Shown here: positions 1 through 32,341 of the stretch, piece after piece | Position numbering within the stretch: position 1 is the first letter of the stretch | How the letters are laid out: every line of letters begins with the position of its first letter | NCBI GenBank assembly: GCA_035499655.1 | Contig: DATJYL010000211.1 | Coordinates: 1 to 32,341 of the forward strand | Origin: Pirellulales bacterium | GTDB lineage: Bacteria > Planctomycetota > Planctomycetia > Pirellulales > JADZDJ01 | Length of the DNA stretch: 32,341 bases | Direction of reading: 5' to 3' | Made by a program: the position numbers and the translations under genes | Notes under the pieces: model-generated | Database searches by the model: none | What the model was told of the DNA's origin: nothing | What the model saw: only the letters and a program-made list of their open reading frames with translations

Positions 1-593
1 ACAATGGCCTGATCCATTTGATCGCCACCGGTGTGGCAGGAATGTTGGGACACGACGCCGCCCAGGCTGAGCACGGCCACTTCGGTCGCGCCGGCGCCGA
101 TGTCGATGAGCATGCTGGCCACGGGCTCGGCCACGGGGAGGCGCAATCCCAAGGCCGCGGCCTGGGCAACGCCGACCAACATCACTTGCCCGGCGCCGGC
201 CCGATGGGCACTGGTGTAAATGGCATGCTTTTCGACCGGGGTCAGGCAGGCGGGAGCGGCCATTAACAAGCGGGGGCGCAATCCGAAACGGAGCGGGCGC
301 GCCTTTCGCAAAAAATAGCGCAGCATCGCTTCGCACAAATGAAAGTTGGTAATGACACCGCCGGCCAGCGGGCGCACCACGCTGACTGAATCGGGAGTGC
401 GGCCCAACATCTGCCGGGCTAAATGCCCCACGGCGCAACCGCCCGACAATAACCGATTGGCGGTGCGCGAAACCGCGACGACGGAGGGTTCTTCCAGCAC
501 GACGCCTTCGCCGGGCAGCGCCACGCGAGTGGCAGCCGTGCCCAGGTCGATGGCCAAATCAGCGTGCAACAGAGCGGACAGGCGAGGGAGCAT
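1..593 (-). CDS. mreB: Divergent MreB-like actin homologue, partial (C-terminus outside window)
   Basis: Bacterial actin-like protein; MreB normally polymerises under the inner membrane and organises wall synthesis. The window holds the first 197 codons from the ATG at 591-593. Seen: a phosphate-1 motif at residues 14-22 (AIDLGTAAT), EEPSVVAV at 34-41, QMLGRTPDSV at 61-70 and DIGAGATEVAVLSLGGVV at 164-181, all in MreB order. Odd: the usual LIEEPMAAAIG is here LVGVAQAAALG (residues 139-149), and GGGTTEV is GAGATEV, so the glutamate and the first threonine linked to ATP hydrolysis are replaced. It is the third gene of a minus-strand operon, 68 bases after a small membrane-protein gene. Family assignment is firm; function as an active ATPase is doubtful. 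Confidence 0.85.
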   Translation of the reverse strand, partial: MLPRLSALLHADLAIDLGTAATRVALPGEGVVLEEPSVVAVSRTANRLLSGGCAVGHLARQMLGRTPDSVSVVRPLAGGVITNFHLCEAMLRYFLRKARPLRFGLRPRLLMAAPACLTPVEKHAIYTSAHRAGAGQVMLVGVAQAAALGLRLPVAEPVASMLIDIGAGATEVAVLSLGGVVSQHSCHTGGDQMDQAI

Positions 594-661
594 CCTTGCT
601 CACAGTGCGAAATAGAAGGTGTGCGAAATCGAAACTGCGCAACATTGAAAAAACCGAGAAC

Positions 662-955
662 TCAACAAGCGGAAACAAGCAAGAACCGGTGAACTTGCTC
701 TTCGGCAACCAGGATCGTGGGGGTCGGGAGCATTTGCATTTGCGGCGCTGCTTGCGATATCGCGGCCGGCACTTTGGCATCGGGCGAAACGTGGATGCTC
801 AAGTTGTAGGCTTTCATTTCCAGGAACAAAAACAAGCAACCGATGCAAATGAACACGAACGCCAAAATCATCATGGCGGTGTAAATGTTGGCCGATTGCT
901 TCAGCATGAACATGCCACGGCCGCCTTCGGGAGGATGAACGTTGCCCAGGGACAT
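662..955 (-). CDS. Small single-pass membrane protein of unknown function
   Basis: A 97-residue protein that I do not recognise. Residues 1-22 are hydrophilic, with a glycine-rich stretch (PPEGGRG). One hydrophobic segment at about 27-47 (MMILAFVFICIGCLFLFLEM) should span the membrane, followed by a roughly 50-residue tail with prolines and valines. The ATG lies only two bases after the stop of the upstream coiled-coil gene, so the two are almost certainly co-translated, and mreB follows 68 bases downstream. By position it may belong to a membrane complex with the coiled-coil protein and the MreB-like protein. That role is inference; the reading frame is well supported by spacing and composition. 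Confidence 0.75.
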   Translation of the reverse strand: MSLGNVHPPEGGRGMFMLKQSANIYTAMMILAFVFICIGCLFLFLEMKAYNLSIHVSPDAKVPAAISQAAPQMQMLPTPTILVAEEQVHRFLLVSAC

Positions 956-957
956 GG

Positions 958-1848
958 TTAGCTCTTGGTGTTGGAAACTTGTGAAATTTTGGATTGCATA
1001 TTGCTGCCGACGTTGTCCCCCTTTTGGATCGGATATTGCTGGAATTCCGACAAAATCGAGGCGACCGCGGTATCGGCTTTCACTTCCATGACCTGCACTT
1101 TGCCGACGTATTTGTCGCCGCGGTAAATATCTAATTCCTGGCCCACGCGCACGCCGTCGTCGGTGCCGATAGAAAGCTCCACTTTGGTGTGCGACACGGC
1201 GGTGATGATGCCGGCCACCGGAATGCGGCTGGCGTCGGCTGGATCGTCAATGGTCATGCCCAGGCCTTTGAGAATCATTTTTGCTTTGCTGACGTCCATG
1301 GCCAGTTCCGTGTTTCGTTCCTGCAGATTGGCCAGGACGCCGTTGGCAACGGATAATTTGTCGGCGAAATCGGTGGCTTTTTTAATTTGCTCGTCGGTTT
1401 CTTTTTGCGAGGCGGCAATTTCGCTGCGAAGTTTTTGGACCTCGTCGGTCAAGTTCGATAAGTTATTCTGCGCCACGTGCAACGCGTTGGTATTGGCCGC
1501 CAAATCGGCTTCTTTCGCGGCCAATTGTTGCGACTTGGAGGCGTTTTCCGTTTTGAGCGAATCGATTTCGGCCTCGGCTTTGCCCAGGGCCTGGATTTTC
1601 GCCGTTTTTTCCGCGTTCAACTGCAACTCCATTTCCGCTTTGTCGTTGGTCAGCTTGGCGTTATCCTCGCGGGCATTTTTTAGCTGTTCTTTGTAGCCGA
1701 CGGTTTGATTGCCGCGGACTTCGCCGGCCGTGCGCATAATTTCCTCACGCCAGTTTTTGTGCGCCGAATAGACCATGATTGAAAACGTGGCGAAGACAAT
1801 GCTCATGATCAACACCAGCACCACAAAAATTCTGCCGACAAGATTCAT
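958..1848 (-). CDS. Membrane-anchored coiled-coil protein with C-terminal beta domain (MreC-like architecture)
   Basis: A 296-residue protein. Residues 5-27 form one transmembrane helix (VVLVLIMSIVFATFSIMVY), which probably leaves the rest outside the inner membrane. Residues about 45-200 are rich in Lys, Glu, Ala, Asn and Gln with heptad-like spacing and should form a long coiled coil. Residues about 212-285 look like a small beta-barrel (VAGIITAV, VELSIGTDDGVRVGQELDIYRG, KGDNVGS). The order membrane helix, coiled coil, beta domain resembles MreC, but I see no clear MreC motif, so I do not use that name. It is the first gene of the operon leading to the MreB-like gene and has a strong promoter about 210 bases upstream. 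Confidence 0.8.
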   Translation of the reverse strand: MNLVGRIFVVLVLIMSIVFATFSIMVYSAHKNWREEIMRTAGEVRGNQTVGYKEQLKNAREDNAKLTNDKAEMELQLNAEKTAKIQALGKAEAEIDSLKTENASKSQQLAAKEADLAANTNALHVAQNNLSNLTDEVQKLRSEIAASQKETDEQIKKATDFADKLSVANGVLANLQERNTELAMDVSKAKMILKGLGMTIDDPADASRIPVAGIITAVSHTKVELSIGTDDGVRVGQELDIYRGDKYVGKVQVMEVKADTAVASILSEFQQYPIQKGDNVGSNMQSKISQVSNTKS

Positions 1849-2059
1849 TGTTTGCTCCCTGCGGCCGGATCAACCCGGCGCAAAGTTGCGTACAAGGCCG
1901 CCTCGATACCACGGGGGAAAATCTGCCAGTTCCGTGAGTTAGCCCGCGATCGAACACCAAGCGGCACAACGTACCCCGGCAACGCGGCGTTCCACACCGG
2001 TCGTGGGATCGATAAGTTCTTAGTTAATCAGGAGATAAGTTCCCTGAACTAACTCATTT

Positions 2060-2089
2060 AGTATAATTGGCGGCAGACGGCGATGTCAA
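2060..2089 (-). promoter_or_regulatory. Sigma-70-type promoter of the coiled-coil / mreB operon
   Basis: On the minus strand TTGACA (2084-2089) and TATACT (2060-2065) are separated by 18 bases. It lies between the lnt stop and the coiled-coil gene start, and would give a leader of about 205 bases. The leader contains two copies of GAACTTATC (about 2012-2043) of unknown meaning. The rest of the gap 1849-2204 shows no gene. Confidence 0.7.
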
Positions 2090-2204
2090 TTGAAATCGCG
2101 TTAATCTCGGCAAGCCAAGAAGAGTGGGATGATTGGCATTTCCACATGAATTGTCGCTTGGAAAAGCAAAAAGCTGTGGGCGCCGCCAGTCTGAACAACA
2201 CACG

Positions 2205-3965
2205 TTAATTCGATACCGCGACGTGGTTTCCGCGCCGCCGCCCGCGCCAATCCCAAACGCCCGCCGCGGCCAATCCGAGGCAGCCGGCCAGGCACAGTCC
2301 GGAGAATAAATCTCCGTGTTGCAGATAAAAACTCCGCCGGCTGTCGGGTTCCGGTTGGGCGATAATGACCGCCGTGGCCCGGCGCGGTCCCTGGCGCACA
2401 ATTTGGCCGTTGCTGTCGATCCACGCCGAAAAGCCGGTGTTGGCGGCAATCAGCAGCGGCTTGCGCATTTCAATCGCGCGAAATACGCCGCAGGCCAAGT
2501 GCATGTCGAGTTCGCTCGATCCGCGAAACCAACCGTCGTTGGTAATGTTCAAAAGCACGTCTGGCTCTTCGCCTTGGGCGCGCAGTTGCAATACTTGGCG
2601 GCGGATGAGATGCGGGATGACCGTTTCGTAGCAAATGTCTGGACCGAAGCGGAAGTCGCCCAGTTTTTGGGAAACCGCCTTCGTGCCCGAAGTGAGTCCG
2701 CCGGTGAGGGGCGTAATTTTGTACAGAAACGGCAAGTACTCCGCAAACGGAATGTACTCGCCGAACATGACCGGGTGCATTTTGTCGTACCGCGCCAAAG
2801 GCTTGCCCTGTGAGTCGACGAACAGCGCGCTGTTGTAATAATCTTCGCGGTAATGGTCGCCGCCTGAATTACTGAAATCGACGGCGTCGATACCCAGCAG
2901 CAGCGGGGGCGGCAGCGGCGCATTAAATTTATCTGCCACGATGCCGCGGAAAAAATCTTGCAAGTCGCGCAAATTTTTCTCGCTTGTGCTGGCCAGCTCC
3001 GCCGGCGTTTGCCTCCAGTCGGCCGGAGGTTGGAAGTTGGGGGAGAAGGTAAACAGGGAATAGCGGTACATGGTCTCGGGCCAGACCAGCAAATCCAAGT
3101 TTGGTTGCTCGATCAGCGCCTGCTTCGAGAGCCGCAGATATTCATCCAGGACGGCGTTGAGTTTATTTTCATCGCTTTTTACTTCGACGTCGATGGAACC
3201 TTGAATCAATGCCACCGTCGGCCCGGGCCGAGTGTGATTGCCAGCTTTCCGCCATTGGCCATACACTACCGCTCCAGCCAGAGCGATCACCAGCGGCGCG
3301 ATCGGCCACAAAGCAAGCCGTTGGCCGCGCCAGGGCAGCGTCAGTGCCACACAAGCCGCCACCAGCATTACCAGGCCGCTCACGCCGTAATCGCCGATGA
3401 TGTCGGCAATTTGAATCACAGTGGGCCAGTGGATTTGGGTGTGGGACAGAGCCCCCATCGTGAACCCGCTCAGCAAATGACCGCGGGCCAGTTCCAGGCC
3501 GGTCCACACGACAGGCGCGGCCACGACGAGCGAAATTCCCAACCGCTGCACCGCCACGCGCACCAGGCCGACAAACACGGGTAAGTAAAATGCCAAATAG
3601 AACGAGAGGGCGAGCCAGCCGAAATACGTGGTCCAATGCGGGAGCCGCAGCCAGTGAATGGCTGCCAGCCAGAAGGCAAACCCGGCCAGCCACAAGGCAC
3701 GGTAGGGTTTTCGCCCGTCGAGATTAGCCTGCCGGCACAAGAGCAGCCAGGGCACAGGGGCGATCCACGCCAGGGGCCACAGATCAAACGGCGGCAGTGA
3801 AAGATAGACGAGTAAGCTTCCGAGCAACCCCAAACCGAGCGTCGTATGCAATCTTGCTTCGGCGCGATTGAAGAACGAATCGGCTACCGCAAGATTCTCT
3901 CGCGGAGCATCTTTCGCAGTCGCTGAACGAACTTGTTGTTTCACGCCGGCTGCCGAGGTTGCCAT
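2205..3965 (-). CDS. lnt: Apolipoprotein N-acyltransferase
   Basis: A 586-residue inner-membrane enzyme that N-acylates the N-terminal cysteine of lipoproteins, the last step of lipoprotein maturation. The N-terminal half has several hydrophobic segments between about 42 and 235. The periplasmic nitrilase-type domain starts near 249 (TVALIQGSI). The expected Glu-Lys-Cys triad is visible as E297 in VWPETMY, K395 in RYDKMHPVMFGEY and C445 in GPDICYE. NITNDGWF (473-480) is also typical. It is somewhat longer than the E. coli protein (about 510), mainly through a hydrophilic N-terminus of about 40 residues and a loop near 310-370. It lies 84 bases downstream of moeA on the same strand and is probably co-transcribed. 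Confidence 0.93.
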   Translation of the reverse strand: MATSAAGVKQQVRSATAKDAPRENLAVADSFFNRAEARLHTTLGLGLLGSLLVYLSLPPFDLWPLAWIAPVPWLLLCRQANLDGRKPYRALWLAGFAFWLAAIHWLRLPHWTTYFGWLALSFYLAFYLPVFVGLVRVAVQRLGISLVVAAPVVWTGLELARGHLLSGFTMGALSHTQIHWPTVIQIADIIGDYGVSGLVMLVAACVALTLPWRGQRLALWPIAPLVIALAGAVVYGQWRKAGNHTRPGPTVALIQGSIDVEVKSDENKLNAVLDEYLRLSKQALIEQPNLDLLVWPETMYRYSLFTFSPNFQPPADWRQTPAELASTSEKNLRDLQDFFRGIVADKFNAPLPPPLLLGIDAVDFSNSGGDHYREDYYNSALFVDSQGKPLARYDKMHPVMFGEYIPFAEYLPFLYKITPLTGGLTSGTKAVSQKLGDFRFGPDICYETVIPHLIRRQVLQLRAQGEEPDVLLNITNDGWFRGSSELDMHLACGVFRAIEMRKPLLIAANTGFSAWIDSNGQIVRQGPRRATAVIIAQPEPDSRRSFYLQHGDLFSGLCLAGCLGLAAAGVWDWRGRRRGNHVAVSN

Positions 3966-4049
3966 TCCTCAAGCGTAAAGCAACAGCCCGCTTGAAGCCA
4001 GATTGAATTGGCGAGTGGATTCCCAAGCTGACGTCTTTGGCGTCGTTCT

Positions 4050-5249
4050 TTACAGCAACAACACGTCGACCGCGTCGCCGGCGGCATAAATTTTCTCGCC
4101 GGCCGGAAAAATCGCCAGTGCATTCGCGCCGGCAAAGCCGCGCAAATCGGCCGAACCCTGCCACGCTTTGGGCTCGACCAGCCAACCCTCGGCCGACGCG
4201 ATAGCCACCGCCGGCCAGTACGTAGGCCGGTCGCTCCGCTGTCGGAACTCGGCCGTTAATTTGGCCGGCTGCGTGCGCTGCGGCGGCTCCCAATGCCTGC
4301 CCGCGAGGCGTGCTATCGCCGGCTTTACGAACAGTTCGAAACACACCAGGCTGCTCAGCGGATTCCCCGGCACGCCGAAGACCAACGTCGAATTTTTCGC
4401 CACGCCGAACCACAACGGCTTGCCGGGTTTCAAATTTACCTTGTGAAATACCTGTCTCACGCCCAGTTCGGTCAATCCGGCGGGGACTAAATCGAGCACG
4501 CCGGCCGAGACGCCGCCGGAAATCACGAGCACGTCGCTTTGTAAACCGGCCTGAAAACATTTTCGCAGTTCGGCCACCTCGTCGCGCGCAATTCCCAGAT
4601 CGTGCGGTGTCGCCCCAGCCTTCCGCACGGCCGTCGCCAGCAGCGGACCGTTGGCATTGCGAATTTGGCCTGTCGCCGGTTGCTGATCGGCGGGAACCAA
4701 TTCGTTCCCCGAAGAAACAATTGCCACTTGCACGGGCGGAATGGCATGGAGCCGGGCCCGCCCCACTTCGGCCAGCAAACCGATTTCTGCCGGGCCCAAT
4801 TCCACGCCGCTGTGCAGGACGATATCCCCCCGCCGCAGCGATTTGCCGCGGCGCATGATGTTTTGGCCGGCGCGAAAATGCTCGTCGTGAATATCGACTA
4901 CGTCACTTCTAGCCCGTGTCCGTTCCACCATCACCACGGCATCCGCTCCCTCGGGAAGGGGCGCGCCGGTCATGATGCGCGTGCAACAACCGGGAATGAT
5001 TTTGCGCGTGGGAACCGCACCCGCCGTTACTTCTTCCAGCACGCTCAGCTTGGCCCGGCCATCGGCCAAATCAGCGGCCAACACCGCGTAGCCATCGACC
5101 ATTGATTTATCGTGCGGCGGACTGTCGATGTCGCTGGTGACATCTTCGGCCAATACCAAACCCGAAGCCTCTGCCAGTGGCACTTCGCCCGGCGGTTTGG
5201 GCCGCGCGTTTTCGAGAACGAAACTCAGCGCTTCGGCGACAGAAAGCAT
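4050..5249 (-). CDS. moeA: Molybdopterin molybdenumtransferase MoeA
   Basis: A 399-residue cytoplasmic enzyme that inserts molybdate into adenylylated molybdopterin to give molybdenum cofactor. Seen: KSMVDGYAV near residue 49, TGAPLPEGADAVVMVE near 93, SSGNELV near 179, the MPT-binding signature SGGVSAG near 242, KPGKPLWFG near 273 and GVPGNPLSS near 292, followed by the small C-terminal beta domain. Length fits the family. The ATG lies two bases after the stop of the upstream amidotransferase gene, implying coupling. The cofactor could serve the molybdenum hydroxylase encoded at 10358-13087; this link is inference. No Moco riboswitch is visible upstream. Confidence 0.95.
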   Translation of the reverse strand: MLSVAEALSFVLENARPKPPGEVPLAEASGLVLAEDVTSDIDSPPHDKSMVDGYAVLAADLADGRAKLSVLEEVTAGAVPTRKIIPGCCTRIMTGAPLPEGADAVVMVERTRARSDVVDIHDEHFRAGQNIMRRGKSLRRGDIVLHSGVELGPAEIGLLAEVGRARLHAIPPVQVAIVSSGNELVPADQQPATGQIRNANGPLLATAVRKAGATPHDLGIARDEVAELRKCFQAGLQSDVLVISGGVSAGVLDLVPAGLTELGVRQVFHKVNLKPGKPLWFGVAKNSTLVFGVPGNPLSSLVCFELFVKPAIARLAGRHWEPPQRTQPAKLTAEFRQRSDRPTYWPAVAIASAEGWLVEPKAWQGSADLRGFAGANALAIFPAGEKIYAAGDAVDVLLL

Positions 5250-5251
5250 AT

Positions 5252-5839
5252 TTAGATGCGAGTGGCCAAAAACCGCCGTAATATGTCGAAGCCGCCCGGC
5301 GTTAAAAAACTCTCTGGATGAAATTGCACGCCGAAGGTCGGATGCCGCTTGTGGCGAATGCCCATAATTTCCTGGCTGCCATCGGGGGCGTCGGCCCAGG
5401 CGGTTACTTCGAAATCGGGCGAGAGGGTGCCCGGCTCGATTACTAGACTGTGGTAGCGCGTGGCTTCAAACGGATTGGGCAAACCCTCGAATAGTCCACC
5501 GCCGGTGTGATGAATGCGGTCCACTTTGCCGTGCATCAGTTGTTTTGCCCGAACGATGCGCCCCCCGGTGGCTTGGCCGATCGCTTGATGTCCCAGGCAG
5601 ACGCCCAAAATCGGCAGCTTTCCGGAAAACCGCTGGATGCAGGCGCAGGAAATTCCGGCCTCGCTGGGCGTGCACGGCCCGGGCGAAATGATGAGGTGCG
5701 ACGGCGCCAGCCGCGCGATGTCGTCGGTCGAAATTTCATCGTTGCGAAATACTTTCAGATCGAGCGCAGCGTCGATCTCTCCCAACCGCTGAACGAGGTT
5801 GTAGGTGAAGGAATCGTAATTGTCGATGAGAATGATCAT
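5252..5839 (-). CDS. pabA: Anthranilate / aminodeoxychorismate synthase glutamine amidotransferase subunit
   Basis: A 195-residue class I glutamine amidotransferase that delivers ammonia from glutamine to a chorismate-using partner (TrpE or PabB), for tryptophan or folate synthesis. It opens with IDNYDSFTYNLVQ, has the oxyanion segment ISPGPCTPSEAG (51-62), the nucleophile C81 in GVCLGHQAIGQA, and the His-Glu pair in FHPES (H174, E176). No partner subunit is in the window, so TrpG and PabA cannot be separated and it may serve both. It begins a tight minus-strand run with moeA and lnt. The 97-base gap on its 5' side is largely two copies of a palindromic repeat. Confidence 0.92.
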   Translation of the reverse strand: MIILIDNYDSFTYNLVQRLGEIDAALDLKVFRNDEISTDDIARLAPSHLIISPGPCTPSEAGISCACIQRFSGKLPILGVCLGHQAIGQATGGRIVRAKQLMHGKVDRIHHTGGGLFEGLPNPFEATRYHSLVIEPGTLSPDFEVTAWADAPDGSQEIMGIRHKRHPTFGVQFHPESFLTPGGFDILRRFLATRI

Positions 5840-5848
5840 TTACTGAAA

Positions 5849-5877
5849 ATCATAAAACTGCGACCATTAGTCAGGCT
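5849..5877 (+). repeat. Palindromic intergenic repeat, family A (degraded copy)
   Basis: ATCATAAAACTGCGACC followed by ATTAGTCAGGCT. It matches the copy at 22664-22691 base for base except at a handful of positions, most of them in or near the hairpin stem. It lies just upstream of pabA. Confidence 0.6.
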
Positions 5878-5909
5878 GATCTGTCAATGGATTGTCGATT
5901 GGCACTGCG

Positions 5910-5934
5910 GCGCGACTGCTGGTCGCGGCTTTCT
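5910..5934 (-). repeat. Palindromic intergenic repeat, family A (inverted copy)
   Basis: Read on the minus strand it is AGAAAGCCGCGACC followed by AGCAGTCGCGC, a hairpin matching the intact copy at 22664. Together with the neighbouring degraded copy it fills much of the gap 5840-5936. Confidence 0.6.
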
Positions 5935-5936
5935 AC

Positions 5937-6227
5937 TCATCCCGACACTAATTTCGAGGGATGAGGTTCGCGGTTCACCAGCGGCAACACTTGAGGCTGG
6001 TACACGGTGGTATAGGCTTTTGCCGTGCGATGCGTATCGAGCGCCGCTTGCGATTCCCAGCGTTCGGTCAGCAAAAACCGCGTGGGGTCGTTGTTGGATT
6101 GATAGACCTCAAACCGCAGGCAGCCGGGCTCCTGCCGCGACAGCCGCGCTTGCTCCGCCAACAGCCCGCTGACCTTTTCCACGTCGGCAGGCTCTTTCAC
6201 GGTTAACCAAATGTTGAGGTACAGCAT
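5937..6227 (-). CDS. Antibiotic-biosynthesis-monooxygenase (ABM) domain protein
   Basis: A 96-residue protein of the dimeric alpha/beta-barrel ABM superfamily, which includes small quinol monooxygenases and heme-degrading enzymes. Seen: the first strand LYLNIWLTVKEP, the helix DVEKVSGLLAEQARLSRQEPGCLRFEVYQ, then RFLLTERWESQAALDTHRTAKAY, the usual W-x-S-x-x-x-x-x-H pattern. The substrate cannot be told. An in-frame ATG at 6296 would add 23 residues, but these are encoded by the repeated TGACCAATG-type DNA and its palindrome, so I place the start at 6225-6227. It is divergent from nadA and is not clearly part of the pabA operon. Confidence 0.8.
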   Translation of the reverse strand: MLYLNIWLTVKEPADVEKVSGLLAEQARLSRQEPGCLRFEVYQSNNDPTRFLLTERWESQAALDTHRTAKAYTTVYQPQVLPLVNREPHPSKLVSG

Positions 6228-6230
6228 GGC

Positions 6231-6285
6231 GATGAATGACCAATGACCATCCCGGCGCGCCGGGACGAATAACCAATGAAAATGA
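6231..6285. repeat. Phrase repeat (TGACCAATGACCA) enclosing a CCCGGCGCGCCGGG palindrome
   Basis: GAATGACCAATGACCAT on one side and ACGAATAACCAATG on the other surround a perfect 14-base palindrome at 6251-6264. The same words recur at 18381-18459, and the same palindrome at 18287-18301. Confidence 0.6.
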
Positions 6286-6425
6286 CCGTGCGACACATGC
6301 TCAGTTTAGCCCGTGCCTGCAGGCCGGGCCATAGCGCGGACCGCGATCGATCGGTTTGCGAATTACGAATTTGCCCCATCTTGCGGGCCCGAGGGGCGCA
6401 TCGTGTGCGAATACCGGCGGTGCGA

Positions 6426-6431
6426 TATAAT
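6426..6431 (+). promoter_or_regulatory. Possible -10 box for nadA
   Basis: A perfect TATAAT lies 82 bases before the nadA start, but no acceptable -35 box is found 16-18 bases upstream, so this is tentative. Confidence 0.3.
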
Positions 6432-6455
6432 TTGTTGGAAGCTATTTCAAAACTG

Positions 6456-6484
6456 AGGGTTCGGCTCGGCGGGAGCCTTGCCCT
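6456..6484. repeat. Hairpin in the nadA leader
   Basis: AGGG and CCCT enclose an inner stem of GGCTC and GAGCC (6463-6467, 6473-6477) with a five-base loop. It sits between the TATAAT and the nadA start. It may be a leader structure or a mobile palindrome. It has no T-run, so it is not a standard terminator. Confidence 0.5.
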
Positions 6485-6512
6485 TCCAAACCACTGATTT
6501 TCGATCACGACC

Positions 6513-7688
6513 ATGCCCACTAGCAGCGCCGAACTTGCACCGTCCGGTTCGCCGGCGTTGGAATTCAAGCCTTACCGCGGCTTGTCGAACGAAGCTCTTG
6601 CGCGCCGCATCAATGCGGTTCGGGCCGAGATGGGCTCGCGGCTTTTGATTTTGGGGCATCACTATCAGCAGGACGAAGTGATTGCTCTGTCGGACTTGCA
6701 GGGGGACAGCTACCAGCTCAGTCGCATGGCCGCCGACAGCCGCGATTGCCGCTTTATTGCGTTTTGCGGCGTGCACTTCATGGCCGAAACCGCCGACATT
6801 GTCGCCAACCGGCCCGACAAACTGGCGGAGCGTAGCGGCGAGCGAGTCACCGTGGTGCTGCCCGACATGGCCGCGGGCTGCTCGATGGCGGATATGGCCG
6901 GGATCGATCAGGTGGAAAGCTGCTGGGAAGAACTGGCTGAAGTGATTGACACGGGCGACATCACGCCGGTGACGTACATCAACTCCGCCGCGAGTCTGAA
7001 AGCGTTTTGCGGCCGGCACGGCGGCATTGTGTGCACATCTTCCAATGCCGCCGCCGTTTTGAATTGGGCATTCCGGCGCACGAAGCGAGTGCTGTTTTTT
7101 CCCGATCAACATCTGGGCCGCAACACGGCCAAGGCGATGGGCATTCCGCTGACGGAAATGGCGGTGTGGAACCCGCTGGCCAGTCAGCTGAGGGGCAACA
7201 TCGGCTCCCTGGGGGGCAACACGGCCGCCGCGCTGGAAAATGCCAAAGTGCTGCTTTGGCAAGGGCATTGCAGCGTGCACGCCATGTTCCGGCCGGAGCA
7301 TGTGGACGCGTTTCGGGCGAAATTCCCGGGCATCAAAATTCTGGTGCATCCGGAATGTGCGATGGAAGTGGTCGACAAAAGCGACGTGAGCGGCAGCACC
7401 AGCAAAATCATTCGCACTGTAAAGGAAGCGCCGCCGGGAACCAAATGGGCCATCGGCACGGAGCTGCACTTGGTGAACCGGCTGAAGCACGAGCATCCCG
7501 AGCAGGAGATCCATTTTCTTTCGCCGGTGGTGTGCATGTGCGCAACGATGTACCGCATCGACCTGGCGCACTTGTGTTGGAGCCTGGAGAACCTATCGGC
7601 CGGCACCCCGGTGAATGTGATCCAAGTCGACCCCGCCACGGCCCACCACGCCCTGGTGGCGCTGGAAAGAATGTTAGCGGTCAAGTGA
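6513..7688 (+). CDS. nadA: Quinolinate synthase
   Basis: A 391-residue cytoplasmic [4Fe-4S] enzyme that condenses iminoaspartate with dihydroxyacetone phosphate to make quinolinate for NAD synthesis. Seen: LILGHHYQQDEVIALSD (45-61), GDSYQLSR (64-71), FCGVHFMAETADI (84-96), and candidate cluster cysteines C123 (AGCSMADM), C253 (GHCSVH) and C341 or C343 (VVCMCATM). It is longer than the E. coli enzyme (about 347), with an N-terminal extension of about 20 residues and extra inner segments. No nadB or nadC is adjacent. It is transcribed alone and converges on the ygeY-like gene. I looked for an NAD riboswitch in the leader and do not recognise one. Confidence 0.95.
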   Translation: MPTSSAELAPSGSPALEFKPYRGLSNEALARRINAVRAEMGSRLLILGHHYQQDEVIALSDLQGDSYQLSRMAADSRDCRFIAFCGVHFMAETADIVANRPDKLAERSGERVTVVLPDMAAGCSMADMAGIDQVESCWEELAEVIDTGDITPVTYINSAASLKAFCGRHGGIVCTSSNAAAVLNWAFRRTKRVLFFPDQHLGRNTAKAMGIPLTEMAVWNPLASQLRGNIGSLGGNTAAALENAKVLLWQGHCSVHAMFRPEHVDAFRAKFPGIKILVHPECAMEVVDKSDVSGSTSKIIRTVKEAPPGTKWAIGTELHLVNRLKHEHPEQEIHFLSPVVCMCATMYRIDLAHLCWSLENLSAGTPVNVIQVDPATAHHALVALERMLAVK

Positions 7689-7778
7689 TTTGAAAAAGAT
7701 CACTCCCAGTAGATTCGTTCTCCAGAAGCGGGAGCGGGCCTGAGTGAGAATGTTGGATTGATGCGCGCAGGGTGCAAC

Positions 7779-9224
7779 TCAGGCCAGGGCCGGCAGACGC
7801 TTTTTGCGGCGGCCCGGCTTCTTGGCCGCCGCGGAGCCTTTTGCTGTGGCGCGTTTCGCGGGCTTGCCATGTGCAGTGGTTTTGCCGTTGGCGGCGGCAC
7901 TTGCAGATCTTCCGTTCGTGGCGGCCTTCGACATTTTTCCGTTCCATGCGGCTTTTGTAGATTTGCCATTCAGCGAGGTTTTCGGCGCCCGGTTTCCTTT
8001 CGCAGTCTTGGTTTTTTTCGGCGGCAATGCACAGTATGTGCCCGGGAAGGCGGCGTACAGGGCGGCGCAGCGCACTAAATGCTCGATGGGCACGCTATCG
8101 TTGACCGTGTGGGCCACATCTTCGGCGGCGGGGCCGAAGCCCACGCAGGGGATGCCGAACATGCCGGCAATCGAAACGCCGTTGGTGCTGAAGGTCCAGC
8201 GATCGACAATCGGCGGCTTGCCGAACAGCGATTTGTGCGCATCGACGGCGGCCCGCACTTGGGGTGCGTCTTCTTCTTCGCACCAACTTGGGAAGTATTT
8301 ATCGGTGGGGTAGGTGAGGCCGGTGTAGGCTTTTTCGGCGTAGGTGAGCAATTCGACCTTGGCCTCCACGCCGGCGCGTTTGACGGCGTCGCGCACTTCC
8401 TTGAGGGCCTGTTCTTTTGTTTCGCCGACGGTCAAGCGGCGATCGAGCTGGATGAAGGCCGCTCCGGGCACGGCACACCGACTGGGCGTTTGGCAATCGA
8501 TGTAGGAAACCGTCACCGTGCCATTGCCGAGGAACTTGTTCTTTTTCAGGCGTTTGTGCAATTTTTCGATTTCCCCGACGATCCGCGCCGCCTTGTAGAC
8601 GGCGTTATCGCCTTTTTCTGGCATCGACCCGTGGCAACTTTTTCCCAGCACGGTAATGCCGATTTCCATCCGCCCACGCTGGCCGCGCAGGACTTTGCAA
8701 TTGGTGGAATCGGTAATCACGACGCACTCGGGCCGAATTTTTTCCTCCTGCACGATGTATTGCCAACACAAACCATCGCAATCTTCTTCCATGACCGTGA
8801 AGGTTAACAGCAGCGACCAATCGTCGCTGTTCAAACCCAGGTCTTTGATGATTTTCGTGGCGTACACCATCGCCGGCACGGCCCCTTTTTGGTCGCCGGC
8901 GCCGCGTCCCCAGACCAGTCCTTTTTCCACCTTGCCGGTAAACGGATCGTGCTTCCATTCTGCGGGGTTGCCGACGTCGACGGTGTCGATGTGCGCATCG
9001 ATGGCCACGAGCCGGGGGCCTGTGCCGACCTGTACCAGCAGGCTGCCGAGGCCGTCGGTCCAAATTTTATCGGCCGCGCCGAGCAGTTCGACCTGCTGGC
9101 GAATGCGATCGATGACGCTCTTTTCCTTGCCGCTTAACGATTGAATGGCCACGATGTCGCGCAAAAGGTCGACCATGGGTTGTTCGTACTGTTTGGCCTG
9201 GGCCAGAATTGCTGCATGATCCAC
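7779..9224 (-). CDS. ygeY: YgeY-type M20 metallohydrolase with Lys/Ala-rich tail
   Basis: M20-family amidohydrolase of the YgeY group, encoded near selenium-dependent molybdenum hydroxylases. Using the GTG at 9222-9224 it has 481 residues. That start has GGAG eight bases upstream, and the alternative ATG at 9296 has no clear ribosome site. Metal ligands are visible as H78 and D80 (DAHIDTVD), D111 (GRGAGDQKG) and E146/E147 (MEEDCDG). The first 400 residues match the length of E. coli YgeY (403). The last 81 residues are an extra tail rich in Lys, Ala, Ser and NGK words (for example SLNGKSTKAAWNGKMSK), resembling histone-H1-like tails. The gene is downstream of carbamate kinase. The substrate is uncertain; an ureido or amino-acid product of purine breakdown is plausible. 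Confidence 0.88.
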   Translation of the reverse strand: MDHAAILAQAKQYEQPMVDLLRDIVAIQSLSGKEKSVIDRIRQQVELLGAADKIWTDGLGSLLVQVGTGPRLVAIDAHIDTVDVGNPAEWKHDPFTGKVEKGLVWGRGAGDQKGAVPAMVYATKIIKDLGLNSDDWSLLLTFTVMEEDCDGLCWQYIVQEEKIRPECVVITDSTNCKVLRGQRGRMEIGITVLGKSCHGSMPEKGDNAVYKAARIVGEIEKLHKRLKKNKFLGNGTVTVSYIDCQTPSRCAVPGAAFIQLDRRLTVGETKEQALKEVRDAVKRAGVEAKVELLTYAEKAYTGLTYPTDKYFPSWCEEEDAPQVRAAVDAHKSLFGKPPIVDRWTFSTNGVSIAGMFGIPCVGFGPAAEDVAHTVNDSVPIEHLVRCAALYAAFPGTYCALPPKKTKTAKGNRAPKTSLNGKSTKAAWNGKMSKAATNGRSASAAANGKTTAHGKPAKRATAKGSAAAKKPGRRKKRLPALA

Positions 9225-9301
9225 AGTTGATTCTCCGTTGGGTGGTAAAATTATGTGTCGATAATGTGAGTGTCTTGGTGGTACGGCAAACTTCATTCAC
9301 A

Positions 9302-9323
9302 AACCGACCGCTGGCGGTCGGTT
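9302..9323. repeat. Perfect palindrome between the carbamate kinase and ygeY genes
   Basis: AACCGACCG and CGGTCGGTT form a 9-base-pair stem with a CTGG loop. On the minus strand only a few T residues follow, so it may be a weak terminator, an RNA-stabilising hairpin or a mobile palindrome. Confidence 0.55.
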
Positions 9324-9368
9324 ACCGACGATAAAGTCATCGGCTTGGATGAGAATTTTTCTGGCACC

Positions 9369-10319
9369 TCAGCCCCTCACAATCCGTGTGCCCACTTTGC
9401 CGGCGATCGCTTGTTTGATTTTCTCGCAGGAGGTAATCAAAACCTGCGAGGTGGCTTGCGGCGTTCGTTCCAAAAACTCGACTCCGCCTTCGACTTTTGG
9501 CCCCATCGAGCCGGCCGGAAACTGCCCGTCCCGGAGCATTTCGCGGGCCTCGCCCACCGACATCTGCTTGATGGGCCTGGTTTGCGGGGTACCAAAGTGC
9601 TGCTGAACGTAATCCACGCCCGTCAAATACGCCAGCATGTCGGCCTGCAGTCCGAGCGCCAGCAACGCGGAGGTGCGGTCTTTGTCGATCACAGCTTCCA
9701 CGCCGGCGAATTGTCCATCCTTGCCTTGCACGACAGGAATTCCGCCGCCGCCGCAAGCCACGATCGATTGCCCGGCCTGCACGAGGGAGCGGATGACGTC
9801 CATTTCCACAATGTCGCGTGGCAAGGGCGAAGCCACGACTCGCCGCCAACCGCGACCGGCATCTTCGACCATTAACCAGCCATCGTTCTTCATGTGTTTT
9901 GCCGCCTGCTCGCGCGACATGAAAGGGCCAACCGGCTTGGAGGGCTTGGAAAAGGCGGCGTCTTCCCGCGAGACGCGCACCGTGGTGATAATGGTGCTGC
10001 ATACCCGCGGCTGGCCGCGCGAAGCCAGCTCGTTCATTAAGCACTGGGAAATCATGTAACCCATGCCCGCCTGCGTGTCGGCGACAACGGTATCTAGGGG
10101 GAGCGGATAGACATGGTGCCGCGCCGCAATTTCCACCCGCCGCATCACGTTGCCCACTTGCGGACCATTGCCGTGGGTAATGACGAGTTGATGGCCGGCC
10201 AAAATCAAATCGGCCAGGGGACGAATGGCGGCGCGGGTGGTGGAGTATTGCTGGGGAATGTTCCCTTCTTGCCCCGGAGGACTGACCGCATTACCACCCA
10301 AAGCAACAACGATGAGCAT
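9369..10319 (-). CDS. arcC: Carbamate kinase
   Basis: A 316-residue cytoplasmic kinase that makes ATP and ammonium carbamate from carbamoyl phosphate and ADP. Seen: VVALGGNAVSP at the N-terminus, THGNGPQVGNV near residue 49, the activity-linked PLDTVVADTQAGMGYMI near 75, ACGGGGIPVV near 190 and DKDRTSALLALGL near 213. Length is right for the family. There is no arginine deiminase or ornithine carbamoyltransferase next to it. Its place between a YgeY-type hydrolase and a molybdenum hydroxylase matches E. coli yqeA, where it would harvest ATP from carbamoyl phosphate released by purine or ureide breakdown. That role is inference from context. Confidence 0.92.
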   Translation of the reverse strand: MLIVVALGGNAVSPPGQEGNIPQQYSTTRAAIRPLADLILAGHQLVITHGNGPQVGNVMRRVEIAARHHVYPLPLDTVVADTQAGMGYMISQCLMNELASRGQPRVCSTIITTVRVSREDAAFSKPSKPVGPFMSREQAAKHMKNDGWLMVEDAGRGWRRVVASPLPRDIVEMDVIRSLVQAGQSIVACGGGGIPVVQGKDGQFAGVEAVIDKDRTSALLALGLQADMLAYLTGVDYVQQHFGTPQTRPIKQMSVGEAREMLRDGQFPAGSMGPKVEGGVEFLERTPQATSQVLITSCEKIKQAIAGKVGTRIVRG

Positions 10320-10357
10320 GCCGCCCGTCCCCTTGTGACTGAACCTTCGAAGATGAG

Positions 10358-13087
10358 TTACGCCTTTTCGCGAGTGGCTGCCGACTTCCGCGGCCCGGGC
10401 GTCAATATCGCCTTGGCCGCCGGCGAATCTTTCATGGGCAGCACGGTCCGCTCGATGCCGTCAAACGCCCGCAAGGCGCCTGCCACGGCGGGCGCGGTCG
10501 GGACCAAACCTAACTCGCCCACCCCCCGTGCTCCATACGGACATTCCGGATCGGGTGTTTCGATGAACATGACTTCCAATTCCGGCATTTGGTGCGCCCG
10601 GAGCACGCGGATGGATTTGATCGTGTCGGTGACGATGTGTCCGCCCTCGCAGACAAAATCTTCGGTTAATGCGTAGCCCAATCCCATGTGCAGCGAGCCT
10701 TCGATTTGGCCGGCGCAGAGCACGGGGTTCATGACCCGGCCCACGTCGTGTGCGGCGATTACTTTTTGAATGCGGCCCTGGTCGTCCAAAATTACGACCT
10801 GCGTGGCAAAGCCGTAAGTCAGGTGTGTTTTCGGCTCGTCCACGTGTGCGCCGAGTTTGTGGGTGTAATTGCAAATCCACTCGCCGCGATATTCCCGGCC
10901 GATTAAGTCGGCCAGTGTTTTGCCGCTGTCCAAATCGGCCTTGAGTTTTTTGGCGGCTTCGATGACGGCATTACAACTGAGCATGGTGCCGCGGCTGCCG
11001 GTGGTTTGACCGCAATCCAAATCCACCGCCGTGTCCGTCAGCGCGGTAAAAGTTTCGGGGGGCAGGCCGGTTTCTTCCACGGCGGTTTGAATGGTTACCG
11101 TGAACAGCCCTTGGCCCATTTCGGTATAACCGGTGCGAATGCTGACTTTGCCGTCGGGCTCTACCCGCAGCATCGCCTTGCCCGGATCGGGCATGCCGTT
11201 GCCGATGCCGCAATTTTTAATGCCGCAGGCAATGCCGGCGTATTTTGCGCCGCGATACGCATCTTTCACCGCTAGGAGGGTTTCTTTCAAGCCGAACGGC
11301 TTGTCGAGTTTTTGGCCCGTGGCGAAGCGATCGCCTTGTTGCAAAATGTTTCGCCAGCGGATTTCCCAGCCGTCGATGCCGACTTGCTTCGCCAGACGAT
11401 CCAGCAATTGCTCCACGGCAAAGGCCGATTGATTGGCCCCGAAGCCGCGCATCGCCCCGCACGGCGGATTATTCGTATACACGGCCAGGGCTTCGATGTC
11501 GATGGCCGGAACCCGGTACGGCCCGCAAGCATGGCCTGCCGCCCGTTCCAACACCTTAGCTCCGACACTGGCGTAGGCCCCCTTGTCGCCTTTGATGCGT
11601 GCCCGAACCGCGGTAATCCGACCGTCCGCGTCAGATCCGATTTTCACGTGCATGCGGATGGCGTGGCGCTTGGGATGCAGCCGAAAACTTTCGTCGCGTG
11701 TGAGCGTACACTTCACCGGCTTGCCGCACAGCACGGCGGCCAGCGCGGTTTGGGCTTGAATGCTCATGTCTTCCTTGCCGCCGAATGCGCCGCCGTTTTG
11801 CACCAACTCCACGTCGACGCGGTCGCGCGGCCAACCCAACACGCTGGCAATCTGCCGCTGGTCGTCAAAAATTCCCTGTCCTTGCGAAAGGACTTTTATT
11901 TTTGTTACCAGGTTGCCGCGGTGTGCGTGACCATTGCCGTTGCTGTGTGCGGCCGGCTCGTGCTCAGCTTGCGCTTCAATGGGCATTGCAAGGCACGCTT
12001 CGGGCTCCAAAAACATGTGCTCGATCCGTTGCGTTTGGAACGTGTCTTCCACAACGTGTGCCGAGTGGGCAAACGCCTCCTCCGGATTGCCCCGCACAAT
12101 CGCCGACTTGGATAACAAATTCCCTTTGGCGTGAATTTGCGGCGCATCGGGTTTTAGTGCTTCGTCCACCGTGGTGAGCGGCGTGCGCACTTCATAATCG
12201 ACGACAATTTGTTCCGCGGCCTTGCGGGCCGTGTATTGATTGTCCGCCACCACCACGGCGATGATGTCTCCCACGCAGCGTGTTTCCTCGCCAATGGCCA
12301 CGAGAATGGGCCAATCTTTCACGATCAGCCCCACGTACCGGTCCCCCGGCACATCGGCCGCGGTAATCACGCGCTCCACGCCGGCCACGGCCAGCGCCGC
12401 AGAGGCATCAATGCCTTTGACCAATGCCCGCGGATGCTCGCTGAACTTCATCGCGGCGTACATTTGGCCGGGCACGGTAATGTCGTCGATGTAGCGGAAA
12501 TCGCCCAGCACCAAATCGTGGGCTTTGTATTTTTTTAGGGCCGTGCCGACTCGCCCGCTGGTGTCGGTTGTCCGCGGCGCTTCACCTCGAGTCACGCGGG
12601 CCAATTCTTCCACGGCGTCTACGATTTTTACATAGCCGGTGCAGCGGCACAGATGGGCGCGCAAGTCGTGGGCGATTTCTTCCCGCGTCGGATGTTGATT
12701 TTGCTCGGTCAGCGCGTGGGCCCGCATGGCCATGCCTGGTATGCAAAAGCCGCACTGCACGCCGCCGCTGCAGGCAAACGACTGGGCAATTTGCTGCCGT
12801 CGCTCTTCGGGCAATCCTTCCAGGGTGAGCAGTGTTTTGCCGGCGACTTGGGCGGTCTTCATGGTGCAACTGAGCCGCGGCTTGCCATCGATCAAAAGGG
12901 TGCAGCAGCCGCACGATGCTTGCGGCTCGCAACCGTTCTTTAGCGAGATGAAGCCGAAATCTTCGCGCAGCACGGCCAGCAAAGAGCGGTCATCCACCGC
13001 GGCTTCGACTTCCCGTCCGTTCAGCGTGAACCGGACCGTTTCGCTAGCGCTTGACAATGGTTCCGAAGTAACGACGCTAGCGCACAT
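10358..13087 (-). CDS. xdhD: Fused [2Fe-2S] / molybdopterin hydroxylase, xanthine dehydrogenase type (XdhD-like)
   Basis: A 909-residue molybdenum hydroxylase with small and large subunits fused and no FAD domain. Residues 18-165 carry two [2Fe-2S] sites: C53, C59, C62 and C74 (GCEPQASCGCC, LSC), then C113, C116, C147 and C149 (QCGFC, CRCTGY). From about 180 comes the molybdopterin part, with GGAFGGKED (432-440), RGFG (547-550), a Q-rich TGYTEMGQGLFT near 652 and the catalytic glutamate E858 in GARGVGELG. A His/Asn/Gly-rich insert (about 371-391) is extra. With YgeY, carbamate kinase and YgfK neighbours it fits the selenium-dependent hydroxylase group, where selenium is a labile ligand; no in-frame TGA suggests selenocysteine. 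The substrate is probably a purine. Confidence 0.9.
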   Translation of the reverse strand: MCASVVTSEPLSSASETVRFTLNGREVEAAVDDRSLLAVLREDFGFISLKNGCEPQASCGCCTLLIDGKPRLSCTMKTAQVAGKTLLTLEGLPEERRQQIAQSFACSGGVQCGFCIPGMAMRAHALTEQNQHPTREEIAHDLRAHLCRCTGYVKIVDAVEELARVTRGEAPRTTDTSGRVGTALKKYKAHDLVLGDFRYIDDITVPGQMYAAMKFSEHPRALVKGIDASAALAVAGVERVITAADVPGDRYVGLIVKDWPILVAIGEETRCVGDIIAVVVADNQYTARKAAEQIVVDYEVRTPLTTVDEALKPDAPQIHAKGNLLSKSAIVRGNPEEAFAHSAHVVEDTFQTQRIEHMFLEPEACLAMPIEAQAEHEPAAHSNGNGHAHRGNLVTKIKVLSQGQGIFDDQRQIASVLGWPRDRVDVELVQNGGAFGGKEDMSIQAQTALAAVLCGKPVKCTLTRDESFRLHPKRHAIRMHVKIGSDADGRITAVRARIKGDKGAYASVGAKVLERAAGHACGPYRVPAIDIEALAVYTNNPPCGAMRGFGANQSAFAVEQLLDRLAKQVGIDGWEIRWRNILQQGDRFATGQKLDKPFGLKETLLAVKDAYRGAKYAGIACGIKNCGIGNGMPDPGKAMLRVEPDGKVSIRTGYTEMGQGLFTVTIQTAVEETGLPPETFTALTDTAVDLDCGQTTGSRGTMLSCNAVIEAAKKLKADLDSGKTLADLIGREYRGEWICNYTHKLGAHVDEPKTHLTYGFATQVVILDDQGRIQKVIAAHDVGRVMNPVLCAGQIEGSLHMGLGYALTEDFVCEGGHIVTDTIKSIRVLRAHQMPELEVMFIETPDPECPYGARGVGELGLVPTAPAVAGALRAFDGIERTVLPMKDSPAAKAILTPGPRKSAATREKA

Positions 13088-13122
13088 GCAGCACCTGTGT
13101 TAACCCTCCACTTCACAGTACA

Positions 13123-13151
13123 ATTTTAGCACTCTGCGCAAGGTCGAACAA
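13123..13151 (-). promoter_or_regulatory. Promoter candidate for the hydroxylase - carbamate kinase - ygeY run
   Basis: On the minus strand TTGTTC (13146-13151) and TAAAAT (13123-13128) are separated by 17 bases, 36 bases upstream of the hydroxylase ATG. Confidence 0.5.
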
Positions 13152-13330
13152 CCCAAACCGACATCTTGGGCCGCATCTTGATTGAATCGGCAGGCTGCCT
13201 GTTGTGATATAATGGCCAGGTCTGATTCGTAACCGAGACGGTTTTATGATATAACACCAAAGAGGTAGTTGGCTCGCCCTCTTTTTACTCTGTAGAGGGG
13301 GAAAGTCTTGGGTTCCTTGCGAATTTTGGT

Positions 13331-13522
13331 ATGAAAAACAAGCTTTTATCTGCGTTGCTGCTTTTGGTCATCGTCGGCTGGCTTGCAGATCATGTCCTGC
13401 AAACGTACCGAAATAACAGTTACGAGCAATCGTTGTCCGAACTGCAAATGCAAATCGATGTTCGCACCGCTAAATTACATGAGCGATTGGACGGCCATGG
13501 CGCTGGACCGAAAGGAACGTAA
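13331..13522 (+). CDS. Small membrane protein, first of a tandem pair
   Basis: A 63-residue protein that I cannot name. Residues 4-24 form a hydrophobic segment (LLSALLLLVIVGWLADHVL), followed by a polar, probably helical tail (YEQSLSELQMQIDVRTAKLHE). The stop codon abuts the ATG of the next small gene (TAAATG), and both share a hydrophobic start, a GW(L/W)xDH motif and a short charged tail, so they look like duplicates or partners. It lies between the divergent hydroxylase and ygfK-like genes. The ribosome site is weak. Confidence 0.6.
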   Translation: MKNKLLSALLLLVIVGWLADHVLQTYRNNSYEQSLSELQMQIDVRTAKLHERLDGHGAGPKGT

Positions 13523-13732
13523 ATGGGCGCGCGAAAGGGGATAAAGTTCTCGATCCGTGATCTGTTGCTTTGGACGCTGCTGGTGGCGCTCTGCGCCGGC
13601 TGGTGGGTGGATCATCGTCGGATGAATTCCAAGCTGGCGGACTATCCAATTCGAATATCGCAAAAGAAATTCGAGTTGATGATGATTGACTTTCAACTAA
13701 AGTTGCACCCCAACGACTTTAAATTTCTCTAG
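13523..13732 (+). CDS. Small membrane protein with planctomycete FSxRDLL motif
   Basis: A 69-residue protein. After a basic start it has FSIRDLLLWTLLVALCAGWW (about 9-28) and then VDHRRM. Short proteins and N-termini with this FS(L/I)RDLLW-hydrophobic-GWW-D-R pattern are common in planctomycetes; their function is unknown. The tail (KFELMMIDFQLKLHP) is predicted helical. It directly follows the first small gene without a gap and ends before the ygfK-like promoter, so the pair probably forms its own transcript. Confidence 0.65.
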   Translation: MGARKGIKFSIRDLLLWTLLVALCAGWWVDHRRMNSKLADYPIRISQKKFELMMIDFQLKLHPNDFKFL

Positions 13733-13736
13733 ATCG

Positions 13737-13766
13737 TTCACATCTGGCGATCACTCCGCTTATAAT
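13737..13766 (+). promoter_or_regulatory. Promoter candidate for the ygfK-like gene
   Basis: TTCACA (13737-13742) and TATAAT (13761-13766) are 18 bases apart, about 67 bases before the ygfK-like ATG. Confidence 0.55.
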
Positions 13767-13775
13767 TCACTCGCC

Positions 13776-13833
13776 GGCTGTCTGCCGTGCTTTTTCTCCT
13801 TCTGCCAGCCGCCTACCGCCTACTGCTTCCCGC
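13776..13833 (+). repeat. Phrase repeat (GCCTACCGCCTACTGC) in the ygfK-like leader
   Basis: A pyrimidine-rich stretch of CTGCC, GCCTAC and CTACTGC words runs right up to the ATG and leaves no recognisable Shine-Dalgarno site. Similar words fill 23559-23631. Confidence 0.5.
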
Positions 13834-15873
13834 ATGGCTGAACTTATTCCCGCACCGTTTGCTGATCTGGTGAGCCGGCTGTATTTGGAGCCGGCGGCGC
13901 AAGGCACGCTGTTCACGCTGCCGAAGCGGCGCTGGTATGTGCCGCAGCCGGACAGTAAGTGCGATTTCAGCGTGCGGTTCCACGGCAAGCTGGCCGGCAA
14001 CCCAGCCGGGCCTGCCGCCGGGCCGCACACGCAAATGGCCCAAAACTTGTTGCTTAGTTACGTGGCCGGGGCCCGCATTTTGGAACTGAAAACGGTGCAG
14101 GTGAACGACGAGTTGACCATCGGCCGGCCGTGCATCGACATTACCAACGTCGGCTACAACATCGAGTGGTCGCAAGAGCTGCGGGTCGACAATTCGCTGC
14201 GTGAATATGTGGCTGGAGCCATGCTCATCGAAATGTTCCGCCGCGATCCCGTGTTTGCCGGCGACGCTTTACTGGGCACGGCGGGGGAAGCGATTTTAGA
14301 CTTGAGCGTTGGCTACGACCTGGCTGGCATTAAAAGCGACAAGGTGCAGCGCTTTCTCGACGGCATGCGCGACGCCGGCCGAGTGATCGAACAGCTTCGG
14401 GCAGAAATCCCCGCCCAATACACACTGGCCCGCGAGCTGCAATATCCAACGCAGTTGTCGAACACGCTGACGCTTTCCACGTTTCACGGTTGCCCGGCCG
14501 ACGAGATCGAGCGCATTTGCGAGTTTCTGATCCAGGAACGCGACCTGGACGTGATCGTCAAAATGAATCCGCCCATGCTCGGCAAAGAGCGGCTCGAGCA
14601 TTTGCTGCACGATGAGTTGGGCTACACCGAACTCACTGTGAATCCCACGGCCTACACTTCCGGCCTGCAATTTGACGAGGCGGTGCAATTGGTCGATCGT
14701 CTGACGCGTGTGGCCCAGCGTCGCGGCCGGCGCTTCGGCTGCAAATTCAGCAACACGCTGGAAGTGCTCAACCACCGCACATTCTTCACGCCTGACAACA
14801 AAATTCAGTATCTCTCCGGCCAGCCGCTGTATGTGATCACGCTGACGCTGACCGACATGTTCCGCCAGGCTGTTGGCCCGCACGTGCCGATCAGTTTCAG
14901 CGCCGGCATCGATCAGGCGAATTTCCCCCACGCCGTCGCTTGTGGCTTTGTGCCGGTGACCGTCAGCACTGATTTATTGCGGATTGGCGGTTACGGCCGC
15001 ATTTCCACCTATTTGCAATCGCTGGAAAAAGCGATGCAGGCCATCGGCGCCGCAAACATCAACGACTATGTTTTAAACGCCTTCGGCCAAGGCGATGCCG
15101 CACAAACTCGTGTAAATGCTGAAACCCCTCACCCCTCACCACTCACCTCCCACGCCTCACTCCTCAACACCACCATCGCCGCCGCCAAAGCCCGAGCCGA
15201 CGTCCGCTACCGGGCCGAGAAAAACCGCAAGGCGCCCACGCGCATCGATTCGCTATTGGAAACATTCGATTGCATCACCTGCGATAAGTGCCTGCCGGTG
15301 TGCCCGAACGCGGCCAACTTCACGTATCCCACTCCGATCGTGGCGTTTGATTACCACGACTTGCTCATCGATCCTCCCGGCGCCGTGCATCAGGCCAAAG
15401 CAGCACGGCGGTTCGAAATCACCGAGGCGATGCAAATCGCCTGTTACAGCGATTTCTGCAACGAGTGCGGCAACTGTGATACGTTTTGCCCCGAATACGG
15501 CGGCCCATACATTAAAAAGCCCACGTTTTACGGCAGCCGGCAATCGTGGGCAGCCGCCGCGCCGCGTGACGGTTTTTTGATTGAGCGAAATCGGCAAACC
15601 GCGCGCATTCACGGACGCTTCCAAGGCGCCGTTTATGAACTTGCTTGGCTGGCAGTGATGGAGAAGTACGAGTTTGCCGACAGTATCCTGCGGGCCACCT
15701 TCAACGCCGCCGATCACACGCTGATCAAAATCGAACCCCATATGCCCTTAATGGCCCAGCACCGGCTAGACCTGGGCGTATATCACACACTGCGACATTT
15801 GCTGCACGGCGTGCTGGACCGACGGTACATCAACCAGATCAACGCCGCCGCCGAGATTTCACAATTTGTTTAA
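13834..15873 (+). CDS. ygfK: YgfK-like iron-sulfur protein lacking the flavin/NAD(P)H domain
   Basis: A 679-residue protein matching the N- and C-terminal parts of YgfK, annotated elsewhere as a putative selenate reductase subunit and linked to selenium-dependent hydroxylases and anaerobic urate breakdown. Residues 1-420 form the dihydropyrimidine-dehydrogenase-like part (STFHGCPADEIERI near 215, KMNPPMLGKERL near 243, KFSNTLEV near 304, SFSAGIDQANFP near 354). Two [4Fe-4S] motifs follow: C480, C483, C486, C490 and C542, C545, C548, C552. E. coli YgfK has about 1030 residues with a flavin and nucleotide-binding domain in between; here only a linker of about 55 residues is present. Residues about 430-446 (TPHPSPLTSHASLL) are encoded by a CCCCTCACC-type repeat. 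Electron transfer would need a separate flavoprotein. Confidence 0.85.
   Translation: MAELIPAPFADLVSRLYLEPAAQGTLFTLPKRRWYVPQPDSKCDFSVRFHGKLAGNPAGPAAGPHTQMAQNLLLSYVAGARILELKTVQVNDELTIGRPCIDITNVGYNIEWSQELRVDNSLREYVAGAMLIEMFRRDPVFAGDALLGTAGEAILDLSVGYDLAGIKSDKVQRFLDGMRDAGRVIEQLRAEIPAQYTLARELQYPTQLSNTLTLSTFHGCPADEIERICEFLIQERDLDVIVKMNPPMLGKERLEHLLHDELGYTELTVNPTAYTSGLQFDEAVQLVDRLTRVAQRRGRRFGCKFSNTLEVLNHRTFFTPDNKIQYLSGQPLYVITLTLTDMFRQAVGPHVPISFSAGIDQANFPHAVACGFVPVTVSTDLLRIGGYGRISTYLQSLEKAMQAIGAANINDYVLNAFGQGDAAQTRVNAETPHPSPLTSHASLLNTTIAAAKARADVRYRAEKNRKAPTRIDSLLETFDCITCDKCLPVCPNAANFTYPTPIVAFDYHDLLIDPPGAVHQAKAARRFEITEAMQIACYSDFCNECGNCDTFCPEYGGPYIKKPTFYGSRQSWAAAAPRDGFLIERNRQTARIHGRFQGAVYELAWLAVMEKYEFADSILRATFNAADHTLIKIEPHMPLMAQHRLDLGVYHTLRHLLHGVLDRRYINQINAAAEISQFV
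15124..15168 (+). repeat. Phrase repeat (CCCCTCACCCCTCACC) inside the ygfK-like gene
   Basis: A 45-base C/T/A-only stretch of CCCCTCAC and CACTCAC words, in frame within the coding sequence at codons 431-445. It lies exactly where the domain linker begins. It resembles the purine/pyrimidine-biased phrases of the gaps between genes. Confidence 0.6.
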
Positions 15874-15939
15874 CCTGCGCTGCCGTCCGAGCTGGTAGCA
15901 CCACGATCGTGATTTCCGCTTAGGGCTTAGCGTCCCGCG

Positions 15940-17142
15940 CTACCCTTTTCTGAAGCGCGCCGCTTCTTCCGCGCCGCCCGTGGCATTGCCGGCGCTGTAC
16001 GAATGCGCGCCGGCGCCGGCCAGCCGCCCTTCGTGGACAATTAGATATTTCTCGCGGATCGGTTTACCGGCGAACCAGCATTCCAAAATTTCGCGCGTGC
16101 CGGCGGCATAACGCGCCTGGGCCGACAAGCTCGAACCGGAAATGTGCGGCGTCATGCCATGATGTGGCATGGTCCGCCACGGATGATCCTGCGGCGCCGG
16201 CTGCGGAAACCAAACATCGCCCGCATATCCGGCCAATTGCCCGCTTTCCAAAGCCCGCACGACGGCGTCCCGGTCGCAAATTTTTCCGCGGGCGGTATTG
16301 ATCAGGTAAGCGCCGCGCTTCATTTTGCCGAGTAACTTGTCGTTAAACAGATGCACAGTGTCCGGATACAACGGGCAGTTAATCGTCACCACGTCGCACA
16401 CTTTCACCAGCGATTCGACATCGGCATGAAACGTGAGATTCAGCTCTCGCTCGACGCTCTCGGGCAGCCGGTGCCGATCGGTGTAGTGCAGCTTCACGTC
16501 GAATGGCTTCAGCCGCCACAGCACCGCCGTGCCAATCCGCCCGGCGGCCACGGTGCCGACAGTCATCCCTTCCAAATCGTACGACCGGGCCACGCAATCG
16601 GCGATGTTCCAACCCTTCTTCACGACCCATTGATACGACGGGATGTAATTGCGGACCAAACCCAAAATCATCATCACCACGTGCTCGGCCACGCTGATGC
16701 TGTTGCAGTACGTGACTTCGGCCACGGTCAGCTTATGATCGATGGCCGCCTGCAAATCGACGTGATCGGATCCAATGCCGGCCGTGATCGCCAGCTTCAA
16801 CTTCGGCGCTTTGGCAATCCGCTCCGCCGTGATATAGGCGGGCCAAAACGGTTGCGAAATGACAATCTCGGCATCGGGCAATTCTTTATCGAGCCGGGAG
16901 CCCGCGCCGTCTTTGTCGGACGTGACGACCAAATGATGGCCCATTTTTTCCAAAAACTTGCGCAGCCCCAGCTCGCCAGACACAGAGCCGAGTAATTGCC
17001 CCGGCTGGAAATCGATGCCGCCGGGCGAAGGCAGCGTTTGACCGTCGGGATAACGCTCCAATTTGGGCAGCCCATCACGGGCGTAAGATTTCGGATACCC
17101 GTCGACCGGGTCGTCGTACAAAACGCAAACAATTTTAGCCAT
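15940..17142 (-). CDS. fdh: NAD-dependent formate dehydrogenase (metal-free, D-2-hydroxyacid dehydrogenase family)
   Basis: A 400-residue cytoplasmic enzyme that oxidises formate to CO2 with NAD+. It follows the Pseudomonas sp. 101 formate dehydrogenase nearly end to end, as I remember that sequence. Seen: VCVLYDDPVDGYPKSYARD at the N-terminus, PFWPAY (98-103), TYCNSISVAEHVVMMIL (144-160) with N147, nucleotide-binding AAGRIG (199-204), D222 for NAD, and catalytic R285 (NTARGK), Q314 and H333 (QPAPQDHPWRT, TPHISG). The C-terminus AHSYSAGNATGGAEEAARF is also typical. It needs no molybdenum. It is convergent with the ygfK-like gene and lies downstream of the DUF190 gene. It could dispose of formate from one-carbon or purine breakdown; that is inference. 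Confidence 0.96.
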   Translation of the reverse strand: MAKIVCVLYDDPVDGYPKSYARDGLPKLERYPDGQTLPSPGGIDFQPGQLLGSVSGELGLRKFLEKMGHHLVVTSDKDGAGSRLDKELPDAEIVISQPFWPAYITAERIAKAPKLKLAITAGIGSDHVDLQAAIDHKLTVAEVTYCNSISVAEHVVMMILGLVRNYIPSYQWVVKKGWNIADCVARSYDLEGMTVGTVAAGRIGTAVLWRLKPFDVKLHYTDRHRLPESVERELNLTFHADVESLVKVCDVVTINCPLYPDTVHLFNDKLLGKMKRGAYLINTARGKICDRDAVVRALESGQLAGYAGDVWFPQPAPQDHPWRTMPHHGMTPHISGSSLSAQARYAAGTREILECWFAGKPIREKYLIVHEGRLAGAGAHSYSAGNATGGAEEAARFRKG

Positions 17143-17156
17143 TGCAGATTCCGCCA

Positions 17157-17206
17157 GTTTGCAGGGTTGAATGTGGAGGGAATGTAGAATGGATGGAATG
17201 CAGAAG
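17157..17206. repeat. Phrase repeat (GGAATGTAGAATGGATGGAATG) upstream of fdh
   Basis: Repeated GAATG, TGGAGGG and GGATGG words just upstream of the formate dehydrogenase start. No gene is seen in 17143-17267. Confidence 0.4.
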
Positions 17207-17267
17207 AGCCGGGCGCACCGCTGTCGCCATCGTCGACATTGCCGTCGCCGAAGTTAGGATTATGCCG

Positions 17268-17618
17268 CTACGGCGAGGCCGCATCGGAATTGGCCCGGTA
17301 CTTGATGACCTGCACGCGCTCCAGCGTGACCAGGCCTTCTTGGACCATTTCGTCGACAAACGGCATGAGCTCATCGATTTTATCTTTGCCGTCGACAATT
17401 TCAATAATGAGGGGCAAATCTTCGGACAGCCGCAAAATTTTGGCGGTGTGCATGCGGCTTTTGGCGCCAAAGCCCATTGGACCGCGCAGCACGGTCGCCC
17501 CGGCCATGTGAATTTCGCGGGCTTTCATGACGATGGCCTCGTACAGCGGCCGGCCATGCCATTTGTCGCTTTCGCCAATGAAGATCCGCAGTAGATAACC
17601 GTCTTGAGGAATTTTCAT
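17268..17618 (-). CDS. DUF190 family protein, fluoride-associated
   Basis: A 116-residue PII-like fold protein of the DUF190 family, frequently encoded beside CrcB fluoride channels. Seen: LLRIFIGESDKWHGRPLYEAIV near residue 9, MAGATVLRGPMGFGA near 38, then DLPLIIEIVDGKDKIDELMPFVDEM. The ATG at 17616-17618 is chosen because GGAG lies eight bases upstream; an upstream in-frame ATG at 17636 falls inside the ribosome-site region and repeat DNA. It follows crcB on the same strand, separated by a 96-base gap that is mostly a large inverted repeat. Its role is unknown; a regulatory or sensing partner for the channel is a reasonable guess from context. Confidence 0.85.
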   Translation of the reverse strand: MKIPQDGYLLRIFIGESDKWHGRPLYEAIVMKAREIHMAGATVLRGPMGFGAKSRMHTAKILRLSEDLPLIIEIVDGKDKIDELMPFVDEMVQEGLVTLERVQVIKYRANSDAASP

Positions 17619-17632
17619 ATAAGAAGCTCCGT

Positions 17633-17706
17633 GCAATTAGCGATTAGCAATTAGCCGGACAATCGGCGAGCCGTTTGCAGCTCGCTAATTGCTAACCGCT
17701 AATTGC
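17633..17706. repeat. Large inverted phrase repeat (GCTAATTGCTAA) between crcB and DUF190
   Basis: Two 23-base arms, 17633-17655 and 17684-17706, are reverse complements at 22 of 23 positions and are made of GCTAATTGC and AATCGC words. The spacer is 28 bases. In RNA it would form a stable hairpin between the two fluoride genes. Confidence 0.75.
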
Positions 17707-17714
17707 TAATCGCT

Positions 17715-18131
17715 TCATACGCCGAACCACCGTTCCGCCGCGCGATAACCAACCCACACCGCGGCAAAACCGACGGTACAACTGATGACCATGTTCGCCA
17801 GAGCCAGCCAAAACTGCCCGTCGTTGGCTAGGCGAAATGTTTCTAATCCGAAACTGGAAAACGTGGTATACCCGCCCAGCACGCCCACGAGCAGCCCGAT
17901 CCGATATTCTTCTCGAATCAATTGCGGGCCGTCGAAAAACCCGGCCAGCAGGCCGATGACCAAACAACCGGTGATATTTACGACAATGGTGCCGATGGGG
18001 AATGATCGTCCAGCAATCTGATTCCCTACCCATCCCTGCATGGCAAATCGCAGCACCGAGCCGAATGCTCCACCGACGGCAATCAAAATCCACTTATTTT
18101 GAACGACTGAATCGAAAAACCATTTCAACAT
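17715..18131 (-). CDS. crcB: Fluoride ion channel CrcB (Fluc)
   Basis: A 138-residue inner-membrane channel that lets fluoride out of the cell; it works as an antiparallel dimer. Four hydrophobic segments are visible. Conserved parts: GGAFGSVLRF near residue 19, RSFPIGTIVVNITGCLVIGLL near 42 with the pore asparagine, and GVLGGYTTFSSFGLET near 82, which has the phenylalanines of the fluoride path. Length fits (about 125-140). It is preceded on its own strand by a fluoride riboswitch and terminator, which settles the assignment. The N-terminus has about 10 extra residues compared with many homologues. Confidence 0.96.
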   Translation of the reverse strand: MLKWFFDSVVQNKWILIAVGGAFGSVLRFAMQGWVGNQIAGRSFPIGTIVVNITGCLVIGLLAGFFDGPQLIREEYRIGLLVGVLGGYTTFSSFGLETFRLANDGQFWLALANMVISCTVGFAAVWVGYRAAERWFGV

Positions 18132-18202
18132 ATCACGAATCCAGTTGTAATTTAGCCGCTGGGATCGCCCAGCGTCAGAGTCATGTTGTTAGGCCCCGTA
18201 AC

Positions 18203-18234
18203 AAAAAAAGCTCTGCCATGCGGCAGAGCTTTTG
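18203..18234 (-). terminator. Intrinsic terminator, expression platform of the fluoride riboswitch
   Basis: On the minus strand AAAAGCTCTGCC and GGCAGAGCTTTT form a long stem with a GCAT loop, followed by a run of T. It lies between the aptamer and the crcB start (72 bases before the ATG), as expected for a fluoride-controlled stop. The T-run on the other strand is shorter. Confidence 0.85.
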
Positions 18235-18275
18235 GTTGAGCAAAAGGTCTCCCACCGCGCGGCTTGCGTACCGGC

Positions 18276-18324
18276 AGGAGTCATCAGCCCGGCGCGCCGG
18301 GACGGTTGCGGGGGACCCCATCCC
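18276..18324 (-). ncRNA. Fluoride riboswitch (crcB motif)
   Basis: Read on the minus strand: GGGATGGGGTCCCCC, then GCAACCGT, a hairpin built on CCCGGCGCGCCGGG, then CTGATGACTCCT. These match the conserved blocks of the crcB RNA motif in the right order (GGNGATGG..CNCC, AACCG, variable hairpin, TGATGACTCCT). It senses fluoride and should let transcription pass the terminator at 18203-18234 into crcB. The variable hairpin is identical to a palindrome at 6251-6264. Confidence 0.9.
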
Positions 18325-18344
18325 ACGGTTTGTCGTCAACACAA

Positions 18345-18373
18345 ATCGTGAGCAGAAACCCAGAAGATGTCAA
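18345..18373 (-). promoter_or_regulatory. Promoter candidate of the riboswitch - crcB transcript
   Basis: TTGACA (18368-18373, minus strand) with a poor -10 (CACGAT, 18345-18350) 17 bases away. Transcription would begin about 14 bases before the aptamer, a suitable position. Confidence 0.4.
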
Positions 18374-18380
18374 GCCACGA

Positions 18381-18459
18381 AATGACGAATGACCAAATCC
18401 CAATGACCAAATAGGAATCTGAAAATTGGTCATTGGTGCTTGGTCATTGGACATTTGCC
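18381..18459. repeat. Phrase repeat (CCAATGACCAA / TTGGTCATTGG)
   Basis: CCAATGACCAA at 18400-18410 is exactly reverse-complemented at 18426-18436 and again at 18440-18450, with more GAATGACC words around it. It lies between the riboswitch promoter and the NTF2-like gene. The same words occur at 6231-6285. Confidence 0.7.
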
Positions 18460-18506
18460 AGCCACGTGGTTTAAGTCTGAGTCTAGCCGCGGACGGCTTG
18501 AAATCG

Positions 18507-19043
18507 CTAAGATTTTCGTGGCCTATCCAGCAGCCCGTTCATCGGCTGGGTGTGGTCCAGAATTTTTTTGGCTTGTTCCGCGCCGGTTACGGGCAGCTTG
18601 GCCGGATCGAGCAATCCGACCTGCACCAAGAGCGACGCCTGGTCCCAATAGATGTGCTCGTGAGCCACCTTGCCGCCAGCGAACTTCACAATGGCCACGT
18701 GCGCCAGTTCCACGTATTTGCCCGTCGGCGGCACGCCCGGCAGCATGGTGTCCATGGGAATGTCGTGCGTGAAGCAGACGACGAACTCGTCGACAATTTG
18801 ATCGGTTCCCACGGTGCGCGAAATGGGAATCATTTTGGTGTCGGCGGGCCAATGCCCCACGAAATGATCGCGGTAATAATTTCGCACCTCGTCCCAGTTG
18901 CGGCCGCCGGTGAGCGTGGGGACGTGCGTCAGATGCGGCTGGTCCGTCATGGTGCCCATGGTGGCGTCGACATCGAGATCGACAAATTCGTAGCGCATGT
19001 GCTCGTCGAACACCGCGCCTAAGTCGAATGGCGGTTTTGTCAT
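18507..19043 (-). CDS. NTF2-like / SnoaL-like protein
   Basis: A 178-residue protein with an NTF2-like cone fold, the group that includes SnoaL polyketide cyclases. Seen: FDEHMRYEFVDLDVDATMGTM at the start of the first helix, NYYRDHFVGHWP near 75, DEFVVCFTHDIPMDTMLPGVPPTGKYVELAHVAIVKFAGGKVAHEHIYWDQASLLVQVGLLD after it. The same stretch is found as a domain next to dienelactone hydrolases, so a small hydrophobic ligand is likely; activity is unknown. The start at 19041-19043 has GAGGTG six bases upstream. An open frame continues upstream to 19217, but there it has no family-like sequence and overlaps the next gene's leader. Confidence 0.8.
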   Translation of the reverse strand: MTKPPFDLGAVFDEHMRYEFVDLDVDATMGTMTDQPHLTHVPTLTGGRNWDEVRNYYRDHFVGHWPADTKMIPISRTVGTDQIVDEFVVCFTHDIPMDTMLPGVPPTGKYVELAHVAIVKFAGGKVAHEHIYWDQASLLVQVGLLDPAKLPVTGAEQAKKILDHTQPMNGLLDRPRKS

Positions 19044-19238
19044 GCCTGCACCTCGTTTCGATTTTGCCCGCCCATCGCGGGGCGCAATGTGATGGTGAAT
19101 TTGGGGAAAATCTGGCCCCATTATCTCGCAAGCATGCGTTGGCTGCAAACCGACATTGTCGCGGAAACGACCGCAGCGGTACACTTGCCCGGCGGTTGAT
19201 TGACAACGAGAGGGCATTTTCGGCGAGGATCAAACGTC

Positions 19239-20486
19239 ATGAAGCACACACGCATCACGCCTTTGACACTCAAGCGTGCCGGCGTCGCCTTAGCAGCGCT
19301 CACGGGACTATTTGGAATGCAAACCGCGGTCCGAGGACAATACGCTCAGCCCGTTCCCGTTACGCAACCTGTAGTGGTGGCGCCGCAAAGTTCGGAGGCC
19401 GCCACCGTCGAGGCTGCCTCGCAAGTGCTGAACGAAATTATGGCGGCGCCGGCCCGATCGATTCCCCGTGCGCTGCTGCACGACGCCCAAGCGATTGTCA
19501 TCGCGCCGGGTTTGATCAAAGGGGGCTTCATCATCGGCGCACGGTATGGCCACGGCGTGTTGGTGATGCGCAACGAACAAGGCGCGTGGCGGGCGCCCAG
19601 CTTCATCACCATTGCCGGCGGCAGCATCGGCTGGCAGGCGGGCATTCAATCGACCGACGTGATCCTGGTGTTCAAAACTCGGCAGAGCGTGCAGGGGTTG
19701 CTCAACGGAAAGTTCACGCTGGGCGTAACCGCATCGGCCGCCGCCGGGCCGGTGGGGCGCGATGCCTCCGCCGCCACCGACGTGCAACTGAAAGCCGAAG
19801 TGTATTCGTATTCGCGCAGCCGTGGGTTGTTTGCCGGAGCGGCGCTCGATGGTTCTGTCATTTCAATGGATAACGCCGCCACCGCCGCCTTCTACCGCGG
19901 TACCGGAATTTTGTGGCCCGACGCACCGCCGGGCCAACCGCCGGCGCTGCCTCCCTCGGCCAATAATTTGCTGGCGACGATTGCCGCTTACGCCGATCAA
20001 GCACCACCGGCCGTGCCAGTGGCCGGTGTTCCAGTAGGTGCCGTTCCTGCCGGCGCGGTTCCTCCGGGAGCCGTGCCTGTGGGCGCTGCTGTGGGTGCGG
20101 GTGCCGCCGCTGCTGTTGTGCCCGGCCAGTCTGTTCCCGCCGCCGGTCCGCCGGCCATCGCCACAAATACATTGCCATCAGACCTGGCCGACATTCGTGG
20201 CCGCTTAGCCAGTGCTTCACAGCGATTGAACAGCCACGTCGACAGCCGCTGGCAAAGTTATCTGGCGCTGCCACCCGAGTTGAACAGCACCACCGGTCAG
20301 CCCAATCCCGCCGCCGTGGAAGCCGCCGTCAAGCGCTATCAGGCCGTGGCCGGCGACACCAAGTACAAAGTTCTCTCCCAGCGTCCCGAGTTCCAAGAAA
20401 CCTACGGCCTACTGAAAGCCTATCGCGATTTACAATCCGTCGGCAGCAGCCCGGCCGCTCTGGCGTTACCCAACCCGCCGGGGTGA
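19239..20486 (+). CDS. Secreted SYLF-domain (Ysc84-type) protein with Val-Pro-Gly-Ala linker
   Basis: A 415-residue protein. The N-terminus has basic residues and a hydrophobic segment (AGVALAALTGLFGMQTAV), a probable signal peptide. The SYLF lipid-binding domain follows at about 50-220: SQVLNEIMAAPARSIPRALLHDAQAIVIAPGLIKGGFIIGARYGHGVLVMR, then FKTRQSVQGLLNGKFTLG and ending in AFYRG. Residues about 255-290 are repeats of (V/P)(P/V)xGAVP, a flexible linker. The C-terminal 100 residues are alpha-helical and unplaced. The ATG at 19239 is preferred, with GAGG ten bases upstream; an in-frame ATG at 19200 precedes a sequence unlike a signal peptide. Its ligand and location beyond the inner membrane are unknown. 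Confidence 0.85.
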   Translation: MKHTRITPLTLKRAGVALAALTGLFGMQTAVRGQYAQPVPVTQPVVVAPQSSEAATVEAASQVLNEIMAAPARSIPRALLHDAQAIVIAPGLIKGGFIIGARYGHGVLVMRNEQGAWRAPSFITIAGGSIGWQAGIQSTDVILVFKTRQSVQGLLNGKFTLGVTASAAAGPVGRDASAATDVQLKAEVYSYSRSRGLFAGAALDGSVISMDNAATAAFYRGTGILWPDAPPGQPPALPPSANNLLATIAAYADQAPPAVPVAGVPVGAVPAGAVPPGAVPVGAAVGAGAAAAVVPGQSVPAAGPPAIATNTLPSDLADIRGRLASASQRLNSHVDSRWQSYLALPPELNSTTGQPNPAAVEAAVKRYQAVAGDTKYKVLSQRPEFQETYGLLKAYRDLQSVGSSPAALALPNPPG

Positions 20487-20532
20487 AATCGTTTTCGTTG
20501 CCACGCACCGCTAAACGGGGTATGATTGAAAT

Positions 20533-20763
20533 ATGAAATTGATCCGCATTCGATTTCCTGATCACGATTCAAAGCGCCGCGCGCTGGGCTATTTGGCTGG
20601 TCGTTTTTCGTTCACCAGCTATGCCACGGGCGAGATGCTTGTCATTGAAACTGCATTGACCGCTTTGGCTTCGGAAGGCATTTCTTTTATCGCTGAGGGA
20701 CCGGCAACTTATGCAGAAGCAATCCCGGCGTTTCGAACTACTGCTGCCCACCAAGTTCAATAA
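20533..20763 (+). CDS. Small protein of unknown function, first of overlapping pair
   Basis: A 76-residue protein without a name I can give. It begins with a basic strand-like segment (MKLIRIRFPDHDSKRRALGYLAGRF) and ends with a less ordered part (YAEAIPAFRTTAAHQVQ). Its 3' end overlaps the start of the next gene by 53 bases in another frame, which implies translational coupling. I recall similar paired short proteins in other planctomycetes, without a known role. The start is the first ATG of the frame and lies 46 bases after the SYLF gene. Confidence 0.65.
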   Translation: MKLIRIRFPDHDSKRRALGYLAGRFSFTSYATGEMLVIETALTALASEGISFIAEGPATYAEAIPAFRTTAAHQVQ

Positions 20764-21031
20764 TGGCGAGCAAGTTCCCGGTGAATTAGTTGCCGACACG
20801 TTGCTGGAACTGGAAGAACAGTTTGGTGCGGTGTCGTCGGAAACTCAGAAAATCATTGGTCGCTGGCGACATCAGGGCCAGATCTATCGCGACCTATCCA
20901 TTCGCGTATTTGTCGACGTAACCGACACGCCCGAAAACCGCCAATTCTTTGTCGACTTTAAAGAGCGGCTGAAAGAACGCTTCCAACAACTCGACATCTG
21001 GATGACGACCTATCTGGTGGAAGTGATTTAA
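20711..21031 (+). CDS. Small protein of unknown function, second of overlapping pair
   Basis: A 106-residue acidic-basic protein: RRFELLLPTKFNNGEQVPGELVADTLLELEEQFGAVSSETQ, then GRWRHQGQIYRDLSIRVFVDVTDTPENRQFFVDFKERLKERFQQLDIW. The pattern of a beta strand, a long helix, two strands and a final amphipathic helix suggests a compact alpha/beta fold, but I do not recognise the family. A GAGGGA site ten bases before the ATG lies within the previous gene. Its stop is immediately followed by the stop of the convergent gene at 21032. A toxin-antitoxin arrangement is conceivable from the overlap but nothing in the sequence supports it specifically. Confidence 0.7.
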   Translation: MQKQSRRFELLLPTKFNNGEQVPGELVADTLLELEEQFGAVSSETQKIIGRWRHQGQIYRDLSIRVFVDVTDTPENRQFFVDFKERLKERFQQLDIWMTTYLVEVI

Positions 21032-21490
21032 TCATTCGGCAAATTTTTGCAACTCGCCCAAGAAATCTTCCAGAACAGCGGCTCGTTCGAAGTAGCGCCC
21101 GTGGTTGGCATGCTCGAAATCATCGTCAATCCCATACAGAAAATAAAATTCGCGAGCATTTTTCTCATTCCGAAGTGTCACGAGGGTGCCTAGTAGTCTT
21201 TGTGAAATTCGCTCAGCATCCATTGGATGCGTTTTTACGTAGCCGTAGAGAACGCCCAGGACCCTTTTGAATGCCTCGCAAATATCGACGCCGTGGGTCA
21301 GCGCATTTAGGTGTGAGATGATATCTGCTGTGTTATCCGGCTTGGTCCATGCCAATTCCAGAAGCGTGTTCGATGGTGAATCGGCATTAGCTACCAGTTC
21401 CTCGGCCCATTTTATAACGTCGGCTCCAAATAACACGCCGTAATTAAAAAGCAAGAAAACTCGCTGCGCATCTTCTGCAGAAGTCGGCAT
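21032..21490 (-). CDS. Alpha-helical protein of unknown function
   Basis: A 152-residue protein, probably all helical: DAQRVFLLFNYGVLFGADVIKWAEELV, then HLNALTHGVDICEAFKRVLGVLYGYVKTHP and DFEHANHGRYFERAAVLEDFLGELQKFAE. No family is recognised. Its ATG lies three bases after the stop of the isopropylmalate-dehydrogenase-like gene, with AAGGG eight bases upstream, so it is likely translated from the same transcript. Its lower GC content compared with the flanking enzyme gene suggests a recent or poorly adapted gene, but that is only an impression. Confidence 0.7.
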   Translation of the reverse strand: MPTSAEDAQRVFLLFNYGVLFGADVIKWAEELVANADSPSNTLLELAWTKPDNTADIISHLNALTHGVDICEAFKRVLGVLYGYVKTHPMDAERISQRLLGTLVTLRNEKNAREFYFLYGIDDDFEHANHGRYFERAAVLEDFLGELQKFAE

Positions 21491-21493
21491 TAG

Positions 21494-22570
21494 CTAACCC
21501 TTCACCATCGCCTCGCACACTAAGTCGCCCACCTGCGTCGTGCTATAGCCCATCTTCCCGGCGGCCTGGCTTTTCATTTTCGTGCCGGTTACGTGCTTCA
21601 CGGCCTTCATCACGCGGGCCGCGGCTTTCGGTTGGCCGCTGTGTTCCAGCAGCATGCTCATCGCGCCGATGGCGGCAATGGGGTTGATGACGTTCTGCCC
21701 GGTATACTTGGGCGCACTGCCCCCCATCGGTTCGTACATGCTCACGCCGCCGGGGTCAGGGTTGATGTTCCCGCCGGCCGCCACGCCCAACCCGCCTTGA
21801 ATCATCGCTCCCAAGTCGGTGATGATGTCGCCGAACATGTTGGTGGTGACAATCACATCGTAATACTCCGGCGTTTTCACCATCCACATGCAGCAGGCGT
21901 CGACGTGGTTGTAATCGGCCTTCACGTCGGGGTAGTCTTTCGCCACGGCCTGAAACGCCCGCCACCACAAATCGTGCCCGAAGGTCAGCACGTTGGTTTT
22001 CGCCACCAGCGTCAGCATTTTCCCCTTGGGGTTGTTTCGCTTCCGGGTGTATTCAAACGCCCAGCGAATGCAGCGCTCGCAACCTTTGCGGGTATACACC
22101 GCCGCCTGCGTGGCCACTTCGTCGGGCGTGTTTTTTTTGAGAAAGCCGCCTACGCCGCAATACAAATCTTCCGTGTTCTCACGGACGACGACAAAGTCGA
22201 TGTCCTTGGGCCCCTTGCCGGCCAGCGGAGTTTCCACGCCAGGAAACAATTGCACCGGCCGCAAGTTGATGTACTGATCCAGCTCGAACCGCAGCGCCAG
22301 CAGCAGCCCTTTTTCGATGATGCCCGGCGCCACGTCGGGATGTCCGACCGCGCCCAAAAACACGGCGTTGAATTTCCGCAGCTCGTCGGCGCCGCCGGCG
22401 GGGAGCGTTTCGCCGGTTTTCAAATAGCGCTCGCAGCCCCAATCGAAGTGCGTGGTTTCGTACTTGAAATTTTCCAGCGGGGCCACGGCGTTCAAAATTT
22501 TGAGCGCCTCGGCAGTCACTTCCGGCCCGGTGCCGTCTCCGGGAATCACGGCCAATTTCAAAGTTGACAT
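21494..22570 (-). CDS. leuB: Isopropylmalate-dehydrogenase-like beta-decarboxylating dehydrogenase
   Basis: A 358-residue NAD-dependent enzyme of the isocitrate/isopropylmalate dehydrogenase family. It opens with AVIPGDGTGPEV, has LRFELDQYINLRPVQLFPGV near 93, RENTEDLYCGVGG near 129, the catalytic lysine in AKTNVL near 190, metal-binding aspartates in VTTNMFGDIITDLGAMIQGG near 240, and GGSAPKYTGQNVINPIAA near 282. The arginine-containing DQYINLRP stretch resembles the actinobacterial LeuB type. The RENTEDLY motif, instead of the RE-L-TGG-IYFG of classical LeuB, leaves D-malate, tartrate or NAD-isocitrate dehydrogenase open. No other leucine gene is adjacent. Confidence 0.8.
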   Translation of the reverse strand: MSTLKLAVIPGDGTGPEVTAEALKILNAVAPLENFKYETTHFDWGCERYLKTGETLPAGGADELRKFNAVFLGAVGHPDVAPGIIEKGLLLALRFELDQYINLRPVQLFPGVETPLAGKGPKDIDFVVVRENTEDLYCGVGGFLKKNTPDEVATQAAVYTRKGCERCIRWAFEYTRKRNNPKGKMLTLVAKTNVLTFGHDLWWRAFQAVAKDYPDVKADYNHVDACCMWMVKTPEYYDVIVTTNMFGDIITDLGAMIQGGLGVAAGGNINPDPGGVSMYEPMGGSAPKYTGQNVINPIAAIGAMSMLLEHSGQPKAAARVMKAVKHVTGTKMKSQAAGKMGYSTTQVGDLVCEAMVKG

Positions 22571-22574
22571 GAAA

Positions 22575-22608
22575 GAGGGTTCAGGGTTCGGGGTTCAGGA
22601 GGGAGAGT
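22575..22608. repeat. Phrase repeat (GGGTTCAGGGTTCGGGGTTCAGG) upstream of leuB-like gene
   Basis: Three consecutive GGGTTC(A/G)G words followed by GGAGGGAGAG, within five bases of the leuB-like start codon. Confidence 0.55.
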
Positions 22609-22663
22609 CCATGGAGGCAATTCGCGGAGTGGGCATCGATCGGCTGGCGGTTTAGCGGAACTG

Positions 22664-22691
22664 ATCATAAAGCCGCGACCGTTGGTCGCGC
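22664..22691 (+). repeat. Palindromic intergenic repeat, family A (intact copy)
   Basis: ATCATAAAGCCGCGACC, then GTTGGTCGCGC: GCGACC and GGTCGC form the stem. It lies between the leuB-like gene and the small Cys-pair gene. Confidence 0.65.
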
Positions 22692-22808
22692 AAATCCATC
22701 GCAGCGCGAAGCTGCAATTTTAGCCCTGTAGCACAGCGCTCACAAGGAGCGCAAGCCCCACAGCATCGGGGCATTGGCCAAACAAGAAAATCGGGCCCAT
22801 CGCCCGAT

Positions 22809-23117
22809 TCAATTCTGGCTAAAATCGAAATGCTTGATCGCCTCGCGACCCAGCGGTTGCTTCAAAAACTTTTTGCGGCACTCGGGGCACAAATCGAAGC
22901 GCAATTGTTGATACACTTCTTCTTCCTCCACGCCTTCGGTGCCGGTGTCTTCCATCCGCTGGAGCATATCTTGAACTTCCTGCAAGCCGTCACGGTCGTC
23001 GTCGGCTTCATCCAGCGCCGGATCCAAGGCAGCGTACACTTCCATTTTCACGACGTACCGTACATCCTGTTCCGTGTCGATTAAACGCTTGCACAGATCA
23101 CATACATGCTGAATCAT
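22809..23117 (-). CDS. Small CxxC-pair (zinc-ribbon-like) acidic protein
   Basis: A 102-residue cytoplasmic protein. CDLC (6-9) near the N-terminus and CPEC (83-86) near the C-terminus could together bind one zinc ion. The middle is very acidic (DPALDEADDDRDGLQEVQDMLQRMEDTGTEGVEEEEVYQQLRF). The ATG at 23115-23117 follows a GGGG site nine bases upstream; a GTG three codons earlier is also open. The function is unknown; similar small CxxC...CxxC proteins occur in planctomycetes. Confidence 0.75.
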   Translation of the reverse strand: MIQHVCDLCKRLIDTEQDVRYVVKMEVYAALDPALDEADDDRDGLQEVQDMLQRMEDTGTEGVEEEEVYQQLRFDLCPECRKKFLKQPLGREAIKHFDFSQN

Positions 23118-23558
23118 CGCACGCACCCCACGATTGAAAAAAGGTAGCCGTCGTTTTCCTTAAGCGACGCGAATTCTTGTTACGTTTTATCCTACCGCCG
23201 CCGCGGCGCGCGACGCAAGTGAATCTTCCAAATTTTTTTGCACTCTTGCAGAAGACGGCAAAATTCTTTTTAAAACCTATTGACAACAGCATACCCAGCA
23301 TGCCTGTCTGGCGCGCACCATTTGCCACGAACGCGCGCAAATTGCTGTACGAGTTTGCACCGCGGTGTTGCGCGGCGCGAACCGCACGAGCCTGCAACCG
23401 ATCTTGTGGAATCGAGAGCGGCGCTGTTATTGGCCCCGGCCTCATTCCTGCAAGTTAGATTTTGATGATTTTTAATCTCAATCGGATCGAATCAATTTCT
23501 CCGACCCCACTGGCAGCCAACTCGCTCCGCTAGCGCGCCGCGGCTAAACATTCTTTTT
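23118..23558. other. Gap without a recognisable gene
   Basis: About 440 bases. It includes an AT-rich part (23225-23290) and a part rich in GCGC words (23310-23400). Open frames on both strands (for example 23177-23458 plus) have no codon-like composition or recognisable domain. A TTGCGT / TAGGAT pair on the minus strand near 23190-23220 could be the promoter of the small Cys-pair gene. Confidence 0.5.
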
Positions 23559-23631
23559 TCTGCTGCTGTCTACTGCCCGCCGCCCGCTGCTGACTGCCAG
23601 CCTCCTACTCCATACCCACTCCCACTGCCCC
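23559..23631. repeat. Phrase repeat (CTGCTGCTGTCTACTGCCCGCC)
   Basis: Pyrimidine-rich string of CTACTGCC, CTGCTG, CCTCCTACTCC and CCCACTGCC words. It matches the style of 13776-13833. Confidence 0.55.
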
Positions 23632-23816
23632 AAACAAGACTGGTTTGTTACACCCCGCCCAGCTACAATGTATTTTGACGCAAATTCAATGGCGGGTTGG
23701 CTGTAAACGGTCTACGTTCGGCTTGCCGCAAGAAGCATTGCGACACGCACCTGGCCCGAGAAGCCGACCTTGCTTGGTAGATGCTGTTGATTGATCCCAG
23801 CGGGCGGAGGCTTTGC

Positions 23817-24449
23817 ATGACTGCATTCGCACAGGGCGGACTTAGTTCCAGCGTGTTAGTGCTCAATCGGTTTTACATGGCGGTTCACGTGGTCAACGTC
23901 CGCCGGGCGCTGGGCCTGTTGTTCCGCGAGCTGGCCGAAGTCATCCATTTCGAAGAAGGGCAGTACGCCAACTACAACTTCGAAACGTGGCTGGAAATCA
24001 GCACGATGCGGGCCGCCAGCAAGCAGCAGCACGAAGATTGGATTCGCGCCGTCAATTTCGAGTTGCAAGCCCCGCGCGTCATCCGTCTGCTTTCATATGA
24101 TAAAGTGCCGCGGCAAACGCTGCGCTTCAACCGCCGCAACCTGTTCGCCCGCGACGGCAACCATTGCCAGTATTGCGGCAGGGTGTTCCCGACCAGCGAG
24201 CTGAGTTTAGATCACGTGATGCCCCGCAGCCGCGGCGGCGAAACCAGTTGGGAAAACGTGGTCTGCGCCTGCGTAAACTGCAACGTCCGCAAAGGGGGCC
24301 GGACTCCGCACGAAGCGCACATGAAGCTCGTGCGCCCGCCCATCAAGCCCAAGCGCAGCCCGCTGCTTTCGGTGAAGCTCGACAACCCGAAGTACGAAAG
24401 CTGGAAAACCTTCGTCGACAGTGCGTATTGGACCGTCGATTTGAAGTGA
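23817..24449 (+). CDS. HNH endonuclease
   Basis: A 210-residue protein with a C-terminal HNH nuclease domain: [25 protein letters not shown] (about 144-168) followed by [24 protein letters not shown]. The two CxxC pairs hold zinc, and DH plus the later N and H form the active site. The N-terminal 100 residues ([32 protein letters not shown]) are typical of a planctomycete subfamily, often stand-alone, of unknown role. The ATG at 23817 has a strong GGAGG six bases upstream, so the longer reading from 23781 is rejected. It is not linked to a restriction or CRISPR system here. Confidence 0.9.
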
Positions 24450-24460
24450 TTTTTTTCCTC

Positions 24461-24522
24461 GAGCCGCGTACGTTGGTAAGCGGCTTTCTCGCCTGTTTCA
24501 CGCTGGCTTACGCGCGCGGCTC
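24461..24522. repeat. Long imperfect inverted repeat between convergent genes
   Basis: GAGCCGCG (24461-24468) and GTAAGC (24476-24481) are reverse-complemented by GCTTAC (24506-24511) and CGCGGCTC (24515-24522). It could act as a bidirectional transcription stop for the HNH and DUF1854 genes or be a mobile palindrome. Confidence 0.65.
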
Positions 24523-24595
24523 TAGGAGACACACAGATCGTCTTGCGATTGCACGGTCGCTCGCCATTTCGGCGATCTCAATTCCCAGCGGCCGC

Positions 24596-25096
24596 TTATA
24601 AATACCGCTCCAAGATGCGGCGGCTAGTGCGGTCCAGCGCGGTGGCGTCGGCAATTAGATAGCGGACCCCGTGGGCGTCGGTAATCAGCGCCCGATCTTG
24701 GTCGAGCCGGCGCACGTCGTCCTTGCTTTTCAGCAAAAACTTAGTTTGGCCCCGGTCGGTTTCCACATTCCATTCGCTCGGGTCGGTCTGCATGGAGATG
24801 CTCAAAATGCGCTGGATCTTCGGCAGAAATTCCGACTGGGCCAATTCCGCTTCGACGGCGCTGCGCACCGCCGGCGGCAATTGGGCCAGATCGTCGACCC
24901 ACACCAGTTCGCGCCCCTCGGCCGTACAGAGCGCGATGCCGCGCTGCGGATCGGAAATCGGAAAGCCGCGCACGGCATGCACGCCCACATGCTGGGCGCC
25001 ATCGGGCAGGGTGAGCACCGCTTGACCGAAAGCGTCGTGCTGCAAGTGGAAATCGGACGCATTCAGATGCGTGGCAACTCGGTTATTCACAATCAA
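24596..25096 (-). CDS. DUF1854 protein of the cyanophycin module
   Basis: A 166-residue cytoplasmic protein of the DUF1854 family, which occurs with an ABC exporter near cyanophycin genes. Seen: [47 protein letters not shown] in the N-terminal half, then [71 protein letters not shown]. The start is TTG at 25094-25096 or GTG at 25088-25090; the choice is open. It lies 51 bases after the ABC gene on the same strand. Its biochemical role is unknown; a companion of the transporter is likely. Confidence 0.85.
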
Positions 25097-25147
25097 TCCA
25101 ACCTTTGCTTTGGCATCCTAATCATGAAATGCCGGCTAAATAAAGTT

Positions 25148-27454
25148 TCACACGCCAATGCCCTGCACCAGTTCCATTTGGGCCTTGTGCAGCCGGGCGT
25201 AAGCGCCTTCTTCCCGGAGCAACTCCGCATGTTTGCCAATTTCCGCAATGCGACCCCGTTCGACCACGACCAATCGATCGGCTTTGCGCAGCGTGCTTAA
25301 CCTGTGGGCAATGGCGATGGTGGTGCGTCCGCGGATGAGGTTATCGAGCGCGATTTGAATTTCGCGCTCCGTTTCGGTATCGACCGACGAGGTGGCTTCG
25401 TCGAGGATCAAGATTCGCGGATCGATCAAAATCGCGCGGGCGATGGAAATTCGCTGCCGCTCGCCGCCGGAAAGCGATTGCCCGCGCTCGCCGACCAACG
25501 AATCGTACCCGTCGGGCAATTGCAAAATGAATTCGTGAGCCCGGGCCGCACGGGCGGCAGCCACGATTTCGGCCTGCGAGGCATTGGGCCGGCCGTACGC
25601 AATGTTCTCTGCAATCGTGCCGTAAAACAAAAACGGGTCTTGCAGCACCAGACCGATGTGCTTGCGATACTCGGCCACCGGATAGGAGCGAATGTCGACG
25701 CCGTCGACCAAAATCGCCCCTTCGGCCACATCGAAAAAACGGCAGATTAAATTGATGAGCGTGCTTTTGCCCGCGCCCGTGGGGCCCACCAGGCCGATCA
25801 TCTCGCCCGGTTCGATTTGCAAATTAATGCCGTGCAGCACTTCGCGGGTGCCGTATTTGAACCGCACGCCGCGAAGTTCGATGCGACCTTGCAGCCGAGC
25901 GGGATGAACCGGGTTCACCGGTTCCGGCACGCTGGGCACCCGATCCAGAATTTCAAAAATCCGGTGCGAGCTGGCGGCCGCCCGCTGCGTGGTATAGACG
26001 ATTCGCAGCATGGATTCCAAGCGGGCGTAAAATCGGCCGATGGCGCCCGTGAACAGCGAAATGACACCCAGCGTGATTTGATCATGAAAAATCAACCACA
26101 CGCTGAAAGCCCAAACCGCCAACAGGCCCAATTCCGTGAGAAAACTAATGATCGGCCCAAAAAACGACCAGACGATATTCACGCCATCGTTGATCGAAAC
26201 CAGATGCGCGTTGGCACGGTCGAAGCGTTCAATTTCGCGTTGTTCCTGAGCAAACGCTTTAACGACGCGAATGCCGGGGATGGTGTCGGCCAGCACGTTG
26301 TTCAAATGGGCGGTGGCAACCGTGGATTGATCGAAGCCGTGCCGCAATCGCCGACGCACGCCATACACCAGCCAAACGATAATCGGAAATGTCACCAACG
26401 TGCATAATGCCAACATGGGGCTGGTGTAAATCAGCACGGCCGCAGCCATGACAATCATCACCGAATCGCTGATAAAATCGACCAGGCTGACCGAAAGGAA
26501 TACGCAAATGCGGTCGGTATCGTTGCTGATGCGCGACATTAAATCGCCCGTGCGCTTGCCGCCGAAAAACTCCAACGATAAACACTGCAAGTGCGCATAC
26601 GTGCGAGTGCGCAAATCGCTGGCGATTCGCTCGCTCACCCAGCTGGTAACGTATAGGCGTCCCCAATTCAATAGCCACGCCAAAACCGCCGATCCAAATA
26701 ATCCGACCAAATACCAACACGCTAGTTGCACCGACACCGCCTGGCCGTTAAAACGCGGGACCAGCACGTTATTGATCAGCGGCATGGTCAAGTACAAAGG
26801 GACCAGCGACGCCGCCGTTCCGGCAAAGGTGAGCAACAATCCGAGAACAACCATCAGCGCTCGCGGCTTGGCGAATGCAAACAACCGGAACAATGACGAA
26901 ACCGGAGCCGGCGGCGCCACGGGAGCGCACGCCGCACAAATGCCGTCGCTGCTGGTGATGATGGCGCCGCAACTGGGACAAACCGTGGGAAGAACCACCA
27001 CTTCAGTCGACAACTTGCCACGCTGCGATTGAATTGCCGCGCATTGCGATTCCAATCGCCGGGCGAATGCGCTGCGGGCCGCGGTGTATCGCCAAGATGC
27101 CAAACGGCTCGTTGCATCGCACAATTCCAAAGTGCCCACGGCGGCCTGATCGATGGCGTGCAACTTCAAATCCGCGGCAAGTGGCCAACTTTGCCACTGG
27201 CTGAGGTGGCCGTTGAGCTTCGAGGGAGAAGCCGCTGCCGGCGTAACAGCGAGAGCCTGTTTTTGCGGGCAGTAAGCCAGCATCCGTTTGTTCGTCAGCG
27301 CCACCAACCCCGGGGCGTAATGTAGTTGGCTATCGAGATCGGTTTCGAACCATCCGAGCAGCGATTCGTCGCCGGCTAATTGCGCCGACAACGACGCTTG
27401 CCAGACTGGGGGCAAAGCCTTCCAGGAATCGGATTTGAAGTCCAAGGGTTTCAC
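25148..27454 (-). CDS. ABC exporter with N-terminal PH-like and zinc-ribbon extension, cyanophycin-associated
   Basis: A 768-residue half-transporter fused to its own ATPase. Residues 1-150 form an extra cytoplasmic domain resembling a bacterial PH domain (GWFETDLDSQLHYAPGLVALTNKRMLAY). A zinc ribbon follows (CPSC 159-162, CAAC 173-176). Six membrane helices occupy about 200-480. The ATPase has Walker A GPTGAGKST (557-565), Q-loop LVLQDPF (602-608), signature LSGGE (661-665), Walker B ILILDE (681-686) and H-loop AIAHRLS. It is followed by DUF1854 and is divergent from cphA. Such transporters are known to be associated with cyanophycin genes, but the cargo is unknown; product precursor, dipeptide or polymer are options. 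Confidence 0.9.
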   Translation of the reverse strand: MKPLDFKSDSWKALPPVWQASLSAQLAGDESLLGWFETDLDSQLHYAPGLVALTNKRMLAYCPQKQALAVTPAAASPSKLNGHLSQWQSWPLAADLKLHAIDQAAVGTLELCDATSRLASWRYTAARSAFARRLESQCAAIQSQRGKLSTEVVVLPTVCPSCGAIITSSDGICAACAPVAPPAPVSSLFRLFAFAKPRALMVVLGLLLTFAGTAASLVPLYLTMPLINNVLVPRFNGQAVSVQLACWYLVGLFGSAVLAWLLNWGRLYVTSWVSERIASDLRTRTYAHLQCLSLEFFGGKRTGDLMSRISNDTDRICVFLSVSLVDFISDSVMIVMAAAVLIYTSPMLALCTLVTFPIIVWLVYGVRRRLRHGFDQSTVATAHLNNVLADTIPGIRVVKAFAQEQREIERFDRANAHLVSINDGVNIVWSFFGPIISFLTELGLLAVWAFSVWLIFHDQITLGVISLFTGAIGRFYARLESMLRIVYTTQRAAASSHRIFEILDRVPSVPEPVNPVHPARLQGRIELRGVRFKYGTREVLHGINLQIEPGEMIGLVGPTGAGKSTLINLICRFFDVAEGAILVDGVDIRSYPVAEYRKHIGLVLQDPFLFYGTIAENIAYGRPNASQAEIVAAARAARAHEFILQLPDGYDSLVGERGQSLSGGERQRISIARAILIDPRILILDEATSSVDTETEREIQIALDNLIRGRTTIAIAHRLSTLRKADRLVVVERGRIAEIGKHAELLREEGAYARLHKAQMELVQGIGV

Positions 27455-28375
27455 CGAGACAAATGACGAAGGAAAGATAACGAGCGGTTTTCCTGGGCCA
27501 CAAACGGGCTTCGAAATTACGGGATTGGGACAGCGCGGCAGGATAATCGGTTTCCGTAGCTTCTTCGTTCGTTATTGTGTGAGATCTGGGGGGCGTCACA
27601 TCTTAACGGAGGGCTGCTTAGGGCGGCAATCTTGAGGTCGGGACCGTCACGCCGAGGGAGTAGCATATTGATTTTTCGTTTTATGGCCCACTGTTTGCAT
27701 TCAGGTATGTTCAGGCGGGTCAAGAGCAAATCTTCTGCCTGTTCCAATATGACGAGAGCAGGTTACGACGATTTAAGTGATGAATGGGGATAAGCGTTCA
27801 GGGGAGGGTTTTTGTTCGGATGGAAGTTGTTTTGAAACTAGGTCAAACAGCTAATTCCAGGCTCAAAGGGGCGAAAAAAGTTCATAAAACACCCCAATCT
27901 TGACTAGAAAACCAAGCGAATTAGCATATCATGCTGATTAGGATAAATAGCGAGAATTAGGGGGTCCAGGAAGAGTTTAGACTCAACTGGCTGTAAATAA
28001 TGAGTTTGCGAGCTGAATGTGACGGAAATTTTGCAAATATCTACTTAATTATAGGCAATACATAAGCGCCGCGAAACTGATGGCGCTGCGCAGTACGAAA
28101 TACTACACATTTTAGGAAACCGTTGTCCTAGGAAGCTTGTAATTCGGCAATGATTGAACCCTCGAAATAGATTTGCCCGCCTTGTAGCGTTCTTGTAAGG
28201 AATCGCCGAGATTCCTCCCCCCTGAATATGAGAGCGCAGCTGAGTTGGATTGTGGCAAGGATGTGAAACGCAAGACCAGTTCGTTTTATTCCGTAATCAC
28301 CGCTTTAACTTGTGCACCGTGGAAGGTGTCTGGATCCAAACGCCGTCGCAATTGTAGCAATAATGAATTAATGAG
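27455..28375. other. AT-richer gap between ABC exporter and cphA
   Basis: Over 900 bases without a convincing gene, noticeably richer in A and T than its flanks from 27840 to 28370. TTGACT at 27900-27905 with TAGCAT about 16 bases later could be a plus-strand promoter, and a terminator follows at 28376-28415. The open frames at 27517-27747 (minus, TTG start) and 27575-27793 (plus) are weak and resemble nothing known to me. It may hold a non-coding RNA, a long leader or a decayed gene. Confidence 0.45.
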
Positions 28376-28415
28376 CCGTTCCGTTCAGGCTGCCTGGGCC
28401 TGACGGCGGTTTTTT
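28376..28415 (+). terminator. Intrinsic terminator upstream of cphA
   Basis: CCG, CCGT-T-CAGGC and GCCTGACGGCGG form an interrupted stem followed by six T. It ends 55 bases before the cphA start, so it either ends an upstream transcript or acts as an attenuator. Confidence 0.7.
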
Positions 28416-28470
28416 CATCTTCCGGGCTATTATGCTGCCGAGAAATGGGCAGAGAATGAATTGATGAATT

Positions 28471-31236
28471 ATGCAAATTCTGAAAGTGCAGAACTTGCGT
28501 GGACCGAATATCTGGGCGAACTTTCCCGTACTGGAAGCGTGGGTCGACCTAGGCGCGCTGAAGGACTGCGCCTCGGACGAGCTACCTGGCTTCAATGAAC
28601 GGCTGAAGGCGTTTTTGCCGTCTCTGATCGAGCATCGCTGCAGTGTGGGGGAGCGCGGCGGCTTTTTCGAACGTCTGCGTCGCGGCACGTACTTGGCACA
28701 CATTCTGGAACATGTGGTTCTGGAACTACAAACTTTAGCAGGCAGCGATTGCGGATTTGGCCGCACCCGGGAATCGAACGAAGAGGGCGTATACAAAGTT
28801 GCCATTGAGTATCAGGAAGAATCGCTGTGCCGCGCGGCGTTGGACGCGGGGCGCGAGTTATGTTTGGCGGCGGTGAACGATCAACCGTTCGACGTCGAAG
28901 GAACGGTGAAGCAGTTGCGTTCGCTCTACGAAAACGCGCGCCTTGGTCCGAGCACGGGCGCGATCGTCAATGCCGCGCTACAGCGTGGCATTCCGATGCG
29001 GCGGCTCAATGGTGAAAGTTTGATTCAACTTGGCTGGGGTTCTAAACAGCGGCGCATTCTGGCGTCTGAAACTGATCGCACGACAGCGATGGCTGAAACC
29101 ATTGCTCAAGACAAAGATTTAACTCGCTCGTTGCTGCACTCCATAGCTGTGCCGGTTCCCGAAGGCCGGCCTGTGGTAAGCGCTGCTGACGCGTGGGAAG
29201 CGGCCAGCGAAATCGGCTTGCCCGTGGTGGTGAAACCGCGCTACGGTAATCAAGGCCGGGGCGTAGCCACTAATTTGCGCACGCGGGAGCAAGTTACCGA
29301 AGCGTATACAGCGGCCCGGGAAGAAAGCAGAAACATTATTGTCGAAAAGCATGCCGCCGGGGGCGATTTTCGACTGTTGATTGTGGGCGATAAGTTAGTT
29401 GCCGCCGCTCAGCGCCAGGCCGCCCAGGTGACCGGGGATGGTCAACACAGCATCCAAGCACTCGTCGACGAAGTGAATGGTGATCCGCGGCGTGGCGAAG
29501 ATCACGCCACCTGTTTGAGCAAAATTCCATTGGATGCGGTTTCGCTGCAAGTGTTGACCGAACAAGGTTACACGCTTGATTCCATTCCGCCGGCCGGACA
29601 GCAGGTGCTGATCCGCCGCAATGCAAATTTGAGCACCGGCGGCACAGCGGCCGACGTCACCGATTTTGTGCACCCTGAAATTGCCGCCCGTGCCATCGAA
29701 GCGGCCCGCATGGTGGGACTGGACGTGGCCGGCGTGGACGTAGTTTGCGAAAACATTGGGCGACCGTTGGAGCAGCAAGGTGGGGTGATTGTCGAAGTGA
29801 ACGCAGCGCCTGGTTTGCGAATGCACCTGCAACCATCCAAAGGTCAGCCGCAACCTGTCGGCGAAACGATTATTTCCACAATGTTCCCCGCAGGGGAAAA
29901 TGGGCGCATTCCGGTGGTGGCCGTCACCGGGGTGAACGGCAAAACTACCACGACGCGGTTGATAGCACACATCGTGCGGCAGACCGGCCGCAAAGTGGGC
30001 ATGACCTGCACCGAAGGGATTTTCATCGACGACCGTCGGCTGGAAACAGGCGATTGCAGCGGTCCGCAAAGCGCGCAAAAACTGTTAATGAATCCCGGCG
30101 TGGACGCCGTCGTGTTGGAAACGGCGCGAGGCGGAATTCTTCGCGCCGGCTTGGCCTACGATCATTGCGACGTGGCCGTGGTCACAAACATCGGCGAGGG
30201 AGATCACCTGGGCTTAAACGACATCGAAACCGTCGATAAATTGGCGCGCGTCAAGCGGGTTCCGGTGGAAGCGGTATCCAAAGAAGGAACAGCGGTGCTC
30301 AATGCCGCCGATCCGCTGACGGCCGAAATGGCCAAGTTTTGCCCCGGCCGCGTGTTGTTTTTTGCGATCGATCCGCAACATCCTGTGATGGTGCGGCACC
30401 GCGCTGCCGGCGGCCGCGCCGTCACGGTGAGCGACGGAAACATTATTTTGGCCGAGGGCGAAAACGAAGTGCCGTTGATGCCCATCAACCAAGTTCCTCT
30501 GACTCACGGCGGTCGGGTCGGCTTTCAAGTGGAAAACACGTTGGCTTCTGTCGGTGCGGCGTGGAGCTTGGGGTATGCGCGGGAGATGATTCGCGCCGGG
30601 TTGGAATCGTTCGCCGCTGATTTGGATCATGTGCCGGGCCGGTTTAACCTACTGGAAGTTCATGGCGCGGCGGTAGTGGTGGATTACGGCCACAATCCCT
30701 CGTCGCTGATGGCCATGTTGGAAGCGTTGAAAGTGTTCCCACACCAAAATCGCATTGCCGTATACACGGCGGCGGGGGACCGGCGCGATGTTGACATGGT
30801 TCGCCAAGGTGAATTGCTGGGCCATGCGTTTGATCGCGTGATTTTGTACGAAGATCATTACGTGCGTGGCCGCAATCCCGGCGAAATCATGGGCCGCTTC
30901 CGTGAAGGATTGACGCGCGGAAAACGTGTGGAACTCATTGAAGAAATATTTGGCGCCGTGAAGGCCATTGAAGTAGCCTTGTCGACGCTCCAGCCCGGTG
31001 ATTTGGTGCTGCTGCAGGCCGATACCGTGGACGAAACGGTGGATTACGTGCGCCGCTATCTGGCCGCTCATCAGTCGGCGCGGGAAGTGAATTTGCCGGA
31101 GGCGCTGGCGACGGCTCCATTGGCCACCCCGGTGTTGCCAGCCGGCGCTGGAGAATCGCTTGCCGCAGCGGACCCGCGGATGGCATCGGGAACTGCGGAA
31201 TCGCAATCGGTGGCAGTTGCGGCATTTGCCGGGTAG
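28471..31236 (+). CDS. cphA: Cyanophycin synthetase
   Basis: A 921-residue enzyme that builds cyanophycin, a storage polymer with a poly-aspartate backbone and arginine side chains, using ATP without ribosomes. Residues 1-160 are the CphA N-domain (MQILKVQNLRGPNIW, HILEHVVLELQ). The ATP-grasp domain for aspartate-arginine addition spans about 200-470 (VVVKPRYGNQGRGV 252-265, NLSTGGTAADV 386-396, VEVNAAPGLRMH 441-452). The Mur-ligase-like domain follows, with the P-loop GVNGKTTTT (487-495), GEGDHLGLND near 577 and VDYGHNPSSL. A tail of about 45 residues, rich in Ala and Pro, ends the protein. It is close to other CphA1 lengths (about 870-900). No cyanophycinase is in the window. Confidence 0.97.
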   Translation: MQILKVQNLRGPNIWANFPVLEAWVDLGALKDCASDELPGFNERLKAFLPSLIEHRCSVGERGGFFERLRRGTYLAHILEHVVLELQTLAGSDCGFGRTRESNEEGVYKVAIEYQEESLCRAALDAGRELCLAAVNDQPFDVEGTVKQLRSLYENARLGPSTGAIVNAALQRGIPMRRLNGESLIQLGWGSKQRRILASETDRTTAMAETIAQDKDLTRSLLHSIAVPVPEGRPVVSAADAWEAASEIGLPVVVKPRYGNQGRGVATNLRTREQVTEAYTAAREESRNIIVEKHAAGGDFRLLIVGDKLVAAAQRQAAQVTGDGQHSIQALVDEVNGDPRRGEDHATCLSKIPLDAVSLQVLTEQGYTLDSIPPAGQQVLIRRNANLSTGGTAADVTDFVHPEIAARAIEAARMVGLDVAGVDVVCENIGRPLEQQGGVIVEVNAAPGLRMHLQPSKGQPQPVGETIISTMFPAGENGRIPVVAVTGVNGKTTTTRLIAHIVRQTGRKVGMTCTEGIFIDDRRLETGDCSGPQSAQKLLMNPGVDAVVLETARGGILRAGLAYDHCDVAVVTNIGEGDHLGLNDIETVDKLARVKRVPVEAVSKEGTAVLNAADPLTAEMAKFCPGRVLFFAIDPQHPVMVRHRAAGGRAVTVSDGNIILAEGENEVPLMPINQVPLTHGGRVGFQVENTLASVGAAWSLGYAREMIRAGLESFAADLDHVPGRFNLLEVHGAAVVVDYGHNPSSLMAMLEALKVFPHQNRIAVYTAAGDRRDVDMVRQGELLGHAFDRVILYEDHYVRGRNPGEIMGRFREGLTRGKRVELIEEIFGAVKAIEVALSTLQPGDLVLLQADTVDETVDYVRRYLAAHQSAREVNLPEALATAPLATPVLPAGAGESLAAADPRMASGTAESQSVAVAAFAG

Positions 31237-31270
31237 TTTGGCCACAAAATCGAACTGGTAACCGTTAGCC

Positions 31271-31307
31271 AGCCCGCCGACTTTACTGTCGGCCGGGCTG
31301 CTTCTTT
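31271..31307 (+). terminator. Terminator after cphA
   Basis: AGCCCGCCGA and TCGGCCGGGCT form a stem with one bulged G and an 8-base loop, followed by CTTCTTT. It lies 35 bases after the cphA stop. The rest of the gap to 31519 shows no gene. Confidence 0.65.
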
Positions 31308-31519
31308 GCGCTTTCGTTGTGCTGGGTTTACAACGGCGCCGTCATCTTGCATCGGCGCGGGTGAATCGACTGCTTTTGCGCCGTATGATTTTGGAGAAGT
31401 TTCAACGACAAAGCAAAGTGTGAAGCCTTCGTAGGAGTGGCCCATCGTAGTTAAAATTGAAGAAAGGTGCATGAGCGTGCAAATTCTTCCCACGGCGGGA
31501 TCTATAGGCGTGACTGACC

Positions 31520-32266
31520 ATGGATTCATTTTCTTCGCAGACTCCTACGTTGGCGCCCAGGCAGCAAGTTTTGCTGCATCTGGATAACATCGGCAAAACT
31601 TATCAGATGGGGGAAGTCTCCGTCGAGGTGCTCAGGCACATCGACTTGCAGATTTACAGCGGCGAGTTGCTGGTACTCGTGGGACCCAGCGGATCGGGAA
31701 AAACCACGCTTTTGAATTTGATCGGCGGGCTCGATACGCCGACGGTCGGTCAAGTGTGGTACCAGGAGCGCGACATTTCCGGCGCCACGTCGCGCGAGTT
31801 GACCAAATATCGGCGAGAAACTATTGGCTTTGTGTTTCAGTTTTACAATTTGGTTCCCACGCTCACGGCCCGCGAAAATGTGCTGGTGAGCACCGAAATT
31901 AGCGCCCGGCCGATGGAAGTGGGCGCGGTGCTGGAAATGGTTGGGCTGGCCGATCGGGCCGATCATTTTCCGGCCCAAATGTCCGGTGGCGAACAGCAGC
32001 GCGTGGCCATTGCCAGGGCCTTGGCGAAAGATCCGGAATTATTGTTATGCGATGAGCCTACCGGCGCGCTCGATTTTGAAACTGGGAAAAAAGTGTTGCG
32101 ATTGTTGGTCGATCTGAAAAACCGCTTGGGCAAAACCATCATGATCATCACCCACAACGGCGCGCTGGCCGAGGCAGCCGATCGTGTGGTTCGCTTGCGC
32201 AGCGGAGAAATTGTCGAAATCCACGGCAACCCGACGCCGAAACCGCCGGAGGATATCGTTTGGTGA
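31520..32266 (+). CDS. ABC transporter ATPase, LolD/MacB type
   Basis: A 248-residue cytoplasmic ATPase of the group that drives FtsX-like permeases (lipoprotein release, MacB export). Seen: Walker A GPSGSGKTT (55-63), Q-loop VFQFYNLVPTLT (105-116), signature MSGGEQQR (154-161), Walker B LLLCDEPTGALD (174-185) and H-loop histidine in MIITHN (208-213). The conserved spacing and the EPTGALD motif are typical of this group. The N-terminus has about 16 polar residues before the domain. The next gene overlaps its stop by three bases (GTGA), so the permease is translated along with it. The substrate cannot be deduced. Confidence 0.92.
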   Translation: MDSFSSQTPTLAPRQQVLLHLDNIGKTYQMGEVSVEVLRHIDLQIYSGELLVLVGPSGSGKTTLLNLIGGLDTPTVGQVWYQERDISGATSRELTKYRRETIGFVFQFYNLVPTLTARENVLVSTEISARPMEVGAVLEMVGLADRADHFPAQMSGGEQQRVAIARALAKDPELLLCDEPTGALDFETGKKVLRLLVDLKNRLGKTIMIITHNGALAEAADRVVRLRSGEIVEIHGNPTPKPPEDIVW

Positions 32267-32341
32267 AAGTGCTCAATCGCAAAGTGTTGCGCGAACTGGT
32301 GCTTTCCAAAGGTTTGCTCCTGGCGATCACCAGTCTGAGTG
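32263..32341 (+). CDS. Membrane permease partner of the ABC ATPase, partial start
   Basis: The first 26 codons are present; the rest is outside the window. The GTG start (32263-32265) overlaps the ATPase stop and has GGAGG upstream within that gene. The start of the protein (VKVLNRKVLRELVLSKGLLLAI) shows the basic stretch followed by a hydrophobic segment seen at the N-terminus of FtsX-like permeases. Confidence 0.7.
   Translation, partial: MKVLNRKVLRELVLSKGLLLAITSLS

Follow-up and report, generated by a model that had tools for sequence, protein, structure and literature searches.

Four genes on a planctomycete contig probably make up one half of a full pathway for reductive urate degradation, in a form in which the molybdenum of the hydroxylase would carry sulfur and not selenium. 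They lie in a 32,341-nucleotide stretch of DNA that was analysed as a whole (the window), three of them in tandem and the fourth, ygfK, divergent from these:

7779..9296, minus strand: YgeY-family M20 hydrolase, 505 aa (NCBIfam PRK13004, 527.1 bits, cut-off 321)
9369..10319, minus strand: carbamate kinase (ArcC/YqeA), 316 aa (NCBIfam PRK12352, 330.7 bits, cut-off 266)
10358..13087, minus strand: single-chain molybdenum hydroxylase (XDH), 909 aa (NCBIfam TIGR03311, 944.5, cut-off 830.45)
13834..15873, plus strand: short YgfK, 679 aa (TIGR03315, 370.7 bits, cut-off 835.3)
15271..15489, plus strand: two cysteine motifs within the short YgfK (alignment A3, Pfam Fer4)

A congeneric genome (locus L088, 82–90% identity) has the four genes in the same order, indicating that the arrangement is not due to chance. 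YgeY, which ends in a low-complexity, Lys/Ala-rich C-terminal tail, shares 54% identity with E. coli YgeY (396 aa), 66% with the copy in a genome of the same order (G286) and 86% with that of a congener (G179). The carbamate kinase is 41% identical to E. coli YqeA and scores slightly below the cut-off of the arcC model TIGR00746 (338.8 against 358.25 bits). In keeping with a planctomycete genome, Phycisphaerae provide the nearest named relatives of XDH and of PLP1, a second enzyme of interest described below.

An initial annotation of the sequence had grouped the four genes and related them to the anaerobic urate clusters of enterobacteria and clostridia; exact coordinates and profile matches confirm the grouping, and the kinship was borne out. 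It had also noted that YgeW, YgeX, SsnA, hydantoinase, YqeB and SelD are absent from the locus, and indeed none was found among the 19 window open reading frames scanned (10 by NCBIfam and Pfam, 9 by Pfam only). Its suggestion of a reduced core was rejected, as missing genes are located on other contigs. In the window genome (G000), contig C241 carries SsnA and the adjoining PLP2 (threonine-synthase-like) before breaking off inside PLP1 (CysK-like). This SsnA is 39% identical to E. coli SsnA across its length and scores 391 bits, under the cut-off of 455.5, as in both relatives. A hydantoinase is encoded on contig C126 (504.9 bits, cut-off 393.25); inspection of its surroundings by eye revealed no recognizable pathway gene, and it may serve another use than HyuA of the urate pathway. 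The genome search suggested in the initial annotation thus recovered a hydantoinase but no YgeW from the window genome, whose contig stops inside PLP1, while the congener has a YgeW (603.2 bits, cut-off 500) beside PLP1; we infer that the window genome also encodes one. In G286, a single 17 kb contig holds genes for a MocA-like protein, XDH, YgeY, a YgeW-like protein (304 bits, under the cut-off of 453; 280 bits in the search that found YgeW in the congener), ArcC, an SsnA-like protein (402 bits, under the cut-off of 444), PLP1, PLP2 and short YgfK. No match to the E. coli transporters UacT or XanQ was found in the loci searched.

The absence of YgeX, the diaminopropionate ammonia-lyase (TIGR03528), extends to the whole genome: the best score in the window genome was 19.4 bits, and there was no match in G179 or G286. 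YgeX over the cut-off was found in none of 38 PLP1-locus genomes, a set made up of 36 of the 38 clustered loci defined below (L186 and L193 excepted) and of the single-partner loci L127 and L169. PLP1 and PLP2 sit with pathway genes. Of 179 genomes of the phylum, 20 encode PLP1, including all 17 with a YgfK N-terminal match among the matches listed (hypergeometric, 4.5e-21, a value that ignores kinship); 17 is a minimum drawn from the best matches, and weaker ones may exist. G065, G158 and G161 have PLP1 and no listed YgfK match. On the contigs around YgfK in 16 of the 17 genomes, PLP1 was seen only on that of G037, and the window genome has the two on separate contigs; the pair is therefore mostly not closely linked. 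Among 80 PLP1 loci listed of 515, 38 loci from at least 12 phyla carry at least two other pathway genes, 10 carry one and 32 carry none, and PLP1 is thus not confined to the urate pathway. The partners at these 80 loci, counted from 60 bits, are PLP2 (33), SsnA (30), XDH (28), YgeW (24), YgfK (23), YgeY (23), ArcC (13) and YgeX (0); some partnerless loci are short contigs, L193 has two weak partners (81 and 90 bits), and the XDH of L157 falls outside the cluster type.

The PLP1 sequence resembles cysteine synthases, and its identity with YgeX is 37% across 46 residues only. A predicted model of the L130 protein, standing in for that of the window genome (pLDDT 87.3, pTM 0.90), has the fold of type II PLP enzymes of the CysK/CBS group (best Z 32.9, 308 residues, rmsd 2.7). 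CmnB and SbnA are among its 50 best structural matches; no YgeX-type structure is, which excludes nothing. In a quick PLP1 tree, L153 and L167 stand on extremely long branches and probably represent open reading frames taken in the wrong frame. The G286 PLP2 scores above the cut-off of the threonine-synthase model TIGR00260 (189.4 against 167.1) and may be an ordinary threonine synthase.

Alignment of the short YgfK revealed an N-terminal part as in E. coli YgfK followed by Fe–S motifs, with the FAD/NAD(P)H module absent. The protein falls far below the TIGR03315 cut-off because its best stretch spans profile positions 5–413 only. C480, C483, C486 and C490, together with C542, C545, C548 and C552, are invariant in the eight sequences of alignment A3, and we propose that these motifs bind two putative [4Fe-4S] clusters. 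A predicted model resembles DHODH/DPD, which is just a hint given its mean pLDDT of 67.3, and a PDB sequence search with YgfK returned no match. The window locus has no FAD subunit for XDH. Such a subunit was found at 0 of 9 short-YgfK loci versus 7 of 11 long-YgfK loci (Fisher, 0.005, ignoring kinship), a count that covers the loci themselves and in which Gammaproteobacteria account for six of the seven. It includes L177 (contig edge, 1,082 aa) as long and omits L129 (open frame of 417 aa) and L174, L187 and L200 (cut by a contig end); of the omitted loci, L187 has an FAD subunit and L174 a weak match. The loss of the YgfK module and a locus without the XDH FAD subunit point to a ferredoxin-type protein as the candidate donor.

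XDH itself combines a [2Fe-2S] domain with molybdenum domains and lacks an FAD domain (Pfam Fer2_2, Ald_Xan_dh_C, MoCoBD_1 and MoCoBD_2). It had been called XdhD-like, a loose description: identity with E. coli XdhD is 26%, and XDH passes the NCBI ‘selenium-dependent XDH’ model TIGR03311 (Se_dep_XDH) and not TIGR03313, on which XdhD scores 2122.8 bits (300.1 on TIGR03311). In a tree of 40 rows, the window XDH falls within a set of 15 cluster XDHs, and the set of all 24 such enzymes has a support of 92; L174 and L177, two more cluster XDHs, are placed with E. coli XdhD. The next branch out joins an own-genome paralogue (L094) and the L157 enzyme, while another own-genome paralogue (L095) and nine relatives’ enzymes are placed apart. 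The tree was built by a quick method, its branches are long and its midpoint root is weak; the relatives’ enzymes L057, L058 and L073 are not among its rows. The phylogeny proposed in the initial annotation as a check thus groups the hydroxylase with cluster XDHs, apart from the ordinary molybdenum hydroxylases of planctomycetes included for comparison, and on this tree we rejected an ordinary aldehyde oxidoreductase.

Residues E439, R515, F549 and E858 of XDH align with those that we take to be the purine-site residues of bovine xanthine oxidase. Of 25 aligned cluster-type XDHs, 24 retain three of the equivalents, and all 25 have the catalytic Glu. Three of the four are missing from E. coli XdhA and XdhD in the same alignment, so these residues are not required. 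Glu606 of E. coli XdhD falls beside an insert and has no placeable equivalent in the cluster XDHs. The enzyme could equally oxidize purines to urate.

SelD over the 125-bit cut-off was found in 38 of 117 relatives and in none of G000, G179 and G286, which are 93–97% complete (best E-value in G000, 2.7e-11). These three genomes also lack a match to YqeB (TIGR03309), for which the E. coli control was positive. An XdhC-type maturation gene without a YqeB-model match adjoins two cluster XDHs; such genes align with E. coli YqeB at 88–128 bits, as members of one larger family. As neither SelD nor YqeB was found in three XDH-bearing genomes, we rejected the selenium dependence put forward in the initial annotation, and the ligand on molybdenum would be sulfur. 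Other members of the group may use selenium, since SelD is encoded in 11 of the 28 genomes whose PLP1 loci include an XDH (from the 80 listed of 515, any XDH match counted). These 11 include all four of the Phycisphaerae whose gene order is closest (L129, L130, L131 and L133).

The locus most likely belongs to a variant form of reductive urate degradation whose genes are dispersed and which runs without selenium. Judging by the homologous E. coli enzymes (PMC12507026), XDH would dehydroxylate urate to 2,8-dioxopurine (yanthine) and the short YgfK would reduce the ring, drawing its electrons from a ferredoxin-like protein, a donor suggested by the lack of both FAD modules. The two rings would be opened by SsnA and hydantoinase. 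YgeW would then split one ureido group by phosphorolysis, yielding carbamoyl phosphate from which ArcC would form ATP, and YgeY would hydrolyse the other to give 2,3-diaminopropionate. PLP1, PLP2 or both, in place of YgeX, would break this down.

The enzymes might instead act on another N-heterocycle (xanthine only, nicotinate or hydantoin), their likeness to urate clusters reflecting enzyme classes only. Both molybdenum hydroxylases and amidohydrolases form broad families, no transporter turned up that would fix the substrate, and nicotinate dehydrogenase ranks third among the PDB matches of XDH; we nevertheless regard this reading as unlikely, as the same families recur together at the 38 clustered PLP1 loci and the purine-site equivalents are so widely kept. 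It is similarly improbable that PLP1 and PLP2 are biosynthetic enzymes of the cysteine and threonine type that consume a product of the pathway or are carried along with the cluster, with an unrecognized lyase cleaving diaminopropionate. Their best matches and the many PLP1 loci without partners would fit such a role, but PLP1 tracks YgfK genome-wide in the phylum, and both PLP genes occur inside clusters whose genomes, where searched, have no YgeX over the cut-off. The initial reading, in which a selenium-dependent hydroxylase core has been reduced and acts on a different substrate, now seems very improbable: XDH passes TIGR03311 and YgeY passes a model labelled ‘selenium metabolism-linked’, yet SelD and YqeB were not found, SsnA, hydantoinase, PLP1 and PLP2 lie elsewhere in the genome, and nothing positive supports a different substrate.

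Returning to the selenium-free urate pathway, we give about even odds to the broader proposal that two fold-type II PLP enzymes, PLP1 (with its extra C-terminal part) and PLP2, replace YgeX across 12 or more phyla and that a ‘selenium-dependent’ XDH runs on sulfur in some SelD-less planctomycetes. A family named for selenium would then not be bound to it. A literature search, outside which lay subscription papers including a C. sporogenes study, found no published account of the variant. Should the variant be functional, reductive urate degradation would extend to many more phyla, could proceed without selenium and would finish with an enzyme pair so far unrecognized; genomes labelled selenium users from TIGR03311 or YgeY could be miscalled, and counting any PF00291 neighbour as YgeX, as a figure legend in PMC12507026 describes, would merge different enzymes.

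The reductive urate pathway was elucidated in 2025 in E. coli and clostridia and has been described as belonging to anaerobic, notably gut, bacteria, with YgeX as its last enzyme. The E. coli cluster is ygeW-ygeX-ygeY-hyuA-yqeA / ygfK-ssnA-ygfM-xdhD (PMC12507026). The variant shares with it YgeY, carbamate kinase, SsnA, hydantoinase, a molybdenum hydroxylase and the N-terminal and Fe–S parts of YgfK, as well as YgeW in both relatives. It differs in having PLP1 and PLP2 and no YgeX, a YgfK without the FAD/NAD(P)H module, an XDH of another subgroup with no FAD subunit in the locus, no SelD or YqeB found, and genes at two or more places. The uric-acid genes of C. difficile (PMC12507026, PMC11448449) are those for XdhD, UacX, SsnA, HyuA, UacY, YgeY and YgeX. 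A molybdenum hydroxylase without an FAD subunit and a purine-ring reductase without an FAD module, for which the authors suggested ferredoxin as donor, are common to both systems. In contrast, C. difficile has UacX, UacY and YgeX where the variant has short YgfK, YgeW/ArcC and PLP1/PLP2, and its growth on urate requires selD and yqeB. Compared with the selenium-dependent molybdenum hydroxylases of Haft and Self (2008; PMC2276186), XDH and YgeY pass models named for that system, while its markers SelD and YqeB (TIGR03309) were not found here. Finally, PLP1 shares its predicted fold with the cysteine synthase/cystathionine beta-synthase family of beta-substituted alanine synthases, including SbnA and CmnB (Z of about 30 across about 300 residues); it is set apart by 15–28% identity (in the rows shown), by about 70–85 extra C-terminal residues and by its occurrence in urate clusters as well as alone.

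Genes for YgeY, the carbamate kinase ArcC, a xanthine dehydrogenase-like hydroxylase (XDH) and YgfK had been proposed in the initial annotation, and all four were found at the positions it gave, each supported by NCBIfam and Pfam profiles. These genes and other features of the window are:

7779-9296, minus strand: YgeY
9369-10319, minus strand: ArcC
10358-13087, minus strand: XDH
13834-15873, plus strand: YgfK
4050-5249, minus strand: MoeA-like gene for the molybdenum cofactor, some 2.5 kb away from YgeY
15940-17142, minus strand: NAD-dependent formate dehydrogenase (712.5 bits; cut-off 329)
13331-13522 and 13523-13732, plus strand: two tiny tandem ORFs of 63 and 69 amino acids, found by eye
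28471-31236, plus strand: cyanophycin-synthetase-like protein of 921 amino acids, with Cyanophycin_syn N-terminal, ATP-grasp and Mur ligase domains

YgeY, ArcC and XDH lie in tandem with intergenic gaps of 72 and 38 bp, while YgfK diverges from them 746 bp away. XDH is a single chain with [2Fe-2S] and molybdenum domains and passes the threshold of TIGR03311, a model named ‘selenium-dependent xanthine dehydrogenase’, whereas E. coli XdhD belongs to a different model (TIGR03313). YgfK has no counterpart to the middle of its profile and for that reason scores only 370.7 bits against a required 835.3. Profiles (NCBIfam, Pfam) identified the neighbours as MoeA, a TrpG/PabA-like amidotransferase, NadA and the formate dehydrogenase. 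MoeA, NadA and formate dehydrogenase had no match on the corresponding contig of a congener (L088, genome G179), which stops about 1.3 kb past YgeY; we therefore regard the four genes as the unit. The formate dehydrogenase and YgfK genes converge, their ends 66 bp apart, and PMC12507026 describes formate as a co-substrate in urate-degrading Enterococcus. The tiny ORFs between XDH and YgfK encode a hydrophobic N-terminal stretch, in a region that aligns loosely with the congener. The cyanophycin-synthetase-like protein could serve to store nitrogen in an organism that possibly lives on nitrogen from purines.

The window's genome, G000 (4.54 Mb in 244 contigs), was one of only 3 with an XDH above the TIGR03311 cut-off among 117 relatives, the others being G179, which shares the order of the four genes, with 82-90% identity, and G286, from another family of the order. 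A single 17 kb contig of G286 encodes a MocA-like protein, XDH, YgeY, a YgeW-like protein (304 bits, under the cut-off of 453), carbamate kinase, an SsnA-like protein (402 bits, under 444), a CysK-like PLP enzyme (PLP1), a threonine-synthase-like PLP enzyme (PLP2) and a short YgfK. In G000, contig C241 carries PLP2 then SsnA (391 bits, below the cut-off of 455.5), divergent from a PLP1 gene that the end of the contig truncates. In G179, YgeW (603 bits) comes next after this PLP1, and SsnA-PLP2 divergent from PLP1-YgeW recurs in five further planctomycete loci (L126, L129, L130, L131 and L133). No YgeW was found in G000, likely owing to an assembly gap, since its expected position falls just past the end of C241. 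Hydantoinase was above cut-off in all three genomes.

The selenium dependence proposed in the initial annotation was not borne out: neither SelD above cut-off, a gene present in 38 of the 117 relatives, nor YqeB was found in G000, G179 or G286. YgeX left a 19-bit trace in G000 and nothing in G179 or G286. As these assemblies are 97, 95 and 93% complete, triple chance loss of any one of these genes is unlikely. Passages of PMC11448449 report that C. difficile selD and yqeB mutants are unable to use urate; if the organisms of these three genomes use urate at all, they therefore do so without selenium.

The XDH sequences bear on the substrate. Equivalents of bovine E802, R880 and F914 were present in 24 of 25 aligned XDHs (the window XDH, 22 full-length XDHs of PLP1 loci, and those of G179 and G286), and that of the catalytic E1261 in all 25; residue numbers and roles are those of the bovine enzyme. 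The one XDH to depart from this, L174, falls into a group with E. coli XdhD in the tree. None of the E802, R880 and F914 equivalents occurs in E. coli XdhD or XdhA; the residues are thus consistent with a purine enzyme without being required for one. A quick tree placed the window XDH in starred sets (2, 5, 6, 7 and 15 rows) composed only of XDHs from pathway-type gene clusters.

PLP1 and PLP2 are the proposed stand-ins for YgeX. A PLP1 profile search of an 84,980-species collection gave at least 515 confirmed relatives, 80 of which were kept as loci. With a tblastn threshold of 60 bits, these 80 contained PLP2 (33), SsnA (30), XDH (28), YgeW (24), YgfK (23), YgeY (23), carbamate kinase (13), hydantoinase (4) and MocA (3), and none contained YgeX. 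At least two partners were present in 38 loci, spanning 12 phyla by record titles, one in 10 and none in 32; the PLP1 family thus also has other settings. None of 38 genomes searched that have partnered loci had YgeX above cut-off (532 bits), the best relative scoring 349 bits (G318) and the others at most 60.5. Within the phylum, PLP1 (E ≤ 1e-50) occurred in 20 of 179 genomes, including all 17 with an N-terminal YgfK match among the matches listed (p = 4.5e-21, kinship ignored). PLP1 and YgfK are on separate contigs in G000, and among the YgfK contigs of the other 16 (3 to 19 kb) only that of G037 carries PLP1 (order YgfK, carbamate kinase, YgeW, M20 hydrolase, PLP1), so the co-occurrence mostly does not reflect close linkage. 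The fold predicted for the L130 PLP1 is of the CysK/CBS type (best Z 32.9 over 308 residues, rmsd 2.7); its best 50 structural matches include CmnB (30.1), a diaminopropionate-biosynthesis protein, and SbnA (29.9), which NCBIfam names as such a protein.

Solitary PLP1 homologues precede a CpXC-domain protein in L171, L175 and L202 (Pfam) and in L156, L168, L183 and L196 (by eye), with a poly(A)-polymerase/tRNA-nucleotidyltransferase-head gene also in L175 and L202 (Pfam); this conserved setting, mostly from Elusimicrobia, has no urate genes.

Five loci (L146, L155, L179, L185 and L190) combine PLP1, PLP2, XDH and SsnA with an N-carbamoylputrescine-amidase-like (AguB-like) gene (in L146 at 16562-17494; 145 bits, cut-off 410), and showed no match to YgeW, carbamate kinase or YgeY. 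The amidase is perhaps an alternative route for removing the ureido group. Constancy of PLP1 and PLP2 while the ureido-removing enzymes vary fits a position at the end of the pathway.

The selenium-free state is not common to all members: SelD was present in 11 of the 28 genomes with XDH at the PLP1 locus, including those of L129, L130, L131 and L133. Two Phycisphaerae cluster XDHs each have an XdhC-type maturation gene beside them, scoring 275 and 251 bits against XdhC_rel_AOR (below the cut-off of 350); neither gene matched the YqeB model, though these genes also align to E. coli YqeB at 88-128 bits. SelD genes of several relatives (G182, G188, G191, G199 and others) each contain one in-frame TGA, presumably fitting a selenocysteine-containing SelD; selenium use is therefore patchy in the order.

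Most likely, this genus has a selenium-free, YgeX-free variant of the reductive urate pathway, encoded in at least two loci; the gene content is as observed, and its chemistry we infer. The literature searched describes the E. coli and C. difficile pathway, but the variant was reported nowhere in it. Neither planctomycetes nor cysteine synthase is mentioned in the main text of PMC12507026, and a figure legend of that paper gives PF00291 for YgeX.

The variant is probably ferredoxin-linked. E. coli YgfK carries an FAD/NAD(P)H module that separates its N-terminal part from the final Fe-S motifs; this module is missing from the short YgfKs, which nevertheless keep eight invariant cysteines in the alignment. 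An FAD subunit was encoded at 0 of 9 XDH-bearing loci with short YgfK versus 7 of 11 with long YgfK (Fisher 0.005, inflated by kinship because 6 of the 7 are Gammaproteobacteria). In C. difficile, XdhD lacks an FAD subunit and UacX an FAD domain, for which the authors suggest ferredoxin (PMC12507026). XDH without an FAD subunit and short YgfK form the same pairing, in which the short YgfK would represent a solution distinct from UacX.
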